Assembly (NCBI GenBank): GCA_008501825.1
Contig: QQUA01000009.1
Coordinates: 1 to 64,000, forward strand
Direction of reading: 5' to 3'
From: Planctomycetota bacterium
GTDB taxonomy: Bacteria > Planctomycetota > UBA1135
DNA: 64,000 bases
In this document: positions 1-64,000 of the stretch, one piece after another
How positions within the stretch are numbered: position 1 is the stretch's first letter
How the letters are laid out: each line of letters begins with the position of its first letter
Notes under the pieces: generated by a model
Told to the model about the DNA's origin: nothing
The model's database searches: none
The model's input: the letters and a program-made list of their open reading frames with translations, nothing else
Made by a program: the position numbers and the translations under genes

Positions 1-138
1 ACCATCGCGGCACATTCGCCGGACAGTCTTCGGGGAGCACCCCAGCAAAAGAGACACCTCGTCCGGATGGAGGTACGGTCTCGGGGGGGATGAATGCCCA
101 AGTAGGGGCGTCTGAAAACTACGGCTTTCCTGAATCAT
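1..138 (-). CDS. Excisionase-like helix-turn-helix protein of unit 1 (partial)
   Basis: This is the first 46 codons of a MerR/excisionase-type DNA-binding protein that runs off the left edge. The visible part contains YLHPDEVSLLLGCSPKTVRR, a typical excisionase helix-turn-helix, so it probably binds the attachment region and steers excision. The start at 138 matches the start of the copy at 38,434, and positions 1-125 are essentially identical to 38,299-38,423. In the second copy this gene lies opposite the 3' end of an integrase gene, so an integrase probably sits just left of the window. The function is inferred from the fold and position. Confidence 0.7.
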   Translation of the reverse strand, partial: MIQESRSFQTPLLGHSSPPRPYLHPDEVSLLLGCSPKTVRRMCRDG

Positions 139-205
139 TGTGTTTTCCGCCAGGCTGGTAAGACCCGACCTTTCCACGATTACCACTAGCAAACTTGATG
201 GTCAA
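1..205. repeat. Left conserved block shared by the two prophage units (copy 1)
   Basis: Positions 1-125 match 38,299-38,423 almost base for base, and about 150-205 match about 38,448-38,505 more loosely, around a shared GACCCGACCTTTCCAC stretch. In unit 2 the second part can fold as CCACACCT pairing with AGGTGTGG. The pair of blocks shows that units 1 and 2 descend from the same element, with cargo inserted after them. Confidence 0.85.
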
Positions 206-445
206 GCATTCGCGCTAGGAATCCTGAAAAAAACCGTGGCGGTTCTCCGAATAAAGAACGTTCACATACAAGGAATCCAATGTGATTTCAGGCCGCATAG
301 CCTGTTTCTTGATAGTTGTTCTCTTTTGGGGAGTGGAACGCCTACGGCAATGAAGTAGGAAGTAAACTCCCACTATGGGATCTAGAAGGGCTTCGGCTGG
401 TACCCGAGCCAATTACTTCTGGACCCTAGGCGCCTTCCTGGAACC
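139..445. other. Gap left of the first cargo gene
   Basis: No convincing gene is seen here. It holds the conserved GACCCGACCTTTCCAC stretch (about 168-183), then unit-1-specific sequence with no recognisable product, and from about 333 the start of the conserved folded element. A 72-codon reading frame from 140 (GTG start) has no recognisable features and was not accepted. In unit 2 the same slot holds a lipoprotein gene. Confidence 0.5.
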
Positions 446-470
446 GTGTTTTCTTTCAGGAAGGCGTCGC
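333..470 (+). ncRNA. Conserved folded element, copy 1 (candidate structured RNA)
   Basis: Four consecutive hairpins can be drawn. The first pairs CCTAC with GTAGG just before AAGTAAACTCC. The second is an outer stem of GGGATCTAGAAG with CTTCTGGACCC. The third is an inner stem of GGCTTCGG with CCGAGCC closing a CTGGTA loop. The last is a 12-bp stem at 429-440 with 457-468. The copy at 38,846-38,982 folds the same way with different bases in the stems, for example AGAAG/CTTCT becoming GGAC/GTCC, which is the mark of selection on structure. The RNA identity and strand are inferred; a DNA hairpin is also possible. It does not match a known class that I recognise. Confidence 0.6.
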
Positions 471-748
471 TCATTTATCCTCTTTTGGTGGATTCAAAAC
501 CCCCCGATAAATGGACTGAGAGCGATATTCGGGCCCTTACACGGGCAACCGAGAAAATCGCTAATAACCTTTCCCTTCTCAACTGGCTTATTTTCGGACT
601 TCCAATTTTCTGGCTGGTGGTCCTTTTGGCATTGGTCAAGTTCAGTTTTGAAGGAGTGGAACCGGTCAAGAATCTAGTGCAGCAGGTTTCAGGGCAGGAC
701 CAAGCTGTGGAAGAAACGCCTCAAGCAAAGGATGGCGAGGAAGAGTAG
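446..748 (+). CDS. Small membrane protein between two conserved blocks
   Basis: The 100-residue protein has one hydrophobic segment at about residues 47-66 (LIFGLPIFWLVVLLALVKF) and an acidic, glutamate-rich tail, so it is probably anchored in the inner membrane. The GTG start at 446 lies inside the last hairpin of the folded element, so the true start could be further in. Unit 2 lacks this gene: there the folded element runs directly into the block before the FRG gene, so this looks like an insertion. The function is unknown. Confidence 0.5.
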   Translation: MFSFRKASLIYPLLVDSKPPDKWTESDIRALTRATEKIANNLSLLNWLIFGLPIFWLVVLLALVKFSFEGVEPVKNLVQQVSGQDQAVEETPQAKDGEEE

Positions 749-838
749 CGCCCGGACCAGCCGGCCCCTCCCCCAAGGAACCAGCCGCCCGTGCATTAGG
801 GCTGACGGATTGCCACCCGCGAGGTTACAGTTTTTCTT
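747..838. other. Conserved leader before the FRG gene, copy 1
   Basis: About 92 bases from TAGCGCCCGGACCAGCC to TTACAGTTTTTCTTC are repeated at about 38,985-39,080 with a single obvious difference, whereas the genes on both sides have diverged strongly. Such conservation without a reading frame suggests a promoter, an untranslated leader or a structured RNA acting on the FRG gene that starts at 841. Confidence 0.6.
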
Positions 839-840
839 CG

Positions 841-1647
841 ATGAAGGATTCCGAGCACGTTAGAAAGGAAGCCGATAAGTTTTTCGATAACTTCCTTCAA
901 TGGGCAAAAAATGCGCCCCATTTTCGCGGACAGCCAACAGACGCACCCTTACTCCCTAAAATTGGAAGGCTTAAGGGCTCCACCATTATTATGGAGGAAG
1001 CTCTCTTGGAAATATTTACAAATAGGGTGCATCCTTTTCTTTCGGAAACCTACCAAAAACCATCTAATCTTTGGGAATGGCTTGCCCTTGGGCAACACCA
1101 TGGATTGCCGACTCGATTTTTGGATTGGACAGCTAATCCACTAGTCGCCCTATTTTTCGCATGCAACAAGGACCGAAAAAGAGATGGGATCGTAGTGAAA
1201 TTAAATCACGTTTCCCCAGTCGGCTTAAATACCTTAAGAATAAATCAACTCGAAAAGGAATTCCCTAGTGGCCCAATAAGACAAAGTGATGAAAATGCTA
1301 ACTCATTTATTTTTGAGCCTCCTTATTTTTCGAAAAGGATTCCTGCTCAGGCCGGCCAATTAATGTGGTTTTCGAAACCGCAAGCTCCGGCGCAAATCAT
1401 GCCCTGTGACAATGGAACTTCGTCCAATAAACTAATCGTTCCGTGCCACCTGAAAGTGAACATCCAAACTTTACTCTTAGAGCGCTTTATGATTGGATAC
1501 ACCTCTCTGTTTCCTGGCATGGATGGGCTATGCAAAGACTTGGAACTACAAGTTGAGAGCTCCGACGCACGAAGATGGCTGTCTGAATTGCCCGATTATC
1601 TACGAGAAGAGCTTTTAAAAAATTACGTTGAACGCTACGAAGAATAA
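841..1647 (+). CDS. FRG-domain protein (unit 1)
   Basis: This 268-residue protein has the FRG family landmarks: HFRGQP at about residues 28-33, the WEWLALGQHHGLPTRFLD block at about 82-99 followed by NPLVALFFA, and a late SLFPGMDGLCKDLE block. FRG proteins are often found in defence islands and mobile elements; their activity is not settled. No signal peptide or membrane segment is seen, so it is probably cytoplasmic. It is preceded by a conserved leader and faces the membrane protein at 1,726-2,286 tail to tail. The homologue at 39,089-39,826 occupies the same place in unit 2 and shares mainly these blocks. A toxic or defence role is inferred. Confidence 0.8.
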   Translation: MKDSEHVRKEADKFFDNFLQWAKNAPHFRGQPTDAPLLPKIGRLKGSTIIMEEALLEIFTNRVHPFLSETYQKPSNLWEWLALGQHHGLPTRFLDWTANPLVALFFACNKDRKRDGIVVKLNHVSPVGLNTLRINQLEKEFPSGPIRQSDENANSFIFEPPYFSKRIPAQAGQLMWFSKPQAPAQIMPCDNGTSSNKLIVPCHLKVNIQTLLLERFMIGYTSLFPGMDGLCKDLELQVESSDARRWLSELPDYLREELLKNYVERYEE

Positions 1648-1698
1648 ACATCCAGGAGTGGCTCCTCGCTAAATTCGCTCCCGAACCTCGAATGGGTC

Positions 1699-1737
1699 CA
1701 GAGCCGAGATACTACCACCCCCGCCCTACGGCCACCA
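1699..1737. repeat. Shared junction sequence at the tail of the membrane-protein gene (copy 1)
   Basis: A stretch reading GAGCCGAGATACTACCACCC and onward through the stop codon of the membrane-protein gene is shared with about 40,527-40,563. The sequences to the left are unrelated. It marks where cargo blocks have been exchanged between related elements. Confidence 0.6.
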
Positions 1738-2286
1738 GAAGCGGCGCCAAGCCTCGGGAAGCAGCTTCCTAATCGCCTGGCCCGTGCGGTCGCCAAGCAT
1801 CACGCCGAAACAGCCGGCAAACTGCCACAGGGTTTGGAAAGTAAGGCAGAAGTAGATCCAGGCTCTTGCCCCCTTAGACTCGTACTTCTCCATCGATTCG
1901 TAGAAGTCATCCTTCAGCCAGACAACACAGTCTTCCCAGCTCTCCTCACGAATTGACCGAGGAAGAAGGTAGCCGAGGAGATTCCAAATCTTTGGGAAGG
2001 AAAGGAAACCGGAAGTGGAGTCGTAACTATCCGATGTCAGATAGAAGAGGGCTGGTTCCCTAAATCTAATATAAGGCGAATGTCGATACGTTGGGGAAAT
2101 GAGAGTAGTCATTTCCTGAATTGGGTCGACTTCGAGAGCAAGGCCTTCCTGAAAAGCTAATCGCCGAGTGCTTTCCGGCGAAACAACTGCGTAAGGAATT
2201 TCTACTCTAAATTCCCGCCCCCTTTTGCGGTGAACTCGGATTAACTTTTCTAAATCCTTGATCGCGAACTTTTCAACGCGGCTCAT
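1726..2286 (-). CDS. Membrane protein of the winged-helix pair (unit 1)
   Basis: This 186-residue protein has a variable soluble N-terminal part, one hydrophobic segment at about residues 142-160 (AWIYFCLTFQTLWQFAGCF) and a short basic tail containing GDRTGQAIRKLLPE and ending in WWP. The unit-2 copy (40,561-41,079) keeps the tail almost unchanged, even at the DNA level, while the first half differs. The gene overlaps the winged-helix gene upstream by four bases (ATGA), so the two are co-translated. I do not recognise the family. A membrane effector or anchor controlled by its partner is a reasonable guess, not shown. Confidence 0.7.
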   Translation of the reverse strand: MSRVEKFAIKDLEKLIRVHRKRGREFRVEIPYAVVSPESTRRLAFQEGLALEVDPIQEMTTLISPTYRHSPYIRFREPALFYLTSDSYDSTSGFLSFPKIWNLLGYLLPRSIREESWEDCVVWLKDDFYESMEKYESKGARAWIYFCLTFQTLWQFAGCFGVMLGDRTGQAIRKLLPEAWRRFWWP

Positions 2287-2657
2287 TCGAAAGCTCCAAT
2301 CCGAAGAGGCTTTACTTCAAGCTTTTGGAGGTATTCCACGACAGCTCGGAAGGTATGAACTCCAGATCCTTCGAGCCTGTACTTCCGTACGCGCCGCTCC
2401 CTTCCATCCGCCGCGATCTCCTTGTCGAACCAAGCCTCGATCAGGCCGTCCTTCTTCATCCGGCTCATCCCTTGGAAAAACGCCGGGGCAGATTGCCGGT
2501 AACCCTGCTCTTCCAATTTGGCCTTCAGGGTTTTTGCAGACATCTCCTGCGGGGACTCCATCAGGATCCCAAGGATGACGAACTGCTTCATGGTGATGTT
2601 GGGCAGCATGGTCAGGAAATTGTCGGTGCGGTTTGCATCGAGTCGATCATAGGTCAT
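2283..2657 (-). CDS. Winged-helix protein, PadR-like (unit 1)
   Basis: This is a 124-residue protein with the layout of a small PadR-like winged helix: KQFVILGILMES, then a helix with AKTLKAKLEEQGYRQS, FFQGMSRMKKDGLIEAW as recognition helix and wing, and RRVRKYRLEGSG as the wing strand. The unit-2 homologue begins with MIPDITTKQF, so the internal ATG at 2,609 (MLPNITMKQF) may be the true start. It is translationally coupled to the membrane protein downstream and lies next to the conserved block with operators, so it could regulate its own operon. Confidence 0.75.
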   Translation of the reverse strand: MTYDRLDANRTDNFLTMLPNITMKQFVILGILMESPQEMSAKTLKAKLEEQGYRQSAPAFFQGMSRMKKDGLIEAWFDKEIAADGRERRVRKYRLEGSGVHTFRAVVEYLQKLEVKPLRIGAFE

Positions 2658-2813
2658 GAATTAACGCGATGCAAGTTAATGAGGCGGGATGTAGAAAAAA
2701 ATTTCGGGAGCGGGCCATCTCCACCCCACAGGCCCGGGGGCCTGTCGATCGACCCCCCTTCCCCCCGGCTCGAGCCCACAGGCCCGGGGGCCTGTCCACC
2801 TGGTGGGCCATGG

Positions 2814-2839
2814 TTTCCGGTAACACGCATTACCGGAAA
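2814..2839. promoter_or_regulatory. Operator-like inverted repeat TTTCCGGTAA / TTACCGGAAA
   Basis: Two perfect 10-bp arms are separated by six bases. The half-site TTACCGGAAAGCG recurs twice in the control region at 16,031 and 16,104 and in all equivalent places in unit 2 (41,691-41,716, 46,990, 47,063). It is therefore probably bound by the same regulator, most simply the XRE-type protein encoded at 15,725-16,009. Confidence 0.65.
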
Positions 2840-3142
2840 GCGATCGAATCCGCACGCATGAACGACGCCGACGGAGGTGGCGGCGAGGCGGCCTGGCGCT
2901 GGGGTGGAGGCGGACGCGTGGGCTGGGTGGCGCTCCGGCATGCCCTCTCCCTGGCCCTCTGACGGTCCCGCAAGGACTTACGGCGATTGGCTCAGGTTGG
3001 CGAGTGACGCTGCTCTCGGTGGCTCATGGGCTGCCCTGGTGACGGTAGCACTGGGTGGCAGGTAGAGCGGCTCAGAGCCCAGCAGGAAGCGGCAAGGCGG
3101 AAAGGGATGAAGCCTGGTTGGGGAACAGGTAAGAGCTTCAGA

Positions 3143-3157
3143 GATTGGGACCCAATC
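3143..3157. promoter_or_regulatory. Perfect palindrome GATTGGGACCCAATC
   Basis: A 15-base perfect inverted repeat, kept in unit 2 at 42,021-42,035. The core TTGGGACCCAA occurs again in front of the late genes at 35,214-35,224, with a near copy at 35,236-35,246. This pattern fits an operator for a second phage regulator. Confidence 0.5.
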
Positions 3158-3594
3158 ACCCAAGAGCGATTGCAGATATATGCATATGACTGAGCTTTTT
3201 GGCGCATGTAAACAAGGAATAGAGACTCAAACGAAGAGAGGTCCGATACGACCTAAGTAACTGGTTCTATTTTGGTTTACGGAGAAAGAATGAAAAGGAA
3301 TACAAGGAAAGAGGTAAACAGAACGGAGGAAGTCAGCTTACCAAAATGGTAGTGGATGGAGGGGTGGAGGGCAAATTGGTGCCCAATGACAGCCCTCCCA
3401 GACATCCAGAACCTCCAAGGCTCGGTGCTCTCCCCACCATGGGAAGAGGTTTGGCGCTCCTTCGTTGTTCGGCTCCAAATTCAAAAAAACTCTCATATCA
3501 CCTTTTTGATTTTCGTAACCGATGTTGGGTTAGAGGGTTTAAGGTTGAAGGGAAGCTTTTGTCGCCCACTTCCCCCACTCCACCGCATAGCACG

Positions 3595-4068
3595 ATGGCT
3601 TCAGTCTTCGATGTAGCCGCCTACATCCTGGCCAAGCGCCACAGGATGACGGCAATGAAGCTCCAGAAGCTGGTCTACTACTCCCTTGCCTGGTCGTTGG
3701 TTTGGGATGAAGAAGAGTTGTTTCGGGAGCCCATTGAGGCCTGGACCTATGGGCCTGTCTGCCCGGATTTGTACCAAGCCCACAAAGGACAGTTCATCGT
3801 AACTGAGATTCCCAATGGTGATCCGAATGCACTCACAGAGGATCAAAGGGAAACCATTGATGCCGTCCTGGATGGTTATGGAAAGGCTACAGCCCTTCGG
3901 TTGAGTCAGTTGACTCATCAGGAGCGGCCTTGGAAAGAGGCCCGGAAAGGGCTTTCCGATGAAGTGTTTTCCACTCGCGAAATCGATCTTAATTTGATGA
4001 CTGAGTATTATTCCAACCTTGTTAGTTATGGCCAAAAGCCGGAAGAATCGAAACAAAAGCCGCAATAG
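3595..4068 (+). CDS. Panacea-domain (SocA-like/DUF4065) antitoxin
   Basis: The 157-residue protein shows the Panacea/SocA pattern: MKLQKLVYYSLAWSLVWDEEELF at about residues 18-40, then EAWTYGPVCPDLY and a helical C-terminal part. Panacea is a widespread antitoxin domain that pairs with many unrelated toxins by direct binding. The start at 3,595 was chosen because the domain begins at once there; the longer frame upstream has no domain. The next gene overlaps its end by 41 bases, as expected for an antitoxin-toxin pair. The whole pair is absent from unit 2. Confidence 0.8.
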   Translation: MASVFDVAAYILAKRHRMTAMKLQKLVYYSLAWSLVWDEEELFREPIEAWTYGPVCPDLYQAHKGQFIVTEIPNGDPNALTEDQRETIDAVLDGYGKATALRLSQLTHQERPWKEARKGLSDEVFSTREIDLNLMTEYYSNLVSYGQKPEESKQKPQ

Positions 4069-4522
4069 GTCAAGCCGGAAGAAGCCCAAGTCAATCCAAG
4101 GGCTTTCTCTTGGTGGAGAAAATGACAAGCGAGTGCCTCCTGAGGCTTTAGGGGAAGCTTCTAAGGGACATCACCGAGATTTCCGGTGGAAATTTCGCAG
4201 AATTGATAATTTCTCTGAGTGGAAGTGGGAGGATATGACAAAGGATGATTGGGACAAGATGCGAACGAAGCTTGCAGAATTTGAATCCTTGACGATTGTA
4301 GAAATGAGACAACAAGGGAGTCATAGAAATAACCCAGCTGATTTCACTGCCAGAGCGAAGAATCGGCTTCACGAGCTCAGAATTGCAGATTTTGATGACA
4401 TCTTTTCGTTTAGGATCACAGGCACAAAACGATTTTATGCGATAAGAGTTGGAAATGTTTTTGAGATACTCTGGTGGGACCCGAAACACCAAATTTGCCC
4501 GTCACCAAAGAAGCACACCTAG
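4028..4522 (+). CDS. Putative toxin partner of the Panacea antitoxin
   Basis: The 164-residue protein begins with a very basic stretch (KSRKNRNKSRNRSSRKKPKS), then FRWKFRRIDNFSEWKWEDM, a helical middle with ARAKNRLHELRI, and a compact end with FRITGTKRFYAIRVGN and ILWWDPKHQICPS. The basic head and the small beta-rich end resemble RNA-targeting toxins of the RelE class in general shape, but I cannot assign a family. The ATG at 4,028 lies inside the antitoxin gene. Its role as toxin rests mainly on position next to Panacea. Confidence 0.6.
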   Translation: MAKSRKNRNKSRNRSSRKKPKSIQGLSLGGENDKRVPPEALGEASKGHHRDFRWKFRRIDNFSEWKWEDMTKDDWDKMRTKLAEFESLTIVEMRQQGSHRNNPADFTARAKNRLHELRIADFDDIFSFRITGTKRFYAIRVGNVFEILWWDPKHQICPSPKKHT

Positions 4523-4551
4523 AGAAACCACAATGATCCGAGGAAAACGGG

Positions 4552-5646
4552 ATGAGCACTGAACAGGAGCCATTGGATCTCACTGGTGCAGTCGATTTGC
4601 TCCGCGAAGGCCGAGAAGGTGTCTCGAAATGGAACGACAATTTACTGCATCTGCTCGCAGACGCTCGGGAGTACCCGGCCCCACTGAGCGGTTTGGTTTT
4701 TGACGGACTTGACCTCTGTGGAGTAAGTTTTGGTGGAATTTCTCTACAAAGAGCATCCTTTATTAGAACAGACCTACGAGGGTCCGATTTCCGCAAAGCA
4801 GAGGTTTTCAAGTCTGAATTCTACGAATGCAAGATGGATAAAGTTGATTTTTCTAATGCAAGTATCGATTACACTTCCTTTCGTGACTCGAGGTTAGCTA
4901 ATTGCGTCTTTAAGGAAACGTTATTACATGTGGTTGATTTTGAAAACTCTGACTTGATCTCGACTCGCTTCCAAAATTGCACATTATCCGGAACAAATTT
5001 CTATCATGCGTTCATGTCCGGAACAATCTTTGATTCGAACCTCAGTGAAGTTCGTGGACTAGACAGAGTTTTTTATAGCGGCCCTTCCTTCGCCAGCCCG
5101 CTCTCATTAGAAACTGTTCGCGAAAAACACCTGAAAGCCTTCCTGAAAGGTTGCGGCTACCCCGACGGTGTATTTGAATATTATCAGTCAAGCCGTGGTG
5201 CTATTCGTTTCTATTCTTGCTTCATTAGCTATAGCCACAACGATAAGGTCTTTGCACAGCAGTTAGAAGACTATCTCCAGGGCAGAGGGATTCGGTGCTG
5301 GCGCGATGAAAAGGACATGAAAATTGGAGAGAGGATTCGGCGTGCTGTAACCGATGCCATTCGGCTTCACGATCATGTAGTTCTTTTGTGCTCAAAGGCC
5401 TCTCTCGACAGTCGATGGGTTCATAGGGAGCTTGCAGCGTTATTTGAGAAGGAGGAGAAGGAAGGAAGGGATGCCTTGATTCCTCTCGACCTAGATAGCT
5501 ATTTGCTTGAATGGGATGGAGAATACGGGCCCGAAATTCGGGAGCGGTTGGCTGGTAGCTTCAAAGGCTGGGAGAAGAACAACGCCTTGATGCGACGCGA
5601 GTTCGAGAAGGTGGCCCGCGCCCTGCAAAGACCAAAGAGTGAGTGA
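4552..5646 (+). CDS. Pentapeptide-repeat protein with C-terminal TIR domain
   Basis: The 364-residue protein has three parts. The N-terminal 40 residues are shared in pattern with the unit-2 protein at 43,300. Pentapeptide repeats of the A(D/N)LxX type run from about 45 to 175 (for example LRGSDFRKAEVF, LSGTNFYHAFMSGTIF). A TIR domain runs from about 220, with CFISYSHNDKVFAQQLEDYL, WRDEKDMKIGERI and SRWVHREL, whose glutamate matches the usual NADase position. Bacterial TIR proteins commonly deplete NAD or make signal molecules in phage defence. The repeat part may sense a ligand or polymerise. It follows the toxin-antitoxin pair by 29 bases, in the same direction. Confidence 0.82.
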   Translation: MSTEQEPLDLTGAVDLLREGREGVSKWNDNLLHLLADAREYPAPLSGLVFDGLDLCGVSFGGISLQRASFIRTDLRGSDFRKAEVFKSEFYECKMDKVDFSNASIDYTSFRDSRLANCVFKETLLHVVDFENSDLISTRFQNCTLSGTNFYHAFMSGTIFDSNLSEVRGLDRVFYSGPSFASPLSLETVREKHLKAFLKGCGYPDGVFEYYQSSRGAIRFYSCFISYSHNDKVFAQQLEDYLQGRGIRCWRDEKDMKIGERIRRAVTDAIRLHDHVVLLCSKASLDSRWVHRELAALFEKEEKEGRDALIPLDLDSYLLEWDGEYGPEIRERLAGSFKGWEKNNALMRREFEKVARALQRPKSE

Positions 5647-5655
5647 GGGGAGCCA

Positions 5656-6114
5656 TCAGATCCCGAAATCTGAAATCGAAACAACCAATTCGCCTTCGTC
5701 GACCGATCGGTTGTGCACGTCTGCAATCCTTTGGGCAACCGCGAACTCCAGGCCTTCGGCTACGGTTTGGTAGCCTTCGTAGATCGAAAAGCCATTGCCT
5801 CCGGGAGAGGCTTGAACCTTCCATCGGGGAGATAAGGAATTCAAGATCTCCACAACTTCCTCCAGCCGACTATGAAGCTCCCAGTTCTCTGCTAGGAGCG
5901 CTGGCGCCTGGGCGATGAGATCCACGTCGGCGGGATTCCCGATTGACTCGGCGACCAAGTAGGGAGCGCCGTAGCCTTCCTGGAGCTCGGCTCGCATCGG
6001 CTTGCTGAACTCCGAAGTTTTGTCCGAGACAACCGTGCCGCGCTCTTTTCCTTTTCTCCAAGGTCCGGGAGTGTGCTTCGAAGTGACCCTTTTGAGAGTT
6101 TCGGTTTTGGTCAT
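5656..6114 (-). CDS. Phage protein with HTPGPW motif
   Basis: The 152-residue protein has KHTPGPW near residue 14 and NPADVDLIAQAPALLAENWEL around 60-80, a combination common in small phage proteins of unknown function. The C-terminal half contains IYEGYQTVAEGLEFAVAQRI. It is the last gene of the leftward early operon, 12 bases from the nuclease-like gene. A truncated relic of the same gene lies at 42,972-43,184 in unit 2. Confidence 0.65.
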   Translation of the reverse strand: MTKTETLKRVTSKHTPGPWRKGKERGTVVSDKTSEFSKPMRAELQEGYGAPYLVAESIGNPADVDLIAQAPALLAENWELHSRLEEVVEILNSLSPRWKVQASPGGNGFSIYEGYQTVAEGLEFAVAQRIADVHNRSVDEGELVVSISDFGI

Positions 6115-6126
6115 TGGTTCGGTCGC

Positions 6127-6780
6127 TTAATTCTTTTCTGGAAAAAGGGTGATTCTCTTGCCGGAACGCCTCACTTTTACGTGCGGAATCCGGCCTTCTT
6201 TCGCTTGCTGAGCCAGGCAGGCCCTTGCCGTGCTCTCTCTCCTGTAGTGATGCTCGATCCCTTCAACGGCTTGCTTTAGACTGCAACCCGGGTTCTTAGA
6301 GACGAATCGAGCTAGCTCTCGACACGTTCTCTTGAATGGCGTCCAGTAACCAATTCCACCTGCTGGAAATTCGGTTTTTTGCTCTTCACAAAGGCGGCTC
6401 TGAATGTATTCAACTCTTGCCCTGCGGTTTAAGCATGGGCTTGCCTTGCTTATGACCTTAATTCCAGAGATTTCAAAAACTCCGAGACCTTCATTGCGGG
6501 CAACCTCGTGGGCGAAGAGACGGCCATTATTGGGACGCACGGTTGAGGGAACCGCGACCGAACACCAATGCGCATATGGACGCCACCGGCTTGCCTGAGC
6601 CAGTACACCGAAAGTCAGCGACTTCTTGCATTCGATCACGTGAACCCGCTTTCCTTGGTGAACCGCAACGATGTCAGCTATTCCTATTGGCAGTGAGACT
6701 TCTTGGTAGACCTCCAGGTCCATTTCTCGAAGGTACTCAACAAGGGGCTGAGCCAAAGCCACTTCTGAAGGAGGGCTCAT
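6127..6780 (-). CDS. PD-(D/E)XK nuclease-like protein
   Basis: The 217-residue protein has a restriction-endonuclease-like core at about residues 14-70: GIADIVAVHQGKRVHVIECK provides the acidic residue and the E-x-K pair on adjacent strands, followed by a helix with QASRWRPYAHWC. The C-terminal part (KNPGCSLKQAVEGIEHHY) looks like a winged-helix or DNA-contact domain. It probably binds or cuts DNA. It overlaps the upstream gene by four bases, so it belongs to the early operon. Unit 2 has an unrelated gene in this place. Confidence 0.65.
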   Translation of the reverse strand: MSPPSEVALAQPLVEYLREMDLEVYQEVSLPIGIADIVAVHQGKRVHVIECKKSLTFGVLAQASRWRPYAHWCSVAVPSTVRPNNGRLFAHEVARNEGLGVFEISGIKVISKASPCLNRRARVEYIQSRLCEEQKTEFPAGGIGYWTPFKRTCRELARFVSKNPGCSLKQAVEGIEHHYRRESTARACLAQQAKEGRIPHVKVRRSGKRITLFPEKN

Positions 6781-7043
6781 TCTTCTTTCTCCCTTCTTTC
6801 ATACCCAGGAGCGTCCACGTGGCCGCGAGCGACCAAGGGGGTGTATTCGCCCAGCGGGCGATGAATCACCAGCTGGTGAACCTGGAGCGGCTTTGGCTGC
6901 CCCTGAGGCGGCAAGATGCGGGGGTAAAGCTCCACTTGAAACTTGGCAGTGAAGCCAGGCTCGATTTGCTCCATGATCAAAAGGAGAGCTTCCTGAAGCT
7001 TCTCGTTCCGATCCTTTCCGTTAACTTCCGGTCGATTGACCAT
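6777..7043 (-). CDS. Small conserved phage protein
   Basis: An 88-residue protein (start MVNRPEVNGKD) with no recognised domain; the middle part, GFTAKFQVELYPRILPPQGQ, looks like beta structure. A nearly identical copy is kept in unit 2 at 44,993-45,259, differing mainly at the C-terminus. It overlaps the terminase-small-like gene by 23 bases. The start at 7,043 was preferred over a longer frame because both copies share it. Confidence 0.6.
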   Translation of the reverse strand: MVNRPEVNGKDRNEKLQEALLLIMEQIEPGFTAKFQVELYPRILPPQGQPKPLQVHQLVIHRPLGEYTPLVARGHVDAPGYERREKEE

Positions 7044-7524
7044 CTTCTTCCTTCTCCAATTCCTCTTTGGCCTCGGCGGCCTGTTGTTCGATGACTTGTG
7101 CTGCGGGGTGAAGTTGAACGCCGGCGGGCGCATTCGCCCCCAGGTTCACGAGGAGGTTCAAGACACCTGGTCGCTTGCCTCCTTCGCCTTTGTTTTGAAG
7201 CTCAGCCTGGAGAAACATCTTCACGATGTCGCGGGCCGCTTGGCTTCCCTCGCGCCCCTTCTTGGCGATGTCCTCCATGACTCGGCGAGTGGCAGCCACC
7301 AAGAGAAGTGGCTGAGCCGTGTTCATGAAGTGGTCCTCGATCCAGTTCCGGAAGTCCGGCTGGAGCCACCAGTGGTGAATGGTTCGCTCGTCGATGTCGA
7401 GCCCTTTGGCTAGATCCGGACGCTTGAGCGCTGGATCCTGAAGCATCAAGGCGACGTAGCGAAGCTGTTGCTCACTTGGCTCAAACTTTCGACTGCCGCG
7501 GAACGCGGGGCTTCTCCTGCCCAT
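7021..7524 (-). CDS. Helix-turn-helix protein, possible terminase small subunit
   Basis: The 167-residue protein starts MGRRSPAFRGSRKFEPSEQQL, then has a helix-turn-helix with LAKGLDIDERTIHHWWLQPDFRNW, a helical middle and an acidic tail rich in glutamate. This fits phage small terminases that recognise packaging sites, but also other phage DNA-binding proteins. The large terminase lies far away at 33,277, which is unusual and lowers confidence. The unit-2 copy at 45,237-45,740 is well preserved, although that unit has lost all structural genes. Confidence 0.5.
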   Translation of the reverse strand: MGRRSPAFRGSRKFEPSEQQLRYVALMLQDPALKRPDLAKGLDIDERTIHHWWLQPDFRNWIEDHFMNTAQPLLLVAATRRVMEDIAKKGREGSQAARDIVKMFLQAELQNKGEGGKRPGVLNLLVNLGANAPAGVQLHPAAQVIEQQAAEAKEELEKEEDGQSTGS

Positions 7525-7525
7525 C

Positions 7526-7795
7526 TCACGTTCTCCCAGCGAGAAGGTCGCTTTCTGCAAGCACCTTGCGATCCGAAGTCCGGACCAAGATGAACCGCTG
7601 TTGGTTTCGGTCCTCGCCGTCTTCGCCTTTGTGCTCGGTCATAAAGCCTTCCCAAAGAGCGAGAGCTTCATCGTCTGAAAGCGTTTCGCTTCCATCGTCC
7701 GGCCAAAGGTCAAGGCAAACGCGAAAGGGATCATCCTCCGAAAAGGCACTGCTGATGACGAAGGGAGCGAGCACTAGAGCCTGGTTTACGGCCAT
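7526..7795 (-). CDS. Small acidic phage protein
   Basis: An 89-residue acidic protein (DDPFRVCLDLWPDDGSETLSDDEAL) with no known domain. It starts inside the 3' part of the RuvC-like gene (65-bp overlap) and ends next to the terminase-small-like gene. A copy with one or two changes is at 45,742-46,011. Conservation across both units supports that it is a real gene; its function is unknown. Confidence 0.55.
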   Translation of the reverse strand: MAVNQALVLAPFVISSAFSEDDPFRVCLDLWPDDGSETLSDDEALALWEGFMTEHKGEDGEDRNQQRFILVRTSDRKVLAESDLLAGRT

Positions 7796-8339
7796 GAGAA
7801 ACCTCCAAAATTGCGGATGCTACGGGGTGGTGTTGGGAGTAAAGAGCGCAGAGAGCGGCGTCTGAGACGCCCCAGCGGCGATTCTGTGAGGTCTCCTGTT
7901 TGAAGCCCTCGATGAGCGGCATGACCGCTTTTTCGATCTTTGGCTTGGTCCAGCCATTTGGTTTGCCGAGGATCGCTTTCCTGGCGCTCACCGCTTTCAC
8001 GGTGTAGATCGGCACTCCGATGATCGAAGCAAGGGAACCCGGAATCCCGTGGGCGATGCCGTAGCGGATCGCTCCTTTCTGCCCGGTCTTCTCCCGAAGG
8101 AATTCTTCAGCTGCTTCAGTCAAGATCACCGAGACGGTGTGTTCCTTCAGCTTCCCCAAGAGCTCTTCGCAGATTTCTCTCACTCGCCGAGTGATATCGT
8201 CTGCGGCAAGAACTCTCCGGTCCTTCGAAGGTTTGGTTTCAATGCAGCCACTATCGACGCGAGCAAGTCTCCATTCCGAATTGAATTCCCCAAGGAACCA
8301 ACCGAAGGCGGTCAAAGAAGGGTCGAGGCCTAAAATCAT
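7731..8339 (-). CDS. RuvC-like Holliday junction nuclease
   Basis: The 202-residue protein has the RNase H-type layout of RuvC: first acid in MILGLDPSLTAFGW, second acid in SVILTEAAEEFL, and a final acidic motif in RRWGVSDAALCALY. Phages use such enzymes to cut branched DNA during recombination and before packaging. The ATG at 8,339 overlaps the DnaB stop codon. The C-terminal half survives in unit 2 as the rear part of a fusion (45,947-46,687) that has lost the first catalytic acid. Confidence 0.75.
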   Translation of the reverse strand: MILGLDPSLTAFGWFLGEFNSEWRLARVDSGCIETKPSKDRRVLAADDITRRVREICEELLGKLKEHTVSVILTEAAEEFLREKTGQKGAIRYGIAHGIPGSLASIIGVPIYTVKAVSARKAILGKPNGWTKPKIEKAVMPLIEGFKQETSQNRRWGVSDAALCALYSQHHPVASAILEVSHGRKPGSSARSLRHQQCLFGG

Positions 8340-9679
8340 CAGAGCCAAGGCCTCCAAGTGAAAAGGCTTCCTTTGAAACGAGCTAAGACAACGCCAGTTT
8401 TTCCACCGCGGTTCTTCGCAATGATGATTTCATCGGGATCGTTCTCCGTGTCTTCCCAGTAGATCGTGGGCCGGAAAAGGAGAAGCACGGCGTAGGCGTC
8501 TTGTTCGATGCTGCCGGAGTCTCTGAGGTCGCTTAGCCGGGGCCTATGATCTTCCCGGGATTCAGCTTGACGGTTCAATTGAGAAAGGAGAACAACAGGA
8601 ACATTCAAATCCTTAGCCAGGATCTTCAGTTTGCGACTCATTTCCGCGACTTCTTGTTCTTTCGAACGATTTCGCTTCCCGCTACTCGGGTCCGGAGTCA
8701 TGAGCTGCAGGTAATCGATAACCACCATCGAAAGGCCTTGGTATTCCCGTTGCACTTCCCGAGAGAAGCTTCGAACTTTCGAAGGCGATACATCGGCTGA
8801 ATCGCAAACCAAGATTTGGACTCCTTTGGCGTCGGCCACGGCCGGCTTGATGGCTTTAAAGACCTTTCCCGCTTCTTCAAGACTTGCTGTTTTAAGTCTG
8901 GAAAAGCCTTCGATCGAATGCTTGGCCAACCAGCGCGCCATGAGGTCCTCGGCCGTCATCTCAAGTGAGAAGAACAAGACAGGTCCTTCGCGGCCGGCGT
9001 GCTCGGCCAGGTCAAGCGCCAGAGCAGTTTTCCCCATGCCTGGGCGAGCAGCGACAACAGTGATCTCTCCCACCGGGACACCACCTCCCAAATGGCCGTT
9101 GAGGCCCGGCACGTGACTCGGAATCGTTTTCTTGGTTCCCTCCCCCTTTTGCCGCTTCTCCAGTTCCTGAACCCACGCCTGAGCCACTTTTCCCCAAGGC
9201 ATCATTTCGCGTTGATGTCGGCTCGCTGCCGCGACCAAGTCCGTTTCCGCCTGCAATCGCTTCAGGATTTTGTCTACGTCGGCTCCCGGGGAATCCGCGG
9301 CTTCGTTCATGAACCGGCCGAGTTGGGCAACTCGCCTGCGACGCCAACCGTCGATCACGATGCGGACGTGGTTTTCCAGGAACGACAAAGACGGAACCGA
9401 GGCCATGAGCTCCTCCAAAAACTTCCGGCCGCCTGTGACCTCCACCGCTTTCGGTCCTCGGTCCTCGATCTCATGCGCCACAGTGACCGCATCGCAGGAA
9501 CCTTCGAACTTGGATTCAAGTTCCTTGGCGATCACGAAAACCTCACGAGCTTGTTGGTCAAAGATGAACTCTTCGCGGACACGTTGCAGCACGTAGCCGG
9601 CGCAAGTTGGATCACGAAGCATCGAACCAACAACAGCGCGTTCTGCTTCGTTGTTTGAAACTGCAAGTTCGTTGTTCAT
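8339..9679 (-). CDS. dnaB: Replicative DNA helicase, DnaB-type
   Basis: The 446-residue protein has the DnaB N-terminal helical domain (NNEAERAVVGSMLRDPTC) and a RecA-like helicase domain with Walker A in ARPGMGKTALALDLAE at about residue 210, Walker B in LSMVVIDYLQLM and the motif-4 region VLLSQLNRQAESREDHRP. Length and order fit phage and bacterial DnaB. It unwinds DNA at the fork in a hexamer. It overlaps the initiator gene upstream by four bases, and together they form a replication operon. It is lost in unit 2. Confidence 0.92.
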   Translation of the reverse strand: MNNELAVSNNEAERAVVGSMLRDPTCAGYVLQRVREEFIFDQQAREVFVIAKELESKFEGSCDAVTVAHEIEDRGPKAVEVTGGRKFLEELMASVPSLSFLENHVRIVIDGWRRRRVAQLGRFMNEAADSPGADVDKILKRLQAETDLVAAASRHQREMMPWGKVAQAWVQELEKRQKGEGTKKTIPSHVPGLNGHLGGGVPVGEITVVAARPGMGKTALALDLAEHAGREGPVLFFSLEMTAEDLMARWLAKHSIEGFSRLKTASLEEAGKVFKAIKPAVADAKGVQILVCDSADVSPSKVRSFSREVQREYQGLSMVVIDYLQLMTPDPSSGKRNRSKEQEVAEMSRKLKILAKDLNVPVVLLSQLNRQAESREDHRPRLSDLRDSGSIEQDAYAVLLLFRPTIYWEDTENDPDEIIIAKNRGGKTGVVLARFKGSLFTWRPWL

Positions 9680-10764
9680 GGTTGTGTTTCTTCCTTGTTG
9701 GTGGAAAGTGTTGGTTTAGTCTGTTGGTCGAGTGATCCTTCATCAGTGAAGGAACTCGCTCGTTCTTGTCGCCGACGTTCACGCTCGATTCGTTCTTCGC
9801 GATTGCGGCGGTGAAAGTCTTCAGTGCCCAGGGTCTTCACTGCTTCACGTGCCACAGCAGCGCAGCAGGAGCCCCTAGAAGCGTCGTGCCACTGTTTTGC
9901 GGCTCCGAAGGCAGATAACCAGAGATCGCGGCTGTGAAGGCGCCCTGAGGCCTTCTCACGCCAAAGCTGGAATACTTCGCGGATCTTCTTCCGCTGAGTT
10001 GCGGTGTGAGGTTCTCCGAATTGTTTGCAAATCCACTTGGAAATCTTTTCCACCAACTCACGCTCATCGCCGTTTAGGCGAGGAGCTTTTGGCAGTGATC
10101 CAAAGAGGTCGAGTTGAGCAGTCTGAGATTGCTTTGGGGGACTATAGGGGGTCTTAATATCTGTTCTTCTGTTCTTCTGTCTTAAGAATAAGATAGGGGC
10201 CCTTCCGGGTTGCGTCCGGCTTGCGTCCGGGTGTTGTCCGGCTTCCTCTTCATCGCCGTTGCAAGTGTTTTCGTCTTCAGTATTTGCGTCGGCCGTCCCC
10301 TTCCGGGTTCCTTCCGGCCTCCTTCCGGCCTCCTTCCACCTGTTTCCCCTTCCGGGTTGTGTCCGGCTTTCAGAAAATCCCCTTCCGGCTTCTTCGGTGT
10401 TGTATTGCCAAGTTACCCATTCAGGGAAGGTTATGAGCATCGCCCCCTTCCGCCATTCGGCGGGGGCCCTTCCGGCTTCCTTCCACCTGTTTTGACTTAC
10501 TTTTTCAACTTCAATTGAACCGATGCGATTTAGGCCTTCGATTACCCTTCCAATTGCTTGTCTCGAAGGCAAAAAATTCTTCCCTTGAAGGGTTCCAGAA
10601 ACACCCATTGCGATCTCTCCGGTAGTGGTGAGTAGCTGCCCTTTCGGCGAAACTTCTTTGGCTTTACAAAGCAACCAAATGAAGACCGAGCGACCCATGA
10701 AGTCACCCCAAACTTCGTGGTCCACGAAGTCGGTCGAAAGGGCAAGCCACAGCTTGGGTTTCAC
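9676..10764 (-). CDS. Replication initiator, phage O-like
   Basis: The 362-residue protein has an N-terminal winged-helix region (FIWLLCKAKEVSPKGQLLTTTGEIAM, SRQAIGRVIEGLNRIGSIEV), a low-complexity middle with repeats like RWKEAGR and SRTQPGR, and a basic, charged C-terminus. The repeats are encoded by DNA iterons at 10,200-10,490. An initiator gene that contains its own origin, followed by dnaB, is the lambda O-P plan, so this protein probably binds the iterons and loads DnaB. The function is inferred from layout. Confidence 0.7.
   Translation of the reverse strand: MKPKLWLALSTDFVDHEVWGDFMGRSVFIWLLCKAKEVSPKGQLLTTTGEIAMGVSGTLQGKNFLPSRQAIGRVIEGLNRIGSIEVEKVSQNRWKEAGRAPAEWRKGAMLITFPEWVTWQYNTEEAGRGFSESRTQPGRGNRWKEAGRRPEGTRKGTADANTEDENTCNGDEEEAGQHPDASRTQPGRAPILFLRQKNRRTDIKTPYSPPKQSQTAQLDLFGSLPKAPRLNGDERELVEKISKWICKQFGEPHTATQRKKIREVFQLWREKASGRLHSRDLWLSAFGAAKQWHDASRGSCCAAVAREAVKTLGTEDFHRRNREERIERERRRQERASSFTDEGSLDQQTKPTLSTNKEETQP
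10200..10495. repeat. Iterons inside the initiator gene, predicted replication origin
   Basis: Around eleven short repeats with core TTCCGG or GTCCGG occur here, often as CCTTCCGG; the string TTCCTTCCACCTGTTT-like CCTTCCACCTGTTT appears twice (about 10,331 and 10,479). They encode the repeated segments of the initiator protein. Clustered repeats inside an initiator gene that precedes dnaB match the origin layout of lambdoid phages. Confidence 0.6.
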
Positions 10765-12413
10765 GCCTTCGCTTCCTCCAAAACAGGCGGCATGAAGGGG
10801 GAAGGTTTGCCGGAATGGATGAAGAAAAGTTCCCGTTTTGCTCGCGTCATCGCGACGTAAGCGACCCGTCTTTCCTCCAATCCTTGGCGCGATTTCAGGT
10901 CCTTTTTGCCCATGGGCCAGGTACCGTTATCGAACCTCCAGAGAGCCACACGAGGCCATTCCAAGCCCTTCGCACGGTGGGCAGTCAGCACCACCACGCA
11001 CTTGTCTTCGGGCTCCACGTGGGCGCTACGGCCGCGTAAAGCAAACTCCGTGAGCAGCTGTCCCGGCGGCCCAGGCTTGGCGCCGGCGAGCGCTGATTTA
11101 AGACCGCCTAAGGCGAGCTCCACGCCGTCTTGATCGACCACCGTCACGTAGGCCAATACAGCGGCTGTAACGCTCTTAAAGAGTTCCTGGGTTCCGTGCC
11201 GGCTCGCATACCAAACGGCCAGGAGAAGCCGCGAGGACGTGCCCTTGAACTCTTCTTCGCCGAGAGTGACGAGCTCGTCCGTCCAATCCGCAAAGCGGAG
11301 CCTCGGTTGGATTGCTTCCTCCAAATAGGACCGGTTCGCTTCCCGGGCTTTCGCTCGGAATTGCAAAGCTGAAATCCGATCCATGTTGAACGGCTCAGCC
11401 GTCAACACCTGGTAAGCGGCAATCCAATCAGACGGCCAGGTCGCCCAGCGGAAGAGGCGAAGCAACAGTTGCCCAGCCGGCGTCTCCAAATCATGGACCG
11501 GTTGCTCGTAGGCCACTGCCGGCACGCCGGCGTCCTTGGCCAATTGAAGGACCTGGCGCACGTGGTGATTGGTCCGGCAAAGAACGGTGAAGGGACCACC
11601 TTTCCAGAGCTCCTGCAGAACGCCTTTTTGTTCGGCAATGGTCGGAGCCGGAATGCACTCCACCTTCCCCTTCGTGGTCGTAGTGGCCACCATGGGCTCA
11701 CGGTCGTCAGGGAAAAGTTCGTTCGCAACATCGACGATATGAGTCGAAGAGCGATAGTTCCTTGTGAGGTAAAGCCGGCCCGCTTTGGTTTGCTTCGCCC
11801 AGTTGTCCATGGCCGACGGGTCAGCACCGCGGAAGCCATAGATGGATTGACGGTCATCCCCCACCGCGAAGATTTCGTCCGGATCGATGAGCACCAGGAT
11901 TTCCCAAAGGCCCGGATCCAGATCTTGCACCTCGTCAACAAGGATCGCTTTGTAGCGTTCGCGAATCCGATGAGGTACGGCTTCCGCAACCTTCCTTCCA
12001 ACTTCGACTAACTCGTCGAAGGTGTATTGAGCGATGGAACGATCGAGTTCTTCTCGCTTGGCTTGCTTCGCTTCCGAATCGTCTAAAACCCTGAATTCGG
12101 CACTTATTCCTGCCAAAGGACCGAAATCTCGAACCAGCGATGCGCACCAAGAATGGAAGGTCATGCAAGGAACAGCAGCACGAACGACCTTCGAAGTCTT
12201 CGCTTCTACCTCCTCGATGATTCTCGATTGGGCTTCTTCCGCGGCCGCGTTGGTGAACGTCACCACCAGGCAATTGGAGGGCCCATGTTTCTTTGCGCAT
12301 TCAACCGCTCGGGCGATGAGGGTTCTAGTCTTCCCACTGCCCGCGGCGGCTCTCAAAAGAACTCTCGGCCGAAGACTCTTCACGGCCGAGGCTTGATCTT
12401 TGTCCAGCTTCAC
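10761..12413 (-). CDS. UvrD/PcrA-like superfamily 1 DNA helicase
   Basis: The 550-residue protein shows the SF1A motifs in order: LLRAAAGSGKTRTL (Walker A, near residue 20), ILVDEVQDLDPG (motif II), AVGDDRQSIYGFRG (motif III), VVLTAHRAKGLEWPRV (motif V) and RRVAYVAMTRAKRELFF (motif VI). It is shorter than typical UvrD (about 700), lacking some accessory parts. It probably moves 3' to 5' on single-stranded DNA during replication or recombination. It overlaps the initiator gene by four bases. Confidence 0.9.
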   Translation of the reverse strand: MKLDKDQASAVKSLRPRVLLRAAAGSGKTRTLIARAVECAKKHGPSNCLVVTFTNAAAEEAQSRIIEEVEAKTSKVVRAAVPCMTFHSWCASLVRDFGPLAGISAEFRVLDDSEAKQAKREELDRSIAQYTFDELVEVGRKVAEAVPHRIRERYKAILVDEVQDLDPGLWEILVLIDPDEIFAVGDDRQSIYGFRGADPSAMDNWAKQTKAGRLYLTRNYRSSTHIVDVANELFPDDREPMVATTTTKGKVECIPAPTIAEQKGVLQELWKGGPFTVLCRTNHHVRQVLQLAKDAGVPAVAYEQPVHDLETPAGQLLLRLFRWATWPSDWIAAYQVLTAEPFNMDRISALQFRAKAREANRSYLEEAIQPRLRFADWTDELVTLGEEEFKGTSSRLLLAVWYASRHGTQELFKSVTAAVLAYVTVVDQDGVELALGGLKSALAGAKPGPPGQLLTEFALRGRSAHVEPEDKCVVVLTAHRAKGLEWPRVALWRFDNGTWPMGKKDLKSRQGLEERRVAYVAMTRAKRELFFIHSGKPSPFMPPVLEEAKA

Positions 12414-12609
12414 GATTGCATTCCTCGATTTCTACTGCGATGGCTTGCCGGAGAAGGCGCTTCGCTTTTCGCGAAGAGAGAGATGCCATCACCTGCTTTC
12501 CCTCGAGGTTTAAGCACCGCAACACAACAGTCCTTCCCCCCATGGTTTCCAGGAGTCCTTCCAATCCTTTCACTCTTCTTGCAAGAGCGCGTTCGGTTCG
12601 GTGGCGCAA
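12325..12609 (-). CDS. Small basic protein ahead of the helicase
   Basis: A 94-residue frame with an arginine-rich start (HRTERALARRVKGLEGLL), a short beta-like part (GGRTVVLRCLNLEGKQVM) and a helical end. It overlaps the helicase start by 89 bases, which is long for a real operon gene, so it may end up being partly spurious. No family is recognised. It is kept because it fills an otherwise empty gap in a dense operon. Confidence 0.4.
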   Translation of the reverse strand: MRHRTERALARRVKGLEGLLETMGGRTVVLRCLNLEGKQVMASLSSRKAKRLLRQAIAVEIEECNREAGQRSSLGREESSAESSFESRRGQWED

Positions 12610-12632
12610 ACTTCTCCTCCGGTAGGTGCCTA

Positions 12633-12654
12633 GGGAGTGGCCAGATTCACTCCC
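12633..12654. terminator. Hairpin between ATPase and helicase genes
   Basis: GGGAGTG (12,633-12,639) pairs with CACTCCC (12,648-12,654) over an eight-base loop, in the 108-bp gap between the small basic protein and the SbcC-like gene. There is no T-run, so it could be a weak terminator or an RNA processing site that separates two halves of the early operon. Confidence 0.35.
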
Positions 12655-12717
12655 AGGCGTGTCGGGTCTCGCAGCTCCTAAAACCTGGCGGAGCTATTTC
12701 ATGACTGAGTGTTTCCC

Positions 12718-14610
12718 CTAAAGCGCCAGGGCTTGCTGAGGGGAAACGATGGACCAATGTTCTTGATCCAATTCCGGAGGATCGTCGGGGCGGGCAACCA
12801 CCACTAAATCCAGCTGCTTCACGGTTTCAAGCCAACGGCAAAGCCGTTCAGTGTTGTCGTGATCCACCTCGGCCGCTTCGATCAAAAGGACCTTGGTTGG
12901 GACGTTGCTGTTGGCGAGCAAACAAGCCGAAACGACGGCTTCAAGGAGAGCACGTTCCCCACCGCTCAAGGCTTTCGGTGGGAGAATGGCCCGGCTCATG
13001 TAGTCGAGGAAACCAACTTGGACCTTTCCGCCTTCGGCGGTGATCTTCAGCCCCACCTTGTCGGGAAGTTCGAGATGCTCCCAAGCCACCTGCAGCTGAG
13101 TGGCGAGCTCCCCGAAAGTCTTGTCCATGATGGCCGCCTTCCAACCGGTGATCGCTTCACCGATTTCCTTGAGCCGGCGCCATTCCTGGTCCGCTTCCTC
13201 GAAGTCCGCGTGGGCTTTGCAGCGCTGCTTCCAAAGCTGGTTTTCCTCCACGGCCTTGGAGAAGGTCTCGGAAGCCGTTTGGAAGTTGTGCTCCGCTTGT
13301 GTGAGCTCGGTTTCGGTGGGTTCCTCCAGGATCCGGATTTCCTTCACCTGGTTGCCAAGGCGTTCGATCTCGTCGTTGAGGTCCTCGATCTCCTTGCTTG
13401 CTTGAATCGCTTCTTGAAGTTGCGAGATCCGGGCGCCGATGAGCTCGAGTTCCTTCTGAAGGCCGTTCCGTTGCTCCTCCGCTTCGAAACGTTCTTCTTC
13501 CAGGTCGGCTTGGCTGGCCTTGGCTTCTTCGATTTGCGCTTCCAATTGGTGGATGCGTTGAGGATCCGGTTCTACAGGTGCGCCACAAGTCGGGCATTCG
13601 TCCGCTCCATCTGGAGCTTCACCTTTGGCATAGGTGAGTCGAGAGATCCATGCTTTGATCTCCAAGCCAAGGGCATGGATCTTCTTGTCGATCCCCCGGA
13701 GCTTCCCTTGGCAACCGGTTAAGGCTTCCTCGAGGTTGGCCTGCTCCTTCTTCGAGCGTTCGAGATCCGCTTCCGCGTGGAACTGAAGCTTTTTCCGGGC
13801 TTCCTGCCGATCCCCGGTCTTGCGGTCCAAGAGAGGTTGAAGGCGCTCGAGCTCCTCCTTCGCCTTTTGGTTTTGCTCCGGGATCAACCGCATCCCTTCG
13901 CAAATCTCCCGCGCTTCGTCTCGCTTCTTCAGCAAGCTCTCGATCATGTCCGGCGGGATTTCCCTTCCGCCCATGCACTGGTCGGCCACCTTTCGCTGAG
14001 CGGTCCGAGTGCTGTTGGCTTCTCGCGTCAGGTCCTTGACCTTGCTTTCAATTTCGCCGATCTGAGTGAGAGCATTGCCGCCGCCGGCGATCACCTTGTG
14101 GACTTGCCCCCACTCCTCCTCGGTGAACTTCTCCAGTCCGGGAACCAAAGCGACATCTTCGGGAGTCAACGCCTTGGTGTTGCCAAGGACAAGCTGTGCA
14201 AGCCGGTCCGAGATTTCCCGGTCGGAACCTTGGAACAGTTGGCCAAGGTGAACTCCAAGCACCGCGCCGGTGCCGTGGATTCCGGCCAAGGTTTCTTTCA
14301 CCTTGGTCGCCCCCACCGCGACACCGTTGATCCCCCATTGCCATTTGCCACGAATGCGCCGGCAGGTGGTCACGGTGGAGCCGATCTGGAGTTCGAAGTT
14401 GGCGTCTCCACAGCCGCCAGAAATGCGGCTCTCCAGCGCTTGCACCTTTCCCCCGGCGGTGGGCTCATGTCCGAGGATCAGCAGCCGTAGCGCGTCCAAA
14501 ATGGCGCTCTTGCCGGATCCATTTACTCCGTCCAAGAAGATGTGGCCACGTGAAAGATCGAAGGTCCCGTCGACCCCTTTGTAGCCTTCAATTTTGAGTT
14601 TGCAGTCCAT
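12718..14610 (-). CDS. SbcC/Rad50-like SMC ATPase
   Basis: The 630-residue protein has Walker A in DGVNGSGKSAILDALRL near the start, long coiled coils on both sides of a zinc hook with DECPTCGAPVEP at about residue 340, the ABC signature LSGGERALLEAVVSA, and a Walker B-like KVLLIEAAEVDHDN. It is short for SbcC (about 1,000), like phage gp46-type proteins. It probably acts on DNA ends in recombination, but no SbcD-type nuclease partner is seen beside it. Its start overlaps the stop of the gene upstream. Confidence 0.85.
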   Translation of the reverse strand: MDCKLKIEGYKGVDGTFDLSRGHIFLDGVNGSGKSAILDALRLLILGHEPTAGGKVQALESRISGGCGDANFELQIGSTVTTCRRIRGKWQWGINGVAVGATKVKETLAGIHGTGAVLGVHLGQLFQGSDREISDRLAQLVLGNTKALTPEDVALVPGLEKFTEEEWGQVHKVIAGGGNALTQIGEIESKVKDLTREANSTRTAQRKVADQCMGGREIPPDMIESLLKKRDEAREICEGMRLIPEQNQKAKEELERLQPLLDRKTGDRQEARKKLQFHAEADLERSKKEQANLEEALTGCQGKLRGIDKKIHALGLEIKAWISRLTYAKGEAPDGADECPTCGAPVEPDPQRIHQLEAQIEEAKASQADLEEERFEAEEQRNGLQKELELIGARISQLQEAIQASKEIEDLNDEIERLGNQVKEIRILEEPTETELTQAEHNFQTASETFSKAVEENQLWKQRCKAHADFEEADQEWRRLKEIGEAITGWKAAIMDKTFGELATQLQVAWEHLELPDKVGLKITAEGGKVQVGFLDYMSRAILPPKALSGGERALLEAVVSACLLANSNVPTKVLLIEAAEVDHDNTERLCRWLETVKQLDLVVVARPDDPPELDQEHWSIVSPQQALAL

Positions 14611-15728
14611 CAGTCAGCGAAGGGGTTGTCAGGGGTTTGGGAAGCCGGCGGACGGTCCATCAAGCCGGGTTGTTTGGGTCGGCTGGCCTTGGGAGCCGCC
14701 TTCGCTTTTCTGGCTTTGGGAGCAGGTTTGCTTGGAGCCTTTTCCTTCTTGGGCTCCTCTTCCTTGGCTTCTGCCTTCTCCTCCTCCTCGGTGACTTCTT
14801 CAAACTCGGCTTCCACCGGTTCTTCGTCTTCCTCGAAGGTGTGTTCGGTTTCGAAGACTTCGACACCACCCACTTCATGGATGGATTCCAGCCGGCCTTC
14901 AGATACTGCCTGAGAGATCTGGTCGAGCTTGGCCTTGGACTCAGGCGTCATGGACCAGGCGAAGGCTTCCACGGATTGACCGTTGCCAACGATCTGCTGC
15001 ACCCCGAAAGCCGGGTGGCTTTGCATCGCCCGCCGGCGAGCTTTGGTTTCCACCCGCTGAGCGCAGGTCAACCGGAAATTGATCAGCTGCTTCAGGATGG
15101 CGATGGCGTCTTCCTTGGTCGGATCGATCACCAGAGCCATGCCGTTCATCAGGTCGACGATCAGGTTGGATTGGTGCTCCTTCTTGGTGATCGCGTCAAT
15201 GACCTTCAGTTCGCCCATGTGGCGCTTGGCGTTGGTCACCTTGCCCTGCTTGAGCTTGCCGGACCAGGCGTTGAACCAGGTGTAGGCCTCATAGGCCTTG
15301 ATGTTGAGCGCCACCGTTGAGATAGAAACCGCCGGCTGCCCGGACTTGGACAAGCCGAAGCAGACGTATTTGGAGATGACCTCCGCCGGCTGATTGCTTT
15401 CCCCCCGGATGATCCGCGGGTTTTCACACTCCCGGCCATCGACCACCAGGAAGGGCGCTGGGATGACGGTGCAGCCTGCCGTTTGGTTGAGCAGGTCCAG
15501 GCCCTTGATGTCCAAGGAGTAGACCGACATCCATTTGTCGATCACGTTCCCGTTCGCATCCTGGGTCTTCACCTTCTTGGACCCGGTCCAAAAGATGTGG
15601 CCCTGTTGTTCCCAAAGCTGGACCGTCTTCTTCTGGCCGACCGCCCCGTTGGGTGCCAGGGCTTTGTCCTTTCCGAGTACGGCCGGCGCGGCTGCTGCAC
15701 CCGGCCCCGTTCTTGCGAGCTCATTCAC
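14610..15728 (-). CDS. Putative recombination or single-strand DNA-binding protein
   Basis: The 372-residue protein has a globular part (to about residue 275, with LLNQTAGCTVIPAPFLVVDG and FRLTCAQRVETKARRRAM), an acidic linker rich in glutamate, a long Lys/Ala/Pro tail, and ends in DNPFAD. I do not recognise the family. Its place directly before the SbcC-like ATPase, and the acidic-basic tail, suggest a single-strand annealing or DNA-coating protein. It starts with GTG and overlaps the regulator gene by four bases. Its first third survives in the unit-2 fusion. Confidence 0.5.
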   Translation of the reverse strand: MNELARTGPGAAAAPAVLGKDKALAPNGAVGQKKTVQLWEQQGHIFWTGSKKVKTQDANGNVIDKWMSVYSLDIKGLDLLNQTAGCTVIPAPFLVVDGRECENPRIIRGESNQPAEVISKYVCFGLSKSGQPAVSISTVALNIKAYEAYTWFNAWSGKLKQGKVTNAKRHMGELKVIDAITKKEHQSNLIVDLMNGMALVIDPTKEDAIAILKQLINFRLTCAQRVETKARRRAMQSHPAFGVQQIVGNGQSVEAFAWSMTPESKAKLDQISQAVSEGRLESIHEVGGVEVFETEHTFEEDEEPVEAEFEEVTEEEEKAEAKEEEPKKEKAPSKPAPKARKAKAAPKASRPKQPGLMDRPPASQTPDNPFAD

Positions 15729-16009
15729 TGTTGGATTCCCTCCGTGATTCGATTGAGGTCGAGCTCGTCGCCGAAGAAGGTTTTCAACCTCAGCAGGGTC
15801 GGGATAGCGGGTTGGTGGCGCCCATTCATCAGCCGCTCCAGGGTCTGGGGAGGCATGGCCTTCCCCTTGGTCGTGGCGGTGATTTCAGATGCGAGGCGAA
15901 CCAGCCCGCTGTAGCAACTGCCCTCGGACCGTTGCTCGGCCTGCTGGCGGATGAAGTCGGCGACGTAGCTCATACCCGGAGATTCGCCCCAGAACGCCGC
16001 CTCATCCAC
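15725..16009 (-). CDS. XRE-type phage regulator (unit 1)
   Basis: The 94-residue protein has a lambda-repressor-like helix-turn-helix in LASEITATTKGKAMPPQTLERL followed by NGRHQPAIPTLLRLKTFF. It is the first gene of the leftward early operon and sits directly beside operator-like repeats (16,011-16,122), so it probably represses its own promoter. The GTG at 16,009 would place the start against the first repeat; an ATG at 15,973 (MSYVADF) is a good alternative. The copy at 46,684-46,968 is nearly identical. Confidence 0.7.
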   Translation of the reverse strand: MDEAAFWGESPGMSYVADFIRQQAEQRSEGSCYSGLVRLASEITATTKGKAMPPQTLERLMNGRHQPAIPTLLRLKTFFGDELDLNRITEGIQQ

Positions 16010-16010
16010 T

Positions 16011-16122
16011 GGTAACAGCTTTGGAATCTGTTACCGGAAAGCGTGACCCTTTATGGCCCTCTATGGACCTGTAAAGCCCACTTTGACCCTGCATGTCCCC
16101 TTGTTACCGGAAAGCGTGGCCC
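16011..16122. promoter_or_regulatory. Operator region of the early operon (unit 1)
   Basis: It contains an inverted repeat GGTAACAG (16,011-16,018) with CTGTTACC (16,028-16,035), and two direct copies of TTACCGGAAAGCGTGRCCC at 16,031-16,049 and 16,104-16,122, 73 bp apart. Between and after them GGCCCTCTATGGACC is also repeated. The same set is kept in unit 2 at 46,970-47,081. The early promoter is presumably inside, but no clear -35/-10 pair can be named. Confidence 0.7.
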
Positions 16123-17028
16123 TCTATGGACCAGATTGGCCCTGTTCGTCGGGCTTTCGGATAGATTTAATTTTCTCCATTCTGGAATTTCGCGACTTTA
16201 TCGGGTTCAGAATGGAATGTCTTCGTGACTTTTGGAGGGCAGTGCCATTGGGTTTTGTTTCAGAAGAAATCAGATCAACCTGGGTAAATGAAAAGAACTA
16301 CGACTCTCCTAAACCAAAGCAGCTTTTTTACAAACTGGGCCCGTGATGAAATTTGGTCAATTAAGTGGTCAAGTTGTCATGCAGTAACATTGAATCTATA
16401 TGCCCTTTATTTTTATGGAGTTAGGACATCTTCCAAATACTTCCCCGACCCCAAGCAAAATGTCAAATATTTACAACCAATTGTGCGACATTTTTTTTGC
16501 AAAAAAAGTAAAGAAAAAAACCGGAGTGTGAGCCCTGAGTCTGGTATGAAAATAGGAAGACAAGAACTGGCCTCTGAACCGAAAAGGCGCCAAGAAGCCA
16601 GCCTTGTCGCCACGGGAAGAAAGGGAATCCTGTTCTCTTTCTTTCCACAAAAAACGCCACCAGGGGGGGTGACCCCTGATGGCTCACAAACTGATCCGGT
16701 TCAAAAATGGATGGAAGTCTCAGGTTTGCCCGAAGCCCCAGCCATTAAGTACCAAACCACGTCAAGGAAAGCATCATGCTTGATTTTGCCCTTGTTTTTT
16801 TCCGGGGATTTAAGCTTCGAATCCGTCTTTGGTTCAAAGTCAATGACGACGACTCCCTCGGCTGAAGTTTACTGCCTGAGGTTTTCTGGAAGAAGGCCTT
16901 TCTTCCCGAACCCTCGCTGATTCAGTAAGGAGAGAAGCAATTCTCTCAAATCAGGATCCACAACAATAGGCCAGGGCGTGGCAGGGAACGATCTAATTTC
17001 CCTGCCACGCTTCGCCTTGCCACCTTTC
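16123..17028. other. Gene-poor region between early and late operons
   Basis: About 900 bp with no gene I accept. A decayed start of the unit-2 membrane gene is visible at about 16,200-16,240 (MECLRDFWR against AECLRDFGR at 47,170). The middle (16,350-16,550) is AT-rich, unlike the surrounding DNA, and may be foreign. A hairpin occurs at about 16,659-16,682. A 210-codon frame at 16,288-16,920 has no protein-like features. The last part holds the late-operon terminator. Confidence 0.5.
16976..17010 (-). terminator. Perfect 13-bp inverted repeat at the end of the late operon
   Basis: GCGTGGCAGGGAA (16,976-16,988) and TTCCCTGCCACGC (16,998-17,010) are perfect complements with a nine-base loop, starting 19 bases after the last late stop codon. 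It is a strong stem without a T-run, so it probably ends or protects the leftward late transcript. Confidence 0.6.
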
Positions 17029-17550
17029 TTAACCTGGATTCTCGCCAAGCTTTACAGCCATCCGCCTCGGCCTAGCCATGGTTCCAAGCCCGCGGAACAG
17101 CGTGAACAACGGCGCCATCGGTCCAGACGTTGGGATCCCCATGCCAACCAGGAGGGCTCCTGCACCGGAGGCGAGGGCAGCCATCCAGGACGCCCCGCCG
17201 CCGGCTTCAAGGAGGTCTCCCTGAAGGTCCTCCGCTTCTCGCCACTCCTTCAGGATTTCCCCGTAGCGGGTGCGGGCGTTGTCCACGTCGGCTTTGAGCG
17301 TGACCAGGATTCCACCGAGTTCCGCCGCTTCGCCGGCGGTCAAGGATTCTGGATCGGCCAGCTTCTTTGTAAGGCTGACGATCCGCTCCCCCTTGCTGGT
17401 CAACTCCTGAGTCAACGCGGCGGCCTCGGTCTCCAAGTCCCGCTGCTGGCTTTCCAGGTTCTGGTATCGCTTCTGCTGCTCCGGGGTCAACTGGGCGCAG
17501 CCCCATCCGCAGATCAAGAAAACGAAAACGGTCAGGTAAAGGTATTTCAT
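17029..17550 (-). CDS. Phage lipoprotein with coiled coil, lysis-type
   Basis: The 173-residue protein (start MKYLYLTVFVFLICGWGC) has a lipoprotein signal with the cysteine after GWG, then a coiled coil with repeated Q/E/L heptads (about residues 25-75), and a hydrophobic C-terminal stretch SGAGALLVGMGIPTSGP. It is the last late gene, right after a holin-like gene, so a role in lysis or envelope disruption is plausible (spanin-like). The ATG at 17,550 overlaps the upstream stop codon. A fragment of it in reverse is fused into a secreted-protein gene at 47,937. Confidence 0.55.
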   Translation of the reverse strand: MKYLYLTVFVFLICGWGCAQLTPEQQKRYQNLESQQRDLETEAAALTQELTSKGERIVSLTKKLADPESLTAGEAAELGGILVTLKADVDNARTRYGEILKEWREAEDLQGDLLEAGGGASWMAALASGAGALLVGMGIPTSGPMAPLFTLFRGLGTMARPRRMAVKLGENPG

Positions 17551-17867
17551 CACTTCCATTCCTTTGAAACTTCCCGGGAGACATCTTTGGCGAAAGCCTC
17601 TCTCTCCGGGCGGTCAGCCAGAAAGCAGGCTGACTTATCGAGTTGGCGGTCGTGAAGCCATTGCAGCTCCTTCCGAATCGCCCGCATGGTGTCCAGGATT
17701 TCCTTGGTGGAATCGGCGTGGCCTTGCGCTCCTTTCAGCACCAACATGGTCACCTTCAACTGCATACCAAGCAGGCCAAGAACAACGGTCACGGTCCCGA
17801 ATACCACGGTCCAATCCGAATCCGGCGGAGTGATGGAAGAAAGAGAAAGGAGGAGGAAGGCGAGCAT
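17550..17867 (-). CDS. Small membrane protein, possible holin
   Basis: The 105-residue protein has two hydrophobic segments (MLAFLLLSLSSI and VVFGTVTVVLGLLGMQLKV) and a charged, helical C-terminus with the basic-rich RAIRKELQWLHDRQ. Size, topology and position next to the last late genes fit a holin. No endolysin is recognised beside it. The start was taken at 17,867, three bases after the upstream gene. Confidence 0.5.
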   Translation of the reverse strand: MLAFLLLSLSSITPPDSDWTVVFGTVTVVLGLLGMQLKVTMLVLKGAQGHADSTKEILDTMRAIRKELQWLHDRQLDKSACFLADRPEREAFAKDVSREVSKEWK

Positions 17868-17870
17868 GGT

Positions 17871-18341
17871 TCAAAAGGGGAACTCGATGGCGAGGTAAGT
17901 GATCAAGCGGGAGTTGCTGAAACCTGGCGCGGAAGTGTTCCGCCAACTCGTGAAGCCGGTGGCGGTGATGTTGCCGAGGGCCCAGGTTTCATCCCCGTCC
18001 GGAGTGTTGCCGTGGTTGATGGACGTGAAGACCCGGATCTGGGCTGGGTCACGGAACCGTGATGGATTGGCAAAAGAAACCACGTGGGACCCGGCGTTGC
18101 CGGGGTGCGTGAATTGGCGAATCTCATACCGGGTAAGCGCACCAAGAAGCGCGGCCAGGTCCTGGAAGGTTCCGCCGGCGATGCCCAGGGAAGAGAGGTC
18201 GTTGGGTTGCGGCCCAACGGTGTGTTCAATCGCTTCCACCATGCCGGCGAACTCGTTGGCCACGTTCGCGGTGAAAGCGGTGCCGGCCTCGGTAATTTGG
18301 GGAAGGATGTCCAAGGCGGTGGGGAATCGGCTGCCTCTCAT
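17871..18341 (-). CDS. Tail fibre-like protein, paralogue 3
   Basis: The 156-residue protein begins with SRFPTALDILPQITEAGTAF and FAGMVEAIEHTVGP, the same head module seen in the gene at 18,817 (YPTAIDRLP, MIEALQTEIGLDP). The rear part (RYEIRQFTHPGNAGSHVVSF ... FTSWRNTSAPGF) looks like a beta-sandwich of the lectin type. It is the last of three neighbouring genes of this kind and probably forms part of the host-contact tip. Its function is inferred from position and shape. Confidence 0.5.
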   Translation of the reverse strand: MRGSRFPTALDILPQITEAGTAFTANVANEFAGMVEAIEHTVGPQPNDLSSLGIAGGTFQDLAALLGALTRYEIRQFTHPGNAGSHVVSFANPSRFRDPAQIRVFTSINHGNTPDGDETWALGNITATGFTSWRNTSAPGFSNSRLITYLAIEFPF

Positions 18342-18820
18342 AACGAGTCCTCCATGGCCAGGTAGATGAACTCCTCGGAGCCGTCCTTGGTATCCATCTT
18401 GCTTCGGTAGAAGTCGAAGCCAACCGGAGCGCCGGCGTCGGTCCGGATCACCGTGTTCACTCGGTAATCACTTCCGATCCTTCTTCCTTTGGAAGTCGTT
18501 TCCTTCAGCACAATCACGATGATTCGGGTCGGATCGCTGAACCGTTCCGGTGCAACAAAGTCGATGGGCAACGGCGCGTCCGCTGGATACTCAATCGAGA
18601 ACTTCCCGACCTCGATCCGGCCGAGTTGCTTGAGCAAAGCGCCGAGGTTTGCAAACGGTCCACGCCCCGGGCCCGGATCTTTCGGGTTGATTCCCAACGC
18701 TTCCTGCACCCGGACAGGCGCTTCCAAGAGCGCATTCCAGAACGCTGCCTTCGGCTTGTCGTACTCGTCCGCTTGCACCATGAAAACGTCCGGAGACTCG
18801 GGATAGGCACTACCGCTCAT
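18338..18820 (-). CDS. Tail fibre-like protein, paralogue 2
   Basis: The 160-residue protein starts MSGSAYPESPDVF and shares the general plan of its neighbours: a short attachment head with ALLEAPVRVQEALGINP, then a beta-rich part with GKFSIEYPADAPLPIDFVAP and RTDAGAPVGFDFYRS. The four-base overlaps with both neighbours show one coupled set. The head is less similar than in the other two. Confidence 0.45.
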   Translation of the reverse strand: MSGSAYPESPDVFMVQADEYDKPKAAFWNALLEAPVRVQEALGINPKDPGPGRGPFANLGALLKQLGRIEVGKFSIEYPADAPLPIDFVAPERFSDPTRIIVIVLKETTSKGRRIGSDYRVNTVIRTDAGAPVGFDFYRSKMDTKDGSEEFIYLAMEDSL

Positions 18821-19317
18821 GACTCTGACTCCAGGGTTTGTTCGATACCGAAAGGCGGTTGAATGGCCACCCAAAGGATGGTCAAAGGGGAAGGGTCCAG
18901 GATGCCAGCCAAGTTCTGGTGGCCGGTGCCGATGGTGAATCCTTCGCGGTTGATCTTCTTTGGGTTCAACGTCGCGTGAATCCCCGGCGAAGTGGCCATT
19001 ACGTTGGAGATCGCAACGAACGGGGGCTCGGTGAATCGTCCCTCGGTGAAATGGACGCGGAAGTCTCCTTGGGTGTGGGTGACCTGAGTTCCGCTTTCGA
19101 TCCGGGTCCGGGCCAGGATGAAAGCTGCGATGGTGGCGAAGTCGAACCCGCCCATGTCCTGGAACCGAACTGGATCCAGACCGATCTCGGTTTGCAGCGC
19201 CTCGATCATGCTGGCCAAGTAGCTGAGGGCATCCGCCGGCACATGGTCCACCTCGTCTTCCAAGGTGACGGGCAAGCGATCAATCGCCGTGGGGTAGTCG
19301 GATCCGTGATCAGGCAT
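18817..19317 (-). CDS. Tail fibre-like protein, paralogue 1
   Basis: The 166-residue protein begins DYPTAIDRLPVTLEDEVDHV followed by YLASMIEALQTEIGLDP, a head module common at the start of phage fibre proteins. The rear half (IESGTQVTHTQGDFRVHF, EPPFVAISNV, FTIGTGHQNL) has the pattern of an H-type-lectin-like domain, which could bind a cell-surface sugar. It overlaps the large tail gene by eight bases. Confidence 0.5.
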   Translation of the reverse strand: MPDHGSDYPTAIDRLPVTLEDEVDHVPADALSYLASMIEALQTEIGLDPVRFQDMGGFDFATIAAFILARTRIESGTQVTHTQGDFRVHFTEGRFTEPPFVAISNVMATSPGIHATLNPKKINREGFTIGTGHQNLAGILDPSPLTILWVAIQPPFGIEQTLESES

Positions 19318-21511
19318 TGCGCGATTGGTTCCGCTGGTTTTCGTTCATCTCCTTGATGCGGCCGGCGAGTTCTTCGGCTGCAACGGAGACGGCGCGGGTT
19401 GCCCCGGTGCCCTTGATGCGGAGATCGATGTCCGCATGCGGTCCAAGCCATTCACAATCTACGGAGACGGGCAGGATTTCCAAATGGGTTCCGTATGCCG
19501 CGGGGTTGCGTTGAGTTCCTAGAAGCCACGAATAGCCCCGTGGCGTGCAAGTCCCGTCCGGACTGATGAAGCTGTTGGTGGAAAGCCCGATGGGAATGGC
19601 GTCATAACCACCGGGCCGGTCGGCTTGCCCGTAGGCGTAGCGCACCCAGGTTCGGGTTGCAGGGTTCGCCGGGTTCTTATGGATGGCGAAGTTGGCATGC
19701 AAAACCAAATCGCCATAGAGCTTGAACGGCGCCGGTTCGTTCGCGTGCAAATCGAGGAAGGACATCACGCTTCCATTCCCCCATTCTCTGTAGACCTCGA
19801 TAGAGGCGTACTGAGAGGACGGGCAATCACCCGGCACGGAGATCGCATCAACTCCCGTTGAGCCAGCAGCGTTCAAGTAAAGCCGGTCCTGCGTGCCGGT
19901 AGTGGAAAGAGACGTTTGGAGGATGGCCGTCCACGGGCACATCGAAACCGCGGGGTTGATCCCATCGCAGAAATAAGTTTGGACTCCGATGAAAGAACCT
20001 CCACCGTCTTCCACCACCAACGCGACCGTGTGTTCAGCTTGCAGTTCGGCGGTCGTCTTGGTCGTTCCACCAGTGGCCAGGAATACCCAGTTGTTGGAAG
20101 TGTTGCGGTAAAGGACCTCGAGATACCAAAGGCCGGAGCCGGATGAAGTCTCCTTCCAAATCACGGCAAACCATCGGTCGAGCTCGAGGACGTTCAAACC
20201 AGCGAAGGACTTCGTGGTGCTCAGGATCTTTCCTTTGAGAACGTAGAGTCGTTGGGATACGGAGGTGACGCCGGCAAGGAGGTCGGAAACCACCGCAGTA
20301 TCCAAGGCTTTGGGCGCGGAAGTCAGATCAAACCGCAGGGCGGAAGGATTGCTCGCGTGACGGATCGCCGCGTAGACGTGCCTGGTGTCCCCCCAGGAGC
20401 GATAAGGGCGCGTTTGGTCTCGAACTACTAATAAGCGTTGACCGTTGCGGAGAGCGGTCTGCAGCAAGCCCTCGGGCTTCTCGTTCGTATCCCCGCCTTG
20501 ATTGAAGCCAGCTAACGGTTCACGGGCTTTGATTTGCGCATCGATTCGCCGGCTGCACGTGGCTTTGACTTTGCCGGCGGCAACCATGGCGCATTGGCCG
20601 GCAGTCCGAAGAGAGCTGTCTTCGATCACGTCTCGGCGCAAGCCGAAGCGTTGAATGGAATCGCTGCTTCTTGCGAGCCCGGAGTAATAGAGCCGGTCGG
20701 TTACTTCCTCGTCCTGCTCGATCTCTGCGCCAACAACTTCGACCTCGTTCACGATGTCGGACGATTGACCGTCAACGTCGAAGCCGATGAGTCGGGACCG
20801 GCCAATTCCCCAAACCTCGGTTTGGACGTTGGAATCCTTTTCCCAAAGGTGGCCGCTCCAGAGACCGAAGTAAGCCTCGGCGTAGGTTGCGGCCGAGGAA
20901 GACGGGCGAACGCCCCAAGAAACCATGGACGGTCCGCCGGCGAGCTCGGCCAGCTTCTTCAAGACACGATCGACGGACTTCCGATCAAACTTCACGGAGA
21001 CCCGGCGTTGCAGGATCCCGTCGTTTTCGACAGCCAAGGAAGTGATGGGCGTGTCCCCCCTATCGATCAAGTCCTGCAGAACGGTCGTCACTGCGTCCCG
21101 GATCGTCACTGAGGAGAACTCACCGGTGAAGTCGTAGTCCTTCAGCCAGCGGCCAGCGCCGCGAAGCTTGAGCTCGAGTTCGTCTCCTTCCCGGGAAACC
21201 TTTGGATCCTCCGCCATCCCCATCCAAAGGAGATCCCAGCGGTCGTCTAAATCGTCGATGTCAGCTGCACGGTTCCAATAGATCCAGGCCAAGCCGGCGG
21301 CGCCTTCTTCGACCATGCGTTCGTACATCGGAGTCCCGGCCGGGCAATGGATCTTTGCCTTGCCGTCCCAGGCTCCACCCTGGGAAGGTCGGTATCTCCA
21401 CTTGAGAGATTTCACGGACCGGTGACCGAAATACATCGCCCGCCTTTGGTTGCTATCCCAAAGGTTTGCGGTGGGAGCATCGATCACTAGCCGGAGGTCA
21501 GCCATCCCCAT
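19310..21511 (-). CDS. Large tail-tip/baseplate protein
   Basis: The 733-residue protein starts MGMADLRLVIDAPTANLWDS, just overlapping the Dit-like gene. The first 300 residues fit a tail-tip (Tal/gp27-like) fold, with IRDAVTTVLQDLIDRGDTPI and VDRVLKKLAELAGG as typical linker helices. The rest includes a lectin or laminin-G-like segment (LDRWFAVIWKETSSGSGLWY) that may contact the host. The longer upstream frame is not used because it would read through the previous gene. The role rests on order after the tape measure and Dit genes. Confidence 0.65.
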   Translation of the reverse strand: MGMADLRLVIDAPTANLWDSNQRRAMYFGHRSVKSLKWRYRPSQGGAWDGKAKIHCPAGTPMYERMVEEGAAGLAWIYWNRAADIDDLDDRWDLLWMGMAEDPKVSREGDELELKLRGAGRWLKDYDFTGEFSSVTIRDAVTTVLQDLIDRGDTPITSLAVENDGILQRRVSVKFDRKSVDRVLKKLAELAGGPSMVSWGVRPSSSAATYAEAYFGLWSGHLWEKDSNVQTEVWGIGRSRLIGFDVDGQSSDIVNEVEVVGAEIEQDEEVTDRLYYSGLARSSDSIQRFGLRRDVIEDSSLRTAGQCAMVAAGKVKATCSRRIDAQIKAREPLAGFNQGGDTNEKPEGLLQTALRNGQRLLVVRDQTRPYRSWGDTRHVYAAIRHASNPSALRFDLTSAPKALDTAVVSDLLAGVTSVSQRLYVLKGKILSTTKSFAGLNVLELDRWFAVIWKETSSGSGLWYLEVLYRNTSNNWVFLATGGTTKTTAELQAEHTVALVVEDGGGSFIGVQTYFCDGINPAVSMCPWTAILQTSLSTTGTQDRLYLNAAGSTGVDAISVPGDCPSSQYASIEVYREWGNGSVMSFLDLHANEPAPFKLYGDLVLHANFAIHKNPANPATRTWVRYAYGQADRPGGYDAIPIGLSTNSFISPDGTCTPRGYSWLLGTQRNPAAYGTHLEILPVSVDCEWLGPHADIDLRIKGTGATRAVSVAAEELAGRIKEMNENQRNQSRNA

Positions 21512-22323
21512 CACCCTCCAAACTCTCCGAAGGTGAAGAAGCGAGAACGCCACGTGGCCTTGACGGCGACGTTGACGCCTGCGCCGAAGTTGTGCTCGAC
21601 CTCGACTGTGTTGGATCCCGCAAGGAGCTCGAAGAAGATCCCATCCACTCGCTGAGGGGCGTAGCTGGAAACGGAGATTCCCGAGCTCAAGTAGATTTGG
21701 TCCGTTACTGGATCGATGGTCAGGACGTGACCAGGATCCAGCGCAAACTTGAAAAGCCGAAACTCGTCTCCGCTGTCCAGGTTTCGAATCGTGGCGGTGA
21801 CATCGGTCAGCGTTGCAGCGCCGTTGTTGGTGATTGTCCAAAGGGGAACGGCGGGAGCGTCGCCCAAATTGGTGACCGCCCCCGAAACGTTTCCGCTTCC
21901 CGTCACCGTCAAGGTGCCGGTGCTATCGGTCGTTCCACGCCAAAAGGGTTCCTGAGTGAGGAAGGTGCAGTCCCATTCCGAAGACAGTCCAGAAGAACCA
22001 GGATTGGGAGAGCTATCACCTGGATCAGGAATGACCAAGATCTCCCTAGAATCATCCAAAGAAAGAACGCCGGCGGATGGATCCTGCAGAAGCTTCATCA
22101 AAGCCGCCTGCCTATCCCGGTGTTCCACTGAAGTGGTTCCCCGCACAACGCCTTCAAGCTTCAGCTTGCGGCCAGTTAAACCCAGCTTCGAAAAGCTGGA
22201 GCCGCCGTAGAGGAGCGGGTCCTGGCGCAACCGAACCGGGCCGGCATCGCTAGCCTCCCCAATCATGACCCCATTGGTTTTGGTCAGAGAGAAGCTACGG
22301 AAAGAAGGAGACCACGCCATCAA
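21511..22323 (-). CDS. Distal tail protein (Dit-like)
   Basis: The 270-residue protein sits between the tape measure and tail-tip genes, the usual place of Dit. N-terminal part: VRLRQDPLLYGGSSF, LKLEGVVRGTTSVEHRDRQAALMKLL, EWDCTFLTQEPFWRG, matching the Dit pattern (GYVRGD-type start, then WxxFxAPxPFW-type). The C-terminal part is a beta-sandwich, with VPLWTITNNGAATLTDVTATI and GSNTVEVEHNFGAGVNVAV. It joins tube and baseplate. Either of the first two ATGs could be used. Confidence 0.65.
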   Translation of the reverse strand: MMAWSPSFRSFSLTKTNGVMIGEASDAGPVRLRQDPLLYGGSSFSKLGLTGRKLKLEGVVRGTTSVEHRDRQAALMKLLQDPSAGVLSLDDSREILVIPDPGDSSPNPGSSGLSSEWDCTFLTQEPFWRGTTDSTGTLTVTGSGNVSGAVTNLGDAPAVPLWTITNNGAATLTDVTATIRNLDSGDEFRLFKFALDPGHVLTIDPVTDQIYLSSGISVSSYAPQRVDGIFFELLAGSNTVEVEHNFGAGVNVAVKATWRSRFFTFGEFGG

Positions 22324-24752
22324 ATCCTCCCGATTCGATCTCCGATCATGCGGTCCACTTGGTCACTGATGAGTTCGGCCAATTCCCGGGGATCACTGCC
22401 GTAGGCAACAATCCCGTCAAAGTGAAGATGGATCACGTTTTGAGCGGGCTTCTTTTCGACCCTCGCGCTGCTGGGAAATGAGGCTGGTTCAGCACCGCCG
22501 AGGATTTCCGGCCGGCGGTCCAGGAGGTCAAGGATCAACTCGCGAGCGCGGTCCGGTTTCTCCTCAGGAATAATGGTTTCAACTCCATCCTCACCAATCC
22601 AAGCCAGAGTTCTTTCAACAACTTGGCCACCATCGGCGAAGCCAGGGACTGAACCCGCAACTTGGACTGAGGCGGCTAAAGCCTGCCCAGCCGCAAGCCC
22701 TTCTCCTACCGCAGCAATTGCGGCGGGCCCGGCAGATAAGGCAGAACCAAATGAGCCAATCGCCGCGGCGGTTGCCAAGGTGGTGGCCGCCGGAATCATA
22801 GATGCCAAAGCCGTCGTTGTTGCTGCCACGTGAGTGATCAGCTGAGCTTTAGCCGTAGCCGCTTCCTTGACCTCCTCTGCTGCCATTACCGAAGACTTCA
22901 AGCCGATGAACTTTAGGAAGCCTTGGGTGAGCGGTTGAAAGAGGGCATCATTCAGGGCTTTCCCAACTGATTGGAAAGGCTTGATTGCAACTTGGGCAAG
23001 TTGGCCAACAGCGCCTTCAGCTGAAAAGATTGGATCAAGCAAAGCGCTTAACCAACTTTCTTCAACTCTCAAGGCTGCATCTTCCCACGCCGTTTCGAAG
23101 TCTCCAGTAAGCGTTCCGCCTATTAGGGAGTCTTCAAGTGCAAAGCTAAGCTCTTCGGCACGGGCAACAACTTCAGCGTATTCCTCTTCAATACGGACTA
23201 GATTCTCCTCCATTTCAAGCTGATTCTCGACCAGGTCATAATTCAAGTCGGTCACCGCTTCTACAGCTTCACGAATTGGGCCGCCCCAAATCTCAAAATA
23301 ATTAATCGATATTTCAGTCGCTTCTTCAAGGCGATTGTTCATATCTCCTTGCAGATCGACGAGGCGAGCGAACATGTCTTCAATCGAGATTCTTCCCTGA
23401 AGCCTCTCAAGTTGATACATTTCGCCTCTGAACTTGGCCATCTCTTCATTTGGAATGGCCTTGGACAGCTCAGTGTAAGCGGCTTGGATATCTTGGACCA
23501 CCTCCATCGTGGCCCTCAAGGGATCTTCCCGGAAGATGTCTCTGAGTATCGGATCTAAGGATGCAAAGCGATCAGTAGCCTCCTTGGCTGCTCTCTCCAC
23601 CTTGGCAACATCTGAGCCAATAAAGCGCAACCGATCGGCCATCTCCCTTAGAGAATCACCGGCTTTTGTGGAAGATTCCTCCATGCCGTCATAATCAAAC
23701 CCCAATGCTTTCATCCTCTGAGAGAGAGCTTCAAACCTCTCATCGGTTCGATCCGAAGACTCAGCAAGTCGAAGCAACTGGATTCCCAATAAGTTCGCAG
23801 CCTCCTTAGCAACGGCCGCAGGGTTTTGCTTAAATGCATGCAGATTGGTCCCAAGTCGGTCAATAGACTGAGTAGCACTTTCGGCAGCGTCCAGAATTCC
23901 GGCCATCCCATCAATCATTCTTGGAACTACATCGGTAACCATAGATGTCACCGCGGAATCAAACTTGCCTTGGATGGCAACATTCTCATTTAGAGCGGTA
24001 TTCCATCCGGCAATAGCGTTCTCCGCCTCATCAATCGCTGCATTTACAGCTTCGCTTCGAGTAATAAAGAACCCAATAGTTTCAAGCAGATCCCCCCAGG
24101 CATTATCCAGCTGCTGCACTCTTCCTGGAAAGGTCTGAGCGACTGCCTTAGCCGCCCCCTTCACGGTGGAGTCCAACGCCTTCATTACGGCGTCGTATCG
24201 CTCAGCTCCTCTCGTTGTGTTGTCGAACTGGATCCCGTAATCGGCAAGGAGGTTAGTTGTCGAGCCCAACGTCTTGGCGATAGCTCGACCAGCATCGACC
24301 ACGTTGGTGTTCATTGCCTCCGCAAGATCCAATGCGGCTGCAGTTGCCCTAGGAACTTGATCCACCCCAAGCTGCCCAATACGGAGCATCAAAGTGTGGA
24401 TCATGATGTTCGATTCGTCGCCGCTGGTAGTCACCTCCTGAAGAGCGGAGGCGGAGCTCAACAGCTTGTTGACATTCTCATCCGTCAGCACCCCCATGTT
24501 CTGGAGGGCGCCGTTCATTTTCTCCTGTGCTTTCTCCTGGATACCCGCGAGCTCAATTGGCTTCGCCATGGCCCGGCTCATTCCGACCAAACCAACGCTG
24601 AACTTCTTAGCTATATTCGTACCGTGATCAACGATCGCAGTAAGGCTATGGACCTTGGAAATGAGGCGATCCACTCCGCCGACGGCGGAGCGGAACGCTT
24701 TACCAGTTTGGTCCTTTCCCTTGAGGACAACTTCGTGAGTGAACTCAGTCAT
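22320..24752 (-). CDS. Tape measure protein
   Basis: The 810-residue protein is mostly helical and alanine-rich, with hydrophobic segments near residue 650 (ATTTALASMIPAATTLATAAAIG) and a C-terminal glycine-rich part ending PGFADGGQVVERTLAWIGEDGVETIIPEEKP, a hallmark of phage tape measures. It sets the length of a non-contractile tail. It directly follows the frameshifted chaperone genes, as in lambda. Its length would suggest a tail of about 120 nm. Confidence 0.85.
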   Translation of the reverse strand: MTEFTHEVVLKGKDQTGKAFRSAVGGVDRLISKVHSLTAIVDHGTNIAKKFSVGLVGMSRAMAKPIELAGIQEKAQEKMNGALQNMGVLTDENVNKLLSSASALQEVTTSGDESNIMIHTLMLRIGQLGVDQVPRATAAALDLAEAMNTNVVDAGRAIAKTLGSTTNLLADYGIQFDNTTRGAERYDAVMKALDSTVKGAAKAVAQTFPGRVQQLDNAWGDLLETIGFFITRSEAVNAAIDEAENAIAGWNTALNENVAIQGKFDSAVTSMVTDVVPRMIDGMAGILDAAESATQSIDRLGTNLHAFKQNPAAVAKEAANLLGIQLLRLAESSDRTDERFEALSQRMKALGFDYDGMEESSTKAGDSLREMADRLRFIGSDVAKVERAAKEATDRFASLDPILRDIFREDPLRATMEVVQDIQAAYTELSKAIPNEEMAKFRGEMYQLERLQGRISIEDMFARLVDLQGDMNNRLEEATEISINYFEIWGGPIREAVEAVTDLNYDLVENQLEMEENLVRIEEEYAEVVARAEELSFALEDSLIGGTLTGDFETAWEDAALRVEESWLSALLDPIFSAEGAVGQLAQVAIKPFQSVGKALNDALFQPLTQGFLKFIGLKSSVMAAEEVKEAATAKAQLITHVAATTTALASMIPAATTLATAAAIGSFGSALSAGPAAIAAVGEGLAAGQALAASVQVAGSVPGFADGGQVVERTLAWIGEDGVETIIPEEKPDRARELILDLLDRRPEILGGAEPASFPSSARVEKKPAQNVIHLHFDGIVAYGSDPRELAELISDQVDRMIGDRIGRI

Positions 24753-24954
24753 GGAACAAACTTCCTAAATCCAAAACACCAATTGGCTTCTTCTCTTTGA
24801 TTGAATTGAGGTAATACCGAAGTCGTTGATTTCGGTTCCTTTCACCTACTTCGATGATCCGGCAAACAACTTCGGCATCCTCGGAGTTCAGCTCACGTAG
24901 CCCAGAGATTCCGACGGTTTTGAGGAGTCGGAAGAGGCTTTCTTCGGGGATGAC
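24745..24954 (-). CDS. Frameshift extension of the tail assembly chaperone (T part)
   Basis: This frame has no start of its own but is open from the slippery site GGGAAAG (24,954-24,960 on the complementary strand) to a stop at 24,745, overlapping the tape measure start. After -1 slippage the ribosome adds 69 residues (VIPEESLFRLLKTVGISG ... VLDLGSLFHD), giving a 160-residue product. The heptamer has the X XXY YYZ phase required and equals the lambda G-GT site. The product is inferred, but all three signals agree. Confidence 0.75.
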   Translation of the reverse strand, partial: VIPEESLFRLLKTVGISGLRELNSEDAEVVCRIIEVGERNRNQRLRYYLNSIKEKKPIGVLDLGSLFHD

Positions 24955-25226
24955 TTTCCCAAGAACGGCTCGGCTTCATCCAAAACAAAGCGGACATCGT
25001 CAACCGGGATTTCCTGGCAAAACACTTGGAAGGATTTTTCGTATCCACCGAGCACCGCACTCCGCCAAGCAAGAGCCATCCCGAGCTTGAACTTGTTTTC
25101 TTGCCCACGGTCGCTTCCTCCAACGGCGTCGTTGGCGAGCGCGATTTCCCAAGCGTTCAACTTCTTGAAGGTGAGCTCCTTTCCGTTGCTCAGTTTGATG
25201 GTTTTCGATTTCATCTTCAGTTCCAA
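24888..25226 (-). CDS. Tail assembly chaperone (G part)
   Basis: The 112-residue protein has KSKTIKLSNGKELTFKKLNA, a small beta hairpin, then helices with AWRSAVLGGYEKSFQVFCQE and a charged, serine-rich end. It sits between the tail tube and tape measure, the standard place of the lambda G/GT pair. The slippery heptamer at codons 90-91 lets some ribosomes continue into the T part. An internal ATG (MKSK, 25,214) could also be the start. Confidence 0.7.
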   Translation of the reverse strand: MELKMKSKTIKLSNGKELTFKKLNAWEIALANDAVGGSDRGQENKFKLGMALAWRSAVLGGYEKSFQVFCQEIPVDDVRFVLDEAEPFLGKSSPKKASSDSSKPSESLGYVS

Positions 25227-26233
25227 GGGGTTGCGTCACCGTTCGTCAAAGCGGCGACGGCTTCGAAAGTTTGACTTTGGGCGCCGACGGCCATCCAGTC
25301 GACGGTTTGGAAGATTCGACCCGCGCCAGCGGCCACAGGGTCTTGAGCTTTCACAAGCACGTTCGGCATGGAAAGCTGGAGTTTGTAGGTGTCATCCGGT
25401 CCGTCGATCGTGTAGATCAAGGACTTCGGAGTAAGGGACCAATCTTGGACTTTGAAAACACCACCCGTCGCGGCGGTGCCTTTGAACATTGCAGTGAAGC
25501 TGCCCGTGACTTTGATCAAGCCATTCGGATACGGCTCGCTCATCTCCGAGGCTTCGAGCTCGTAAAAATCATCGAACGGCTGCTCGATGTTGAGGGACAT
25601 GCCCTGGATCGAGACAGGGGCTTCCGACCCCAATCCCCCGTATTGAACGGAAGGAGTCGGCGTGGCATGGTCACTCGGCGCCTTCATCCATGGAGACGAG
25701 GGGAAGGCCGCCACGGGTTGATCCACGAGCTCCCAACCACTCGCCGAAACCGTCCACTCGGAACGTGCCTTGCCTTCGCCTTCAAGCGAAAACTTCCAAG
25801 CACGTGGGCGAACTCCATAGAACCGCCAGGCTTTGTCCGCCGGGGTTCCAAGTAGCCCATCTCGATTTACGGTGACCGAGAGACCTTTGCCAAGGATTCC
25901 CGCTGGCGTGTCCCCAATGTTCTGGCTGTGGATGTAGGGATTTGTTCCGGAGACCGTTGGGGTAGTGAGAGTGAGATGGGACAGGAACATCAACCACCCA
26001 CCGGTAAACCGAAGGTCATGGCCGATGGTGCCATTTACGGCTTTCCTTCCCTTCGCGATGTGGTCCAAGTCCCAACCACGCCTCGAAAGCATTTCCTCTT
26101 CGATCCGCTTCCTGTCGGTGGTCAGACTCTCGTCCCCACCCTTGAGCTCCATGGAGTTCGCGGGGGCAACTCCCTCTCCGAAAGTCGTCTCCTCGCCAAA
26201 CCCGAGAGATACTCCGATTCCGGTGCGGCTCAT
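25217..26233 (-). CDS. Major tail (tube) protein
   Basis: The 338-residue protein begins SRTGIGVSLGFGEETTFGEG and has a beta-rich body, including the tail-tube pattern KWKFSLEGEGKARSEWTVSA-like (WKFSLEGEGKARSEW), LNIEQPFDDFYELEASEMSE and VTGSFTAMFKG. It is the likely tube subunit, based on its length, glycine-rich beta pattern and place before the chaperone and tape measure genes. It overlaps the small gene upstream by four bases. Confidence 0.7.
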   Translation of the reverse strand: MSRTGIGVSLGFGEETTFGEGVAPANSMELKGGDESLTTDRKRIEEEMLSRRGWDLDHIAKGRKAVNGTIGHDLRFTGGWLMFLSHLTLTTPTVSGTNPYIHSQNIGDTPAGILGKGLSVTVNRDGLLGTPADKAWRFYGVRPRAWKFSLEGEGKARSEWTVSASGWELVDQPVAAFPSSPWMKAPSDHATPTPSVQYGGLGSEAPVSIQGMSLNIEQPFDDFYELEASEMSEPYPNGLIKVTGSFTAMFKGTAATGGVFKVQDWSLTPKSLIYTIDGPDDTYKLQLSMPNVLVKAQDPVAAGAGRIFQTVDWMAVGAQSQTFEAVAALTNGDATPWN

Positions 26234-26499
26234 ACTTTCCCTTCCTTGCCAGCCTTGGCAGATTCAGGTTGCGGTTGCTTCTGCTGTTGCTTTTCCTTGG
26301 CTTCGGCCGGCTTTTCGGCCTGGGCAAGTTTGGCTTTCAGTTGATCGAGCTTCTTTGGATCAACAGCAGCAAACTTTTCGGAGTTGATGAGAGGGATCGC
26401 AAGGTGATCTGGCACCTTGATCTTTTCCCCTGGTTCGACAAATCCCACCCCGGGGATCTTGAGGGGGTCCCTGTGTATCGAGATGTTCTTAAGTTCCAT
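26230..26499 (-). CDS. Small late protein with basic tail
   Basis: An 89-residue protein: a small beta domain with HRDPLKIPGVGFVEPGEKIKVPDHLA, then a Lys/Gln/Ala-rich tail. It lies between the tail terminator and tube genes. No family is recognised; phages often carry a small accessory protein here. Confidence 0.5.
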   Translation of the reverse strand: MELKNISIHRDPLKIPGVGFVEPGEKIKVPDHLAIPLINSEKFAAVDPKKLDQLKAKLAQAEKPAEAKEKQQQKQPQPESAKAGKEGKV

Positions 26500-26501
26500 G
26501 G

Positions 26502-27020
26502 TCAGTTCTCGTAACCGGTAACCGTCACCGTGAAAGCGGTGGCGAAGATGTCAGAGATTCCCAAGGAAGAAATGACCGCCTCTTCTGGCGTGTCGAACTC
26601 CACCTTGGTCGTCCGGGCCTGGCCAAGCTGGGGAAGCCCGGTTGAGATTCCGTTGAGTCGTCGATCAATAAGGAAGGCGTCGGCGAGAGCGGAGGTTTCT
26701 TGATGCTTCGCCGTGACCACTTCCTCGTCCACGGTCCAGCGGCGGACATAGGAGAAACGCAATTGGTAAAAGTGATCCCAGGGCGGTGCCTCGGATAGGT
26801 TCTCGGTGGCAAGGACCGCTTCCTGAACCATCACCAAGACGGCCGGCAAGTTGTTCAGAAGGTTTTCCTGCACGGGCAAATAGCCGAGGTCTCCCGCTTG
26901 GATGGCAGTGATTGCCGGGTAGGTGAGACTTGGGCCCCAAGGCTCACCAATGGGAGCGATCTGCCTGAGCCTGGCAATAGCCGCTTGGACCACGCCTTCG
27001 GTTTGGAGGATGGCGCTCAT
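26502..27020 (-). CDS. Tail terminator-like protein
   Basis: The 172-residue protein has an N-terminal helix (VVQAAIARLRQI), then beta strands with LPAVLVMVQEAVL, FYQLRFSYVRRWTVDE and VEFDTPEEAVISSLGISDIFATAFTVTVTGYE. The size, mixed fold and place between the gp10-like and tube genes suit the tail terminator/neck group. The identification is by context. Confidence 0.5.
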   Translation of the reverse strand: MSAILQTEGVVQAAIARLRQIAPIGEPWGPSLTYPAITAIQAGDLGYLPVQENLLNNLPAVLVMVQEAVLATENLSEAPPWDHFYQLRFSYVRRWTVDEEVVTAKHQETSALADAFLIDRRLNGISTGLPQLGQARTTKVEFDTPEEAVISSLGISDIFATAFTVTVTGYEN

Positions 27021-27523
27021 GACTTCCTGGCCTCCCTTGCTTTCTTGATGCTTTCCCGCATCGCGTTTTGGAAGGCTCGGTTCACGTCTGCCTTTGAGTT
27101 GGCAAACGCTCGAGACAGGAACGGATTCGCCTTGGTTCCGCGGAGACCGATGCTTCGATAGATCCGGCGGATCGATTCTTCGTCATTGATTCCCTTCCGC
27201 TTAGCCCAAAGGGCGATCTTGTGGAACGGTGGCCAATGCGGCTTGGTTCCCTTTTCGATAGGGAGGGCATAGCGAACGAGCTTGGAGACCGGGCCAATGC
27301 GAGCTAAGAGCTTTTGCTCGTCGACCTCGACCTTGTAGCTGCCGACCTTGCGCAAGCCACCCCAGGCCGCCGGCGCTTCTCGCACGGCCCAGTTAATGAC
27401 CTGGAGACCAGCACGGTTAAGGGCTCGGACCATCGCCGGTCGAACTTGGCCGCCTTCACGTCGGAGCTCCCTTTGCAGAGCTCGAACGCTCGGCGTCACG
27501 TCCAGCTTCATCGAGATAACCAT
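27017..27523 (-). CDS. HK97 gp10-like tail completion protein
   Basis: The 168-residue protein (start MVISMKLDVTPSVRALQREL) has the gp10-like pattern of a helix followed by AMVRALNRAGLQVINWAVREAPAAWGGLR and a basic region KPHWPPFHKIALWAKRKGI, ending in a helix with lysines. It joins head and tail. The start overlaps the upstream stop codon; the longer frame upstream belongs to other genes. Confidence 0.65.
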   Translation of the reverse strand: MVISMKLDVTPSVRALQRELRREGGQVRPAMVRALNRAGLQVINWAVREAPAAWGGLRKVGSYKVEVDEQKLLARIGPVSKLVRYALPIEKGTKPHWPPFHKIALWAKRKGINDEESIRRIYRSIGLRGTKANPFLSRAFANSKADVNRAFQNAMRESIKKAREARKS

Positions 27524-27861
27524 CAGCGCGGCGTCTCCGTTTTGATGAGGTCTAACTGGACGAAAGCAGTGTGGTGGAATTGGAACTCGTCCACTCCTTC
27601 CACTCGATAGGCCTTGCCGTTCATCACGAGCTCGTCCCCTTCCCGAACATCGGTGCCGGCAGGAACCATCCCGAGGTAGCGCTTTCTGGCTCGGGTTCCG
27701 ACGATGGTTTCCTCTTGACTGTTGGCCGCAGGTTGCAAATGCAAATCCACTCCGGAAGCCACGGTGGTCTTTTGCTTGCCAATGCGGCCGCCGGCGACTT
27801 GCCCTTCCAAGCGAACGATGTCCGCTTGACCGGTGACAGGAACTCCAGGGGGAAGCTTCAT
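27523..27861 (-). CDS. Head closure (stopper) protein
   Basis: The 112-residue protein starts MKLPPGVPVTGQADIVRLEG and is a small beta barrel (KTTVASGVDLHLQPAANSQ, GTDVREGDELVMNGKAYRVEGVDEF), typical of phage stopper or head-tail adaptor proteins. It follows the gp6-like connector with a four-base overlap. Confidence 0.6.
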   Translation of the reverse strand: MKLPPGVPVTGQADIVRLEGQVAGGRIGKQKTTVASGVDLHLQPAANSQEETIVGTRARKRYLGMVPAGTDVREGDELVMNGKAYRVEGVDEFQFHHTAFVQLDLIKTETPR

Positions 27862-28454
27862 GCCGGGTGCTGGAAGGGAGCCAGAAGAAGGGTGATGTCT
27901 TTCGGCCAGGCATCGGCGAAAGCCGGCCGCATCACTCGGGCATAGGAACCGACGTTGATCGAACTGAAGGCTTCCGTTCCGGCTTTGCCACGAACGAATC
28001 CGATCAGTTCCATCAGGGCAAGCCGCAAATCGTGCGGCACGGTCTGAGCCGTGTATCCGCCGTCGTACACGACGCGAACGTTGTTCGTCCCATTGGCGAA
28101 CCACCCTCGCCGCAGGAAGCGGGAGCCGAGCTCTGCGCTAGGCTTGAGCCAAAGCTGGCCATCGGCACTAAAGGCGAAGTCCGAAGCGGCAAGCTCGGTG
28201 TTTGAATCGAAGTTGTTTTCGATGTCGTCATGCACTGAGCTCACGGAAAGGATGGGCGTGTTTCGCAACCAAACTTCGTTCATTCCCCGGCCGTCGAAAA
28301 GCTCGGTGAAGTTCCCACTCTCGAATGAGTCTCGCCGGCAAAACCGAGCGGCAGCCGCCTCAGCCTGGGGGATGACAGCGTTGAGGAAATCATCCTCGTT
28401 GGTGCCGCCTACACCCAAGTAGGTCTTGACTTCGGAGAGAGTGAGAAGCGCCAC
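27858..28454 (-). CDS. gp6-like head-tail connector
   Basis: The 198-residue protein begins LTLSEVKTYLGVGGTNEDDF, then IPQAEAAAARFCRRDSF and a long C-terminal helix region (LRLALMELIGFVRGKAGTEA). LSEVKxYLxxxxxxDD followed by helices is the signature of the gp6 adaptor family, which docks on the portal. It lies after the capsid gene, as expected. Confidence 0.75.
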   Translation of the reverse strand: MALLTLSEVKTYLGVGGTNEDDFLNAVIPQAEAAAARFCRRDSFESGNFTELFDGRGMNEVWLRNTPILSVSSVHDDIENNFDSNTELAASDFAFSADGQLWLKPSAELGSRFLRRGWFANGTNNVRVVYDGGYTAQTVPHDLRLALMELIGFVRGKAGTEAFSSINVGSYARVMRPAFADAWPKDITLLLAPFQHPA

Positions 28455-28457
28455 GGA

Positions 28458-28679
28458 TCAGTCCTCCGGATCCTCGTCGCGGTTGCGAGTGCGTTCCCGT
28501 TCAAGGACTTCAAAGTCCTCGAACTCCGTCGAGTAATCGCGCAGCATTTGCATGGCCTTTGCCTCGCAATCCACCGCTACGATCCCGTTTTCATCGGGAT
28601 CAGGAAGTCCCCATTTGTGGACCCAGGTTTTCCCAATCCACTTCAGTCGGTAAGGCTTTTGCTTGGTGTAATTCGGCAT
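28458..28679 (-). CDS. Small phage protein between capsid and connector
   Basis: A 73-residue protein: MPNYTKQKPYRLKWIGKTWVHKW, then a helix and an acidic end (NRDEDPED). No family is recognised. Such small genes at this place sometimes encode decoration or connector helpers, but nothing here proves it. Confidence 0.5.
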   Translation of the reverse strand: MPNYTKQKPYRLKWIGKTWVHKWGLPDPDENGIVAVDCEAKAMQMLRDYSTEFEDFEVLERERTRNRDEDPED

Positions 28680-28730
28680 GGTTTTGGAGATTGGGGGAGA
28701 GTTGCCCCTCCCCCATTTGGTTGGAGAAGA

Positions 28731-30119
28731 TCAGGCAGCGATGTTCCGCAACTCGGCAACGTTTACCGAATTGGCCGGCACCTTGTGCTTGAAGTCGTAC
28801 CGACTTTTCACCACTAAGTCGTGGATACCAGTGGTGATGGTCTTGTCCTGCTCGAAGCGGATGGGACCGCGATGATCGATCAACCAGGTCCGGCGGTTGA
28901 TCAACTGAGAGGAAGTCCGGTCAGTCGTCACTCCGTCATGCACGCCATTGGCGTTCAGGTTGGTCGGGTACTCCCCGGACGGCACAATCGGAATTCCGTA
29001 GATCTTGCCGAGTTCACCGTGCAAGATCGTGGCCGAAGCTCCGTACTTGTCGATGGTGTGAACCTCATCCAAGGCGATCAGCATGAGGTAAACAGACAGG
29101 GGACAAGCGAAGATCATTTCGCTCGGCTTGATTCCGTATTTGCCCATAAGGGCACGAATCTCGCGGAACTTGGCAGCGGTGGGCGCGGCATTCCCCATGT
29201 CCACGGTGGCACTCAAACCAAGTTGGCCGGAACCGTGAACTCGATGGCGAATTCCATCCACCAGCTTGCGCGCATCATCGGGATCCACAACTTCGGAGTC
29301 GTGATGCGAACCGTCTGATTTGTTGCCATTCAAAAGGGCCGTCTCAAATCCTTCCGCGAAGGCCCGATTCATGTCCTCCCGCATCACGGGGAACATTTCG
29401 AATGCCGCATCCTCCAACTCGGTATCGGAGATGGAAGTGAAGACGTACATCTCTTCCACGTCGAATTGGATCTTGGCGGTTTTCAAATTGGAACCGATCA
29501 TCGGACCGGTTTCCGAGGTCCGCTTCTTCGCTTTGGACGTGCCGTGCTTGACGAAGAGGTTGAAGGGATTGCTGCCAGGGTCGAAAGAAATGAAGTTGGC
29601 AGCAAGCTGGAGATCGTGGCGGATGTCGTCTTCCACACTGGCAGAGAAGCCAGTGGGAACCCATTCCGCGCCAGTTCCCGCTCCGTCCGTGGTCAGAGTC
29701 TTTTGAAGGGACTCGAGTTCAGAGAAGGCGCTTAAGCGCTTGGCAATGGCCAGAGGTTCTTCTTGGCGGCCGGTTTGCAGGTTCTTCTTCTGGATCGAGT
29801 TGATGGCGTAGTAAACACCGTCACTCAACTCTTGGAACCGCTTCACGCGCTCGTCCTCGCTCCTGGCACGGAGCACGGCATTGGCGTCCTTGTACTGGAT
29901 GCCGGCAGGGGCGGGCTGGAAGGCGCTCTTGAACTGGCCTTCCTTCAAGTCTTCGGCGACCTGCAGGAGCTTTTGGACCTCCTCGGATTTGAGGAGGTTG
30001 TCGAACTTCTCCCGCTCATCGGCGATGTTCTGGGATTTCTCCTTGATCTCGCCAAGGTAGGTCTTGATTTGATCCGCCGTTTCGCCGAACTTTTTCAGGC
30101 TTTCGTTTACGGTGGGCAT
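28731..30119 (-). CDS. Major capsid protein, HK97-type
   Basis: The 462-residue protein has an N-terminal coiled coil of about 110 residues (the scaffold or delta domain removed by the protease), then LTTDGAGTGAEWVPTGFSAS, SETGPMIGSNLKT and the conserved HK97 region to FDFKHKVPANSVNVAE-type end (SRYDFKHKVPANSVN). It forms the icosahedral shell. It follows the protease gene by 21 bases. Length and layout are normal for this family. Confidence 0.9.
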   Translation of the reverse strand: MPTVNESLKKFGETADQIKTYLGEIKEKSQNIADEREKFDNLLKSEEVQKLLQVAEDLKEGQFKSAFQPAPAGIQYKDANAVLRARSEDERVKRFQELSDGVYYAINSIQKKNLQTGRQEEPLAIAKRLSAFSELESLQKTLTTDGAGTGAEWVPTGFSASVEDDIRHDLQLAANFISFDPGSNPFNLFVKHGTSKAKKRTSETGPMIGSNLKTAKIQFDVEEMYVFTSISDTELEDAAFEMFPVMREDMNRAFAEGFETALLNGNKSDGSHHDSEVVDPDDARKLVDGIRHRVHGSGQLGLSATVDMGNAAPTAAKFREIRALMGKYGIKPSEMIFACPLSVYLMLIALDEVHTIDKYGASATILHGELGKIYGIPIVPSGEYPTNLNANGVHDGVTTDRTSSQLINRRTWLIDHRGPIRFEQDKTITTGIHDLVVKSRYDFKHKVPANSVNVAELRNIAA

Positions 30120-30140
30120 GGTGAAAGTGAGTTGAAAGGG

Positions 30141-30998
30141 TCAGTTGGAAGAACCGCCGGATAGGGATGCGAGGAGATCGTCGCATTCACCGTCGAGCTC
30201 TTGGGAGATCGCAGAGAGCTGGCGTTCTTGCGGGTTGTTGTTGGAAGCTCCGATGCCGGAGATCGGCAGAACGGAGAGAGCCAGGCGGCTTAAGGCACGG
30301 CGAACGTCGGAGGGAATCTCCGGTTGCTCCATGGCCTTTTCGATCCGCAAGGCGGCCTCGCGTATCACCTCAAAGTCTTCTGCAGCGCTGAGGGTGATCG
30401 TTCGAGGTTCCTCGGGGGAAGCAGGGGGCGAAGAAGAGAAAGACTTCTTGACCCAAGGAACGTCTCGTTCCAGGAGTTCGAGGCCTTGGGTAAGCAAGCC
30501 ATCCAAATCGTTTGCCTTCTTCAGCCGGGCAATCGCTTGGGTGTTGGCCGGGATCGCAGTTGGCGATAGCTCAAGGACTTCGACCTTTTCGAAGGTGACA
30601 CCCTTTTGGCCAGGCAGGACGGGCTCATGAGACCATTCGAGTGGTTGGAACCGGAGGCTCACTGAGTTCAATACGCCAGCGCGATACAGCGCCTTGACCA
30701 TCCGGGCAACAGGAACCGCATCATCGTCGATGAACTCTGATACGAAGGGGACAGTCTCCTCCATGATTTCAAAGGATTTGACTTTCCCAATCGGGTGCAT
30801 TTCATCGTGGTTCCAAAGCATTACCCCGCTTTGCGAGAACTCCTTGGCATTCACGATGGAGCCAGGGAGAACGACTTCCCCGTGACGGTCCACCGTCAAA
30901 GACGTGGCAATCCCTTCAAGGGTGTTTCCGGATTTGAGCTTGCCGACGTTTTTGGCAGAAGCCAATAGATCGCGAGTGATGTTGCTGAAGTCGATCAT
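30141..30998 (-). CDS. HK97-type prohead protease
   Basis: The 285-residue protein has the catalytic histidine in VMLWNHDEMHPIG (about residue 65) and the serine in GVLNSVSLRF (about residue 110), the pattern of the U35/HK97 herpes-type protease. The C-terminal 100 residues are helical and acidic and may act as scaffold. The ATG at 30,998 overlaps the portal stop; the longer frame upstream would overlap the portal gene by 87 bases. Confidence 0.85.
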   Translation of the reverse strand: MIDFSNITRDLLASAKNVGKLKSGNTLEGIATSLTVDRHGEVVLPGSIVNAKEFSQSGVMLWNHDEMHPIGKVKSFEIMEETVPFVSEFIDDDAVPVARMVKALYRAGVLNSVSLRFQPLEWSHEPVLPGQKGVTFEKVEVLELSPTAIPANTQAIARLKKANDLDGLLTQGLELLERDVPWVKKSFSSSPPASPEEPRTITLSAAEDFEVIREAALRIEKAMEQPEIPSDVRRALSRLALSVLPISGIGASNNNPQERQLSAISQELDGECDDLLASLSGGSSN

Positions 30999-33280
30999 TG
31001 GAAAGACCTCCGGTAAGCGGAGAAGGCTCGGTTTTGGGAATCGGGTTCGATGAACAGCACCGTGCAATGGCAGTTGACGCAATCTCGCGCATGCCCGGAC
31101 GGCGCACAGGGGTAGGGCAAAGGATGCTCCAGAAACCCAGCAGTGTTCGGAGTGGAGCCGAAATCCTTTTCGTAGGGAATGGGTTCGGAGGCGGTGACTT
31201 GGGCAAGCTGAACGTGCCGGACCCGGGCTTGGCCGATGCCGTTGTGCAACCAGCTTTTCTCAGGAACACCGACCTCGGCGCCGGCCTCAAAGCCAGCGAG
31301 GTTTGCCGCGGTGCCGGCCTCGGTGATAGCCACTCGATTAGCGCGCACCGTGGAGAAAAAGGTGAGCTTGTCGTCTAAGAGTTCAGCCGTTTCCGGAATC
31401 GGGAGTCTTTCCCGGTGGGCTTGCTCCAATACAACGCGAACCTCTTCGATCATGGCAGCGGTGACGCCCCTCAGGTTTTGACCCAGGACGTTTCGGATGT
31501 AGTCGAGAATCCTGGGATTGGTGAGTCCGAAGTCGGCGAGCAGTTCATCAACCACGGCACCTTCCGCATCCTTTCGCACGAAGGAACCGCGGTAGCTGAG
31601 AAGTACATCCTCGAGGTCCTCGGCGTTCTTTTGCTGGAAGCCGAATCGCCGGAGGGTCTCTTTGCCAACGTCTGCAATCGCTCGAGCTACGTCCGGGAGG
31701 ATCTCCCGGTGAAGAACCCGAGCCTCGGCCTCGTGGTTGAAATTGAGCTCCGGAAGGGAACCAGGGCTTGCCGCGTTGACCTGGTGGACGATTCGCTCCC
31801 TTCCCTTCCGAAGCCCGCGAAGCATGGCCTTGTGAATGCGGATAGCCGTACGCTTCCGAGTTTTGTGCCACCCGTGCCAGGCGGCAACTCGGAATCTTTC
31901 ATCTTCAGCCTTGCTTCGTTTGAACCTGGTTTTCTTTGCGGGATCTATAGAGTCTTCGGTTTCTTCTTCGGTCGGCTCCTCGTCACCGAAGGAAGGCTCA
32001 TCGAAAGAGATCACCGTCGGGTCAAAGACCACCTGGCCATCGGCTCCCACGATCCGACTGTTCAGCGGTTGAAGAACATAGTCCCCTTCTGGTAAGGGCT
32101 CGAGATTGACCGTTTGCCGGGCTTCGTTCAGGGTGACAATCCCACGCTGGAAGCCCTTGGTGGCGTTCTCCATGCGAGCGGTTTCGGTTTCCAGGATCCG
32201 CTCCACTTCGGAGTAATCGTGGCGCAATACCATCCCTGGCTGAACCATGGGCACCAGGCGCTCATTCATCCGCGCCAAGCTCTTCTTATTGAGCGGCGTA
32301 ACCGTGTCCCGCCAGAACGTGGCGAGTTGCTGCTCACTGTTCGCATATGCCACGGAATCGGTGTCCCCCATCATGAAGGGCGGAACTCCGTAGGCGCTTG
32401 CAATTTCCCGCTTCGAGAACAGCCTGGAATCCAGGACCTGCAATTCCTGAGGGCTCAGGACGATTCGTTGATAAGTGCCGCCGCCGGAAACCACAGCAAT
32501 CCCACCCGCCTTGTCGGGTCCTTGATGGACGGCGTTGAACTCACTTCGAGCTCGTTTGGTCGCTGTGGATCCCAACGGCTGCGGAAAGCTCAAGACTCCA
32601 GCGGGGAAACCCCCTTGCCGGAGAAGCGATCCGAAAAGCCGCTGTTGGTTTTGATCGGCTTCGATGGTGTATCGAAGCGCATGGAGCATGGAGAGCGGAG
32701 TGAATGGAGCGGTCGGCGAATACTTCCAGGCATAAAGGAATGAACCCTTCTTTAGGATCACCGGCGCTCCCCCACCGGTATCCACCTTGATGGCCACTAC
32801 TCCGCCGGCGCCGCTTACAGGTTGGATCCGCCAAGGCTCAATCGTGGCAAGGCCTGTCACCCTCGAACCCACTCGGCCGATTTCCCAACAGTAGGACCCG
32901 GACCAAAGCCAATCCGTGATCGACTTCCCATAGAAGTCAATCCAGGTTTCTCCGTCGTTCACGTGACTGATGAGATCGAATAACGGTCCCGAGGTGACGG
33001 GCTCGTCATCCTCCTGGCGAGTAATCACTACGGGAACCGAACTGGCTGCGTCAGCGATCACGTCGATAGCACGTTGCAGCCAGGTCAAATTCTCATAGGC
33101 GGTTGCCCAATCCTTCGGGCTGTTGATTCCGGGAGCCGAAGCCCATTGACCGGCTCGGATGGAAATGGATTGTGTCGCCGGTCCGGCAACGTTCTTTTGA
33201 ACCGAACCCGCACCACCAGCCAGGAACGCGGCAGCGGCCGCGGAGAAACGCTTGGTGACGGAAGTAAGCGGCCGCCTCAC
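30995..33280 (-). CDS. Portal protein fused to a MuF-type head morphogenesis domain
   Basis: The 761-residue protein has an HK97-type portal in residues 1-430 (YENLTWLQRAIDVIADAASS, EIASAYGVPPFMMGD, FWRDTVTPLNKKSLARMNERL) and a MuF/SPP1 gp7-like domain at about 450-740 ending in ARDCVNCHCTVLFIEP. These are usually two neighbouring genes, so this is a fusion. The portal forms the DNA entry ring; the MuF part travels inside the capsid. It overlaps the terminase gene by four bases. Confidence 0.85.
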   Translation of the reverse strand: MRRPLTSVTKRFSAAAAAFLAGGAGSVQKNVAGPATQSISIRAGQWASAPGINSPKDWATAYENLTWLQRAIDVIADAASSVPVVITRQEDDEPVTSGPLFDLISHVNDGETWIDFYGKSITDWLWSGSYCWEIGRVGSRVTGLATIEPWRIQPVSGAGGVVAIKVDTGGGAPVILKKGSFLYAWKYSPTAPFTPLSMLHALRYTIEADQNQQRLFGSLLRQGGFPAGVLSFPQPLGSTATKRARSEFNAVHQGPDKAGGIAVVSGGGTYQRIVLSPQELQVLDSRLFSKREIASAYGVPPFMMGDTDSVAYANSEQQLATFWRDTVTPLNKKSLARMNERLVPMVQPGMVLRHDYSEVERILETETARMENATKGFQRGIVTLNEARQTVNLEPLPEGDYVLQPLNSRIVGADGQVVFDPTVISFDEPSFGDEEPTEEETEDSIDPAKKTRFKRSKAEDERFRVAAWHGWHKTRKRTAIRIHKAMLRGLRKGRERIVHQVNAASPGSLPELNFNHEAEARVLHREILPDVARAIADVGKETLRRFGFQQKNAEDLEDVLLSYRGSFVRKDAEGAVVDELLADFGLTNPRILDYIRNVLGQNLRGVTAAMIEEVRVVLEQAHRERLPIPETAELLDDKLTFFSTVRANRVAITEAGTAANLAGFEAGAEVGVPEKSWLHNGIGQARVRHVQLAQVTASEPIPYEKDFGSTPNTAGFLEHPLPYPCAPSGHARDCVNCHCTVLFIEPDSQNRAFSAYRRSFQ

Positions 33281-34776
33281 CGCACGATCTCCTTGGTGCT
33301 CAGGACCACGTAGCGCAAAGCATCAAGCGCGTGGTCGTTCTTCTTCAGCGGCTTCTCGTCCGGGTCTCGATCTTCACGACCGCGGTTCTCCGGATATTTG
33401 TAGCGGCTGAATTCCTTAAGCAGGTGGATGCACTTGGAGTCCACCATCAAACCCGGCTTCTGATCTCCACGGACTACCAGAAGTTCCCGAACCGCACGGA
33501 TGCCTTGGCCAACGTCTTTCTCCGCCTTGGTGGAAGTGATGCCAAAGTTGGCGAGCTCGGCCTGGTGCTCGGGTGACCAGTCCGTGTAAGTCATTTCGAC
33601 CTTTTCCTGTTCGTGGACCTCCTCCAGATCGCCGTTTTCCGTACGGGTCACTTCAAGTTGTTCGAAGTCCGCAAGGGCTTCCACGTGTTGGCCAAGCACC
33701 ATCCGATTGGCGTAGTGCTCATGGAAGACGAAATAGCGGCCGTCCTCGTCAATGCCGACCCAAAGGATTGCGGTTGGGTTGGTGAAGCCGAAGTCCCAAC
33801 CGCGATACACAGTCCAACTACCGGTAGGCCAGCCTTCGGCATCTACCCAACCAGCTTCCTCCATATCGATGACATGAGTTTCGGCAGAGAACCCTGGATA
33901 AACCAAACCTCCCCGATGAGTCGGGATTCCTTCGAACTGCTCCCGGAAGGTTTCCTCGTCCATCATTTCGCGGGCGAAACCTTCTTGCTCGGATCCCATG
34001 ATGGGGTTGTCCCGCGCCGAAACTTGCAAGCTTTCAACCACCAGGCGCCGGCGCGCATCAGGGGAACGGCCCTTTTCTTCAAGCTCGGAAAACCAGTTGT
34101 CGCCGCGGGGAGTAGAGGGAAACAAAGCCACTCCGTTTCGAGTGGTGAGTCGCATCAGCAGATATTCCTCCCAAACCCGCCTGGGCAACCGGGAAGCTTC
34201 GACAACGATCACCCAATCCAATTCCTCGGAAAGGAGGCTGTCCTCCACCATCACCGACTTCACACGGACCCAGGAGTCCGGGATCTCCCCGTCGGGGCTC
34301 CAAGACAGCTGTAACTCCATATCGCCCTGCTTGGGGTTGTTGGTCGATTTGGAAATCCTCCATGGCACCTGACCTGTTTTCTTCAGGGCAGCAAGATCTG
34401 TTTGGATGTAGTCGTATTCCTTCGCCTGGTCGTAACGAGGTGCCACGATCCAGCCTTGAGTTCCAGGGGTGAGCAGAATCGGCAGGACATCCTTCTCCGC
34501 CCAAAGGCTTTTGCCGCCACGAGCACCGCCAGAAAGAACCCGAGCTCGTGCAAGGCTGCTGTGCAATCGCGCTTGCTTTTTCCCCGGCCGATAGTCCAAG
34601 AGTTCGAACAACTTGGCCTTGTCGGGATGAAGTGGCCCCCATTGCCAGAGCCGATTCTGAAGCGCAGGGAAATACCAATAGGGCGACATCCCCCGAAGCT
34701 TGAAAGGCTTCATGGTTCCGGCCCTGCTCTCGTCGTAGCTAGGCTTCGGACCGGCGAGGATGTCCACTTCCTGCAT
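33277..34776 (-). CDS. terL: Terminase large subunit
   Basis: The 499-residue protein has the ATPase Walker A in VLSGGARGGKSLWAEK (about residue 65), Walker B in LDWVIVVEASRL, a coupling motif near LFPSTPRGDN, and an RNase H-type nuclease with TVYRGWDFGFTNPTAI, MTYTDWSPE and KKNDHALDALRYVV. It pumps DNA into proheads and cuts it. The start at 34,776 was chosen for its ATGA overlap with the upstream gene; the longer frame reads through that gene. No small subunit gene is next to it. Confidence 0.93.
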   Translation of the reverse strand: MQEVDILAGPKPSYDESRAGTMKPFKLRGMSPYWYFPALQNRLWQWGPLHPDKAKLFELLDYRPGKKQARLHSSLARARVLSGGARGGKSLWAEKDVLPILLTPGTQGWIVAPRYDQAKEYDYIQTDLAALKKTGQVPWRISKSTNNPKQGDMELQLSWSPDGEIPDSWVRVKSVMVEDSLLSEELDWVIVVEASRLPRRVWEEYLLMRLTTRNGVALFPSTPRGDNWFSELEEKGRSPDARRRLVVESLQVSARDNPIMGSEQEGFAREMMDEETFREQFEGIPTHRGGLVYPGFSAETHVIDMEEAGWVDAEGWPTGSWTVYRGWDFGFTNPTAILWVGIDEDGRYFVFHEHYANRMVLGQHVEALADFEQLEVTRTENGDLEEVHEQEKVEMTYTDWSPEHQAELANFGITSTKAEKDVGQGIRAVRELLVVRGDQKPGLMVDSKCIHLLKEFSRYKYPENRGREDRDPDEKPLKKNDHALDALRYVVLSTKEIVR

Positions 34777-35174
34777 CAGCTTCGACGCTCCCGGTAACGC
34801 AAGACGAGATCGAAACGAGCGGCATTGGGGGCGGTGTCGCGCTTCAAGCGGATGCGAGCGGGCAGGGCCGCTCCGTTGACATAGCCCGGCTGGCTGGCAG
34901 ACGGGTATTGGCAAAGGGCTTCGGTCGCCGGCGTCTCCGGGATCACCTTGATTTCCCCGGTGCCGGGAACGGCGTTGTTGGAGTTGGTGCCTTCCCAGGT
35001 GAACGTGCTGGCGCCGCCCGGATCGATCACCATCACTCCGATGTGGAGAAGGTGCTCCGTGAGGATCCACGGAGTAACCGTGTCCCCCACGCCAAGGTCC
35101 ACCTGACGGACTTCCTGGGGGACGCCCGGGTGGGAGGGGTAGTTGAGGTTCGAACGGCTTTCGGTGACCGCCAT
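34776..35174 (-). CDS. Late protein upstream of the terminase
   Basis: The 132-residue protein looks beta-rich (VRQVDLGVGDTVTPWILTEH, IDPGGASTFTWEGTNSN, VNGAALPARIRLKRD). No family is recognised. It is the first gene after the palindromes at 35,214-35,246 and is coupled to terL, so it is probably structural or an assembly factor. Confidence 0.5.
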   Translation of the reverse strand: MAVTESRSNLNYPSHPGVPQEVRQVDLGVGDTVTPWILTEHLLHIGVMVIDPGGASTFTWEGTNSNNAVPGTGEIKVIPETPATEALCQYPSASQPGYVNGAALPARIRLKRDTAPNAARFDLVLRYRERRS

Positions 35175-35211
35175 GTTTCAGAATGTGGCGACCAAAAATT
35201 GAAAAAGCAAA

Positions 35212-35246
35212 AGTTGGGACCCAATTTCTTTTCAGTTAGGACCCAA
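35212..35246. promoter_or_regulatory. Paired palindromes before the late genes
   Basis: TTGGGACCCAA (35,214-35,224, perfect) and TTAGGACCCAA (35,236-35,246) lie 22 bp apart, just upstream of the gene at 34,776-35,174 and at the end of ssb. The 22-bp spacing is about two helical turns. The same core occurs in the 680-bp block at 3,145. This suggests a late-gene control site. Confidence 0.5.
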
Positions 35247-35577
35247 CCTTCCTTCGAGCGGGGCTCAAGTGATAGGTGAACAGCCGGACAGCCACGAAAG
35301 AACGCCATTCGCCGTGGCCGTCTTTCCACTCTTCAATCCGGAGCTCTCCCGTGATCGTGATGTGCATGCCTTTCTTCACGTATGACAGTAAAGCTTGTGC
35401 GGTTTTCTCGTGGTAAGACCAAACCGACACGTTTGTCCAGAGGTGGGGCTTCTCTCCGGGCTCCCCCGCCTTGGGGTTTCGCCGGCGAATTCCCATTCGG
35501 AAACTCACTCCGGTTTTGCAGTGCTCGGGATCGTTTTGTACGAATCCTGAAAAGCAAACTTGGTTTAGATCCACCAT
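35236..35577 (-). CDS. ssb: Single-stranded DNA-binding protein
   Basis: The 113-residue protein (start MVDLNQVCFSGFVQNDPEH) is a single OB fold with VSFRMGIRRRN, NVSVWSYHEKTAQALLSYVKKG and MHITITGELRIEEWKD, the usual SSB blocks. It lacks the acidic tail that bacterial SSB uses to bind partners; it ends in HLSPARRKVGS. It lies between the recombinase gene and the late operon. The 311-codon frame that includes it is an antisense artefact of the recombinase. Confidence 0.85.
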   Translation of the reverse strand: MVDLNQVCFSGFVQNDPEHCKTGVSFRMGIRRRNPKAGEPGEKPHLWTNVSVWSYHEKTAQALLSYVKKGMHITITGELRIEEWKDGHGEWRSFVAVRLFTYHLSPARRKVGS

Positions 35578-35579
35578 GG

Positions 35580-36548
35580 TCAAGCCCTCCGGGTAAGGAA
35601 GCCGGCGTCGATAGCTCGGTCGAGTTCTGGAAGTTTGTGGGTGTATCGGACCGCCGTTTCTAACCGGCTGTGTCCGAGGAATCTTTGGACAGCGCGAAGG
35701 CTGCCAGTGGCGGCGTAAACGAGATCGCCGGCGGTGTGACGAAGAGCGTGGTAGCCCTTCCACTCCACGCCTGCGCGGCCAGCTAAACGTTGCACGGTGT
35801 TGGCAACAGTCCGGCTTGAGATTGGGCCAACGACGCTCTCCCAAGGGCAGCTTTCTTGCCAGAGCCCGAGACCTCGAAGGAGTTCCGGTGCCATGCGAAC
35901 GCGCCGGCATTTCCCGCCCTTGCCCTTGCGGACAATGAGTTCTCGGGACCCGAGGTTGATGTCCGCCCATTCGAGAGCTCGAACTTCTTCGCGGCGCAAT
36001 CCGCCCACCGCGGCGAGGAGAAGGACCACCAGTTCTTGAGGGCCTTCGGCCGCCATCTTCATGCGGAGAACTTCGGAGACTCCGTAAGGCGGTCGCTTGT
36101 CTTCCGGCAGGGTGGTTTCCGGTCTCGCCTGGATCCGCTCGAAGGGTCGGGCTTCGGTTGCGTTGACCCAACGGAGCGCGGCGAACAAGCCTTTCGCCGA
36201 TGCCAGGTAGACCCGGACGGTGGATGGGCTGGACTTCCGTTCCTCGAGCTCAAGGACCCAAAGCCGACCAAAGTCGACGGGCGGCCGAAGAAGGGACACC
36301 GCCCGGCCGCTGGCCCACCGAACCAGCCCGAGGATGCAGGTCCGGTATTTGGTCGCCGTGGATTTCGATAGCTGGCGGTTGGAGTAGAGCCGCAGGTAAC
36401 CCAGGGCCAGGGAGACCAAGGCTTCGCCGTCCCAGTCGCGGGCCGCCATCGCTGCTCGGCGGTGGCGCGCCTCCGGTTCCATTTCCCCCCAGGTGCGGGC
36501 GATCTCCGCCAGCGATTCCGCGGTCTTCAGGATCGGAAGGGCGTTCAT
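35580..36548 (-). CDS. Tyrosine recombinase, XerC/D-like
   Basis: The 322-residue protein has all catalytic positions: arginine in GGLRREEVRALEW, lysine in RKGKGGKCRRV, HALRHTAG, and LGHSRLETAVRYTHKL with the nucleophilic tyrosine. It is a second recombinase apart from the integrase at 37,073. Standing in the late block beside ssb, it may resolve multimers of replicating phage DNA rather than integrate it. The function is known for the family; the specific role is inferred. Confidence 0.85.
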   Translation of the reverse strand: MNALPILKTAESLAEIARTWGEMEPEARHRRAAMAARDWDGEALVSLALGYLRLYSNRQLSKSTATKYRTCILGLVRWASGRAVSLLRPPVDFGRLWVLELEERKSSPSTVRVYLASAKGLFAALRWVNATEARPFERIQARPETTLPEDKRPPYGVSEVLRMKMAAEGPQELVVLLLAAVGGLRREEVRALEWADINLGSRELIVRKGKGGKCRRVRMAPELLRGLGLWQESCPWESVVGPISSRTVANTVQRLAGRAGVEWKGYHALRHTAGDLVYAATGSLRAVQRFLGHSRLETAVRYTHKLPELDRAIDAGFLTRRA

Positions 36549-36727
36549 CGCTCCCCCTCCTCGAGGCTCAGGATCACCGGAGCGGGAGGTTCAACCGGGG
36601 CTTCCGCCGAACCGAAGAGCCAGCCGCCCACTGCCCACGTCAGCTTGACCACCAGGAAAAGCAAGATCGAAAGAATGAAGCAGGTGGCGGCGCAATCCTG
36701 GAATCCATAGGGGCGGCGATTACGCAT
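36545..36727 (-). CDS. Small single-span membrane protein
   Basis: A 60-residue protein with one hydrophobic segment (CFILSILLFLVVKLTWAVGGWLF) and a proline/glutamate-rich end. It overlaps the recombinase start by four bases. It is the first gene of the leftward block; it may be a superinfection or membrane protein, but nothing proves this. Confidence 0.5.
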   Translation of the reverse strand: MRNRRPYGFQDCAATCFILSILLFLVVKLTWAVGGWLFGSAEAPVEPPAPVILSLEEGER

Positions 36728-38434
<1,707 letters not shown>

Positions 38435-38526
38435 CTTGTTGGAATTCGGGTTGGTTAGACCCGACCTTTCCACACCTACCACTACAAAAGGTGTGGGTCA
38501 AGCTTGAACCCCAAGAAATCAAAAAA

Positions 38527-38829
38527 ATGAGGCGGCTTTTTCCTCTTTTTCTCGTGTTCCTCTTTGTTGCGTGTACCTCGCATGGCACTGAAATCGACTA
38601 CGACGATCTCTCTTGGATCAAGGTCGGTGAAACCACAGAAACCGAATTGGTAGAAAAGTTCGGAAAGCCCGATGGACGCGCCAGGAATTCAGATGGAACT
38701 CAAAACCTTTCCTTTGTCCATGTAAATACAGGCTTCATGGGCTTTGGAGCGGAAATGGAAGGCGTCATTATCACCCTCGATCAAAACGGCAAAGTTCAGA
38801 GATGGACTCATGCCGGCAATGAAGAATGA
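38527..38829 (+). CDS. BamE/SmpA-like lipoprotein (cargo)
   Basis: The 100-residue protein has a lipoprotein signal with the cysteine in LFVACTSHG, then a SmpA/OmlA-type domain: WIKVGETTETELVEKFGKPDGRA and NLSFVHVNTG. Such domains bind outer-membrane proteins or their folding machinery. The start at 38,527 was chosen because the signal peptide begins at once; the longer frame upstream would not be exported. Carried by a prophage, it could change surface exposure or block superinfection (inference). Confidence 0.65.
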   Translation: MRRLFPLFLVFLFVACTSHGTEIDYDDLSWIKVGETTETELVEKFGKPDGRARNSDGTQNLSFVHVNTGFMGFGAEMEGVIITLDQNGKVQRWTHAGNEE

Positions 38830-38845
38830 CGCTTTTCCTTTCCCC

Positions 38846-38982
38846 GGCGATTAACAAGTCGGGGAAGTAAACTCCACATATGGGGCTAGGACGGTCCGGC
38901 TGGTTACCGGGCCATCAGTCCAAAGCCCCTAGGCGTCCCCTTGGGAAACTTTGTTGGACCTTTGGGGGCGCCGCCTTTTTTT
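38846..38982 (+). ncRNA. Conserved folded element, copy 2, ending in a terminator (candidate structured RNA)
   Basis: The plan equals 333-470: first hairpin CCCCGGC with GTCGGGG, then AAGTAAACTCC, an outer stem GGGGCTAGGAC with GTCCAAAGCCCC, an inner stem GGTCCGG with CCGGGCC closing CTGGTTA, and a final stem at 38,932-38,971. Stem bases differ between the copies but pair in each, whereas loops such as CTGGTA and AGTAAACTCC are kept. The last hairpin is followed by seven T, so it can end a transcript made from the left. A small RNA or leader is likely; its target is unknown. Confidence 0.6.
38932..38982 (+). terminator. Intrinsic terminator
   Basis: GGCGTCCCC pairs with GGGGGCGCC and is followed by CGCC and seven T (38,976-38,982). 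It ends transcription from the lipoprotein gene or the folded element before the FRG gene. In unit 1 the same hairpin exists without the T-run. Confidence 0.65.
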
Positions 38983-38984
38983 GT

Positions 38985-39080
38985 GTAGCGCCCGGACCAG
39001 CCGGCCCCTCCCCCAAGGAACCAGCCGCCCGGGCATTAGGGCTGACGGATTGCCACCCGCGAGGTTACAGTTTTTCTTCA
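38985..39080. other. Conserved leader before the FRG gene, copy 2
   Basis: It equals 747-838 apart from a single obvious difference (CCGGGCATTAG against CCGTGCATTAG). Here it follows directly after the terminator, so any promoter of the FRG gene should lie within it. No reading frame explains the conservation. Confidence 0.6.
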
Positions 39081-39088
39081 GGTGAGAA

Positions 39089-39826
39089 ATGAAAAAGGCG
39101 AAAGAACTGTTTCACGAATTTATCCAGTGGTCAGGAGATCTCGGAGGGTGGTTTCGTGGGCAACCATGCGAATGGCCACTAATCCCAGCGATAGGTAGGT
39201 TGCCTGGGTATAGTCCAGTTATCGAAGAAGATTTCCTCCTTCAATTTAAGAACTGCGCTGCGCCTTTTTTATCGGAAAGCTACTTGAGCCCCGCAAATGA
39301 TTGGGAGTGGCTTGCCCTTGCTCAACATCATGGCTTACCTACACGTTTTTTGGATTTGACTTCAAATCCCCTGGTCGCATGTTTCTTTGCCATAAGGAAA
39401 GAGCCCAAAGAAGATGGAGTGGTCTATAACGTTCGTAGGAGTTATGTGCTCTCCCTCGGGAGAATCTATCGGCATCACCTTCTCGGCGAGGCAATTGAAG
39501 CAATCGGCAGTAACCCAATTACTCCGATTTCTTTATCCGAATCAAAGAAAACTCGGATCTTTCAGCCCCCAATGTTTTCAAGGAGAATTGCCGCTCAATC
39601 GTCATATTTGATGTGGACTCACAACCCGAAGGTAAACGTTGAGGAAAGACTTATAGACCGGTTCGTTTTTCCATCGAACCTCAAGAACGGAGTATTGGAA
39701 TTGCTTGACCGAATGGGAATACGGTACTCATCGCTTTTTCCCGGGTTAGATGGCCTTTGCTCCGAAATCGTAATGGGCTTAAATTGGAATGCATTACACA
39801 CCTGGAATAAAGCAATGCCAAAGTGA
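39089..39826 (+). CDS. FRG-domain protein (unit 2)
   Basis: The 245-residue protein has GGWFRGQPCEWPLIPAIGRL at residues 20-39, WEWLALAQHHGLPTRFLD and NPLVACFFAIRK around 72-100, and YSSLFPGLDGLCSEIV near the end. It is the counterpart of the protein at 841-1,647 and differs outside these blocks. The ATG at 39,089 follows AGGTGAGAA, a fair ribosome site. Its place in the same order beside a membrane protein/winged-helix pair supports a conserved module. The activity of the FRG domain is not settled. Confidence 0.8.
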   Translation: MKKAKELFHEFIQWSGDLGGWFRGQPCEWPLIPAIGRLPGYSPVIEEDFLLQFKNCAAPFLSESYLSPANDWEWLALAQHHGLPTRFLDLTSNPLVACFFAIRKEPKEDGVVYNVRRSYVLSLGRIYRHHLLGEAIEAIGSNPITPISLSESKKTRIFQPPMFSRRIAAQSSYLMWTHNPKVNVEERLIDRFVFPSNLKNGVLELLDRMGIRYSSLFPGLDGLCSEIVMGLNWNALHTWNKAMPK

Positions 39827-39949
39827 AATATTTGCCGGCTTGGTGCTGCCTGAGTCATGAGACCGGCAGCTCCCTCTAGGCTGCGTGCCAATTAGGAATT
39901 AATACCTTTTGAGAGTCCATTACACGCTCTAAGCCACATAGGAAAATCT

Positions 39950-40510
39950 CTATTCATAGGTGTTAGATTTCAAGAGCTCGCTAATTTGACACTCTAGAAC
40001 CACAATCCTATCTCGATACTCCTGTTGAAGTTTCTTTGCCATGTTACTCCATTCTACGCCTTCTCCTGGATATCCAATCTTCTGCATCTTAAGAGACTCA
40101 ATCTCAAACGTGGCTTTAAGAGTCGTCATTTCATGGATTTCAGAAACAATCGCTCGGCGGGCAGCGATCTTAGTCTGCTCCTCGAGCTGCTTCACCTGTT
40201 CTTCAAACACTTGGCGGGATTCAGCAAGTTCATTTCTCTGGAGCCGAAGCTCCGCCTTTTGCATCAGAAGCGCGATGAAGAAGAAGATCACTCCCAGGAA
40301 AGAAAAAGTGGCGCCTAGGTGGCCGCCCCAAAAATCACCCCTCTCAGCCTTGTAAGTGGAATCGCCTCCGGCGTAAAGAGCTGGGATCGTTGTTATTGCA
40401 AAAACGGCGAAGGCGAAACAGATAGAACCGATAACTGCCCACCAAATCCAGCGGTCCGGATCCTTCTCGCTCTTGTTGCTTTGGGGTTCACTTTTTACTT
40501 GACTATCCAC
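39950..40510 (-). CDS. Two-span membrane protein with long coiled coil
   Basis: The 186-residue protein has two hydrophobic segments (WIWWAVIGSICFAFAVFAITTI and LGATFSFLGVIFFFIALLMQ), then a coiled coil rich in E/Q/L from about residue 88 to 130 (EEQVKQLEEQTK), then a helical end. The layout resembles small membrane proteins annotated as putative phage abortive-infection proteins; I cannot confirm the family. It is absent from unit 1. It lies downstream of the membrane/winged-helix pair, on the same strand. Confidence 0.6.
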   Translation of the reverse strand: MDSQVKSEPQSNKSEKDPDRWIWWAVIGSICFAFAVFAITTIPALYAGGDSTYKAERGDFWGGHLGATFSFLGVIFFFIALLMQKAELRLQRNELAESRQVFEEQVKQLEEQTKIAARRAIVSEIHEMTTLKATFEIESLKMQKIGYPGEGVEWSNMAKKLQQEYRDRIVVLECQISELLKSNTYE

Positions 40511-40560
40511 GACTCCACCTCAAAAAAGGAGTTCAGAGCCGAGATACTACCACCCCCGCC

Positions 40561-41079
40561 CTACGGCCACCAATGCCTACGCCAAACCTCGGGCAGCAGC
40601 TTCCTAATCGCCTGGCCGGTGCGGTCGCCGGCCATTGCCGCAAAGCACCCGATGAGCACCCAAACGGTTCTGAAGGTGAAAGCGAATCGGAGCCAAAGGC
40701 GTGGCCAGAAGCCCGTGTACTGTTCAAAAGATTCGTAGTAGTCGTCCTTCAGTTCAATCGCTGAAGGCTCCCAGGTCTCCTGCCGAATTTGCTTAGGGAT
40801 TAGATAGGAGATTAAATCAAGGCCACGGGCAATTTTCGAAAAATCGCGCGAATTACTTTTTCCTTCTTCACGAAGCGTTTTCTTCAGAGGTTCTTTTAGA
40901 ATAATTTTGCTATTTAGTACGACTACCTCAATTCGACTCCTTTCGCCTTGAAATTTGAACTCCTGAGATATTTTTTCATTATTGAGACGGATCTCTTCTT
41001 CAATGATAGCATCCAACGATGCTTCATTCTGATTTGCAACTGCCACCGCTCTAATCGAGGAAGAAATTGTCTTTCCCAT
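40561..41079 (-). CDS. Membrane protein of the winged-helix pair (unit 2)
   Basis: The 172-residue protein keeps the last 40 residues of the unit-1 protein: a hydrophobic segment (LWLRFAFTFRTVWVLIGCFAAM) and a tail with GDRTGQAIRKLLPE and WWP. Its soluble part is different apart from a shared IRQETWEP / DDYYESFEQY stretch (REESWED / DDFYESMEKY in unit 1). The strong C-terminal constraint suggests a binding partner or an essential membrane function of the tail. It ends two bases before the winged-helix gene begins. Confidence 0.7.
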   Translation of the reverse strand: MGKTISSSIRAVAVANQNEASLDAIIEEEIRLNNEKISQEFKFQGERSRIEVVVLNSKIILKEPLKKTLREEGKSNSRDFSKIARGLDLISYLIPKQIRQETWEPSAIELKDDYYESFEQYTGFWPRLWLRFAFTFRTVWVLIGCFAAMAGDRTGQAIRKLLPEVWRRHWWP

Positions 41080-41081
41080 AG

Positions 41082-41441
41082 CTACTGCACCTCTCTGTGT
41101 CTCTTGCTTTGACCTATGGAAGATGCACGACCGATTGGCTTCATCGCGGGATGGAGTTGTCGGGTTTCAAGGAAACGAAGAACTTGATTAAAGACTTGAA
41201 CCCCAGAACCCAGGATTTGATATTTCCGAACTCTTCGCTTTCTTCCGTTCGTTTCATGGGTGTCGTACCACCCCTTCACCAGCTTGTCCTTCTCCAACCG
41301 GGCCATCATCTGGTAGAAGCCAGGCATCGATTGCTTCAAGCCTTCCTTGGCCAGTTCCGCACGCAGTTCCTTCCCGGTCATCTCGGAGCCGCGAAGGCAG
41401 CCGAGAACCATGAACTGCTTAGTCGTGATGTCGGGAATCAT
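41082..41441 (-). CDS. Winged-helix protein, PadR-like (unit 2)
   Basis: The 119-residue protein: KQFMVLGCLRGSEMTGKELRAELAKEGLKQS, then FYQMMARLEKDKLVKGW and RRVRKYQILGSG. It lines up with the unit-1 protein throughout but with many changes. It is upstream of the membrane protein, like in unit 1. It may sense a phage or host signal or repress the pair. Binding sites may be in the block to its right. Confidence 0.75.
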   Translation of the reverse strand: MIPDITTKQFMVLGCLRGSEMTGKELRAELAKEGLKQSMPGFYQMMARLEKDKLVKGWYDTHETNGRKRRVRKYQILGSGVQVFNQVLRFLETRQLHPAMKPIGRASSIGQSKRHREVQ

Positions 41442-41571
41442 TTGAAATTACAGTATTGCAACATTAGAGTAACGTCAAGTTATCTCTACTGATCTTGGTA
41501 CTAATCAACGCCGTTTCCTGTTTTGCTTCCTCAGATGAGGGGAAGAAAGAGGAAATGGCCACTATTCCCCC

Positions 41572-42252
41572 AAAAAAATTTCGGGAGCGGGCCATCTCCA
41601 CCCCACAGGCCCGGGGACCTGTCGATCGACCCCCCTTCCCCCTGCCGGATCCCGACAGGCCCGGGGACCTGTCCACCTGGTGGGCCATGGTTTCCGGTAA
41701 CACGCATTACCGGAAAGCGATCGAATCCGCACGCGTGAACGGCGCCGGCGGAGGTGGCGGCGAGGCGGCCCTGGCGCGGGGGTGGAGGCGGACGCGGGGG
41801 CTGGGTGGCGCTCCGGCATGCCCTCTCCCTGGCCCTCTGGCTGCCCTGCAAGGACTTACGGCGATTGGCTCAGATTGGCGGGTGACGCTGCTCTCGGTGG
41901 CTCATGGGCTGTCCTGGTGACGGCAGGACTGGGAGGCAGGTGAAGCGGCTCATATCCCAGCAGGAAGCGGCAAGGCGAGACGTGATGAAGCCTGATTGGG
42001 AAGCAGGTCAGAGCTCCAGAGATTGGGACCCAATCACCCAAGAACGATTGCAGATATATGCAAATGACTGAGCTTTTTGGCGCATGTAAACAAGGAATAA
42101 AGACTCAAACGAAGAGAGGTCCGATACGACCTAAGTAACTGGTTCTATTTTGGTTTACGGAGAAAGAAAGAAAAGGAATACAAGGAAAGAGGTAAACAGA
42201 ACGGAGGAAGTCAGCTTACCAAAATGGTAGTGGATGGAGGGGTGGAGGGCAA
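41572..42252. repeat. 680-bp conserved non-coding block, copy 2
   Basis: It equals 2,695-3,374 with scattered changes and short gaps. Palindrome pairs are CAGGCCCGGGGACCTG at 41,606 and 41,656 (again 50 bp apart), the operator-like pair at 41,691-41,716 and GATTGGGACCCAATC at 42,021-42,035. Both 16-bp repeats carry the same A in place of G, so the two repeats in a unit change together. No gene is seen in it. Confidence 0.8.
41691..41716. promoter_or_regulatory. Operator-like inverted repeat, unit 2
   Basis: TTTCCGGTAA and TTACCGGAAA with the same six-base spacer as at 2,814-2,839, followed by GCGATCGAATCC in both. It is likely bound by the XRE-type regulator of either unit. Confidence 0.65.
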
Positions 42253-42386
42253 TTAAGCTCCCGAATCACCTAGGCAGAGAGCGCCGAGAAACAAAATTGG
42301 CGGGCAGCTTGAGATCTAGCGTTGAAAGGATTGGGGTGGACCTCGATTCAGCCCGACCTCCTGTTCAAGCTTCAGTGAGAGATTCC

Positions 42387-42911
42387 ATGATTTCGGACCG
42401 ACGATTTGTTGTTGCTCTTTTGGTCGGCGTGTCGACCTTGGCCGGCCTCTCCGTCCTCCAGGCCCAGAAAACGGCCATCAACCCCACCCCGCCGCCGACT
42501 CTTAGGGTGGAGTACATTCCCAACCCGAACGACATCGTGAACCTACGGGAAGGCACGTCTTACACCGTTCCTACCGGAATGATTTTGATCATCACAGATT
42601 GGGCGGTAACTCAGCCCAATTTCCCGGCTCCTCCCCAGAATGCGGAAGCTGAGTCGGATGTCCATGCCAGAGTTTTGATAGACAGCCTGGAGGTGTGGGG
42701 CGGAGGATTTGCCGCCTCCATCATCCACAAAAGTGAGTTGCATGGACTGGAAAACGCTCTGGGCATGGCAAGCTCTGGCGGCGGCCATCTGTCTGGTTCC
42801 CTCAGAAGCGGAATCCGGGCAGAAGCCGGTCAAATCGTGGAGATAGATGCAGTGGCGAGCTACGGTGGCCCAATGATGTATGCCTCCGGCTACTTGTACC
42901 CCGCGCAGTAG
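42387..42911 (+). CDS. Small secreted protein, copy carried in unit 2
   Basis: The 174-residue protein has a signal peptide (SDRRFVVALLVGVSTLAGLSVLQAQ) and a beta-rich body with NPTPPPTLRVEYIPNPNDIV, YTVPTGMILIITDWAV and a glycine-rich SSGGGHLSGSLRSGIRAEAG near the end, finishing in YASGYLYPAQ. It is related to genes at 47,944 and 49,254. No family is recognised. It sits in the cargo slot that holds the Panacea pair in unit 1. The upstream part of the longer frame has no signal peptide, so the ATG at 42,387 was chosen. Confidence 0.75.
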   Translation: MISDRRFVVALLVGVSTLAGLSVLQAQKTAINPTPPPTLRVEYIPNPNDIVNLREGTSYTVPTGMILIITDWAVTQPNFPAPPQNAEAESDVHARVLIDSLEVWGGGFAASIIHKSELHGLENALGMASSGGGHLSGSLRSGIRAEAGQIVEIDAVASYGGPMMYASGYLYPAQ

Positions 42912-42915
42912 GCCA

Positions 42916-42946
42916 AATGGGCCTCCATGATTGCGGTCCTGGGGGC
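42916..42946 (+). terminator. Hairpin after the secreted-protein gene
   Basis: GGGCCTCCA pairs with TGGGGGCCC over GATTGCGGTCC-type loop. A similar hairpin with the same loop bases occurs after the related gene, at 48,490-48,520. It probably ends the transcript although no T-run follows. Confidence 0.5.
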
Positions 42947-42971
42947 CCAGCCGAAGGGTAAGTGAGGCAAG

Positions 42972-43184
42972 TCATTCGATTCCTATGTCTGAAATCGATA
43001 CGGCCAATTCTCCTTCGTCGACCGATCGATTGTGCACGTCCGCAATTCGCTGGGCAATCGTGAACTCCAGGCCTTCAACTACGGTTTGGTAGCCTTCGTA
43101 GATTGAAATGCCTTTGCCCCCCACCGAGGTAGGACCCGGAATCAGGATGGGGCCGTACGATTTCCAATTTCCTAGCGAACCCAA
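42972..43184 (-). pseudogene. Relic of the HTPGPW phage gene
   Basis: The frame of 70 codons matches only the C-terminal third of the protein at 5,656-6,114 (ISIYEGYQTVVEGLEFTIAQ and onward); the front including HTPGPW is missing and the visible start is unrelated. It shows where the original phage gene was broken by cargo insertion (43,185-44,466). Confidence 0.7.
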
Positions 43185-43299
43185 GGGACCGAGGATATTT
43201 TTTCCATTATCGGAATGGCACCCCCATCACAGTCTTCCAGGCCGACCGACAAGATTGAATGAAATGACCCGGCGCTTAAAGAAAAGGAGTATTGGCTAG

Positions 43300-44466
43300 A
43301 TGCATGTTTCAAAGGAAATGACTCAAGAGGAAGCAATGAGATTGCTTAGCCTTGGGGGAGATGGAATTGAAGTCTTCAATCTCTGGAGGGCCGCACGGCA
43401 AAGGGAGGGAATGGATTGCGATGTTCCACTAAGGGGAGTCTCCCTTAAGGGAATGGACTTGACAAATGCAAGCTTGTTTTCCCTAGACCTAAGTGGAGAA
43501 GATCACTCTGGCGCAACCTTTAACTCTGCTAATCTAAGCGGCGCCTCTCTCGAGGACACAACCCTTCATGGCTGCAACTTCGAGAAATCAAAGCTTGAAA
43601 ACACAAAATTTAACGGCGCAAGCATTCGTAGAGCAATATTTTGGTCTTCTGAGATGGATGGAGCAAAATTACACAACTGTGAGATTCAAAACTGTGAATT
43701 TAACCGAGCCGCAGGAAGAATTTTTTTTGAGGGTGCAAAGGAGATTACGGAGTCTACTTTTTATGGCGCAGGCTTGACTCATTCCACATTTACATCTGTC
43801 AAGCTTTCGGGCTCTGATTTTTCAAATTGCAATTTATCCGATTGCGATTTTCGTGACTCAGATTTAAGGAAAACTTATTCCAACTCCCAAACGAACGTTC
43901 AACGATGTAAATTTGAGGGTTGCAGAGTTGAACGATTTAATGCGGAAAGGCTCGGTATCCATATTCGAGATAGAATTGGAATGAAGATCGAAGATGACTT
44001 AGCCAAACTCCGGCAATCTTACAGTGGGTTTTGGGCTATCTTGCACTTATTCGCTCTAGTCGGCTTTGCTTTGCCATACATCTGGTTCATTGTCAAAAAT
44101 TGGACTTTTGCAGAATTCGGACTCTTCGAGAAAGATGGTGAACCCATATTATTGGCCATTGCGTTTTTCAGATTCATTCTCTTCGGAGAAGATGGATGGG
44201 AAACATGTACTTTCTCATTCCAAAGCTTAGAATTTCTTTGTGGATTTATTGTCATGGTGATTTTCAATTACCTAAGATTCCGGTTATTGAAAAAAACAAA
44301 GACGCTGGAGCTCCAAGAGATAGCCACCGGAGTTCCAGCAAATTTCCGATTCGATGATGGTCCGTGGGGTGATTGGTTTCGAATATCTCAATGGATGGAA
44401 AAGCTTTACTTTGGAATTGTCCTTTATCACATCTTTCTTTTCCTCGCCAAAGAAATCCCTGTTTGA
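43300..44466 (+). CDS. Pentapeptide-repeat protein with membrane domain
   Basis: The 388-residue protein begins with a short helical head (MRLLSLGGDGIEVFNLWRAA), comparable to the TIR protein at 4,552. Pentapeptide repeats follow at about 50-220 (TNASLFSLDLSGEDHSGATF, DFSNCNLSDCDFRDSDL). The C-terminal part has several hydrophobic segments (FWAILHLFALVGFALPYIWFI, ILLAIAFFRFILFG, FLCGFIVMVIFNYLRF, LYFGIVLYHIFLFLA). The repeats may sense or assemble, and the membrane part may form a pore or channel in defence. This is inferred. Confidence 0.75.
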   Translation: MHVSKEMTQEEAMRLLSLGGDGIEVFNLWRAARQREGMDCDVPLRGVSLKGMDLTNASLFSLDLSGEDHSGATFNSANLSGASLEDTTLHGCNFEKSKLENTKFNGASIRRAIFWSSEMDGAKLHNCEIQNCEFNRAAGRIFFEGAKEITESTFYGAGLTHSTFTSVKLSGSDFSNCNLSDCDFRDSDLRKTYSNSQTNVQRCKFEGCRVERFNAERLGIHIRDRIGMKIEDDLAKLRQSYSGFWAILHLFALVGFALPYIWFIVKNWTFAEFGLFEKDGEPILLAIAFFRFILFGEDGWETCTFSFQSLEFLCGFIVMVIFNYLRFRLLKKTKTLELQEIATGVPANFRFDDGPWGDWFRISQWMEKLYFGIVLYHIFLFLAKEIPV

Positions 44467-44528
44467 CGCGATTGCCCATTGAACCGGGGGCCCGCGCCCT
44501 GCTAAGGCCGAAGGGTGAGTGAAGGGAG

Positions 44529-44996
44529 TCATTCGATCTCCCCCATCATTCTGATCACTCGCCGCAACTCACGACGAATGGCGTTTTCTGAAAACGTTAG
44601 AACGTCCGATTCGTATCTGCTACGTGCCTTACCTAAAATGCAAGGCTCACACCATGGGAATTTCCCTCTATCCGAGGAAATGTTCATGTAAACGAAGAAA
44701 TATTTACCTCCCTGAAGGATTGAAATTCCGATCTCTTCTAACCGGCTTGATTCTGGTCGAACCCCTACGTCGGCACTGGCCACGCAATAGCTTCGACTGC
44801 GGCGAGCAATCCTCCCACAAACCGAAGGCGCATAATCGTACAGCAGGGCGGCCGCCGCGATGAATCGCTTACCGAGGGTCCGGCTGCTTTTCGAGTATCC
44901 GAAAATCGGCTTGTGTACCCGCTCAAATTCTTTGCTCCGCCGCTGGGTACGGTGAAGTGTGGCGACCAGCCCTTTAGGCATTCGGTTGGTTTTCAT
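44529..44996 (-). CDS. Unknown protein in the nuclease slot of unit 2
   Basis: A 155-residue frame with a basic head (MKTNRMPKGLVATLHRTQRRSKEF), alanine-rich middle (GKRFIAAAALLYDY) and a mixed end. It overlaps the next phage gene by four bases, like the nuclease in unit 1, so it is probably a replacement gene. No domain is recognised. Confidence 0.5.
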   Translation of the reverse strand: MKTNRMPKGLVATLHRTQRRSKEFERVHKPIFGYSKSSRTLGKRFIAAAALLYDYAPSVCGRIARRSRSYCVASADVGVRPESSRLEEIGISILQGGKYFFVYMNISSDRGKFPWCEPCILGKARSRYESDVLTFSENAIRRELRRVIRMMGEIE

Positions 44997-45259
44997 GACT
45001 TGCTTTCAGAATCTCCATACCCAGGAGCGTCCACGTGGCCGCGAGCGACCAAGGGGGTGTATTCGCCCAGCGGGCGGTGAATCACCAACTGATGGACCTG
45101 GAGCGGCTTAGGCTGCCCCTGGGGCGGCAAGATGCGCGGATAAAGCTCCACTTGAAACTTGGCAGTGAAGCCAGGCTCGATTTGTTCCATGATCAAAAGG
45201 AGGGCTTCTTGAAGCTTCTCGTTTCGATCCTTTCCGTTAACTTCCGGTCGATTGACCAT
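44993..45259 (-). CDS. Small conserved phage protein (unit 2 copy)
   Basis: The 88-residue protein is nearly identical to the one at 6,777-7,043, differing only at its end (PGYGDSESKS). It marks the return to shared phage sequence after the cargo. Confidence 0.6.
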   Translation of the reverse strand: MVNRPEVNGKDRNEKLQEALLLIMEQIEPGFTAKFQVELYPRILPPQGQPKPLQVHQLVIHRPLGEYTPLVARGHVDAPGYGDSESKS

Positions 45260-45740
45260 CTTCTTCCTTCTCCAATTCCACTTTGGCCTCGGCGGCCTGT
45301 TGTTCGATTACTTGTGCTGCGGGGTGAAGTTGAACGCCGGCAGGCGCGTTCGCCCCCAGGTTCACGAGGAGGTTCAAGACACCTGGTCCCTGACCTCCTT
45401 TGCCTTTGTTTTGAAGCTCAGCCTGGAGGGTCATCTTCACGATGTCGCGGGCCGCTTGGCTTCCCTCGCGCCCATTCCTGGCGATGTCATCCATGACGCG
45501 GCGAGTAGCGGCTACCAAAAGCAACGGCTGAGCCGTGTTCATGAAGTGGTTCTCGATCCAGTTCCGGAAGTCCGGCTGGAGCCACCAGCGGTGAATGGTT
45601 CGCTCGTCGATGTTGAGTCCTTTGGCGAGACCCGTACGACTGAGCGAAGGGTCCTGAAGCATCAAGGCGACGTAGCGAAGCTGCTGTTCGCTTGGCTCGA
45701 ACTTCCGGCTGCCACGGAAAACAGGGCTTCTCCTGCCCAT
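45237..45740 (-). CDS. Helix-turn-helix protein, possible terminase small subunit (unit 2 copy)
   Basis: The 167-residue protein matches 7,021-7,524 with scattered substitutions, for example SLSRTGLAKGLNIDERTIHRWW. The frame is intact, which is notable in a unit that lost its capsid and tail genes. If it is a small terminase, it could redirect packaging of a related phage, as satellites do. Confidence 0.5.
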   Translation of the reverse strand: MGRRSPVFRGSRKFEPSEQQLRYVALMLQDPSLSRTGLAKGLNIDERTIHRWWLQPDFRNWIENHFMNTAQPLLLVAATRRVMDDIARNGREGSQAARDIVKMTLQAELQNKGKGGQGPGVLNLLVNLGANAPAGVQLHPAAQVIEQQAAEAKVELEKEEDGQSTGS

Positions 45741-45741
45741 C

Positions 45742-46011
45742 TCACGTTCTCCCAGCGAGCAGGTCGCTTTCTGCCAGGACCTCGCGATCCGAAGTCCGGA
45801 CCAAGATGAAACGCTGTTGGTTCCGGTCCTCGCCGTCTTCGCCTTTGTGCTCGGTCATAAAGCCTTCCCAAAGTGCGAGAGCTTCATCGTCTGAAAGCGT
45901 TTCGCTTCCATCGTCCGGCCAAAGGTCAAGGCAAACGCGAAAGGGATCATCCTCCGAAAAGGCACTGCTGATGACGAAGGGAGCGAGCACTAGAGCCTGG
46001 TTTACGGCCAT
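45742..46011 (-). CDS. Small acidic phage protein (unit 2 copy)
   Basis: An 89-residue protein equal to the one at 7,526-7,795 except for one residue (SDREVL against SDRKVL). It overlaps the 3' end of the fusion gene. Confidence 0.55.
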   Translation of the reverse strand: MAVNQALVLAPFVISSAFSEDDPFRVCLDLWPDDGSETLSDDEALALWEGFMTEHKGEDGEDRNQQRFILVRTSDREVLAESDLLAGRT

Positions 46012-46687
46012 GAGAAACCTCCAAAATTGCGGACGCTACGGGGTGGTGTTGTGAGTAAAGGGCGCAAAGAGCAGCGTCTGAAACGCCCCAGCGGCGATTC
46101 TGTGAGGTCTCCTGTTTGAAGCCCTCAATGAGCGGCATGACCGCTTTTTCGATCTTTGGTTTGGTCCAGCCGTTTGGTTTGCCGAGGATCGCTTTCCTGG
46201 CGCTCACCGCTTTTACGGTGTAGATCGGCACACCAAGAATCGAAGAAAGAGAGCCCGGGATCCCGTGGGCAATTCCGTAGCGGATCGCTCCTTTCTGCCC
46301 GGTCTTCGACAACCCGAAGCAGACGTATTTGGAGATGACTTCCGCCGGCTGGTTGTTTTCCCCCCGGATGATCCGCGGGTTTTCACACTCCCGGCCATCG
46401 ACCACCAGGAAGGGCGCTGGGATGACGGTGCATCCGGCGGTCTGATTCAGAAGGTCCAGGCCCTTGATGTCCAGGGAGTAGACCGACATCCATTTGTCGA
46501 TCACGTTCCCGTTCGCATCCTTGGTCTTCACCGGCTTGGACCCGGTCCAAAAGATGTGACCCTGTTGTTCCCAAAGCTGGACCGTCTTCTTCTGGCCGAC
46601 CGCCCCGTTGGGTGCCAAGGCTCTGTCCTTTCCGAGTACGGCCGGCGCGGCTGCTGCACCCGGCCCTGTTCTTGCGAGCTCATTCAC
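45947..46687 (-). pseudogene. Deletion-made fusion of the recombination-like gene and the RuvC-like gene
   Basis: The 246-residue frame (GTG start, VNELARTGPGAAAAP) takes its first 128 or so residues from the counterpart of 14,610-15,728 and the rest from the RuvC-like protein of 7,731-8,339. The join lies in CTGCCCGG[T/A]CTT (about 46,295-46,306), a short homology present in both parents. Relative to unit 1, 7,257 bp are missing, a multiple of three, so the frame stays open. The catalytic first acid of RuvC is gone, so nuclease activity is unlikely. Confidence 0.85.
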
Positions 46688-46968
46688 TGTTGGATTCCCT
46701 CCGTGATTCGATTGAGATCGAGCTCGTCGCCGAAGAAGGCTTTCAGCCTCAGCAGGGTCGGGATAGCGGGTTGGTGGCGCCCATTCATCAGCCGCTCCAG
46801 GGTCTGGGGAGGCATGGCCTTCCCCTTGGTCGTGGCGGTGATTTCGGATGCGAGGCGAACCAGCCCGCTGTAGCAACTGCCCTCGGACCGTTGCTCGGCC
46901 TGCTGGCCGATGAAGTCGGCGACGTAGCTCATACCCGGAGATTCGCCCCAGAACGCCGCCTCATCCAC
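46684..46968 (-). CDS. XRE-type phage regulator (unit 2)
   Basis: The 94-residue protein equals the unit-1 regulator (15,725-16,009) with two or three changes (for example IGQQAEQ and LKAFF). It retains an intact helix-turn-helix and the adjacent operators, so the two prophages are probably in the same immunity group and can regulate each other. Confidence 0.7.
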   Translation of the reverse strand: MDEAAFWGESPGMSYVADFIGQQAEQRSEGSCYSGLVRLASEITATTKGKAMPPQTLERLMNGRHQPAIPTLLRLKAFFGDELDLNRITEGIQQ

Positions 46969-46969
46969 T

Positions 46970-47081
46970 GGTAACAGCTTTGGAATCTGTTACCGGAAAG
47001 CGTGACCCTTTATGGCCCTCTATTGACCTGTAAAGCCCACTTTGGCCCTGCATGTCCCCTTGTTACCGGAAAGCGTGGCCC
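46970..47081. promoter_or_regulatory. Operator region (unit 2)
   Basis: GGTAACAG at 46,970 with CTGTTACC, and TTACCGGAAAGCGTGRCCC at 46,990-47,008 and 47,063-47,081, with the same 73-bp spacing as unit 1. Confidence 0.7.
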
Positions 47082-47137
47082 TCTATGGTCCAGATTGGCC
47101 CTGTGCGGTCGGGCCAAGGGGTGGCTAAAATCCTCCC

Positions 47138-47818
47138 GTGATCCGAAATTCCCACTTCATTTCCTTCTGGGCGGAGTGTCTTCGAGACTTCGGTAGGGTG
47201 GCAAAGAGCCATTGGAAATTTGAACTTTTTCTTTTCTTAGCAGCCGTCGCCGGTTTGTTTGGGGAGGAGTGGAACCAAAATGGAATGTCCTCGGCGTGGG
47301 ACGAAGTGGTGAATTACTTGGTATGGACCATGGCGGGAACCGTCGGGATTTGCGTAATCCTTCTGCTCCTGATTTGGCCAAGTCGGATTTGGGCGAGGGA
47401 GAAAGAAAGGGCGGACAAAGCCCTGGGAGAAGCAAAGGGCAATGAGATGGATTCTGTGGCAATCCAGGAGCAAATGAAGGTATTCAGTAAAAGGATTACC
47501 GAAGAAGTTCAGAAATACCCAACAAAAGGAAGTAAAGGTTCCGCCCAAAGTTGGGCATTTGGAGAGGAATCAGATACGCCGAATGGTGGCGGAGCCAAAG
47601 AGTTGCTCGATGAAATTGAGCTCTTCCTCGAAAAACACTTTCAACCCTTTGCAATTTCACAAATTAAAGCCCACAAATCCCTGACAATCTTAAAGGAATT
47701 TCGCTGGGGGAATGAAATCGACAGCATCTACTGGAACCTAGGCGATCTCCAGGCCAGTTTGATCAATTCGTTTAAGCATTGGGATGAAAGGTGGCTCAAA
47801 CAGCATGCAGGGAATTAG
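47138..47818 (+). CDS. Membrane protein right of the unit-2 operators
   Basis: The 226-residue protein has two hydrophobic segments (WKFELFLFLAAVAGLF and VNYLVWTMAGTVGICVILLLLIW), then a charged helical cytoplasmic part with LLDEIELFLEKHFQPFAISQ. It lies to the right of the operators and reads away from the early operon. Only a decayed beginning is left at the same place in unit 1. A role in superinfection exclusion is possible, given place and topology. GTG start at 47,138. Confidence 0.55.
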   Translation: MIRNSHFISFWAECLRDFGRVAKSHWKFELFLFLAAVAGLFGEEWNQNGMSSAWDEVVNYLVWTMAGTVGICVILLLLIWPSRIWAREKERADKALGEAKGNEMDSVAIQEQMKVFSKRITEEVQKYPTKGSKGSAQSWAFGEESDTPNGGGAKELLDEIELFLEKHFQPFAISQIKAHKSLTILKEFRWGNEIDSIYWNLGDLQASLINSFKHWDERWLKQHAGN

Positions 47819-47822
47819 ATTT

Positions 47823-47846
47823 GGGGGCCACAAGCGTGACCCCCTG
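47823..47846 (+). terminator. Hairpin after the membrane-protein gene
   Basis: GGGGGCCAC pairs with GTGACCCCC over a four-base loop, five bases after the stop codon. There is no T-run. Confidence 0.45.
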
Positions 47847-47943
47847 TAGGAGAAATAAGTTTTCCGCGAATCAAGTCACCAAAGGCGGCGCCTGGTTTCC
47901 GGAAACATGCACGTCCCGTTGATTCGGAGGCCTCGGTCTAGCC

Positions 47944-48483
47944 ATGGTTCCCAATCCTCGGAACAGCGTGAACAACGGCGCCATCGGTCCAGACGTTGGG
48001 ATCCCCATGCCCACCAGGAGGGCTCCGGCACCGGAGGTTAAGACGGCTATCAACCCCACCCCGCCGCCCACTCTTCGGCTCGAATACATTCCGAACCCGA
48101 ACGACATCGTGAACCTTCGGGAAGGCACGCCTTACACCGTTCCTACCGGAATGATTTTGATCATCACGGATTGGGCGGTAACACAACCAGATTTCCCAGT
48201 TCCTCCTCAGAATGCAGAAGCTGAGGCGGATGTCCATGCCCGAGTTTTGGTAGACGGCCAACAGGTTTGGGGTGGAGGATTCGCCTCTTCCATCGCCCAT
48301 AAAAGCAACGTGCATGGACTGGAGAACGCTCTGGCCATGGCAAGCTCCGGCGGCGGCCATTTGTCCGGTTCCCTTAGAAGCGGAATCCGGGCTGAAGCCG
48401 GTCAAAACGTGGAGGTAGATGCAGCGTCGAGCTACGGCGGCCCGACGATGTTTGCCTCCGGCTACTTGTACCCTGCGCAGTAA
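47944..48483 (+). pseudogene. Chimeric secreted-protein gene made by a prophage-host deletion
   Basis: The first 33 or so codons (VPNPRNSVNNGAIGPDVGIP ... ) come from the reverse strand of the phage lysis-lipoprotein gene (17,070-17,170); the rest (AINPTPPPTLRLEYIPNPND to the end) is the secreted-protein family of 42,387 and 49,254. The signal peptide has been lost, so the product would not be exported. The join at about 48,040 marks the right limit of phage DNA in the window. Confidence 0.75.
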
Positions 48484-48552
48484 GACAAATGGGCCCTCAG
48501 GATTGCGGTCCTGGAGGCCCAATCTAATTGATCAAGACAATACAATGGGGCA

Positions 48553-49083
48553 ATGCGAATCATCATTCTGGCCACCATGGTTATTCTTGCCGCTTCTGCC
48601 TGTCAAAAGAGCGAATACCAGGGTAAAGAAATCCTGGTTGAAGAATGGATTCAAAAGATAGACCGCCACCCGGAGCGAGTTGAAGAAATTATCTTCGAAA
48701 CAGTCAGTTGGAAGAGGCCTCATCCTAACAGTGAAAACTCTAGCGCAGGCCTCACAACCATTTGTAAAGTAAGGCGATTTAAAGAGGGGAAACTCCATTC
48801 GACTTCCAATATCACTCCCGGAGAAGTTTCAAGGTTTACCATTAAGGACGACTCCTGCGACACCATTGAAGTTGCTTTTCCCTTCAAGATGGATGGGACG
48901 GATACCGAATCCCCGCCCTTCAAGGTAATCGAATTATCACCGGAAGGGGCTCCCAATCCGGAATGGAAGATCGTCGTTTCCTCCAAATTTGGAGAAGGCT
49001 CGGATAGCTCCAGCCTCGATTTACCTGCCTCTCGGCTTCTTGAATGGGTTCTTCGCGCCAAAATCGTTTATAAGAAAAAATAA
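48553..49083 (+). CDS. Lipoprotein of unknown function
   Basis: The 176-residue protein has a signal with the cysteine in VILAASACQKS and a beta-rich body (SRFTIKDDSCDTIEVAFPF, WKIVVSSKFGEGSDS). No family is recognised. It lies between two members of the secreted family and is probably chromosomal. Confidence 0.6.
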   Translation: MRIIILATMVILAASACQKSEYQGKEILVEEWIQKIDRHPERVEEIIFETVSWKRPHPNSENSSAGLTTICKVRRFKEGKLHSTSNITPGEVSRFTIKDDSCDTIEVAFPFKMDGTDTESPPFKVIELSPEGAPNPEWKIVVSSKFGEGSDSSSLDLPASRLLEWVLRAKIVYKKK

Positions 49084-49253
49084 CCAAAGACTTCTGATTC
49101 CGGTCGAACAAGTGATTTGACCATACTCTTTGCACTGCCCTCAAAAAAAGTCGTCAACTTCCCGTTCACCAGAAGGGTAATCCGCGTTTAAGGAATTAGA
49201 AGGTAGCAGTAGACCTCCTTCGAATCCCTGTTCTAACTCTTAAGAGAAGACTC

Positions 49254-49772
49254 ATGATTTCAGACCGACGCTTTGTTGTCGCTCTTTTGGTCGGCGTTTC
49301 GACTTTTGCCGGCCTTTCCGTGCTACAGGCCCAAAAGACTGTTATCAACCCGACTCCGCCGCCGACGCTCAGAGTGGAGTACATCCCGAACCCGAATGAC
49401 ATCGTAAACCTGAAAGCAGGCACGACTTACATTGTTCCTCAAGGAAAGATCTTGATCATTACCGATTGGTCATCTTCCACTTCAGAATTGCCGCATCCAG
49501 TTCAGAATGGCGAATCAATCTCAAATAAGGATTTGATGATCAAGATTGGCGGAACGGTCGTTTGGGCAGGAGGCTACAGTGCTTCCATCGTCCACGCGGA
49601 TAGTTACCAGGGCCAGGACAATGCATACGGCATGGTCAGTTCCGGAGGCGGCAGCTTGTCCGGATCGTTGAGAAACGGCATTCGCGCAGAGGCCGGCCAA
49701 AGCGTGGACTTGTCCGTTACCGGAGGAAACACGGAAATGTACGCCTCCGGCTACCTTTATCCGGCCCAGTAG
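49254..49772 (+). CDS. Small secreted protein, chromosomal copy
   Basis: The 172-residue protein has an intact signal peptide (SDRRFVVALLVGVSTFAGLSVLQAQ) and the same body as its relatives at 42,387 and 47,944, with the middle more changed (TEL PHPVQNGESISNKDL region). It is probably exported; the GSLSGSLRNGIRAEAGQ stretch is the best-kept part. The first copy and this one also share their upstream sequence. Confidence 0.75.
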   Translation: MISDRRFVVALLVGVSTFAGLSVLQAQKTVINPTPPPTLRVEYIPNPNDIVNLKAGTTYIVPQGKILIITDWSSSTSELPHPVQNGESISNKDLMIKIGGTVVWAGGYSASIVHADSYQGQDNAYGMVSSGGGSLSGSLRNGIRAEAGQSVDLSVTGGNTEMYASGYLYPAQ

Positions 49773-49784
49773 GGAGAACACCCT

Positions 49785-50738
49785 TTACTTGGAAGTCCGT
49801 TTGGAGCCCAATCCACGAACGCTTCGAGCCAGCTTCCACAACGGACCCAGTTCGGCGATGAGGTTGCCGAACAGCAAAGCGACTCCACCGAGCACCAGCC
49901 AAAAATCGATTTGGACGTTGCCCCAAATCACGGCCATCAGTGCCGCCCAAACCGGCTCCACTGCATAAAGGATGGCAGCCCGCACCGGCGGCACTTCCCT
50001 TTGGAACTGATTCATCAAACTCAAGGCCAATAAAGTCGCCAGTAAGGAACTCGCCAGCATGGGCTTCCAAAATCCCGGATGCAATGTCAGGGTAACCATG
50101 TCCCCCCATTGCAATTCCGGATCGCCGGCAATACCGACCGCCAGAGTGACCGAACTGCCCAAGGCGACGCATAAAAAGGAAGTCCAGGTCAACGGCATCG
50201 GCGGCGCATTTTTGGTGCAGTAGTCGATCGCCAAAATGTGAGCCGCAAACAAAAAAGCGCAAGCCACCGTCAACCATTCGTGAAGCCCAAAACTCAGTTG
50301 CGGAGGACCGCTGATGTAGCCGGCTCCAAAGGTGGCCAGAAGAGCTCCAATCCAAAGAAAAATGCCGATCCCCTTTCGGAACAGCAAAGCCGAAAGTAAA
50401 GCGGTGAAGACCACGTACAAACTGGTCAAAAACGCCGAAACCGGAGCGCTGACTCCCTCCAGTCCGAACATTTGTAAATGAAAACCGCTAAGAAGCAGAA
50501 AGCCCAGAAGAAAGCCCCACCACCACACCCGAAAGTTCAACCCGCGGCGGGAGCTGGGAATCACGATCGGCATCAACAAAGCTGCCAATCCGAAACGCAA
50601 CACCATGAACAAACCGATGCCGGCGGTGACGGCACCGGGCCCGAATAAGTCCTGAGTGGTTTCCACTCCTTGCTTCATCCACAAGAAGGTCCCACCCCAA
50701 ATCAGGGTCACGGCCAGCAAAGCCAGCATGGCCCGCAT
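49785..50738 (-). CDS. EamA/DMT-type transporter
   Basis: The 317-residue protein has about ten membrane segments in two repeats (MLALLAVTLIWGGTFLWMKQ in the first, VRAAILYAVEPVWAALMAVI in the second), typical of the drug/metabolite exporter superfamily. The substrate cannot be told. The ATG at 50,738 was preferred since upstream residues are hydrophilic and overlap the next gene. Confidence 0.85.
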   Translation of the reverse strand: MRAMLALLAVTLIWGGTFLWMKQGVETTQDLFGPGAVTAGIGLFMVLRFGLAALLMPIVIPSSRRGLNFRVWWWGFLLGFLLLSGFHLQMFGLEGVSAPVSAFLTSLYVVFTALLSALLFRKGIGIFLWIGALLATFGAGYISGPPQLSFGLHEWLTVACAFLFAAHILAIDYCTKNAPPMPLTWTSFLCVALGSSVTLAVGIAGDPELQWGDMVTLTLHPGFWKPMLASSLLATLLALSLMNQFQREVPPVRAAILYAVEPVWAALMAVIWGNVQIDFWLVLGGVALLFGNLIAELGPLWKLARSVRGLGSKRTSK

Positions 50739-50796
50739 TTGACGAGAACGGCCCGCCCCGTCGGAGGCGGAGCGGGCCGTCGAGTCGTTTTCGGGA

Positions 50797-51705
50797 TCAG
50801 TCGTCGCTTTCAACGCCTCCGGCTCCATCCCGGCCCTTCTTGCCGCCGCGCTTTTCCTTTCCGTCTTCCGACTCGCCCTCGCCTTCTCCATCCTTGTCCT
50901 TGCCACCGCGCCGCTGGTTCATCCTTTCCTTGATCTCATCCGGATGGCGCCAGAGCATATCCCATTTGCGCTGTTCGTTCTTCGGCAAAGCCGCCGGTTC
51001 TTTGGCCACTTTGAAGGTCCGTTTGTTGTCATTCCACCAAGCCTGCCACTGATCCCGAGCCCGATACATCTCTCCCGTTAAAATCACCAGGGAAACGCTG
51101 ATCTCCTTCATATAAGGATTCTGGCGCCGGGCTTTGCCCTGGACCATAAAGGACATCAGTTCCTCCACCGATTTCTTGTCGCGAATCTTGCCCAAGGAAA
51201 TCAGGCGCGCCTTGGTGACTTGGTTGCCACCGTTGTCCAAGACCAAATTCTTGACGATGGTGCTGATGGCCTTGGAATCTCCCTTTTGGCCGAGAGCCAT
51301 GTAATACTCGGCGGCGAATTTGGGATCGTCCATCAGCTTTTTGTCCTTGCCGATCTTCAACAACTGGCTCAGGGCATACTTATCTTCGTTGAAACGAAGG
51401 GCGCGCAAGGCTTCCAGCCGTACGGCGGGGTCTTTGTGCGAAAAGCCTCCCCCCACCGCTTTCACCACCACCTTATCGGCGACCACGCCCTGGTTTTTCA
51501 GGATGTTCACGGCGACCGAGGCATCGTCCCCCTTCAAGGCTTCCTTGATAGCTTCGGCGATTTCCTTGGGGGAAAGCTCCTCGGCTCCTTCCTCGGTGCC
51601 CTCTTCTTGCTGAGTTTCTTCAGCCTGCCAAAGGGGAAGGGTTTCAGCGGCCGGCAGCGGAGCGGCGAACGGTGTGGCGAAGCTAAGGAGGAGGTTGAGC
51701 AGCAT
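50797..51705 (-). CDS. Secreted HEAT-repeat protein
   Basis: The 302-residue protein has a signal peptide (LLNLLLSFATPFAAPLPAAE), an acidic linker, HEAT-like helical repeats (GGGFSHKDPAVRLEALRALRF, KFAAEYYMALGQKGDSKAIS) and a long Lys/Glu/Gly-rich tail. Such proteins serve as binding scaffolds. No enzyme motif is seen. It is divergent from the next gene. Confidence 0.7.
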   Translation of the reverse strand: MLLNLLLSFATPFAAPLPAAETLPLWQAEETQQEEGTEEGAEELSPKEIAEAIKEALKGDDASVAVNILKNQGVVADKVVVKAVGGGFSHKDPAVRLEALRALRFNEDKYALSQLLKIGKDKKLMDDPKFAAEYYMALGQKGDSKAISTIVKNLVLDNGGNQVTKARLISLGKIRDKKSVEELMSFMVQGKARRQNPYMKEISVSLVILTGEMYRARDQWQAWWNDNKRTFKVAKEPAALPKNEQRKWDMLWRHPDEIKERMNQRRGGKDKDGEGEGESEDGKEKRGGKKGRDGAGGVESDD

Positions 51706-51840
51706 GGCGTAGATCCTGGAGGCAAGGGAGGACGGTCAGGCCTGGACAGGCGGCCGGCCTATCTTTGGAATGACCTAAAGTCCTGGAGGTTCCGCCTCCT
51801 GGACTGATTTTCTCCTTTTCTTGGCCCGGAACCAAGCGCC

Positions 51841-52842
51841 TTGCCCCGATCCACCGCCCCGGCATCGCTTCCCTGCCCCATTTGCCGGCAACGGCCGCTG
51901 CAAAATGCGGTCCGGGTCTACCGCGCCGAAGCCCGCCCCAGCCCCCTTCCTCCGATCCTGGATCACGAGATCCTGCTGGCCTGCCGGCCGTGTCTGGCAG
52001 CCTCTCTGGCCCGCGGTTTCGCCTCTTTGACCTTCTCCAGAAAGGGCGGTTCCGGACTCCACCGGCCGGCCAAGCGGCTCCAATTCGCCGCACGTAACTT
52101 ATTTTGGTGGCTGGTGATCCGATGGGCGCCCCGGACTTTCTGGATGCGCGATCTGCTGCAAGAAGCCGGCTTCGAGGGCCGCCCCGGCCGGAACTCGGCG
52201 GCGAACCAACCTTGGGCTTTCGAACAGCGCCGGGAATTGGCCCAAGCCCTGGTCTGTCTGATGCGGGCGGTGGCTCAAGCCGACGGTCACACCGATCCCC
52301 GGGAGTGGGCGGCTACCCGGCGATTTCTGCGCTATTACTGGTCTTCCGAACCGGAGATCTTTGCCGCCGCCGACCCGGGAAAGGAGCCCCTTCCGCCGCC
52401 CGGGCCCCAGGAAGTCACCGAAGCCTGCCGCCAAATCCGGGAGAATCTGCCGGCGGAGGAACGCAAGCTGTTCCTGTTCATGCTGGTTGGCATCGCCGAA
52501 CAGGTCGGAGATTTGCTCCGCGGCGAGCAATCCCGGGTCCGGGAGCTGGCGGAGCGTTGCGGCATTCCCAAGGCCGACTGGGAGGCTTGGTTGCCTACTT
52601 GGACGGACGCCGCAGCAGAAGCCGACTCCCACCAAGATCCCTGGCAGGCAGACCCTTGGAAAATCCTCGGCCTGCCCCAGGGAAGTCCAGCCGGCGAGGT
52701 TCGGCGACGGTATCTGCAACTGGTCCGAAGTCACCACCCCGATCGCTTCGCCCACCTGGGAAAGGCCCACCAGGACGAGGCCAAGCGCCGTATGCAGAGC
52801 ATCAACGTCGCTTATTCCCGGCTGTGCAAGAGCCGATCCTGA
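51841..52842 (+). CDS. TerB-like and DnaJ domain protein with zinc ribbon
   Basis: The 333-residue protein has CPICRQ near the start and CRPC at about 48-51 (possible zinc ribbon), a TerB/DjlA-like helical domain at about 125-255 (LAQALVCLMRAVAQADGHTD) and a C-terminal J domain with DPWKILGLPQGSPAGEVRRRY and HHPDRF (HPD motif). It resembles DjlA-like co-chaperones acting with DnaK. The start used (TTG) is uncertain. Confidence 0.75.
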   Translation: MPRSTAPASLPCPICRQRPLQNAVRVYRAEARPSPLPPILDHEILLACRPCLAASLARGFASLTFSRKGGSGLHRPAKRLQFAARNLFWWLVIRWAPRTFWMRDLLQEAGFEGRPGRNSAANQPWAFEQRRELAQALVCLMRAVAQADGHTDPREWAATRRFLRYYWSSEPEIFAAADPGKEPLPPPGPQEVTEACRQIRENLPAEERKLFLFMLVGIAEQVGDLLRGEQSRVRELAERCGIPKADWEAWLPTWTDAAAEADSHQDPWQADPWKILGLPQGSPAGEVRRRYLQLVRSHHPDRFAHLGKAHQDEAKRRMQSINVAYSRLCKSRS

Positions 52843-52897
52843 AGCCACCCTGGGAAACCCTAGTACGCTGCACGACTAGACCAGGAACCCCTTCTCC

Positions 52898-54310
52898 ATG
52901 ACGGCTTTCCATTCCTTTCTTGTCGGGCTGGTCGTAGTCGGCTCCCTTGCCTTTTCTCCCCCGGCCGAAGCCCAGGTCCAAAGCCAAGCTCAACTTCGAA
53001 CTTGGCTCAAGACCCTTCACCATCCGCGAAAACCGGCCGAACAACGCTGGCTCGCGGCGCAAAAGCTGCGCATCGACCCTCAAGTCCAATTGCAAGCTTT
53101 TTACGAACTGGCTCACCCAAAGCGAGAGCCCAAGGAAGCCGAGGTTTTGTTGCGGGCGGATTTGTGTTTGCAGGCTTGCCTGTTGGAACCGGTTCCGGCC
53201 ATTCGTCACGCTCTGCTTTACTACGCCGACCGTTGCCATCACCGCCGGACCTTGGAGATCTTGATGGCCTGGGCCAAAGGCCAAGCCCTCTGGCCTCTTG
53301 GTGAATCCCAATCGCTGCCGGTACCGGAAGTCGACCCGGCCTTCATTCGACATCGGGCTTGCGAAGCTCTCGGCTTGTTGTTTCCTCGCTGCTTTGGAAG
53401 GGACCGGCGCCGCATCAATGAGGCCCTGCTGGAAGCCGCCGAGCAAGCCGAGTGGCATTTCCAAAGGATCAGCGCTTTGGATGCCTTGCAAAGGACCTTC
53501 GCCAGTTATCGCGAGTCCGACCGCAACGCCCGGTTGGAACAACTTTGGCAAGCGAGTCGGGAGTTCGGCGACGCCCATTTGCTGCAACATGCGGTTTGGT
53601 TTCTGCGCGACAGTCAGGGGCCGATTCTCGCCGGCGGCATCAACTTCATGCGCCGCTTGTGCCAAAACGATCCGATCGAAATCCGGCGACAAGTGGAAGC
53701 CGCTCTCTCGGAAGAGGAAGCTTTTTTTGAATTCTCCGGCAGCGACGTCCTGAAGGAAGCCTACGGCAAAGGGCCGCGGCCTCGAATGGAGCTGGAAATT
53801 CAGGAAAACGGGCAACCCGGATTTCGAAAAACGGTCCAAGCCGCCTTGCAAGCCATTGCCGATGCGGATCCGGCCTTGGCCTATATGCTGAACTCCGCTC
53901 CGGTACTGCACATTCAACCGGCTCCGGCGACGGAGAAACGCCTTAGTTGGGCCACTTTTCCCGATGGCGGTAACCAGGCGGTGATCTCCCTTGCCTTCGA
54001 TCCCCAGTTGAGGGAGCACCCGCATATCTACATTCCGGTGCTCATGCACGAAGTTCAACACGTCCACAGTCGTTTGATGGGATTGCGTAGCTTCCGCGGG
54101 CACCGAGTAGAAGAAGACCCATTTCGAACTGAATTTCTCTGCGATGCCCTGCTGAGAAAGTGGCAATTCGGCGGAATCGAAAGCTTTCACGGTTGGCGCG
54201 ATTCAAAAAAATCATCGGAAGCGGCTCGCTTCGACGCATTTCTTAAACGCATGGCGGCACGAGGTCATTGGAAAGACTTCGAGCCCCCCGCTTTGCAAAG
54301 CAACGATTAA
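52898..54310 (+). CDS. Secreted protein with HExxH metalloprotease motif
   Basis: The 470-residue protein has a signal peptide (FHSFLVGLVVVGSLAFSPPAEAQ), a helical middle similar to HEAT repeats, and near the C-terminus VLMHEVQHVHSR, an HExxH zinc-binding motif, followed by RVEEDPFRTEFLCDAL with possible third ligand glutamates. A peptidase role is likely but the family is not recognised. It stands alone, 55 bases after the J-domain gene. Confidence 0.6.
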   Translation: MTAFHSFLVGLVVVGSLAFSPPAEAQVQSQAQLRTWLKTLHHPRKPAEQRWLAAQKLRIDPQVQLQAFYELAHPKREPKEAEVLLRADLCLQACLLEPVPAIRHALLYYADRCHHRRTLEILMAWAKGQALWPLGESQSLPVPEVDPAFIRHRACEALGLLFPRCFGRDRRRINEALLEAAEQAEWHFQRISALDALQRTFASYRESDRNARLEQLWQASREFGDAHLLQHAVWFLRDSQGPILAGGINFMRRLCQNDPIEIRRQVEAALSEEEAFFEFSGSDVLKEAYGKGPRPRMELEIQENGQPGFRKTVQAALQAIADADPALAYMLNSAPVLHIQPAPATEKRLSWATFPDGGNQAVISLAFDPQLREHPHIYIPVLMHEVQHVHSRLMGLRSFRGHRVEEDPFRTEFLCDALLRKWQFGGIESFHGWRDSKKSSEAARFDAFLKRMAARGHWKDFEPPALQSND

Positions 54311-54316
54311 GACGGC

Positions 54317-55138
54317 TTAAAAGACCAAGTCCAAGACCGAATACACCGGCCCTTCCAAGCAAGTCTTGGTGTAGGGCCAGGCGCCGAAACAACCGTCCTC
54401 GGCGGTGGCCACCGGGCATCCGTTGCACACTCCGACGCCACATCCCATATAGGTTTCCAAACTAATTTCGGCGTCCAAGCCGCGACGGCGGGCGAAAGCG
54501 GAAAAGGCGTGGAGCAATCCTTCGGGGCCACAAGCGGCGAAGCGGGCTTCCGGATCAAAGCGGCCCGAATCCAGCCCTTGTTCCAAAGCCTGCAGGACGT
54601 TGCCGTGAAAACCTTGGCTGCCGTCTTCCGTGGCCAACAGCAGATCCATGCCTAAATCGCTGAAACTGGCATGGTCGTACAAACGATCGGCGCTGCGAGC
54701 TCCGAACAACAACGCGGTGGACCCGGCTCCCTGCTCCCTGCGCTGGCGGCCATACAACAAAAAAGGCGCGCTGCCGACGCCTCCGGCCAGCAAAACCACC
54801 GGACGGTCCGGGGCGACCAGTCGAAAGCCGTTCCCCAACGGTGCGGTACAAACCACCGGAGAGCCCGGCGACAATCTGGACAAAGCCCGGGTTCCAGGGC
54901 CAATCACCTGAATCAAAAAGCGCAGGCGGTCGGCTTGGGGTTGGTCGTAAACGCTGAACGGCCGCGGAATCAAAGGGCCGCTGCCGTCTCCCGGCGACAA
55001 CATGGCGAACCGCCCAGGAGCCAGACTCGGCAGGAGCTCCGGCAAAGCCAAGTCCAGGAGCCAGGCATCGGGTCCACAAGCCTGGAGCCCGAGCAACTCC
55101 GTATCCATACAGCGGGCGTCGGCGGGAAGCACAGCCAT
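54317..55138 (-). CDS. pyrK: Dihydroorotate dehydrogenase electron transfer subunit-like protein
   Basis: The 273-residue protein has the ferredoxin-reductase fold: FAD motif PRPFSVYD at about residue 62, LLAGGVGSAPFLLYGRQ as nucleotide site, and the [2Fe-2S] cysteine set in YMGCGVGVCNGCPVA, then GCFG and KTCLEGPVY. PyrK passes electrons from the PyrD flavin to NAD. pyrD is not in the window. It is divergent from the Nudix gene. Confidence 0.88.
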   Translation of the reverse strand: MAVLPADARCMDTELLGLQACGPDAWLLDLALPELLPSLAPGRFAMLSPGDGSGPLIPRPFSVYDQPQADRLRFLIQVIGPGTRALSRLSPGSPVVCTAPLGNGFRLVAPDRPVVLLAGGVGSAPFLLYGRQRREQGAGSTALLFGARSADRLYDHASFSDLGMDLLLATEDGSQGFHGNVLQALEQGLDSGRFDPEARFAACGPEGLLHAFSAFARRRGLDAEISLETYMGCGVGVCNGCPVATAEDGCFGAWPYTKTCLEGPVYSVLDLVF

Positions 55139-55179
55139 GCGGCCAAGATTCTAATGCCGTGCCGGCGTACCATGCGGCC

Positions 55180-55704
55180 ATGAAAAGCGCCGAAAGCCGT
55201 GGCACCGCTCCGCCGCTGGGAAGTTGCGAGAACCCGGTCCTGGCCGCAGGAGTTCTCCTTTGGCGAAGCGGCCCCGAGGGTCCCGAATTCCTCCTATTGA
55301 AAAACGCCAAGCACGGGACTTGGGGATTTCCCAAAGGCCACGCCGAGATCGGCGAGGAGATCCGGACCTGCGCCCTTCGGGAAACCGAGGAGGAAACCGG
55401 CGTCGCCTTGAAGCCGGAGCACCTGGATCCGGATTTCGCCGACACGGTGATCTATCGACCGCCGGGCAAACCCCGGCCGTGGCAACGGAAACTGGGCCTC
55501 GAAACCGGCTTTTGGAAACGGGTGGTGTATTTCTTGGCCGAAATTCCCGACGCCGGTTCCGGATTTCGCAGATCCAAGGAACACCAAAGCCACCAATGGT
55601 GCTCCGAAGCTCAAGCGCTGGAGGTGCTGGAGCACGAAGATTCCCGCCGGACCTTGATCCGAGCGGCATGGCGGATCCACCGTCACTACAATGCCGCGCC
55701 ATGA
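55180..55704 (+). CDS. Nudix hydrolase
   Basis: The 174-residue protein has a full Nudix box, GHAEIGEEIRTCALRETEEETGV, at about residues 57-79, preceded by HGTWGFPK. It probably hydrolyses a nucleoside diphosphate-linked compound such as Ap4A. The ATG at 55,180 is used; a GTG at 55,159 is also possible. Its stop overlaps the HD gene. Confidence 0.85.
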   Translation: MKSAESRGTAPPLGSCENPVLAAGVLLWRSGPEGPEFLLLKNAKHGTWGFPKGHAEIGEEIRTCALRETEEETGVALKPEHLDPDFADTVIYRPPGKPRPWQRKLGLETGFWKRVVYFLAEIPDAGSGFRRSKEHQSHQWCSEAQALEVLEHEDSRRTLIRAAWRIHRHYNAAP

Positions 55705-56333
55705 AACCGGACCAGGCCCGTCGATTCTTGGCTCGGCGGGGAAATCCTGGCGAGGCGTGGGTGGCCCATTCTTTTCAGGTCGCCAAAGTCGCCGATCGCT
55801 TGGGCCGCGCCCTTTTGCAACAGCAGCCCGACTTGGACCTGGATTTGGATCGGGTGTACGTCCAGGCCTTGCTTCACGACGTCGGCCGCAGCGTCGCCCA
55901 TAGTCCCCTGCACGGATGGACCGGCTTCGTCCTGCTGCGGGCTCGGGGTGAAAGCGATGCCGGGCGCGGCTGCCTCGCCCATTGGTTGAAAGGCCGAAAT
56001 CGGCGGGAAATGGTGGCCACTTCCGACCTGAGCCAAGGATTCGTCGACCGAGTTTTTCAAAGTTGGCAACCCGATCGCTGGACTTTGACCGACAGCTTGG
56101 TTTCGGTGGCGGATTCTTCGGTCGCCAACACCACCATCGTGCCGTTGGCCCAGCGCCACGCCGACTTGTACCGGCGCTACGGCGACTCCCGTTGGCTCCG
56201 CCGGGCGGAGGAATTGGCGCTGGAACATAGCCAGGAAATCGGCCAGCATTTGGGCCGCCCGGTGGATTCCCTTTTAGCACCCCTGTACGGCCAAAATCTT
56301 TCCCTTTGGCCGGATTCCCAGTCTTCCGCATGA
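55701..56333 (+). CDS. HD-domain hydrolase-like protein
   Basis: The 210-residue protein has the HD pattern with first histidine in EAWVAHSFQVAKVADRLG, the HD pair in YVQALLHDVGRSVAH and a later aspartate in SLVSVADSSV. Such enzymes cut phosphoester bonds of nucleotides. Its start overlaps the Nudix stop, and its stop overlaps argS, so the three are co-transcribed. Confidence 0.8.
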   Translation: MKPDQARRFLARRGNPGEAWVAHSFQVAKVADRLGRALLQQQPDLDLDLDRVYVQALLHDVGRSVAHSPLHGWTGFVLLRARGESDAGRGCLAHWLKGRNRREMVATSDLSQGFVDRVFQSWQPDRWTLTDSLVSVADSSVANTTIVPLAQRHADLYRRYGDSRWLRRAEELALEHSQEIGQHLGRPVDSLLAPLYGQNLSLWPDSQSSA

Positions 56334-58051
56334 GCAGCTCGACTTCGAACCCGCCCCGTCCGGCCCAAGGCTTGGACCGCTTCGCCGCTCAAATCCGAGC
56401 CGGTTTGGCCGACGCCCTTTCCCTGCCGCCCGAAGCCATCAGCCTGGACCGGCCGCGGGATCCGAAGCATGGCGAATACGCCTTTCCCTGCTTCCGCTTG
56501 GCCAAGGAACGCAAAATGGCTCCGCCGGCTCTCGCCACTTGGTTGGAAGAGCAGTTGAATTTGGACGGCATCGGAGTGCAGCGGGTCGGCCCCTTTCTGA
56601 ATTTCCGGATCGAGCCCATGCCTCTCGCCAAAGCGGTGTTGCCGGACGCCGCCAGCGAAGGCTTCGGCAGCGGCCAGGAGGAAGGCACCATCCTGGTGGA
56701 ATACAGTTCGCCGAACATCGCCAAGCCGATGCACATCGGTCATTTGCGAACCACCGTATTGGGAGCCGCTTTAAGCCGCCTGTTCAACCACCTCGGGCAC
56801 CGGGTGGTGCGAATCAACCACGTCGGTGATTGGGGTAGCCAGTTTGGCAAATTGGTGGCGGCGTGGAATCGCTGGGGCGATCCGGACCAACTCGAAGCCG
56901 AACCGATCGAGCACCTGCTCGAACTCTACGTCCGCTATCACCAGGAGGAAAAGGAAGATCCCAGCCTGCCGCAACAAGCCAGGGAAGTGTTCCTGGAGCT
57001 GGAATCGGGCCAGGACAACCCGACTCGGCAAACTTGGCGGCAATTCACCGAAGTCTCCCTGGCCGCCTTTGAAAAGGTATACCAGCGACTGAATACCGAG
57101 TTCGATTTCGTTCGCGGAGAATCCTGGTACGAGGATCGACTCGACCAGACCCTGGACTTTCTACAGCAACAGGACGTCCTGGAGCTTTCCGAAGGCGCCA
57201 CCATCGTCGACTTGAGCGAACAAGGCATCAAAACCCCTTGTCTGGTAAAGACCGCTCACGGAACCACGCTTTATGCGACCCGCGACATCGCCGCCGCTCT
57301 ATCCCGCTGGCAGGAATTCACCTTCGATCGCTGCCTGTACGTGGTCGGCAACGAACAGAAACTTCACTTTCAACAATTAATCGGAGTGCTTCGTAAAGCA
57401 GGGTGTGATTTCGCCGACCGCATCGAACACATTTCTTTCGGCTTAGTTCGATTTGCCGAAGGCAAACTTAGCACTCGCGAAGGTCGGGTGTTGCGTCTTT
57501 CCGAGGTCTTGGATCGAGCGGTGGAACTAGCTCTGGAGGTTGTACAGGAAAAAAATCCGGAGCATCCTGAACCGCACAAGGTCGCCGAACAGGTGGGAAT
57601 CGGCGCCGTCCTCTTCCATGATTTGAAACACTTGCGTAACAAGGACGTGGTGTTCAATTGGAAAGAAGTTTTAAGTTTCGAAGGAGAAACCGGGCCCTAT
57701 TTGCAGTATAGCCGGGTACGGACCGCAGCCATTTTGAGAAAGGCTGGGCGACCGGTGCCGGAGGTACAAACCATTGACTATCAACACGTAGCCGAAGCCC
57801 GTGATTTGATGGTGGCTCTTGGACGTTTCCCCATCGCCCTGCGCGAAGCGGCTGAGAAACGCGAGCCAATGATTCTTGCTCAACAATTGCTCGCCGTAGC
57901 GGCGGCAGGCAATGCCTTTTACCGAGATTTTCGAGTCTTGGGTTCCGGTCAAGGTGTGGAAGACGCCCGTTTAGTAGTTGTCGACGCCATTCGCCGAACG
58001 CTGGACATCGGTTTGAATATTTTGGGAGTACCGATTCCAGAAACGATGTAA
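56330..58051 (+). CDS. argS: Arginyl-tRNA synthetase
   Basis: The 573-residue protein has the class I HIGH motif in SPNIAKPMHIGHLRTTVLG at about residue 132, the ArgS-type N-terminal additional domain, GNEQKLHFQQLIGVLRKAG, LVRFAEGKLSTREGRVLRL (in place of KMSKR, as often in ArgS) and an anticodon-binding C-terminal domain. It charges tRNA-Arg. Length is normal. Confidence 0.95.
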   Translation: MSSSTSNPPRPAQGLDRFAAQIRAGLADALSLPPEAISLDRPRDPKHGEYAFPCFRLAKERKMAPPALATWLEEQLNLDGIGVQRVGPFLNFRIEPMPLAKAVLPDAASEGFGSGQEEGTILVEYSSPNIAKPMHIGHLRTTVLGAALSRLFNHLGHRVVRINHVGDWGSQFGKLVAAWNRWGDPDQLEAEPIEHLLELYVRYHQEEKEDPSLPQQAREVFLELESGQDNPTRQTWRQFTEVSLAAFEKVYQRLNTEFDFVRGESWYEDRLDQTLDFLQQQDVLELSEGATIVDLSEQGIKTPCLVKTAHGTTLYATRDIAAALSRWQEFTFDRCLYVVGNEQKLHFQQLIGVLRKAGCDFADRIEHISFGLVRFAEGKLSTREGRVLRLSEVLDRAVELALEVVQEKNPEHPEPHKVAEQVGIGAVLFHDLKHLRNKDVVFNWKEVLSFEGETGPYLQYSRVRTAAILRKAGRPVPEVQTIDYQHVAEARDLMVALGRFPIALREAAEKREPMILAQQLLAVAAAGNAFYRDFRVLGSGQGVEDARLVVVDAIRRTLDIGLNILGVPIPETM

Positions 58052-58124
58052 CGAAAAATTCAGGTCACAGCTAAGTTCATCGCCTGTTTCCTGCATCATT
58101 TCTTTAAACGTAAAAAGTCACTCG

Positions 58125-58168
58125 CCTGGACCAAAAATCCATTTTTTGGTTCAGGTTCCCTTTTTTTT
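58125..58168 (+). terminator. Terminator after argS
   Basis: CCTGGACCAAAAA pairs with TTTTTTGGTTCAGG (one mismatch) and is followed by eight T at 58,161-58,168. The rest of the 226-bp gap shows TTGACA at 58,221 as possible -35 for the next gene, with no clear -10. Confidence 0.7.
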
Positions 58169-58277
58169 GAAATAGACCTTTTTCCGCAAGAGATTTTTTC
58201 AGTGTTTTTCAGCCTGATTCTTGACATGTAGATATTGAGGATTCATTCGATCGATCCTCGAAAACAAGGGGTAAGCC

Positions 58278-58967
58278 ATGAAATACATCATCACCGCGCT
58301 TTTGTTGGCGGGTTTAATGACCGCCTACGGAGCTTACTGGCCCAGCCAAGCGGCGGAGCCGAGCCGAAGCGGACCGCTGCCGCTGGAATTGATCGCAGAA
58401 GGCAGCATGCAAACGCTGGTTTTGCCGTCCAACTGGGCGGAAAACGAAACCTTCACCAAAGTTGGAGAAGCCACCCGAGACGTGCAGGGTCGTCTTGTCA
58501 TTCCGGTGGAAAAAATCCGCGAGGATCGCTTGGTCCTTCAACCCGGCGTTCTGCAGGATTATCTGTTGGAAAATCTTGCTTCGGTGGATCACAGCTTGAT
58601 TCTGGATCCGCCGGATGAAACTCATCTCGTTTTGATGATCGATCAAAACGATCGCGTGGAAATCCGCGCCGGATACTTTCCTGAAGGGCAAGGTCCCAGA
58701 ACGGCCGTTTGCCAACTGAAGGAACATCAATTCATCGATGGTTTCGCCATGCCGCATTTTCCGCCGAAATCGCTGCGAGGTTTCTTGGTCCAAGCCGATC
58801 CGAAAACCGGAAACGCCCAAGGAAACCAGCCTTTCGGTTCCGGCCAGGTGGAAATTTCCGACACGGGACTTCTGGAGTTCCGTAAGCGCTTCGACACCGA
58901 AATGAAAAGCGCCGTCCTCCGGGTAGCCGCGGACCCTTACGGCCGCCTGTGGGTTTGGTGGCTCTAA
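58278..58967 (+). CDS. Exported protein of unknown function
   Basis: The 229-residue protein begins with a hydrophobic signal (KYIITALLLAGLMTAYGAYW) and has a mainly beta-like body. No domain is recognised. It has 48 bases to the next gene on the same strand and may form an operon with it. Confidence 0.6.
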   Translation: MKYIITALLLAGLMTAYGAYWPSQAAEPSRSGPLPLELIAEGSMQTLVLPSNWAENETFTKVGEATRDVQGRLVIPVEKIREDRLVLQPGVLQDYLLENLASVDHSLILDPPDETHLVLMIDQNDRVEIRAGYFPEGQGPRTAVCQLKEHQFIDGFAMPHFPPKSLRGFLVQADPKTGNAQGNQPFGSGQVEISDTGLLEFRKRFDTEMKSAVLRVAADPYGRLWVWWL

Positions 58968-59016
58968 AGCACCTTCTTCCAAACCAAACCGATAACTCAA
59001 CGAAAGGAACCGATCC

Positions 59017-59394
59017 ATGTTGACTCTTCGCTGGATTAGCTTGTTGTTGCTCGCCCTGATGGGAGTCTCCGCGAGCGACTCGATTTCCCTGACTTCCCGA
59101 CCGTCGGCCTTGGCCGAGGGATGCCGGTTGGAGGTGGACACCAACGGCTCCACCATCGCCGTCGGCTGTCAGCCGGTCAGTTGCAGTACTTGCACCCTGA
59201 AAAGCGTGAAGAACATCCTGGACGACTCGACCACCCATTCCTGCCTTCCTTGCGAAGGCGTCTCGGAAGCTTGCCTGGCTTCCGTTTGGGTCAACGCTGC
59301 GGAAACGCAATTCACCTTGGATTGCGAAGACGGCACTTGTACCGACTGCCAAGAAACCGAATCCGAGGGAATCTACTACTGCCAGGATTGCTAG
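59017..59394 (+). CDS. Cysteine-rich exported protein
   Basis: The 125-residue protein has a signal-like start (LTLRWISLLLLALMGVSAS) and about twelve cysteines after it (SCSTCTLKSV, SCLPCEGVSEACLAS, DCEDGTCTDCQE, YYCQDC), suggesting disulphide or metal binding. No family is recognised. Confidence 0.6.
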   Translation: MLTLRWISLLLLALMGVSASDSISLTSRPSALAEGCRLEVDTNGSTIAVGCQPVSCSTCTLKSVKNILDDSTTHSCLPCEGVSEACLASVWVNAAETQFTLDCEDGTCTDCQETESEGIYYCQDC

Positions 59395-59440
59395 CCCGGA
59401 AAGCATTCAGCGGCAGCTTGGGGGAGCCTATCCTGGGACC

Positions 59441-59974
59441 ATGGAAGGCTCCCCCACCCAGGCGTTGGAAAAGTTCCTCCGGGACGTGCCCGACTTCCCG
59501 AAGCCGGGCATTCTTTTCAAAGACATCACCCCGATGCTGAGCAATCCGCAGGCGTTCTCAATGGCCGTAGACGCCATGACCGATGCGGTGCGGGCCTACA
59601 ATCCGACTCACGTCGCCTGTATGGAATCCCGCGGATTTCTGTTCGGAACTCCCATGGCCGAACGGTTGGAAGCCGGCATCATTCCGCTCCGCAAACCGGG
59701 CAAGCTGCCTTGGAAAACCTACTCCGAATCCTATGACTTGGAGTACGGCACCAACACCCTGGAAATCCACCGCGATGCCGGCGAGCCCGGGGACCGGGTG
59801 GTCATCGTCGACGACCTTCTGGCCACCGGCGGAACTGCTCAAGCCAGCATCGCCCTGGTCCGCCGCCTGGGCGCCGAAGTGGTCGCCTGTTGCTTTGTGG
59901 TCGAGTTGGATTTCCTGGAAGGACGGGAAAAACTCCACGGGACCGAGGTCATCAGCCTGATTCACGTTGCCTAG
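59441..59974 (+). CDS. apt: Adenine phosphoribosyltransferase
   Basis: The 177-residue protein has the APT start LRDVPDFPKPGILFKDITPML, ESRGFLFGTPMAERL and the PRPP-binding loop RVVIVDDLLATGGTAQASI. It makes AMP from adenine and PRPP. Size is normal. Confidence 0.93.
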   Translation: MEGSPTQALEKFLRDVPDFPKPGILFKDITPMLSNPQAFSMAVDAMTDAVRAYNPTHVACMESRGFLFGTPMAERLEAGIIPLRKPGKLPWKTYSESYDLEYGTNTLEIHRDAGEPGDRVVIVDDLLATGGTAQASIALVRRLGAEVVACCFVVELDFLEGREKLHGTEVISLIHVA

Positions 59975-60092
59975 TCCGAAAGGCTGGCGAAAGGGGCTCT
60001 CCCCTCCCTTTTGCTCCAAAAAATGGCGCAAAAGGCCACGAAGTTCCGGAGAAAAGCTACCCTTTCGCCGGTTGCTACAATAGTTTTTTGGT

Positions 60093-60896
60093 ATGCCCAA
60101 GCGCCGCCCTGCCGCCAGCTCCACCACCGCCCCCGGGGAGTTGACTACCGAAGAGCTTTGGGAACGATTCAAGGACCACGGCGAAAAGGACCTGAAAAAG
60201 GTCCTCATTGAACGCCACCAACCCTTGGTCCGCTACGTGGCCGAGCGCATTTGCGCCACACTGCCGAAATCCGTCGACGTGGACGACTTGATCCAGGAAG
60301 GCAACTTCGGCTTGATGGATGCGATCAACAAATTCGACCATCAAAGGGGAATCAAGTTCAAAACCTATTGTTCGGCCCGGATCCGTGGCGCCATTTTGGA
60401 CGCCTTGCGCAGCCAGGATTGGGTGCCCCGCCTGGTGCGGCAACGGGCTTCCCGGCTGGAAGCCATCCAACGCCAGTGGATGAGTCAATGCGGCCGCGAA
60501 CCGACCCAAGCGGAGTTGGCCGAAGCCCTGCAGGTGGAAGAAGGGCAAGTTCCCAAAGAAGTCGGAAAGGCCAGGCCGCACAACATCCTGAACGTCAGTG
60601 ACCGGCGCACGCCTCCTGGCGAGGACAATGAAAGCCAACTGGAAAGCTTGGCCGAGTCCGCCGAAGTCAATCCGGCCGACCTTGCTCATCGCAAGGATCT
60701 CATGGAAGTCCTGACTCGGACCCTGACTCCAAAAGAAACTCGGATTTTGCGCCTGTATTACTTGCAAGGCCTGACCCTGAGAGAAATCGGCGAGAAGATG
60801 GAACTGACCGAATCTCGGGTTTGCCAAATTCATTCCAACGTGATCAAGCGCCTGCGGAAGCGCTTGCAAAGCACCGACGAACATTTCCAGGCTTAA
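60093..60896 (+). CDS. RNA polymerase sigma factor, FliA/WhiG type
   Basis: The 267-residue protein has region 2 (DVDDLIQEGNFGLMDAINKF, RIRGAILDALRSQDWVPR), a region 3 helix, and region 4 (LTPKETRILRLYYLQGLTLREIGEKMELTESRVCQIHSN). The SQDWVPR stretch is typical of FliA/WhiG sigma factors, which control motility or development. The target genes are not visible. A sequence resembling a -10 (TGCTACAAT) precedes the start closely. Confidence 0.88.
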   Translation: MPKRRPAASSTTAPGELTTEELWERFKDHGEKDLKKVLIERHQPLVRYVAERICATLPKSVDVDDLIQEGNFGLMDAINKFDHQRGIKFKTYCSARIRGAILDALRSQDWVPRLVRQRASRLEAIQRQWMSQCGREPTQAELAEALQVEEGQVPKEVGKARPHNILNVSDRRTPPGEDNESQLESLAESAEVNPADLAHRKDLMEVLTRTLTPKETRILRLYYLQGLTLREIGEKMELTESRVCQIHSNVIKRLRKRLQSTDEHFQA

Positions 60897-60902
60897 GCCC
60901 AA

Positions 60903-61745
60903 ATGATCGCCGACCCCCTCGATTTCGGGGAATTGGATCGGTTGTTGCCGGCAAAAAGAAGACTGGCCAGGGAATGGCAATGGCTGCGCTGTTGCGAAAG
61001 CACCCAGGACCGCCTGAAAGCTAGGGCCTTCGCCGAACCGGGCTCTCAACTGGACGGCTTTCTGCTGGGTACCGAAGAACAAATCGGCGGCCGCGGACGC
61101 AAAGCTCGAGATTGGTGGAGCGGGCCCGCCGGTGCCAATTTGAGTTTGAGCCTGGCCCTGAGTCCGCCGCCGGATCCCCCGGAGGTCTTGAGTTTGCTGG
61201 CCGCCGTGGCCCTGGCCGACGTCTTGGAGGCGTGGACTTCCTCCACGGTGGCGTTGAAATGGCCCAACGATTTGCTGATCGCCGGAGCCAAGGTCGCCGG
61301 CTTGTTGGTGGAAGTCCCGGCCAGCGGCTCCTATCAACCGGCCACCGCGGTCTTGGGCTTGGGCTTAAACGTTCGCGCTAGCCCACCGCCCCAAACAAGC
61401 CCATACGCCTGTTCGGACCTCCGGAGCCACAGCCTGCGCCAGCCCAAGCGAACCCGCATCCTGGCTTCCTGGCTGTGGAGGTTGGAATTTCGCCTACTTC
61501 AATACCAGAGAGGCGACGCCAAGGCGTTGGAAAGCCGCTTTTTACAGTTATTGCGCCGCTGGGCCCCGACAGGCGTCCGGGCTCCCACGTTGAAGCCACC
61601 CGATCCCGGCGGGCCGCTGGTAGAATTCTCCGTTTCCCAAGGCCTGAGCTGGGGTCAAAAAGACCAGCTTCAAACCCGGCCGATGGGTTGGATTCCGGAA
61701 TTGGAAGTCCTGCCCCCGCCCGCCAACAACCGCCCGCCAGCCTGA
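60903..61745 (+). CDS. birA: Biotin--protein ligase
   Basis: The 280-residue protein has EEQIGGRGRKARDWWSGPAGANLSLSL at about 58-84, ALKWPNDLLIAGAKVAGLLVE and the C-terminal SH3-like part, the usual ligase blocks, and no N-terminal DNA-binding domain, so it is a monofunctional ligase. It joins biotin to carboxylases. It starts seven bases after the sigma stop. Confidence 0.88.
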   Translation: MIADPLDFGELDRLLPAKRRLAREWQWLRCCESTQDRLKARAFAEPGSQLDGFLLGTEEQIGGRGRKARDWWSGPAGANLSLSLALSPPPDPPEVLSLLAAVALADVLEAWTSSTVALKWPNDLLIAGAKVAGLLVEVPASGSYQPATAVLGLGLNVRASPPPQTSPYACSDLRSHSLRQPKRTRILASWLWRLEFRLLQYQRGDAKALESRFLQLLRRWAPTGVRAPTLKPPDPGGPLVEFSVSQGLSWGQKDQLQTRPMGWIPELEVLPPPANNRPPA

Positions 61746-61749
61746 TCTC

Positions 61750-62475
61750 ATGAAGCGATTCGACGGACGCGGAGCCGACCAGCTCCGGTCGGTTCAATTC
61801 CAACGCGGATTCACCGAAAACGCCGAAGGCTCCGTTTTGGTGAGCTTCGGACGTACCCGAGTGCTCTGCACCGTCTCCGCCGTCAGCCAAGTGCCCCACT
61901 TCCAACAAAGCAAGGGCGAAGGATGGTTGACTGCGGAGTACGCCATGCTGCCTGGTTCGGTGGAAGGTCGGAAACCGCGGGAAGTCGGCCGCCGGGATGG
62001 CCGCAGCGTAGAAATTCAGCGCCTGATCGGCCGCTCCCTTCGCTCGATTTTGGATTTGAGCGCATTTCCCAACCACACCCTGCACGTGGATTGCGACGTA
62101 TTGCAGGCGGACGGCGGAACCCGTTGCGCCGCCATCACCGGCGCTTGCATGGCGCTGCACGACGCCCTTCGAACCCTTTCCGGACGTCAACAACTTCGCC
62201 ATTGGCCGATGTTGGATTGGTTGGCGGCGGTTTCGGTCGGAGTGGTCCGCGATCAAGAGCTGCTCGATCTCAACTACGGAGAAGATTTCGACGCCGTCGT
62301 GGACATGAACGTCATCGGCACCGCAGGCGGTCGCTTGGTCGAAGTCCAAGCCACCGCCGAAGGGGATCCCTTTCCCCAAGACAGCTTTCAACGCCTGTTG
62401 GATTTGGCCATGGCCGGGGTGGCCGAAATCACGGAGTTGCAAAAGCAAGTAGTCGAAGGTGGCCTCCCGGTCTGA
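61750..62475 (+). CDS. rph: Ribonuclease PH
   Basis: The 241-residue protein has the RNase PH blocks: GSVLVSFGRTRVLCTVSAVSQVP, EYAMLPGSVEGRKPRE, GRSVEIQRLIGRSLRSILDL, DCDVLQADGGTRCAAITGA, DLNYGEDFDAVVDMNVI. It trims 3' ends of tRNA by phosphorolysis. Its length equals that of known members. Confidence 0.95.
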   Translation: MKRFDGRGADQLRSVQFQRGFTENAEGSVLVSFGRTRVLCTVSAVSQVPHFQQSKGEGWLTAEYAMLPGSVEGRKPREVGRRDGRSVEIQRLIGRSLRSILDLSAFPNHTLHVDCDVLQADGGTRCAAITGACMALHDALRTLSGRQQLRHWPMLDWLAAVSVGVVRDQELLDLNYGEDFDAVVDMNVIGTAGGRLVEVQATAEGDPFPQDSFQRLLDLAMAGVAEITELQKQVVEGGLPV

Positions 62476-62496
62476 TTTCCTGATTCGAGAACGACC

Positions 62497-63648
62497 ATGA
62501 AACGGCGTTGGAAACTGCTGCTCGGTTTTCTGGTGGTTTTGCTGGTGGCCGCAGCCGTCGGCATGCACCACGGGTTGCGCTATCCCCCCCTTCAGTGGGA
62601 TCCGGCCCCCCGACCGCTCCACGCCCTCTCCGAGGAAGGCTGGTCGGTGGAAGCCGAGGGTGCCTATTCCCGAGGTGTCCGCGAGGGCGTGTTGCACTTT
62701 CGCGCCTTCGTCCCGGAGCCCAGTCTTTCGTTTCGTTCCAACGGCGCCGAGTTCGCCAAGGTGGTGGTGGAAAACATCCACCCCGATGCTTTCATTTACG
62801 AAGATGGCCTACGGGATAAGGCCGAGGGATTGCAACGAACGGTCAGCTTGCCCTTGAAAGGGACCGAGCAAGTCACCCTGAGCTTTAAATTCCCGACCCG
62901 GGGTCGGTATCGCTTTGCCGCCATCGGCGATGCCGGCGGCGGCCCGCAACTGCGCCACTGCCTGGAAAGGGCGAAAGAATTGAACGCCGATTTCGTCCTC
63001 CATCTTGGGGACATCGCCTATTTGGAAGATGATTTCGAAAACGGCGCGAAAAACTTCCTGCAATCCCCCTTGCCGATCTACGTGACTTGCGGCAACCATG
63101 ATTTTCACGGCGGCCACCGCAATCGGCACCGTTTCTTCTCGGAGAATTTCGGCCCGCTGAATTCTGGATTTGCTTTAGGCGAAGTGCATTTCTTGAATTT
63201 GGACACGGCCGCCGACTTGCTTTGGCCTTGGCAAGGTGAGCGGGGTAAGTTGCTGGAAGCTTTTGAGGAAACCCGGGCGCAGCATCGAGCCAAATGGGGA
63301 GACGGACCGCTTCCTCCCTTGGTGGTGTTTACCCACCGGCCGTTGAACGATCCGCGCATGACCCTGGGCCGGCGCAAGAAAGCTCACGCTCTGAACTTCC
63401 AATTGGAAGCGAACTGGCTGCGTAAAAAACTGTTGGAGCTGGAAGCTACGGTGCTCTTGGCTGGACACATTCACGAATCTCACCATTTCAACGACGAGGG
63501 TTTGGATACCTGGATTGCCGGCGAGGGTTTGAGCGAAGGCACGACCGAAGCTTCCATCTTGATCGGCGAATTCGGTCCCGGTGAAACTCCGGTTTTCCGC
63601 TGGGAACCCTTGAACATGCCGGTGGAATACACCAAGTGGCGCCATTGA
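62497..63648 (+). CDS. Membrane-anchored metallophosphoesterase
   Basis: The 383-residue protein has an N-terminal anchor (LLLGFLVVLLVAAAVGMHHG), a beta-rich front, and the calcineurin-like core: AIGDAGGG, LHLGDIAYLEDDF, TCGNHDFHGGH, VFTHRPLND and LLAGHIHESHH. It probably removes phosphate groups outside the cytoplasm, like purple acid phosphatases. Confidence 0.82.
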   Translation: MKRRWKLLLGFLVVLLVAAAVGMHHGLRYPPLQWDPAPRPLHALSEEGWSVEAEGAYSRGVREGVLHFRAFVPEPSLSFRSNGAEFAKVVVENIHPDAFIYEDGLRDKAEGLQRTVSLPLKGTEQVTLSFKFPTRGRYRFAAIGDAGGGPQLRHCLERAKELNADFVLHLGDIAYLEDDFENGAKNFLQSPLPIYVTCGNHDFHGGHRNRHRFFSENFGPLNSGFALGEVHFLNLDTAADLLWPWQGERGKLLEAFEETRAQHRAKWGDGPLPPLVVFTHRPLNDPRMTLGRRKKAHALNFQLEANWLRKKLLELEATVLLAGHIHESHHFNDEGLDTWIAGEGLSEGTTEASILIGEFGPGETPVFRWEPLNMPVEYTKWRH

Positions 63649-63653
63649 ACCCC

Positions 63654-64000
63654 ATGAAACAGCGCATCCTGGTAGCCTCGGGAAATGCCAAAAAGCTGGC
63701 GGAATTGCGCTCGCTTTGCCAAGACCTGCCGGTGGAGATTCTCGGCCCGGAAGCCTTGCCCCAAGGATTGCCGGAGGTCGAAGAAGATGGCGATACTTTC
63801 CTCGCCAACGCCGGAAAGAAAGCCTTCGCTTTTGCGGAGGCGGCCCAAGCTCAACTTGGAGAAGACGTGTGGGCCCTGGCCGATGATTCCGGTTTGGTGG
63901 TAGACGCTTTGGATGGAGCCCCGGGGGTTTATTCCGCCCGCTTTGCCGGAGTGGAAGGCCCGGAACGGGACGCCGCTAACATCGCCCATCTCCTGCACGC
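63654..64000 (+). CDS. rdgB: RdgB/HAM1 non-canonical purine NTP pyrophosphatase (partial)
   Basis: The first 115 codons are visible. LVASGNAKKLAELRSL, FLANAGKKAFAFAEA, ALADDSGLVVDALDGAPGVY and SARFAGVEGPERDAAN are the family blocks. It clears ITP and XTP from the nucleotide pool. It lies close downstream of rph, a common arrangement. It runs off the right edge. Confidence 0.92.
   Translation, partial: MKQRILVASGNAKKLAELRSLCQDLPVEILGPEALPQGLPEVEEDGDTFLANAGKKAFAFAEAAQAQLGEDVWALADDSGLVVDALDGAPGVYSARFAGVEGPERDAANIAHLLH

Follow-up and report, generated by a model that had tools for sequence, protein, structure and literature searches.

Within the 64,000-nt stretch of planctomycete DNA analysed here (the window), a folded element occurs twice, each time upstream of a gene for an FRG-domain protein, which raises the question of whether the element encodes an RNA and whether such an RNA acts on the gene that follows it. 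Both copies exist as the preliminary description had claimed, with coordinates shifted slightly to 341-468 and 38842-38982. Each copy, when folded alone, adopts the same three-hairpin arrangement of P1, a linker, P2 and P3, comprising the following parts:

341-468, plus strand: RNA copy 1, whole (P1-linker-P2-P3)
341-345/355-359, plus strand: P1 of copy 1, CCTAC/GTAGG, loop of 9 nt
360-370, plus strand: linker of copy 1, AAGTAAACTCC, 11 nt, same as in copy 2
377-426, plus strand: P2 of copy 1, GGG.TCT.GAAG.GGCT.CGG, apical loop CTGGTAC, bulge AATTA on the 3' side
429-468, plus strand: P3 of copy 1, 15 perfect pairs, with no T-run after it
38842-38972, with T7 to 38982, plus strand: RNA copy 2, whole (P1-linker-P2-P3-T7)
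38842-38848/38858-38864, plus strand: P1 of copy 2, CCCCGGC/GTCGGGG, loop of 9 nt
38865-38875, plus strand: linker of copy 2, AAGTAAACTCC, same as in copy 1
38882-38929, plus strand: P2 of copy 2, GGGGCT.GGAC.GGTCCGG, apical loop CTGGTTA, bulge ATCA on the 3' side
38932-38972, plus strand: P3 of copy 2, GC-rich, followed by GCC and T7 at 38976-38982, an intrinsic terminator

P3 lies directly 3' of a TA in both copies. The last stem of copy 2 had been described as a terminator, which its GCC and T7 tail bears out; a terminator thus separates the RNA from FRG in copy 2, whereas copy 1 has none. The genome has two exact occurrences of the linker 11-mer, and neither copy contains tandem or direct repeats. 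Two further pairings were considered and rejected: a conserved pseudoknot of the linker or P1 loop with the P2 loop is unconvincing by eye (four pairs in copy 2, at most three in copy 1), and an upstream GGGAGT-ACTCCC pairing in copy 1 is missing from copy 2. A 14-nt direct repeat of 86% identity flanks copy 1 (TTGTTCTCTTTTGG at 316-329, TTATCCTCTTTTGG at 475-488), and none is found around copy 2.

Several lines of evidence argue well for base pairing under selection in both copies. The MFE z-scores are -4.81 (copy 1) and -4.20 (copy 2), with 0 of 200 shuffles folding as well. A structure-guided alignment, made by hand from two sequences with the fold in view and small bulges left out, comprises 31 pairs, nine of them changed on both sides, four on one side and none broken; under a null in which 22 of the 62 sites are substituted at random, 2.2 pairs on average change on both sides and 14 are broken, and the observed values were reached in 0 of 200,000 runs. 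P1 and P2 account for 22 of these pairs, all standard in both copies and seven changed on both sides, to which P3 adds nine. The exchanges singled out in the preliminary description are all present (CCTAC/GTAGG to CCCCG/CGGGG, GAAG/CTTC to GGAC/GTCC, and T-A to C-G), and its claim of selected base pairing is upheld in both alignments that we compared. Since knowledge of the fold guided the making of this alignment, the fairer measure comes from a sequence-only MAFFT alignment analysed with RNAalifold, which gave 29 predicted pairs with four two-sided changes and none broken, P1 being misaligned. The covariation could in principle be an illusion, arising from a single hand-made alignment of just two sequences whose pairs and gaps were picked to suit the fold. 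We consider this very improbable: the identical hairpin set emerges from separate folding of each copy, the four two-sided changes persist in the sequence-only alignment with nothing broken, and sliding the partners by one to three columns in the structure-guided alignment of P1 and P2 destroys the pairing, which falls to 27-57%.

The plus strand is well supported as the strand of this predicted RNA. It is favoured because of the T-run after copy 2, the better folding (z of -2.7 and -1.5 on the minus strand) and four pairs that are G-U as read here but become A-C mismatches on the minus strand. Conserved words, e.g. GGCTGGT and CCTAGGCG, sit in different frames in copies 1 and 2, and the indels between the copies also differ in frame; no conserved peptide or coding region therefore explains this stretch.

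No Rfam 15 family matched the RNA at its gathering score, and a relaxed E-value returned chance-level matches far below gathering. A covariance model, which scores copies 1 and 2 at 94.4 and 85.1 bits, recovered only these two when run over the order (154 genomes), a sample of the phylum (392 genomes) and, with laxer filters, the family; the next best match across ~500 distinct genomes of order and phylum had an E-value of ~0.04. The check proposed at the outset, a covariance-model scan for more homologues, came back empty beyond copies 1 and 2 in the genomes covered, and the covariation between these stands. The pattern AGTAAACTCC-N-TATGGG identified 23 stretches in IMG/VR, none with a P1 stem and the downstream motifs, and at least 116 stretches in GTDB contigs, with none of this kind among the matches listed. 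Looser IMG/VR patterns, for which 100 of 120 stretches and 10 of a second pattern were scanned with the covariance model, gave only chance matches. Nor did blastn against phages yield a match, or IMG/VR any relatives when approached via the integrase, portal, FRG or PadR-neighbour protein. The RNA is thus real yet so far an orphan, with two known members in neighbouring prophage elements of one genome. Because these have diverged by about a quarter and have kept their fold, further members of the family should exist.

What carries the RNA? Each copy lies at the left end of one of two related elements that are integrated at tRNA-Pro, and the gene order is int, xis, RNA, FRG. The window is the start of contig C12, and another contig, C6, breaks off within a related integrase (76% identical) that follows an intact tRNA-Pro(ggg) at C6:493789-493866. 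The landmarks of the second element are:

36946-36995 in the window, plus strand, and C6:493823-493871: attachment site, 3' half of tRNA-Pro(ggg), preceding the second integrase in the window
37073-38236, plus strand: tyrosine integrase of element 2
38397 leftwards, minus strand: xis-like HTH gene of element 2, 3' of the integrase

Since the C6 integrase lies behind a tRNA-Pro(ggg) whose 3' half recurs at 36946-36995, we infer that window positions 1-36946 and the end of C6 together form one complete prophage of ~38 kb, with its left edge on C6. This prophage encodes a terminase, portal, major head and tape-measure proteins and a DnaB-like helicase. Element 2 extends from 36946 to ~49.8-50 kb, where host genes for arginyl-tRNA synthetase, a sigma factor and RNase PH follow, and comprises the integrase, xis, RNA, FRG, a PadR-like gene, a pentapeptide-repeat gene and a weak match to a terminase small subunit; no virion genes were recognised in it. 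The 8.1-15.3 kb region of prophage 1 is missing from element 2, with a clean junction near 46300, and element 2 is apparently a deletion derivative or satellite-like relative of the 38-kb prophage in which RNA and FRG were retained. A third copy of the tRNA-Pro(ggg) 3' half, 94% identical, stands alone on a further contig (C24:22223-22272), with neither a tRNA nor a related integrase nearby, and is perhaps an old attR.

The genes and blocks that flank the RNA in the two units are as follows:

841-1647, plus strand: FRG gene of prophage 1, PF08867 at 84.1 bits (cut-off 25), PADLOC candidate PDC-S15
39089-39826, plus strand: FRG gene of element 2, PF08867 at 77.1 bits (cut-off 25), PADLOC candidate PDC-S15, 42% identical to the first
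446 or, more likely, 487 (GTG starts) to 748, plus strand: small ORF that separates RNA copy 1 from FRG and encodes a hydrophobic stretch
38530-38829, plus strand: small lipoprotein-like ORF, ending 12 nt before copy 2
745-839 and 38985-39079, plus strand: 95-nt block directly before the FRG genes, 99% identical

In the Pfam scan the downstream proteins matched FRG only, and neither a ToxN-type endoribonuclease nor Abi_2 (PF07751); the small ORF at 446/487-748 has no Pfam or PADLOC match. A published study assigns the FRG domain to the ART superfamily and considers it a possible NADase (PMC9503650). Because an AlphaFold model of FRG from two sequences reached a pLDDT of 32, and no relatives were found in the PDB by sequence, the ART fold is taken from that study alone. 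The claim that the RNA precedes FRG in both units holds as to strand and order, with the qualification that an ORF intervenes behind copy 1. Neither copy is preceded by a promoter that scores above chance. The 95-nt block, which has two copies in the genome and is not unusually structured, may be a promoter or a recombination boundary. When the left ends of the two elements are compared, positions 1-125 are identical and 2695-3374 are 94% identical; between them, 130-2690 (RNA, small ORFs, FRG, PadR) is strongly diverged save for the 95-nt block, with amino acid identities of 42% for FRG and 46% for PadR. A diverged module between near-identical flanks indicates that the RNA sits in an allelic, exchangeable module. 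As read from the sequence, then, the element is a plus-strand structured non-coding RNA of ~130 nt in the left-end accessory module of a temperate phage, and the same reading gives its conserved fold, covariation, strand and place between xis and FRG in both units.

Other features of the elements were also recorded. The word TTACCGGAAAGCG has six exact plus-strand sites (2830, 16031, 16104, 41707, 46990 and 47063), whose positions correspond between the two elements, against an expected count of 0.11 with one mismatch allowed; this putative motif is probably a phage regulatory or binding site. The proteins beside the PadR-like genes (1726-2286 and 40561-41079, minus strand) share a strongly conserved C-terminus, GDRTGQAIRKLLPE-WRR-WWP, and a search across IMG/VR and 392 genomes of the phylum gave no relatives of them. 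TIR effector models match residues 219-334 of the prophage 1 protein at 4552-5646, whose N-terminus belongs to the same PHROGs as the pentapeptide-repeat protein; its element 2 counterpart at 43300-44466 has pentapeptide repeats only, suggesting a possible exchange of effector domains. Three related 300-nt coding stretches, 64-87% identical, lie at 42468, 48040 and 49335 of element 2, and those of their proteins that were scanned have no PHROGs match.

Is the RNA tied to FRG? In the 154 genomes of the order, 15 carry a total of 22 FRG genes; 20 of these genes lack the RNA, including a third FRG gene of this genome. Plasmid FRG homologues can overlap or almost abut the upstream gene (Vibrio), and the stretches upstream of four further FRG genes, carried by plasmids and phage TP901-1, and of the third FRG gene here fold no better than shuffles. 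A structured leader that appeared before FRG at another locus, L290 (z -4), proved to be the coding end of an upstream DnaK-like gene. In general, then, FRG can do without such an RNA, which may be a lineage-specific partner, and the linkage could reflect the shared ancestry of two sister elements.

We nonetheless favour, with a probability of about 40%, the reading that the RNA, as a leader or a small RNA, keeps expression of the prophage's FRG cargo in check. It would make up the 5' portion of one transcription unit with FRG, and transcription would mostly end at or near P3. Small RNA would then build up in the lysogen, and little would be made of FRG, which is suspected to be a NAD-consuming effector of abortive infection; FRG levels would rise upon read-through, or if the RNA were lost during infection. 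The RNA may also bind FRG. Restraint of FRG is supported by the deletion derivative, which kept int, RNA and FRG while losing virion genes; by FRG being a listed candidate defence protein and the nearest conserved same-strand gene to the RNA in both units; and by the layout of RCd22-AbiF, where an RNA and terminator lower read-through into a toxin gene. It is weakened by the ORF and missing T-run of copy 1, the want of a detectable promoter before either copy, a possible FRG promoter inside the 95-nt block, the FRG genes elsewhere that lack the RNA and, where folded, a structured leader, and the RNA's total of two copies.

Alternatively, the RNA could be an independent, trans-acting phage small RNA whose invariant linker AAGUAAACUCC pairs with the ribosome-binding site of some mRNA, with FRG a mere neighbour. 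A hairpin, an open seed, a second hairpin and a terminator are the usual layout of trans-acting small RNAs; the linker carries an anti-Shine-Dalgarno-like CUCC and is the same in both copies though the stems diverge, and the FRG linkage is absent elsewhere. However, the exact complement of the 11-mer occurs nowhere in the genome, the linker pairs with the starts of FRG, the small ORF and the lipoprotein-like gene mostly no better than shuffled linkers do (best 36/1000), and none of 372 ORF starts scanned within the window stands out; we regard this alternative as somewhat unlikely. That the element is a small RNA, as first suggested, is reasonable given the strong terminator that ends copy 2.

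The RNA could also be no more than the structured 3' end and terminator of a small upstream gene, such as the lipoprotein-like ORF of element 2, contributing only to RNA stability. Copy 2 does begin 12 nt past that ORF and end in a terminator, but the upstream ORFs are unrelated between the units while the RNA is related, copy 1 ends without a T-run, and a plain terminator needs no long invariant linker and loop sequences; we regard this as quite improbable. A true RNA antitoxin, conceivable according to the preliminary description, would bind and block the FRG protein as in a type III pair, and both components would have diverged together. Its appeal lies in the co-orientation of the RNA with a candidate toxin gene 3' of it in both units, in the parallel divergence of RNA and FRG between near-identical flanks, and in the precedents of single-RNA systems without classic repeats, RCd22-AbiF (PMC12373285) and AvcID (PMC10511110). 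The layout, which resembles RCd22-AbiF and type III systems, is the part of the proposal that stands; against it are the absence of repeats, an FRG family unlike every known RNA-neutralised toxin, the 20 of 22 FRG genes without the RNA, the overlapping plasmid FRG genes, and the ORF and missing T-run of copy 1. An antitoxin is thus unlikely, and because it has neither repeats nor a known toxin family the RNA is not filed as type III.

If the RNA does restrain the FRG cargo, a link that we find plausible, a suspected NAD-consuming effector would join the nuclease- and deaminase-type effectors of abortive infection whose genes are under RNA control, and there would be a partner of FRG to test. 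To our knowledge, no RNA partner of the FRG-domain family has been described. At long odds, the two copies would represent a new family of phage RNAs that act directly on an FRG (ART-superfamily) effector to neutralise or gate it, and would form with it the first RNA-controlled NAD-directed abortive-infection module, travelling as exchangeable cargo of temperate phages. Otherwise, it is a well-supported orphan structured RNA, with covariation from two neighbouring prophage elements of one genome.

Among known systems, both downstream genes belong with the FRG proteins of PADLOC PDC-S15, other members of which occur in the order and on plasmids without the RNA. In the type III systems ToxIN, CptIN and TenpIN, the RNA gene, terminator and effector gene follow in that order (PMC5086642), and the same co-oriented order is seen here in copy 2 only; unlike these systems, there are no tandem repeats, the effector is not a ToxN-type endoribonuclease, and copy 1 has an intervening ORF and no terminator. 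AvcI demonstrates that a terminator before the effector is not obligatory (PMC10511110): like copy 1, it lies 5' of an anti-phage enzyme, AvcD, with no predicted terminator between, although that effector is a deaminase of an unrelated family and the RNA is longer (at least 171 nt). RCd22, from the phi027 prophage of Clostridioides difficile, lies before abiF, has a terminator at its end and reduces the read-through that reaches the toxin gene (PMC12373285). Its function has been tested experimentally; RCd22 has two repeated abiF motifs, which are lacking here, and its gene is Abi_2/AbiF rather than FRG (ART superfamily). RCd22 starts 168 nt before its gene, and P1 of copy 2 lies ~250 nt before FRG. 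In the order seen in copy 2, both are prophage-borne non-coding RNAs of ~100-130 nt that, with an intrinsic terminator, stand directly 5' of an abortive-infection gene, a suspected one in the case of FRG.
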